DNA of 9,004 nt from the NCBI GenBank assembly GCA_003168295.1, contig PMST01000090.1, positions 28,884-37,887 of the forward strand, written 5' to 3'. Every line of letters begins with the position of its first letter. Within the stretch, counting starts at the first letter, position 1. Below are positions 1 through 9,004 of this stretch, one piece after another. Below the pieces are notes generated by a model, which was not told where the DNA came from, ran no database searches, and worked only from the letters and a program-made list of their open reading frames with translations. The stretch is from Actinomycetota bacterium (GTDB taxonomy: Bacteria > Actinomycetota > Actinomycetes > Streptosporangiales > Streptosporangiaceae). Made by a program: the position numbers and the translations under genes.

Positions 1-641
1 GGCATGAGCTCGACCGCGGTGACCCCGAGCCGCTGCAGGTGCGCGATAACGGCCGGGTGCCCGAGTCCGGCGTAGCTGCCGCGCAGCTCGGCCGGGACCT
101 CCGGATGGCACAGGGTCAGCCCGCGCACATGCGCCTCGTAGATGACGGTCTCGTGGTACGGGGTCTGCGGCGCCCGGTCGTTGCCCCAATCGAAGAACGG
201 GTTGATCACCACGTTCTTCGGCATCCGCGGCGCGCTGTCCGTGGTGTTGCGCTTCCGCGGGTTGGCGAACTGGTAGTCGAACAGGGAGTCGTCCCAGCTG
301 ACGTCCCCTTCGATCGCCTTGCCGTACGGATCGAGCAGCAACTTGGATCCGTCGCAGCGCAGCCCGCGCGGCGGATCGTAAGGTCCGTGCACGCGGTAGC
401 CGTAACGCTGGCCTGGCGCGATGCCGGGAAGGTAGCCGTGCCAGACGAAGCCGTCGACTTCGGTCAGCTCGATCCGGGTTTCGATGAGCTCGCCGTCAGC
501 AGCTCTGGCACCGTCGTCGCCGACCTCACCGAACAGGCACAGCTGCACGCTTTCTGCAACCTCGGAGAACAGGGTGAAATTCGTTCCCCACCCGTCCCAT
601 GTCGCACCGAGCGGGTAAGGCGTTCCCGGCCAGATACGCAT
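1..641 (-). CDS. glgX: Glycogen debranching enzyme GlgX, N-terminal 213 residues (truncated by window edge)
   Basis: GlgX hydrolyses alpha-1,6 branch points of limit-trimmed glycogen in the cytoplasm. I translated this by hand because the reading frame leaves the window with no stop. Residues about 8-110 form a CBM48/isoamylase N-terminal domain, with the family signatures FVWHGYLPGIAPGQRYGYRV (66-84) and KLLLDPYGKAI (100-110). Residues 144-155 (VVINPFFDWGND) and 166-175 (VIYEAHVRGL) mark entry into the GH13 catalytic barrel, and the visible part ends at VELMP. The catalytic Asp/Glu residues lie beyond the edge. The ATG at 641 is preceded by GAAGG, 6 bases upstream, and gives the usual GlgX N-terminus (MRIWPGTPYPLG). 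It lies 152 bases downstream of the chelatase gene on the same strand. A hairpin between them suggests a separate transcript. TreX/isoamylase is the only close alternative. Confidence 0.93.
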   Translation of the reverse strand, partial: MRIWPGTPYPLGATWDGWGTNFTLFSEVAESVQLCLFGEVGDDGARAADGELIETRIELTEVDGFVWHGYLPGIAPGQRYGYRVHGPYDPPRGLRCDGSKLLLDPYGKAIEGDVSWDDSLFDYQFANPRKRNTTDSAPRMPKNVVINPFFDWGNDRAPQTPYHETVIYEAHVRGLTLCHPEVPAELRGSYAGLGHPAVIAHLQRLGVTAVELM

Positions 642-690
642 TCGCACCCTTCGTACGGCGAGCCAGGTCGCATTCGGCCAGCGGCCGACT

Positions 691-715
691 CTCCCGGGTA
701 AGCGTATGCCCGGAG
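691..715 (-). other. Hairpin in the glgX 5' region
   Basis: Arms CTCCCGGG and CCCGGAG pair over 7 bases with one bulged base and a 10-base loop. It lies about 50 bases upstream of the glgX start codon, so if transcribed it would be in the glgX 5' UTR or at the 3' end of the sulfur operon transcript. There is no T-tract, so the role is unclear. Confidence 0.3.
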
Positions 716-752
716 GGACGTACGATACCGGATGGTGACTAGCTGGCCGCGC

Positions 753-773
753 ATCCTCAGTTTTCTCGAGGAT
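753..773 (-). terminator. Possible weak terminator after the sulfur operon
   Basis: Twenty bases past the chelatase stop codon the minus-strand RNA reads ATCCTC, a short spacer, then GAGGAT. This is a 6-bp stem, extendable by two pairs around an AAAA loop. No T-run follows on the minus strand, so intrinsic termination is doubtful. It does fall at the expected end of the sirA-cysH-chelatase transcript. Confidence 0.35.
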
Positions 774-793
774 TATCAAGGGTTTACCCAGAT

Positions 794-1549
794 TTAGGCC
801 GCAATGAGCCGCCGGGACCCAGTCTCCGCAAATCGGTCGAGCAGCACGTCGGCTACCTCGGCGCAGGCGCCGAGGGCGGGGGAGACGGCGGTCGCGCCCG
901 CGGCCAGCGAGGATGCCCTGATCCGGTCGGCGAACAAGCCCGGGGCGAGCAGGTAGGTGGCGACTACAACGCGCGACACCCCGGCCTGAAGCAGGCCGGT
1001 GACCGCCGCCGGCGGCGAGGGATCGGCGGCTGACGCGTAGGCCGGGCGGACCGCGAGCCACCCGGCGCGGTCTTGCCACTGCGCGGCGAGGCGCCCGATG
1101 GTGGCGTTGGCTTCCGGATCGCTCGAGCCCGCCGCCGCCAGCACTACCCCGGTCCGGGCGCGGTCACCGTCGGGGTCCACCTCGGCGAGGCGCCGTTCCA
1201 GCGCGCGCAGCAGCCGCGGGTGCGGCCCGAGCGTATCGCCGTAAGAGACCTGGAGCCGGGGGAAGTCGCTGGCGACCCGGGTCAGCAGGCGAGGGATATC
1301 CGCCTTGGCGTGGTACGCCGCCGTCAGCAGCAGAGGCAGCACCCGCACCCGGCGGCCGGCCTCGATCGTGCTCATGACCTGCGGCAGAGATGGCGGGGCG
1401 TGGCCGAGGTAGGCGGTGCGCACATCCGGTGCGTCCAGCCCCCGCGTGGTCGCCCGCTCGGCCACCATCGCCATCAGCTCTGCGACGGTGGCCGAGGCGC
1501 GCGGATCCTGGCTGCCGTGCGCGACCGCCACCAGGACGGGCTCAGGCAT
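794..1549 (-). CDS. Sirohydrochlorin chelatase, CbiX/SirB family (251 aa)
   Basis: Class II chelatase that inserts Fe2+ into sirohydrochlorin to make siroheme (or Co2+ in cobalamin synthesis). The protein has two CbiX-like halves. The N-terminal half keeps the metal-binding histidines: VAVAHGSQDPRA (His11) and LLLTAAYHAKADIP (His80). The C-terminal half repeats the fold (VVLAAAGSSDPEANA, then VVVATYLLAPGLFADRI) but has Ala140 and Leu201 where histidines would be expected, so only one half looks catalytic, as is usual for the long form. The ATG at 1549 overlaps the end of cysH by 8 bases and has GGAG 10 bases upstream, inside cysH, which implies translational coupling. Placement behind sirA and cysH argues for iron and siroheme rather than cobalt: SirA needs siroheme. 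Metal preference cannot be read from the sequence. Confidence 0.9.
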   Translation of the reverse strand: MPEPVLVAVAHGSQDPRASATVAELMAMVAERATTRGLDAPDVRTAYLGHAPPSLPQVMSTIEAGRRVRVLPLLLTAAYHAKADIPRLLTRVASDFPRLQVSYGDTLGPHPRLLRALERRLAEVDPDGDRARTGVVLAAAGSSDPEANATIGRLAAQWQDRAGWLAVRPAYASAADPSPPAAVTGLLQAGVSRVVVATYLLAPGLFADRIRASSLAAGATAVSPALGACAEVADVLLDRFAETGSRRLIAA

Positions 1550-2273
1550 GTATGCCGCACTCCGTCTTGCCGGTTCCCGCCCACCGCCCGCTGCGCGGGT
1601 CCGCGCCCGGATCTACCCGGATCGTGCAGGTCGAGCAGCCGATCGAGGGATAGCCGTCGTAGACGAGCGGGTTCACCAGCACGCCGTTGGTGGTGATGAA
1701 GTCGTCCACCTGCTTCTGCGTCCAGCTGACGATCGGGTTGACCTTGACCATCTCCCGCCGGTCGTCCCACTCGACGACCTGGGTCTGGCGGCGGACGTTG
1801 GTCTCGTCCCGGCGCACCCCGGTGATCCACGCGTCGTAGTTCGTCAGCGCCCGCTCGAGCGGCTCCACCTTGCGCAGGTAGCAGCACAGGTCGGGGTTGC
1901 GCCCGAACAGCCTCGGCCCGAGCTCGGCGTCCTGCTCCGCCACGGTACGCGAGGGGGTGACGTTGACCAGGTTGACCGGGTAGACGACTCCCACGGCGTC
2001 CCTCGTGCCGATTGTCTCGGCGAAGTGGTAGCCGGTGTCGAGGAAGACCACGTCGATGCCGGGCTGCACGCCCGAGGCCAGGTGGATGATCACCGCGTCC
2101 GTCATGGAGGAGGTGATACAGATCCGCTCACCGAACGTGTCCACCGCCCAGCGAATCACCTCTTCCGCTGGCGCGTCGGCGAGTTCCTCCGCGGCCTGTT
2201 CGGCGAGGGTACGCATGTGCTCGGGGTCCTCCAGGCTGATTTGCGCCAGGCCACGCGATACGACGGGACTCAC
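1542..2273 (-). CDS. cysH: Phosphoadenylyl/adenylyl-sulfate reductase (APS reductase type), 243 aa
   Basis: Reduces activated sulfate to sulfite with thioredoxin as donor. The P-loop-like nucleotide site is around residues 54-62 (TSSMTDAVI). Two cysteine pairs, Cys130-Cys131 (DLCCYLRK) and Cys213/Cys216 (GCSTC), are the [4Fe-4S] ligands that mark APS rather than PAPS reductases. The C-terminal KTECGIHA carries the catalytic cysteine, Cys239. I chose the GTG at 2273, not the ATG at 2321. The GTG has AGGAG exactly 7 bases upstream and overlaps the preceding stop codon as GTGA. The ATG lies inside the upstream small gene and would add 16 residues (MHQNFPATLC...) of non-conserved type. The gene is third in the operon and overlaps the chelatase start by 8 bases. 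The APS-making genes cysD/cysN are not adjacent in this window. Confidence 0.93.
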   Translation of the reverse strand: MSPVVSRGLAQISLEDPEHMRTLAEQAAEELADAPAEEVIRWAVDTFGERICITSSMTDAVIIHLASGVQPGIDVVFLDTGYHFAETIGTRDAVGVVYPVNLVNVTPSRTVAEQDAELGPRLFGRNPDLCCYLRKVEPLERALTNYDAWITGVRRDETNVRRQTQVVEWDDRREMVKVNPIVSWTQKQVDDFITTNGVLVNPLVYDGYPSIGCSTCTIRVDPGADPRSGRWAGTGKTECGIHA

Positions 2274-2416
2274 AGTGTGACTCCTATTCCGGCAAAGCGT
2301 AGCTGGAAAGTTCTGGTGCAACTGCGGCAGTGCCAGTCACCGTCGGTCGCACCCTGTGGTTCAAGGTCTTCCTCGCCGCAGTAGGGGCAGTAGAACGGAA
2401 CGGCCCGGGCGTTCAT
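2270..2416 (-). CDS. Small zinc-ribbon-like protein between sirA and cysH (48 aa)
   Basis: This 48-residue frame is wedged between sirA and cysH. Its ATG overlaps the sirA stop as ATGA, and its TGA overlaps the cysH start as GTGA, so all three are translationally coupled. It contains two Cys-x2-Cys knuckles, YCPYCG (Cys10, Cys13) and HCRSCTRTFQLR (Cys30, Cys33), 16 residues apart. That is a classic four-cysteine zinc ribbon, or possibly a rubredoxin-like or iron-binding site. It has no signal peptide or membrane segment. From memory, streptomycetes carry a small conserved hypothetical protein at the same place between sulfite reductase and cysH; its function is unknown to me. The context suggests a factor for sulfite reduction, such as a redox partner, a cofactor-loading protein or a metal-sensing adaptor. 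This is inference only. Confidence 0.85.
   Translation of the reverse strand: MNARAVPFYCPYCGEEDLEPQGATDGDWHCRSCTRTFQLRFAGIGVTL
2281..2285 (-). promoter_or_regulatory. Ribosome binding site deciding the cysH GTG start
   Basis: AGGAG on the minus strand, 7 bases before the GTG at 2273. It lies within the last codons of the 48-residue small gene. The ATG at 2321 has no comparable site, so this element settles the start. Confidence 0.8.
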
Positions 2417-4101
2417 GAGAGGTCCTGCTCGCTGGCGCGCGCCGTCCAGGACGCGAAGCTCTCGTCCGGCTGCCGGTCGGCATCGAAGCGGCGCAGGACC
2501 CGTTCCACATAGTCGGGCAGGTCCTCGGCGGTGGTCTTGAGCCCTCGCACCTTCTTGCCGAAGCCGGAGGCCTCGCCGTCGCCGCCGCCCAGGCTGCCGC
2601 CAAGATGGATCTGGAAGCCCTCGACCTGCTGGCCGTCAGGCCCGGTGACCAGCGATCCCTTCAGGCCGATGTCAGCGGTCTGGATCCGGGCGCAGGAGTT
2701 CGGGCACCCGTTGACGTTGATCGTGACCGGCGCCTCAAAGCCTGGCAGCCGCCGCTCGAGCTCGCTGATCAGGTCGGCGGCCCGGGCCTTGGTCTCGACG
2801 ATCGCGAGCTTGCAGAACTCGATGCCGGTGCAGGCCATCGTGTGCCGCCGGAAGGCGCTCGGGTTAGCGGGCAGGCCGGCCGCCTCGAGCTCGGCCACCA
2901 GCTCGTCCGTGTTGCCTGGGGGCACGTCGAGGATGACCATCTTCTGCTCGGTGGTGGTGCGCACCCGGCCGCTGCCGTACCTGGCGGCGAGCCCGGCGAT
3001 GACGTCGAGCGCGTCGGCTGACAGCCGCCCTACCGTCGGCGCGAAGCCCACGTAGTAGTTGCCGTCCCGCTGCGGGTGCACGCCCACGTGGTCGCGCACT
3101 CCGCCGCGCGGCGCCGTCGGGGCTGGCCCGTCAGGCAGCGCGTAGCCAAGGTACTCCTTCTCGAGCACCTCGCGGAACCGCTCCGGTCCCCAGTCCGCGA
3201 CCAGGAACTTGATCCGGGCCCGGTGCCGCAGGCGCCGGTAGCCGTAGTCCCGGAACAGCCCGGCCACGCCCGCCCACACCTCGGCGACCTGGCCGGGCCT
3301 GACGAACGTGCCGAGGCGCTTGCCGATCATCGGGTTCGTGGACAGGCCGCCGCCGACCCACAGGTCGTACCCGGTCTCCCCGTTGTCGTTGACCACGCCC
3401 ACGAACGCGATGTCGTTTATCTCGTGGATGGCGCACTGCGCCGCGCAGCCGCTGATCGAGGACTTGAACTTACGCGGCAGGTTGGAGAACGCTGAATCGC
3501 CGATGTAGCGCTCGCCGATGGCAGTGATCTCGGGGGTCGCGTCGATGATCTCGCTTGCGTCGATGCCGGCCAGCGGGCAGCCGAGCATTACCCTCGGGGT
3601 GTCGCCGCACGCCTCGGTCGTGCTCAGTCCCACTGATTCAAGCGCGTCCCAGATGTCAGGCACGTTCTCGATCTCGACCCAGTGCAGCTGGATGTTCTGC
3701 CGGTCGGTCACGTCCGCCGTCCCGCGCGCGTACCGCCGCGAGATATAGCCGATGACGCGCAGCTGGTCGTTGGACAGCTGGCCGCCGTCGATGCGGATCC
3801 GCAGCATGAAGTAGCGGTCGTCAAGCTCTTCCGGCTCGAGCACCGCGGTCTTGCCGCCGTCGATCCCGGGCTTCCGCTGGGTATACAGCCCGTACCAGCG
3901 GAAGCGGCCGCGCAGGTCGGCCGGGTCGATCGAGTCGAAGCCGTTCTTGGAGTAGATGTCGATAATCCGCTGGCGGACGTTGAGCCCGTCGTCGTTACGC
4001 TTGTTTTCTTCGTTCTTGTTAAGCGGCTCGTGATAGCCGAGGGCCCACTGGCCTTCACCGCGCTTGCGTCGAGTCCCGGTGTTGCCTGTTGCGACTGGCA
4101 T
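2413..4101 (-). CDS. sirA: Ferredoxin-dependent assimilatory sulfite reductase (562 aa)
   Basis: Six-electron reduction of sulfite to sulfide using ferredoxin, siroheme and a [4Fe-4S] cluster. The family's two-fold repeat is visible: GRFRWYGLYTQR (66-76), then CGDTPRVMLGCPLAG (165-179), then the cluster ligands Cys424 and Cys430 (ACTGIEFCK) and Cys466 and Cys470 (NGCPNSCARIQ). Tyr73 and Cys165 line up with the Tyr69/Cys161 pair reported as covalently linked in M. tuberculosis SirA (from memory), which favours sulfite over nitrite reductase. The length is normal, about seven residues longer at the N-terminus than the mycobacterial protein. The ATG at 4101 has GAAGGA 10 bases upstream. An unusual extra pair, Cys219 and Cys223 (ISGCAAQCAIHEIND), sits in the first half. 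It is the first structural gene of the operon, 175 bases after a leader peptide, and its stop overlaps the next gene (ATGA). Nitrite reductase is the main alternative. Confidence 0.93.
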   Translation of the reverse strand: MPVATGNTGTRRKRGEGQWALGYHEPLNKNEENKRNDDGLNVRQRIIDIYSKNGFDSIDPADLRGRFRWYGLYTQRKPGIDGGKTAVLEPEELDDRYFMLRIRIDGGQLSNDQLRVIGYISRRYARGTADVTDRQNIQLHWVEIENVPDIWDALESVGLSTTEACGDTPRVMLGCPLAGIDASEIIDATPEITAIGERYIGDSAFSNLPRKFKSSISGCAAQCAIHEINDIAFVGVVNDNGETGYDLWVGGGLSTNPMIGKRLGTFVRPGQVAEVWAGVAGLFRDYGYRRLRHRARIKFLVADWGPERFREVLEKEYLGYALPDGPAPTAPRGGVRDHVGVHPQRDGNYYVGFAPTVGRLSADALDVIAGLAARYGSGRVRTTTEQKMVILDVPPGNTDELVAELEAAGLPANPSAFRRHTMACTGIEFCKLAIVETKARAADLISELERRLPGFEAPVTINVNGCPNSCARIQTADIGLKGSLVTGPDGQQVEGFQIHLGGSLGGGDGEASGFGKKVRGLKTTAEDLPDYVERVLRRFDADRQPDESFASWTARASEQDLS

Positions 4102-4103
4102 CT

Positions 4104-4117
4104 AAGGAGGTTCCTTC
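4104..4117 (-). promoter_or_regulatory. sirA ribosome binding site embedded in a small hairpin
   Basis: The sirA Shine-Dalgarno is GAAGGA (4112-4117), 10 bases before the ATG. The following bases complete an inverted repeat, AAGGA ACC TCCTT, whose downstream arm (ACCTCCTT) resembles the 16S anti-Shine-Dalgarno itself. The mRNA can therefore mask its own binding site just before the start codon. The fold is predicted by eye. Confidence 0.5.
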
Positions 4118-4149
4118 AGGTTCGGGGACGCGCAAGTCACGAGAACCTG
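4117..4149 (-). other. Hairpin directly upstream of the sirA ribosome binding site
   Basis: CAGGTTC and GAACCTG form a perfect 7-bp stem around a 19-base loop, ending at the first base of the sirA Shine-Dalgarno. The upstream arm could instead pair with a second GAACCT that spans the Shine-Dalgarno region. The two pairings exclude each other, as in translational attenuators. Confidence 0.45.
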
Positions 4150-4171
4150 GGCTTCCCGCTGACCCGACTCT

Positions 4172-4185
4172 GGCCGTTTCCGGCC
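4172..4185 (-). other. GNRA tetraloop hairpin in the sirA leader
   Basis: The minus-strand RNA reads GGCCG GAAA CGGCC, a perfect 5-bp stem closed by a GAAA tetraloop. It sits between the leader peptide and sirA and is part of a run of four or five hairpins in the 175-base leader. Confidence 0.5.
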
Positions 4186-4189
4186 GACG

Positions 4190-4213
4190 CGGTTAACCAG
4201 CAACGGTTATCCG
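4190..4213 (-). other. Stem-loop in the sirA leader (9-bp arms, one mismatch)
   Basis: CGGATAACC and GGTTAACCG pair around a GTTGCT loop with a single central A-A mismatch. This is the longest local stem between the leader peptide and sirA. No T-run follows, so it is not an evident intrinsic terminator. Confidence 0.5.
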
Positions 4214-4250
4214 TGGGGCTGAGCGGGATCGCGCCCGGTATCGCGCGCGC

Positions 4251-4270
4251 GCCCGGTTAAATATCCGGGC
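4251..4270 (-). other. Hairpin six bases after the leader peptide stop
   Basis: GCCCGG and CCGGGC pair over 6 bp around an A/T-rich 8-base loop. A second CCGGGC at 4233-4238 could replace the downstream arm. A ribosome halted near the end of the leader peptide would sit next to or on this stem, the arrangement expected for attenuation. Confidence 0.45.
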
Positions 4271-4276
4271 CGGCGA

Positions 4277-4363
4277 TTATCGGGCGTCGCGACAGATGGC
4301 ACTACGGACGCGCAGGAGGTCGACGTGCCGACGCACGACGAGCAGCGGGTCCGTAACAGTCAT
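4277..4363 (-). CDS. Putative attenuation leader peptide of the sulfite-reduction operon (28 aa, RRHVDL type)
   Basis: This 28-codon frame lies 175 bases upstream of sirA on the same strand. Its core, RRHVDLLRVRSAIC (residues 11-24), matches a motif I recall from short peptides annotated as putative leader peptides upstream of sulfur and other operons in streptomycetes (RRHVDL, then a basic/Ser/Ala stretch ending in Cys). Only one cysteine is present, Cys24, four residues before the stop. No Shine-Dalgarno precedes the ATG. A -10-like GATGCT ends 6 bases before it, so the transcript may begin at the ATG and be translated leaderless. Mycobacterial cysteine-responsive attenuator peptides offer a functional precedent, although those are poly-cysteine. 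The peptide probably acts in cis through where ribosomes pause. Product stability and function are not shown by the sequence. Confidence 0.72.
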   Translation of the reverse strand: MTVTDPLLVVRRHVDLLRVRSAICRDAR

Positions 4364-4369
4364 TGCAAC

Positions 4370-4399
4370 AGCATCACATGTAACGACCCGAATGTCCAA
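4370..4399 (-). promoter_or_regulatory. Candidate promoter of the leader peptide-sirA operon
   Basis: On the minus strand TTGGAC (4394-4399) and GATGCT (4370-4375) are separated by 18 bases. The -10 box ends 6 bases before the leader ATG, so transcription would start at or next to that ATG. The boxes are only partial matches to the TTGACA/TANNNT consensus. Their position relative to the leader peptide is the main support. Confidence 0.45.
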
Positions 4400-4409
4400 T
4401 GCAATGTCC
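4391..4409 (-). promoter_or_regulatory. Direct repeat GGACATT overlapping the -35 box (possible operator)
   Basis: GGACATT occurs twice with 5 bases between (12-base period), and the proximal copy includes most of the candidate -35 hexamer. Just upstream, at 4406-4420, GTCC and GGAC flank a CACGTG core. Such placement would suit a repressor or activator of sulfur genes. No regulator can be named. Confidence 0.35.
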
Positions 4410-4420
4410 GGCACGTGGAC

Positions 4421-4705
4421 GGTGCGAAGCGTCACATCCGTAGGCATGCCGGTGGCAACATGGGGGTTCGAGCCGCTATTCCCCGCTCCAGGTCGTTCTC
4501 CGCGCCTCCGGTGCGGGACGGCCTGGGATATCAGCCCTGCCGGACCCAGCTGAGCGGCGGCTCGGACGCGGACTGCGCCGACGGCTGATGCTGGCAGTCG
4601 CACCAAGAGCCGCCGGGGCACTCCTCATGGTGGCGCTTCCGGCACGGAACGCAGATCATGCTCCCTATTGTGCGGCCTTCGCGGGGTGCTCGCTCCGGGC
4701 ACAGC
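4421..4705. other. Gene-free spacer between whiB terminator and operon promoter
   Basis: About 285 bases with no frame resembling a real gene. Open frames on both strands have no binding site and no recognisable motif. GGGGTTCGAGCC near 4463 looks like a tRNA T-arm, but no matching arm or acceptor stem is present. A GGGG/CCCC pairing there could form a loose hairpin. I see nothing else. Confidence 0.5.
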
Positions 4706-4741
4706 AAAAGCGGCCGCGACCGTGTTACGGGTGCAGCCGCT
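4706..4741 (-). terminator. Rho-independent terminator of the whiB-like gene
   Basis: Sixty bases after the whiB stop the minus-strand RNA folds as AGCGGC, mismatch, three pairs, mismatch, CCGT, a 3-base loop and the matching arm ending GCCGCT. TTT follows directly, giving TTTT with the last stem base. A GC-rich stem plus T-run is a classic intrinsic terminator. It also insulates the sulfur-operon promoter from whiB transcription. Confidence 0.85.
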
Positions 4742-4800
4742 CTGCATGTGGATGTAGTCGTCTGGCCTCAAACCCAGATCCGGCTCGTCCGAGCAGGATC

Positions 4801-5100
4801 TCAGGCGGCGTTCGCGCGCCGCATCCGACGGCGGCGCTCGGCCGAACGCTCATCCTCGTTCAGGCCGCCCCACGTGCCGTACTTCTCCGGCCGCGAGACA
4901 GCGTAGTTCAGGCATTCAAGCCGCACCGGGCAAGCAGCGCAAACCCCCTTGGCCTTGCGCTCCCTGATCTCCCGCTCGGGCTGACGCTCACCGTCAGGAC
5001 CGAAGAAGAGCAACAGGTCTTCGCCACGGCACGCGGCAGCATCCTGCCAACCCCAGTTCGGGCGGGGAAGCACAGCCGACTGCCGACGTACCTGAGACAT
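4801..5100 (-). CDS. WhiB-like iron-sulfur transcriptional regulator (99 aa)
   Basis: Small actinobacterial redox- or NO-sensitive regulator that holds a [4Fe-4S] cluster and usually works by binding the housekeeping sigma factor. The four ligands are Cys24, Cys54, Cys57 and Cys63 (C-x29-C-x2-C-x5-C), with ACRGEDLLLFF at the first and CAACPVRLEC around the rest. The glycine-rich turn GTWGG (75-79) and the acidic NEDER follow. A basic tail (RRRRMRR) ends the protein, as in DNA-contacting Wbl proteins. It lacks the AT-hook of WhiB7 and the extra C-terminal domain of WblA/WhiB4, so I do not assign a subfamily. The ATG at 5100 is fixed by a strong binding site (GAGGTGAT, 6 bases upstream). The gene is monocistronic, with its own terminator, and diverges from the low-complexity protein gene across a 373-base shared control region. 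Confidence 0.95.
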   Translation of the reverse strand: MSQVRRQSAVLPRPNWGWQDAAACRGEDLLLFFGPDGERQPEREIRERKAKGVCAACPVRLECLNYAVSRPEKYGTWGGLNEDERSAERRRRMRRANAA

Positions 5101-5106
5101 GGATCA

Positions 5107-5114
5107 ATCACCTC
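5107..5114 (-). promoter_or_regulatory. Strong ribosome binding site of the whiB-like gene
   Basis: GAGGTGAT matches eight consecutive bases of the Shine-Dalgarno complement of the 16S 3' end, 6 bases before the ATG at 5100. This predicts efficient translation and fixes the start. Confidence 0.8.
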
Positions 5115-5191
5115 AACCAAGATGCATCAAATAGTGCGTTACAGTGGAGCGTCAGGCTCTTAACACGCAACCAGACCCTGTCCGGAACCTC

Positions 5192-5208
5192 CGTTGCAAG
5201 ATACAACG
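5192..5208. promoter_or_regulatory. 17-base palindrome in the divergent control region
   Basis: CGTTG and CAACG arms flank a 7-base centre, with two further symmetric matches inside, giving the pattern CGTTGnA nnn TnCAACG on one strand. It lies about 90 bases upstream of whiB. The dyad suits a dimeric regulator; the protein is unknown. Confidence 0.35.
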
Positions 5209-5432
5209 CGTCTTTGTTACGTGGTGTTCCCGTACGCAGGTGCGTCGATCTCGTAAGCAAGCGGTCACTATACCGAACGGCTAGCGGTAGCTGCCGGTTC
5301 ACCCGTCCTGCTACCCGTCACGCAAGCCTCTGCATGCCCGTCGACCATGATGCCACCTGCGGTAGCAGTCTTGCACGCGGGGTGGCTAAATTCCCTACCT
5401 GAATTCCAGCCGGCAGCTAGCCTGCTTGCAGG

Positions 5433-5445
5433 GTTCGTGACGAAC
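5433..5445. promoter_or_regulatory. 13-base palindrome upstream of the low-complexity protein gene
   Basis: GTTCG TGA CGAAC is a perfect dyad with 5-base arms, 28 bases before the start codon at 5474. It could be an operator covering the transcription start, or a small hairpin in the 5' UTR. Confidence 0.35.
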
Positions 5446-5456
5446 TGGACAAAGGG

Positions 5457-5463
5457 AAAGGAG
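5457..5463 (+). promoter_or_regulatory. Ribosome binding site of the low-complexity protein gene
   Basis: AAAGGAG lies 10 bases before the ATG at 5474. A second in-frame ATG at 5483 is 19 bases away, too far, so 5474 is preferred. Confidence 0.75.
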
Positions 5464-5473
5464 CCAGGCCACG

Positions 5474-7480
5474 ATGGGCTCCATGTCAGCGTCGGACGCA
5501 GCGCCGCTGCCGCGGCTCGGCGAGGTTTTCTTCGACGTGCGCGGTAGCTCCCGCAGCATGCGGTTGAGTTGGTATGCCGACACCGGGGTCTCGGTTTTCA
5601 GTATCTGGCAGGGAGGCACCTGTACCGGCACCTTCCGGCTCCCGATGGAGGAGCTGCCGAGGCTGGTCGATGCCTTGCAGCGAGGGATGCAGGGCGCCGA
5701 CCAGCAAGACCCACGCGGTAACGCGGGCTACCTGAACCAGCTCCCCGGTGCCCCGACCGACCCGAGGCTGACCGCGCTTCCCGGCGGTTACGCCGGCCGC
5801 GACACCGACTTCACTGGTCCGGTGACCGGTGATTTCCGTGCGCTGCGGTCCGAAGATCCGGGCGGTACGGTCGTGTTCAGTCCGGTATCCCCGCGAGCGC
5901 TTCCCCCTGGCCCGGCAGCCCTGTCCGCGCCGACGCCGTCGCAAAGCGCCCAGGACTATCTCGAGAATTTCTCCGCGCAGTATCCGGCGCAGCAGTACCC
6001 GGAGCAGCACCGGCCTGGGCGCCGCCGCCTGCCCGCCGCCGAGGGCTATGCCGATACGACCCGCTACCAGAGTTCCCTGCCCGGGACCGGCTATCCCGAC
6101 CAAGGGCAGTACCCTCAGCAAGCCCAAGGCCAGTCCTACGGCGGGCCGGGGTACGCCAGCCAGGGCTACGGTGCCCAGCAGGGCCGCGAGTACGCCGAGC
6201 GCGGGTACGCGGGCCGGGAAGCTGAGTACGGATACGCCGACCAGGGGTACGCCGACCAGGGTTACAGCGATCAGGGGTACAGCGGCCAGGGCTACACCGA
6301 CGAGGGGTACAGCGGCCAGGGCTACAGGCGGTCGGCGGAGAGCGGTCAACCTGCTCTTGAGGAGGGCGATCGGGCTTACCCCGCTTCGCAGTATTCGGGA
6401 TCTTCTTATCCCGAGCCTTCCTATACCGGGCCCCAGTACTCTGACCCGCAGTACCCTGCCGACCCTCAGTACTCCGAGGCTCAGTACTCGGGTCCCCAGT
6501 ACTCTGACCCGCAGTACCCTGCCGACCCTCAGTACTCCGGGCCTCAGTACTCCGGGCCCCAGTACTCTGACCCGCAGTACCCTGCCGACCCTCAGTACTC
6601 CGAGGCTCAGTACTCCGAGCCTCATCGATACCCGGAGCCCCAGCACTCTGGGTCTCGGTACGCCGAGCCTTCATACCCTGGGCCCTCACCCTCGGGCCAG
6701 CAGTACGACGGGCCTTATCCCGGTCAGGGCTACGGCGATGGCATGTACTCCGGTCAGAGCCAGGACAGCGGGGCTTATCCCAGTCGCGGGTACGACGACC
6801 GGGGACAGGCCGAGCAGAGTTATCAGCGTCAGGATTACCAGGGCCAAAACCAGGAGTATCAGGGGCAGCAAAGCCAGGAGTATCAGGGACAGGCAGCCCG
6901 GCCAGAGCAGGGATACGGCGGTCACGGACACGCCGAGCAAGGTAGCCAGCGCATCCAGGGAAATGAAAGCCGCGGGCCTGCGGTCATCGAAAATTTCGAG
7001 GGGAACCAGGTCTTCGCGGGTTCTCAGGGCTCGGCCGGTTATCCGGGGTCGCAGTACGGTGACCAGGGCTACCAGGAGCCCGGCTACCAGGAAAACGCTG
7101 GTCAGGCCTATCCGGATCAGGGATACGCCGACGGGCACGGATACGCCGGGCAGGACTATCCCAGCCAGAGCCCGGGTCAGCCCTACGGCGCGCACGGTGA
7201 CTCCGCCCCGTCCTATCAGGACCAGGGATACAGCACCTTCGGATACGGCGGGCGGGACCGGACTGGCTACGAGAACCCCGGCGGCTACGAGGAGCGCGGT
7301 TATGACGGTGACGGGGGACAGCCTGGCGGGTACCGCGAGCTTGCCCCTGGCCGCGGCGGGCGCGGCCAGTATCCGGATCCCGATCCCGAGAGCACCGCTA
7401 ACCAGCAGCCCGTTTCCTCTTTTCCCTACGAAGGAGATCCGCCTTCGCGCCGGGAACACAGGCGGCGTCGCGGGCGTTAG
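5474..7480 (+). CDS. Hypothetical protein: small globular N-terminal domain plus long Tyr/Gln/Gly/Pro-rich disordered tail (668 aa)
   Basis: Function unknown. Residues about 13-72 look folded and conserved in style (LGEVFFDVRG, MRLSWY, VSVFSIWQGG, GTFRLPMEELPRLVDALQRG). The pattern of several beta strands followed by one helix resembles PC4/YdbC-type single-strand nucleic-acid-binding domains; this is inference. The remaining roughly 590 residues are low complexity. They include a GY-[AST]-[DG]-[QE] pentapeptide array (253-284), a QYS/DPQYP array with three 21-residue repeats (about 320-382), YQGQ-type repeats (455-473), further GY repeats, and a basic end (RREHRRRRGR). By hand count there are about 71 tyrosines, one cysteine (Cys50) and no lysine. 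There is no signal peptide or membrane segment. Regular [G/S]Y spacing recalls FUS-type condensate-forming domains. The gene is divergent from whiB, and hairpins follow its stop. Confidence 0.85.
   Translation: MGSMSASDAAPLPRLGEVFFDVRGSSRSMRLSWYADTGVSVFSIWQGGTCTGTFRLPMEELPRLVDALQRGMQGADQQDPRGNAGYLNQLPGAPTDPRLTALPGGYAGRDTDFTGPVTGDFRALRSEDPGGTVVFSPVSPRALPPGPAALSAPTPSQSAQDYLENFSAQYPAQQYPEQHRPGRRRLPAAEGYADTTRYQSSLPGTGYPDQGQYPQQAQGQSYGGPGYASQGYGAQQGREYAERGYAGREAEYGYADQGYADQGYSDQGYSGQGYTDEGYSGQGYRRSAESGQPALEEGDRAYPASQYSGSSYPEPSYTGPQYSDPQYPADPQYSEAQYSGPQYSDPQYPADPQYSGPQYSGPQYSDPQYPADPQYSEAQYSEPHRYPEPQHSGSRYAEPSYPGPSPSGQQYDGPYPGQGYGDGMYSGQSQDSGAYPSRGYDDRGQAEQSYQRQDYQGQNQEYQGQQSQEYQGQAARPEQGYGGHGHAEQGSQRIQGNESRGPAVIENFEGNQVFAGSQGSAGYPGSQYGDQGYQEPGYQENAGQAYPDQGYADGHGYAGQDYPSQSPGQPYGAHGDSAPSYQDQGYSTFGYGGRDRTGYENPGGYEERGYDGDGGQPGGYRELAPGRGGRGQYPDPDPESTANQQPVSSFPYEGDPPSRREHRRRRGR
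6230..6325 (+). repeat. 15-bp (pentapeptide) repeat array, six copies
   Basis: Six consecutive pentapeptides of the form GY-[A/S/T]-[D/G]-[Q/E], then a final GY, cover residues 253-284 of the low-complexity protein. At DNA level the units are near-identical (for example GGTACGCCGACCAGG), differing mostly at third positions. This suggests slippage growth followed by drift. Confidence 0.85.
6431..6619 (+). repeat. 63-bp tandem repeat, three copies, in frame
   Basis: Units 6431-6493, 6494-6556 and 6557-6619 share an identical first 45 bases (beginning CCCCAGTACTCTGACCCGCA) and differ at only a few bases in the last 18. Each encodes 21 residues of the type PQYSDPQYPADPQYS plus six more. The near-identity, third codon positions included, points to recent duplication or ongoing homogenisation. 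Confidence 0.92.
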
Positions 7481-7492
7481 TAGCTAACAGCC

Positions 7493-7520
7493 GGTGCGAC
7501 TGGGTCCCCCGGGCCGCACC
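7493..7520 (+). terminator. Hairpin 12 bases after the low-complexity protein gene
   Basis: GGTGCG and CGCACC form a perfect 6-bp stem around a GC-rich loop that can add a GGG/CCC inner stem. The following sequence (TATTGCCTT) is only weakly T-rich. Its position makes it a plausible first terminator of the plus-strand gene. Confidence 0.5.
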
Positions 7521-7566
7521 TATTGCCTTCGCGGAATACCGTTTGGCTGGAGCCGCGTTGCGCCTT

Positions 7567-7580
7567 TCGCCGAGAGGCGA
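7567..7580 (+). other. GNRA tetraloop hairpin in the convergent spacer
   Basis: TCGCC GAGA GGCGA is a perfect 5-bp stem closed by a GAGA tetraloop on the plus strand. It lies between two larger hairpins and may contribute to transcript 3'-end structure. Confidence 0.4.
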
Positions 7581-7593
7581 CCTCCGCACCGGC

Positions 7594-7659
7594 CAGCGTG
7601 ACGAAGGGCCGGCGTCAGGGTAAGCGATCTGCTTCCCCAGGCGTCGGCCCTTCGCGCTG
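7594..7659. terminator. Long imperfect hairpin, probable (bidirectional) terminator
   Basis: A 66-base inverted repeat with about 27 pairs: CAGCG/CGCTG, a three-base bulge, 15 pairs starting CGAAGGGCC, an A-A mismatch, GGG/CCC, a T-C mismatch, AAGC/GCTT and a 5-base loop. TTT follows on the plus strand. It lies about 113 bases past the plus-strand gene stop, in the spacer between convergent genes. Confidence 0.6.
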
Positions 7660-7996
7660 TTTACCGCCGTCTGGGGTCGAGACCCGTCGGCCAGGTCCCC
7701 TTGTGTCCGGTTTGCTGCTTCATGGGTAGATCTTTGGTGGTTGGTGGATCGGTGCATGGGGGGCCACCGCGTCCGCACAGTGCCCCGGTCAGACGCCGCG
7801 CGTGCAGGATGGCGGGGTCCCCGGCCGGTGTTCGGACTTGGCATGTGACACGGGGGTCATCGCATCCGTACAGTGCCCGCACGGGGGGCGTCCTTGTCGT
7901 TGCCACACTCGTTGAGGGTATGGCCTTCGTGGCGGTTCATGCTTGGGCCGGGTGTCAGAGCGTGCAGGTAGCTTCAATCGTGAGCCGGCACGGGTC
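7660..7996. other. Gene-free part of the convergent spacer
   Basis: Open frames cross this stretch on both strands, but none has a convincing binding site, family motif or coding bias. It contains the two-copy direct repeat and a small dyad (GGGTC GA GACCC, 7674-7685). It may be a decayed gene remnant; I see no recognisable protein. Confidence 0.45.
7755..7878. repeat. Degenerate 31-base direct repeat, two copies
   Basis: Copies at 7755-7785 and 7849-7878, 94 bases apart, share the end CCGnACAGTGCCC and a G-run start. They differ by five transitions and one single-base indel, with no transversions. They lie between convergent genes. I do not recognise the element. Confidence 0.65.
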
Positions 7997-8037
7997 GGCC
8001 GGATTAAGGGCTGTGTTAGCTCCCCTTTCCGCCGGCC
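7997..8037 (-). terminator. Hairpin downstream of the MFS transporter gene
   Basis: GGCCGG/CCGGCC and AAGGG/CCCTT stack with a small internal loop and a short inner stem, 45 bases beyond the MFS stop codon. There is no T-run on the minus strand, so the terminator role rests on stem strength and position. Confidence 0.5.
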
Positions 8038-8082
8038 CTTGGATGGCCGCGCGAATTGGGGTCTGGCGGGTTGCCGTGCCGT

Positions 8083-9004
8083 CTACTCCCTGAGCAGGGG
8101 CAGCGCCGCGAGCGTGGTGATGCCGCAGAGGACACCGGCGATGACGTACGGGGCGCGCAGGCCGGCCAGGTGCGCGACGAGGCCGCCGGCCACCGCGCCG
8201 GCCGGCATGAGGCCCCAGCCGATCATGCGGTAAGCGCTGTTGACCCGGCCGAGCATGTCGTTCGGCACGATGCGCTGGCGCAGGGTGACCGTGACGATGT
8301 TCCACATCGTGACCGCGAAGCCGTTGCCCACCTCAAGCGCTGCCAGCACCGGCGCGTTGGGCGCGAGCCCGATGCCGACGTAGATGACGGACACCGCGCC
8401 CATCGCGATGACCAGCGATGGCACCTGGCCCAGGCGGCGGGTCAGCCACGGGTTCAGCAGGCTGCCGAGCACGCTGCCGACGGCGGCGGCCGCTAGCAGG
8501 ATCCCGTAGTAGCGGCTGCTCACCTTCAGCGTCTCGGTCACCAGCAGTACCAGCGTGGCCATGCCCATCGTGTTGCAGAAGCTGCTCACGCCGAGGACGA
8601 CGGCGACGACGCGAAGCAAGCGGTTGCCCAGCAGCCAGCGGAGCCCTTCGGCGACCCGGGAGCGGACCGTGCCGTCAGGGACCGTGTCCGGCGGGTGCTT
8701 CGGCAGCCGGGCGAGCAGCGCAGCTGACCCGGCGAACGAAGCCGCGCTGACGCCGAACAGCACCGCTGCCGCGGCGGCGGTGAACAGCAGGCTGCCGAGC
8801 GGCGGTCCGGCGAACTCCTGGCCGATGGTCTGCACGGCGTACTGATTGCCGTTGGCCGCTGGCAGCTGTTCAGCCCGGACCAGCTGCGGGAGCACCGACT
8901 GCGACGCGTTGCTGAACACGACTTCGCCGGCGCCGAGGCCGAACGCGGCGACCGCGAGCACGGCGATGTCCGTCCGGTCGAGGAGGACAAGGACCGCGAG
9001 GACG
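8083..9004 (-). CDS. MFS transporter, C-terminal 306 residues (truncated by window edge)
   Basis: Integral inner-membrane exporter of the major facilitator superfamily, in the branch that includes EntS-like siderophore and macrolide exporters. The frame runs through to the window edge (VLAVLVLLDRTDIAVLAVAA...), so the apparent GTG start at 8961 is internal and roughly the first 100 residues are missing. Visible family signatures are LPQLVRAEQLPAANG followed by GPPLGSLLF, a central basic loop (RLPKHPPDTVPDG), and in the second half VPNDMLGRVNSAYR followed by GAVAGG. Hydrophobic segments alternate with short basic loops through to the C-terminal LPLLRE. The substrate cannot be inferred, and no partner genes are visible. 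It is convergent with the low-complexity protein gene. Confidence 0.9.
   Translation of the reverse strand, partial: VLAVLVLLDRTDIAVLAVAAFGLGAGEVVFSNASQSVLPQLVRAEQLPAANGNQYAVQTIGQEFAGPPLGSLLFTAAAAAVLFGVSAASFAGSAALLARLPKHPPDTVPDGTVRSRVAEGLRWLLGNRLLRVVAVVLGVSSFCNTMGMATLVLLVTETLKVSSRYYGILLAAAAVGSVLGSLLNPWLTRRLGQVPSLVIAMGAVSVIYVGIGLAPNAPVLAALEVGNGFAVTMWNIVTVTLRQRIVPNDMLGRVNSAYRMIGWGLMPAGAVAGGLVAHLAGLRAPYVIAGVLCGITTLAALPLLRE

Follow-up and report, generated by a model that had tools for sequence, protein, structure and literature searches.

The window, a stretch of 9,004 nucleotides from an actinobacterium, encodes a protein of 668 residues in which a small head domain with a predicted nucleic-acid-binding fold precedes a long tail that is rich in tyrosine and free of lysine. 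The protein is best read as an SSB-like, nucleic-acid-binding hub built on another fold, with condensation a possible consequence, and we put the chance of this reading at about even. Computation established the make-up of the protein, the spread of its family, the predicted fold with its conserved face, the tail motif and the neighbouring genes; nucleic-acid binding, dimerisation, docking and self-association are inferred.

Under this reading, the PC4/PUR-type head, probably a dimer, would hold ssDNA or RNA on the sheet face that carries an invariant Arg, Trp, Phe and Cys. The long disordered tail is acidic, tyrosine-rich and poor in lysine and cysteine; it contains a conserved, putative docking motif, TG[ED][FYR], and in the window's clade often an [FH]PY patch near its C-terminal end. 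It would recruit a partner and offer many weak Tyr-Tyr and Tyr-Arg contacts, so that copies bound to nucleic acid may come together in local assemblies.

The reading frame is open throughout and is backed by orthologues, in which the head is identical in kind and the tails are alike in make-up. Translation confirmed the original prediction of 668 residues with no lysine, 71 tyrosines and a single cysteine; the protein also contains 45 Arg, fewer than its 43 Asp and 38 Glu together, and is therefore net acidic. Met4 may be the true start, since 5 of the 21 alignment rows with a letter at position 1 have Ile there, which does not correspond to a start codon, and Met4 is nearly invariant. The ORF matched no Pfam family (E up to 1) and nothing in PADLOC, and its single match in an NCBIfam scan, to the lantibiotic Elgicin, was far below cut-off (E 0.013; 15.5 bits where 40 are required) and was rejected as a low-complexity chance match. 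No Rfam family at threshold and no tRNA were found in the window.

Table 1. Features of the window and of the protein encoded by the central ORF
Feature	Position	Strand	Basis
Whole ORF, 668 aa; second ATG at 5483 (Met4) a possible start	5474..7480	+	ORF reading; alignment for the start
Head, residues 11-76, predicted beta4-alpha, PC4/PUR-like fold	5504..5701	+	42-head alignment, AlphaFold2, VIA-align
Stretch with R30, V41, S43, W45, C50, F54	5561..5635	+	Invariant in 42 heads
Residues 117-122, VTGDFR, copy of tail motif TG[ED][FYR]	5822..5839	+	Motif conservation counts
Tandem repeats, 15-base period and multiples, giving five-residue Tyr spacing	5977..6685	+	Repeat and gap analysis
C-terminal patch, residues 648-668, SSFPY...RREHRRRRGR	7415..7477	+	[FH]PY counts; last 15 residues net +5
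WhiB transcription factor, divergent neighbour	4801..5100	-	Pfam Whib, E 1.2e-22
whiB-ORF intergenic region	5101..5473	.	Short blocks invariant in 8 relatives
CbiX-type chelatase-like gene	794-1549	-	Pfam, NCBIfam
Phosphoadenylyl-sulfate reductase	1542-2321	-	Pfam, NCBIfam
Nitrite/sulfite reductase	2413-4101	-	Pfam, NCBIfam
MFS transporter, on the ORF's other side	8083-8961		Pfam, NCBIfam

The AlphaFold2 model of the head consists of four strands and a helix (pLDDT 84.5 over 80 residues). In VIA-align, 22 of the 25 best rows for this model are PC4/Sub1-type, PUR-alpha, Whirly or MRP1/2 folds, all of which bind nucleic acid. The 752 Foldseek matches (E up to 10) included none at or below 0.001. 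None of 42 heads matched a PC4 or PUR sequence model (E up to 10), and no Pfam or NCBIfam family scored above cut-off for residues 11-76. The resemblance to PC4 and PUR is therefore a fold match and not family membership, and the PC4-like head of the original prediction stands as to fold but not as to family. Weak head-profile matches to designed 'Pizza' propellers and to PknD, in which one hairpin-like pattern is summed over repeats, were discounted, the fold comparison being preferred.

The invariant residues R30, V41, S43, W45, C50 and F54 would lie on the sheet face opposite the helix, the faces having been derived from strand ends and hairpin register rather than from model coordinates. 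On that face, W45, F54 and R30 would fit PC4-style stacking of ssDNA. The head is predicted to have the fold of nucleic-acid binders and may bind ssDNA or RNA.

Composition of the tail

The tail of the window protein contains 11.7% tyrosine and is net acidic, while its last 15 residues carry a net charge of +5; the basic arginine tail that had been described is found at the extreme C-terminus and not in the tail or the protein as a whole. Of the 69 gaps between consecutive tail tyrosines, 35 measure exactly 5 (shuffles average 5.0, at most 14 in 5000), but overall gap evenness (coefficient of variation) is not above that of shuffles, of which 7198 of 10000 were as even or more so. The regular spacing first proposed holds for the five-residue gaps and fails as a general evenness. 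The residue before tyrosine is Gly in 28 of 71 cases, Gln in 19 and Ser in 6, so the [G/S]Y unit covers 34 tyrosines. With only these 34 following Gly or Ser and the tail net acidic, 'FUS-like' is an analogy that rests on dense, spaced tyrosine, and 'FUS-like with arginine' goes too far for a tail that is net acidic.

Tails of 100 aa or more from the window and 30 related loci form a set of 29 (the tails of L009 and L017 are shorter; 4 of the 29, in L007, L011, L021 and L027, are cut by contig ends). Together they contain 8 Lys, 677 Arg, 992 Tyr and 1 Cys in 10,964 residues, so that Lys is 1.2% of Lys+Arg; 25 of the 29 are Lys-free and all 29 are net acidic. A separate protein set comprised 121 members including the window's own protein, of which five were dropped (head not near the N-terminus, or tail under 100 aa), as were 13 of the remaining 116 with tail tyrosine under 5%. 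The 103 Tyr-rich tails left contain 67 Lys against 3538 Arg; 62 are Lys-free and 100 net acidic. The 13 dropped proteins, among them P0005, P0007, P0010, P0036, P0037, P0050, P0061 and P0092, have the same head with Tyr-poor, often Arg-rich tails, which may be assembly frameshifts or real frame changes. The orthologue comparison suggested with the original prediction came out in its favour: tails diverge in sequence while lysine stays scarce and tyrosine high, and among the 14 tails that reach 300 aa, 10 have 5 or 6 as their commonest tyrosine gap.

Lysine scarcity has to be read against its surroundings. Lys/(Lys+Arg) in neighbouring genes of the same loci is 0.147 for whiB, 0.168 for cysH, 0.242 for the reductase and 0.040 for the chelatase, so that one ordinary enzyme is also low in lysine. 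Crude ORF calling in 400 kb of Trebonia kvetii gave 185 ORFs of at least 250 aa, 7 of them without lysine; 24 of 72 low-hydrophobic segments are also lysine-free, and Lys is 17.1% of Lys+Arg in the crude ORFs and 11.5% in those segments. Because of these 7 ORFs, absence of lysine in a single protein is weak evidence; unlike the single case, scarcity across the family is strong. In the available part of the source, lysine deserts are described as commonest in Actinobacteria, including 35.4% of the analysed Streptomyces coelicolor proteins, and lysine scarcity on its own is already known there for pupylating actinobacteria (PMC10665810). Given these deserts and the Trebonia baseline, the scarcity is real but of a known kind. 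Pup was found in the genomes of 3 of 4 relatives, which makes the earlier remark on pupylation relevant. The rare part of the composition is the density of tyrosine: none of the 185 Trebonia ORFs reaches 7%.

These figures bear on a rival account in which the Tyr-rich tail phase-separates alone, in FUS-like fashion, the head brings in nucleic acid and the lack of lysine shields the protein from pupylation. Tyrosine at such density, with half of the gaps exactly 5, no lysine, a Trebonia baseline without its equal, Pup in most of the relatives examined and lysine scarce across 29 tails would all suit a scaffold of this sort, but the tail is net acidic, many members of the wider family have tyrosine under 5% or hardly any tail, and lysine deserts are common in Actinobacteria anyway (PMC10665810, in the part available). 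We consider this account possible, though rather unlikely. The family offers a natural test of whether bacteria build unpupylatable nucleic-acid assemblies from spaced tyrosine without lysine.

Relatives, neighbours and caspase-like fusions

A search with residues 1-80, restricted to proteins about 0.55-1.75 times as long as the 668 aa query protein, matched 660 proteins (120 among the matches listed); for the 42-head profile the figure was 4095 short proteins among 7992 candidates scored (120 among the matches listed). A species-genome scan gave 31 loci, 30 of which were counted as relatives; all of these have actinobacterial titles, one being Trebonia kvetii, and L031 (35% identity) was not counted. 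By profile search, the head occurs in at least 161 of 297 sampled genomes of the window's order (Streptosporangiales; at most 19 candidates scored per genome) and at least 61 of 394 of its class (Actinomycetes), with one match each, and a phylum-wide draw (Actinomycetota) found it in at least 9 of 396; for the class and phylum at most 14 candidates were scored per genome, and in all three draws both the genome counts and the copy numbers are minimum values. In four relatives for which all candidates were scored, each genome had one head match. Taken together, the results point to a domain family, as yet without a name, that has a PC4/PUR-like fold and is widespread in Actinomycetes.

A wider member in Nonomuraea gerenzanensis, of 402 residues and 48% identity over the head, adjoins a DinG-like helicase and an antiporter-like gene. 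It comes from the one record matched in a plasmid collection, which is 11.85 Mb long and has no listed features around the match. A phage search for the head gave no match, and no paper on this head family was found in a literature search that left out most subscription journals.

The whiB gene is divergent from the head gene in all 28 testable loci (28 of 30 overall), the other two having only 15 and 154 bases upstream. The closest solved relatives of the window's WhiB are WhiB3 and WhiB1. Between whiB and the head gene, short blocks are invariant in 8 relatives, for example at about 5205-5209 and 5225-5231. A cysH match is present in 23 of 30 loci, and in this clade cysH, the nitrite/sulfite reductase and the CbiX-type chelatase (794-4101 in the window) adjoin whiB. 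Sulfur-assimilation genes stand next to a head gene whose only cysteine is invariant.

Neighbours differ in the wider family. In 42 loci, chosen as best-scoring and not as a random draw, they include a DinG-like helicase (18), an antiporter-like gene (16), an Fpg/Nei glycosylase (11), an AAA_16 ATPase (10), a metallophosphoesterase (10) and YccF (5). 'DinG-like' and 'antiporter-like' are labels given in this analysis; Pfam scans of one example for each type other than the antiporter gave DEAD (for the helicase), Fpg, AAA_16, metallophosphoesterase and YccF. The types amount to few contexts since they follow clades, and two of these contexts concern DNA repair or unwinding. In some other actinobacteria (L038, L040, L055, L057, L058, L060-L064) a short stand-alone head forms a conserved trio with an Fpg/Nei glycosylase and an AAA_16 ATPase. 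Longer-tailed heads lie beside the DEAD-type (DinG-like) helicase in L042-L054, L056, L059, L087-L089 and L091; most of them also adjoin the antiporter-like gene, and their tails finish near TGERLRPE-like motifs.

Four caspase-like proteins (P0002, P0003, P0033 and P0122) end in two heads, and no others among 120 listed matches (196 found) have a local alignment that spans over 85% of the tandem region. A Pfam caspase domain is present in P0003 (E 3.9e-13), which also weakly matches the PADLOC 'caspase' model (E 4.4e-6); the Pfam match of P0033 is weak (21.0 bits against a cut-off of 21.4). P0122 is assigned by its close alignment with P0033 and not by a Pfam scan. P0002 has no Pfam caspase domain at E 0.01 and is 47% identical to P0003 in pairwise alignment. 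His-Gly and Asp-Cys-Cys stretches, which we take to be the expected caspase-like peptidase motif, are present in P0003, P0033 and P0122; P0002 looks degenerate there. ABM-like repeats occur in P0033 (Pfam ABM) and P0122 (precomputed annotation). The model of P0003, built from four sequences, is poor (mean pLDDT 47.4). The fusions tie a PC4/PUR-like head domain to caspase-like effectors, in which heads may bind one another, unless the caspase-like proteins recognise the same nucleic acid as the single-head proteins.

Binding between heads is part of a rival account in which the head, instead of contacting nucleic acid, pairs with further heads or with a protein partner and recruits a caspase-like peptidase in the manner of the effector-associated domains (EADs) of bacterial conflict systems. 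EADs are described, in the part of the source available, as multi-copy, as mostly helical (9 of 12) and as using homotypic contacts to link cores with effectors, caspases among them (PMC8195603). The fusions suit such an adaptor, but the head was found once per genome in the four fully scored relatives, its model is sheet-rich and 22 of its 25 best fold rows are nucleic-acid-binding, and we judge the adaptor quite unlikely. A bolder proposal is a new actinobacterial family of PC4/PUR-fold ssDNA/RNA sensors. Its core member, encoded beside a WhiB gene, would be a Lys-free, Tyr-rich condensate hub at exposed ssDNA or RNA, perhaps redox-tuned through the single invariant Cys50 on the binding face, and tandem heads would arm caspase-like peptidases, which that nucleic acid or condensate would recruit or trigger. 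We consider this quite unlikely.

Tail repeats and conserved motifs

The five-residue tyrosine spacing is underlain by 15-base tandem arrays and their multiples, and a codon-position test on the window repeats showed no clear excess of synonymous or third-position change. Tails are as short as 0-24 residues in some wider members and exceed 1100 residues in Trebonia. Of 30 wider-family tails that reach 40 aa, 28 contain TGE[YFR] (0.17 in shuffles). TG[ED][YF] is present in 76 of the 103 close tails (2.8 in shuffles), with 50 occurrences located 40-59 residues into the tail; the shuffles overstate the number of events because related sequences are not independent. Only 5 of the 29 genome-locus tails contain TG[ED][YFR] (shuffles 1.0, at most 5), so it is not kept in every lineage. 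TG[ED][FYR] is thus a short motif that resists the drift of the tail, and it would predict a partner protein. Among the 103 close Tyr-rich tails, 84 have [FH]PY within the last 45 residues and 46 have a net charge of +3 or more in the last 12. The account in which slippage of 15-base units in a high-GC gene yields tolerated, functionless Tyr/Gly/Gln runs fits the arrays, the range of tail lengths and the codon-position result, but it is improbable given that a Tyr-high make-up with near-zero Lys and Cys persists in 29 diverged tails and that the motif and C-terminal patch are kept.

Comparison with known systems

Like the EADs, the head is a small non-catalytic domain fused to caspase-like proteins. 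EADs are multi-copy per genome whereas the head apparently has one core copy, as judged from four fully scored relatives, none of them a caspase-fusion genome; the predicted sheet-rich fold also differs from the mostly helical EADs. The long Lys-free stretch kept in orthologues (25 of 29) is shared with the lysine deserts of pupylating actinobacteria and does not differ from them in principle, as far as the available text of PMC10665810 goes; the extreme tyrosine content is additional here.

In FUS and other FET proteins, an RRM and a zinc finger accompany the Tyr-rich region. Their low-complexity domains resemble the window protein in the dense, spaced tyrosine of a disordered tail, but the window protein has neither an RRM nor a zinc finger (Pfam, E up to 1) and its tail is net acidic.

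The sheet-and-helix fold of the head is shared with PC4/Sub1 proteins (human PC4, MoSub1, Burkholderia BPSL1147 and phage T5 PC4). These bind ssDNA on a concave face by stacking aromatics, a mode that the invariant W45, F54 and R30 would suit. The head differs in matching no PC4 sequence model, in its very long tail on the C-terminal side and in having four predicted strands, whereas the PC4 sheet has five (PMC4350104). Four strands and a helix also make up the PUR-alpha repeat, but no PUR sequence model was matched and the best PUR row has 6% identity to the head. A PUR domain consists of two packed repeats; heads are tandem in four relatives (mean pLDDT 47 for the P0003 model) and single in the window protein.

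The head of SSB is an OB fold. E. coli SSB is likened to the window protein by a nucleic-acid-binding head (predicted here), a disordered linker and a short conserved docking element, whereas the head model is beta4-alpha and no SSB model was matched in Pfam. According to the available parts of the sources, SSB forms condensates and uses its tip to recruit partners (PMC12143593, PMC11947617, PMC10164576); in the window's family the putative docking motif TG[ED][FYR] would serve from inside the tail or near its end.
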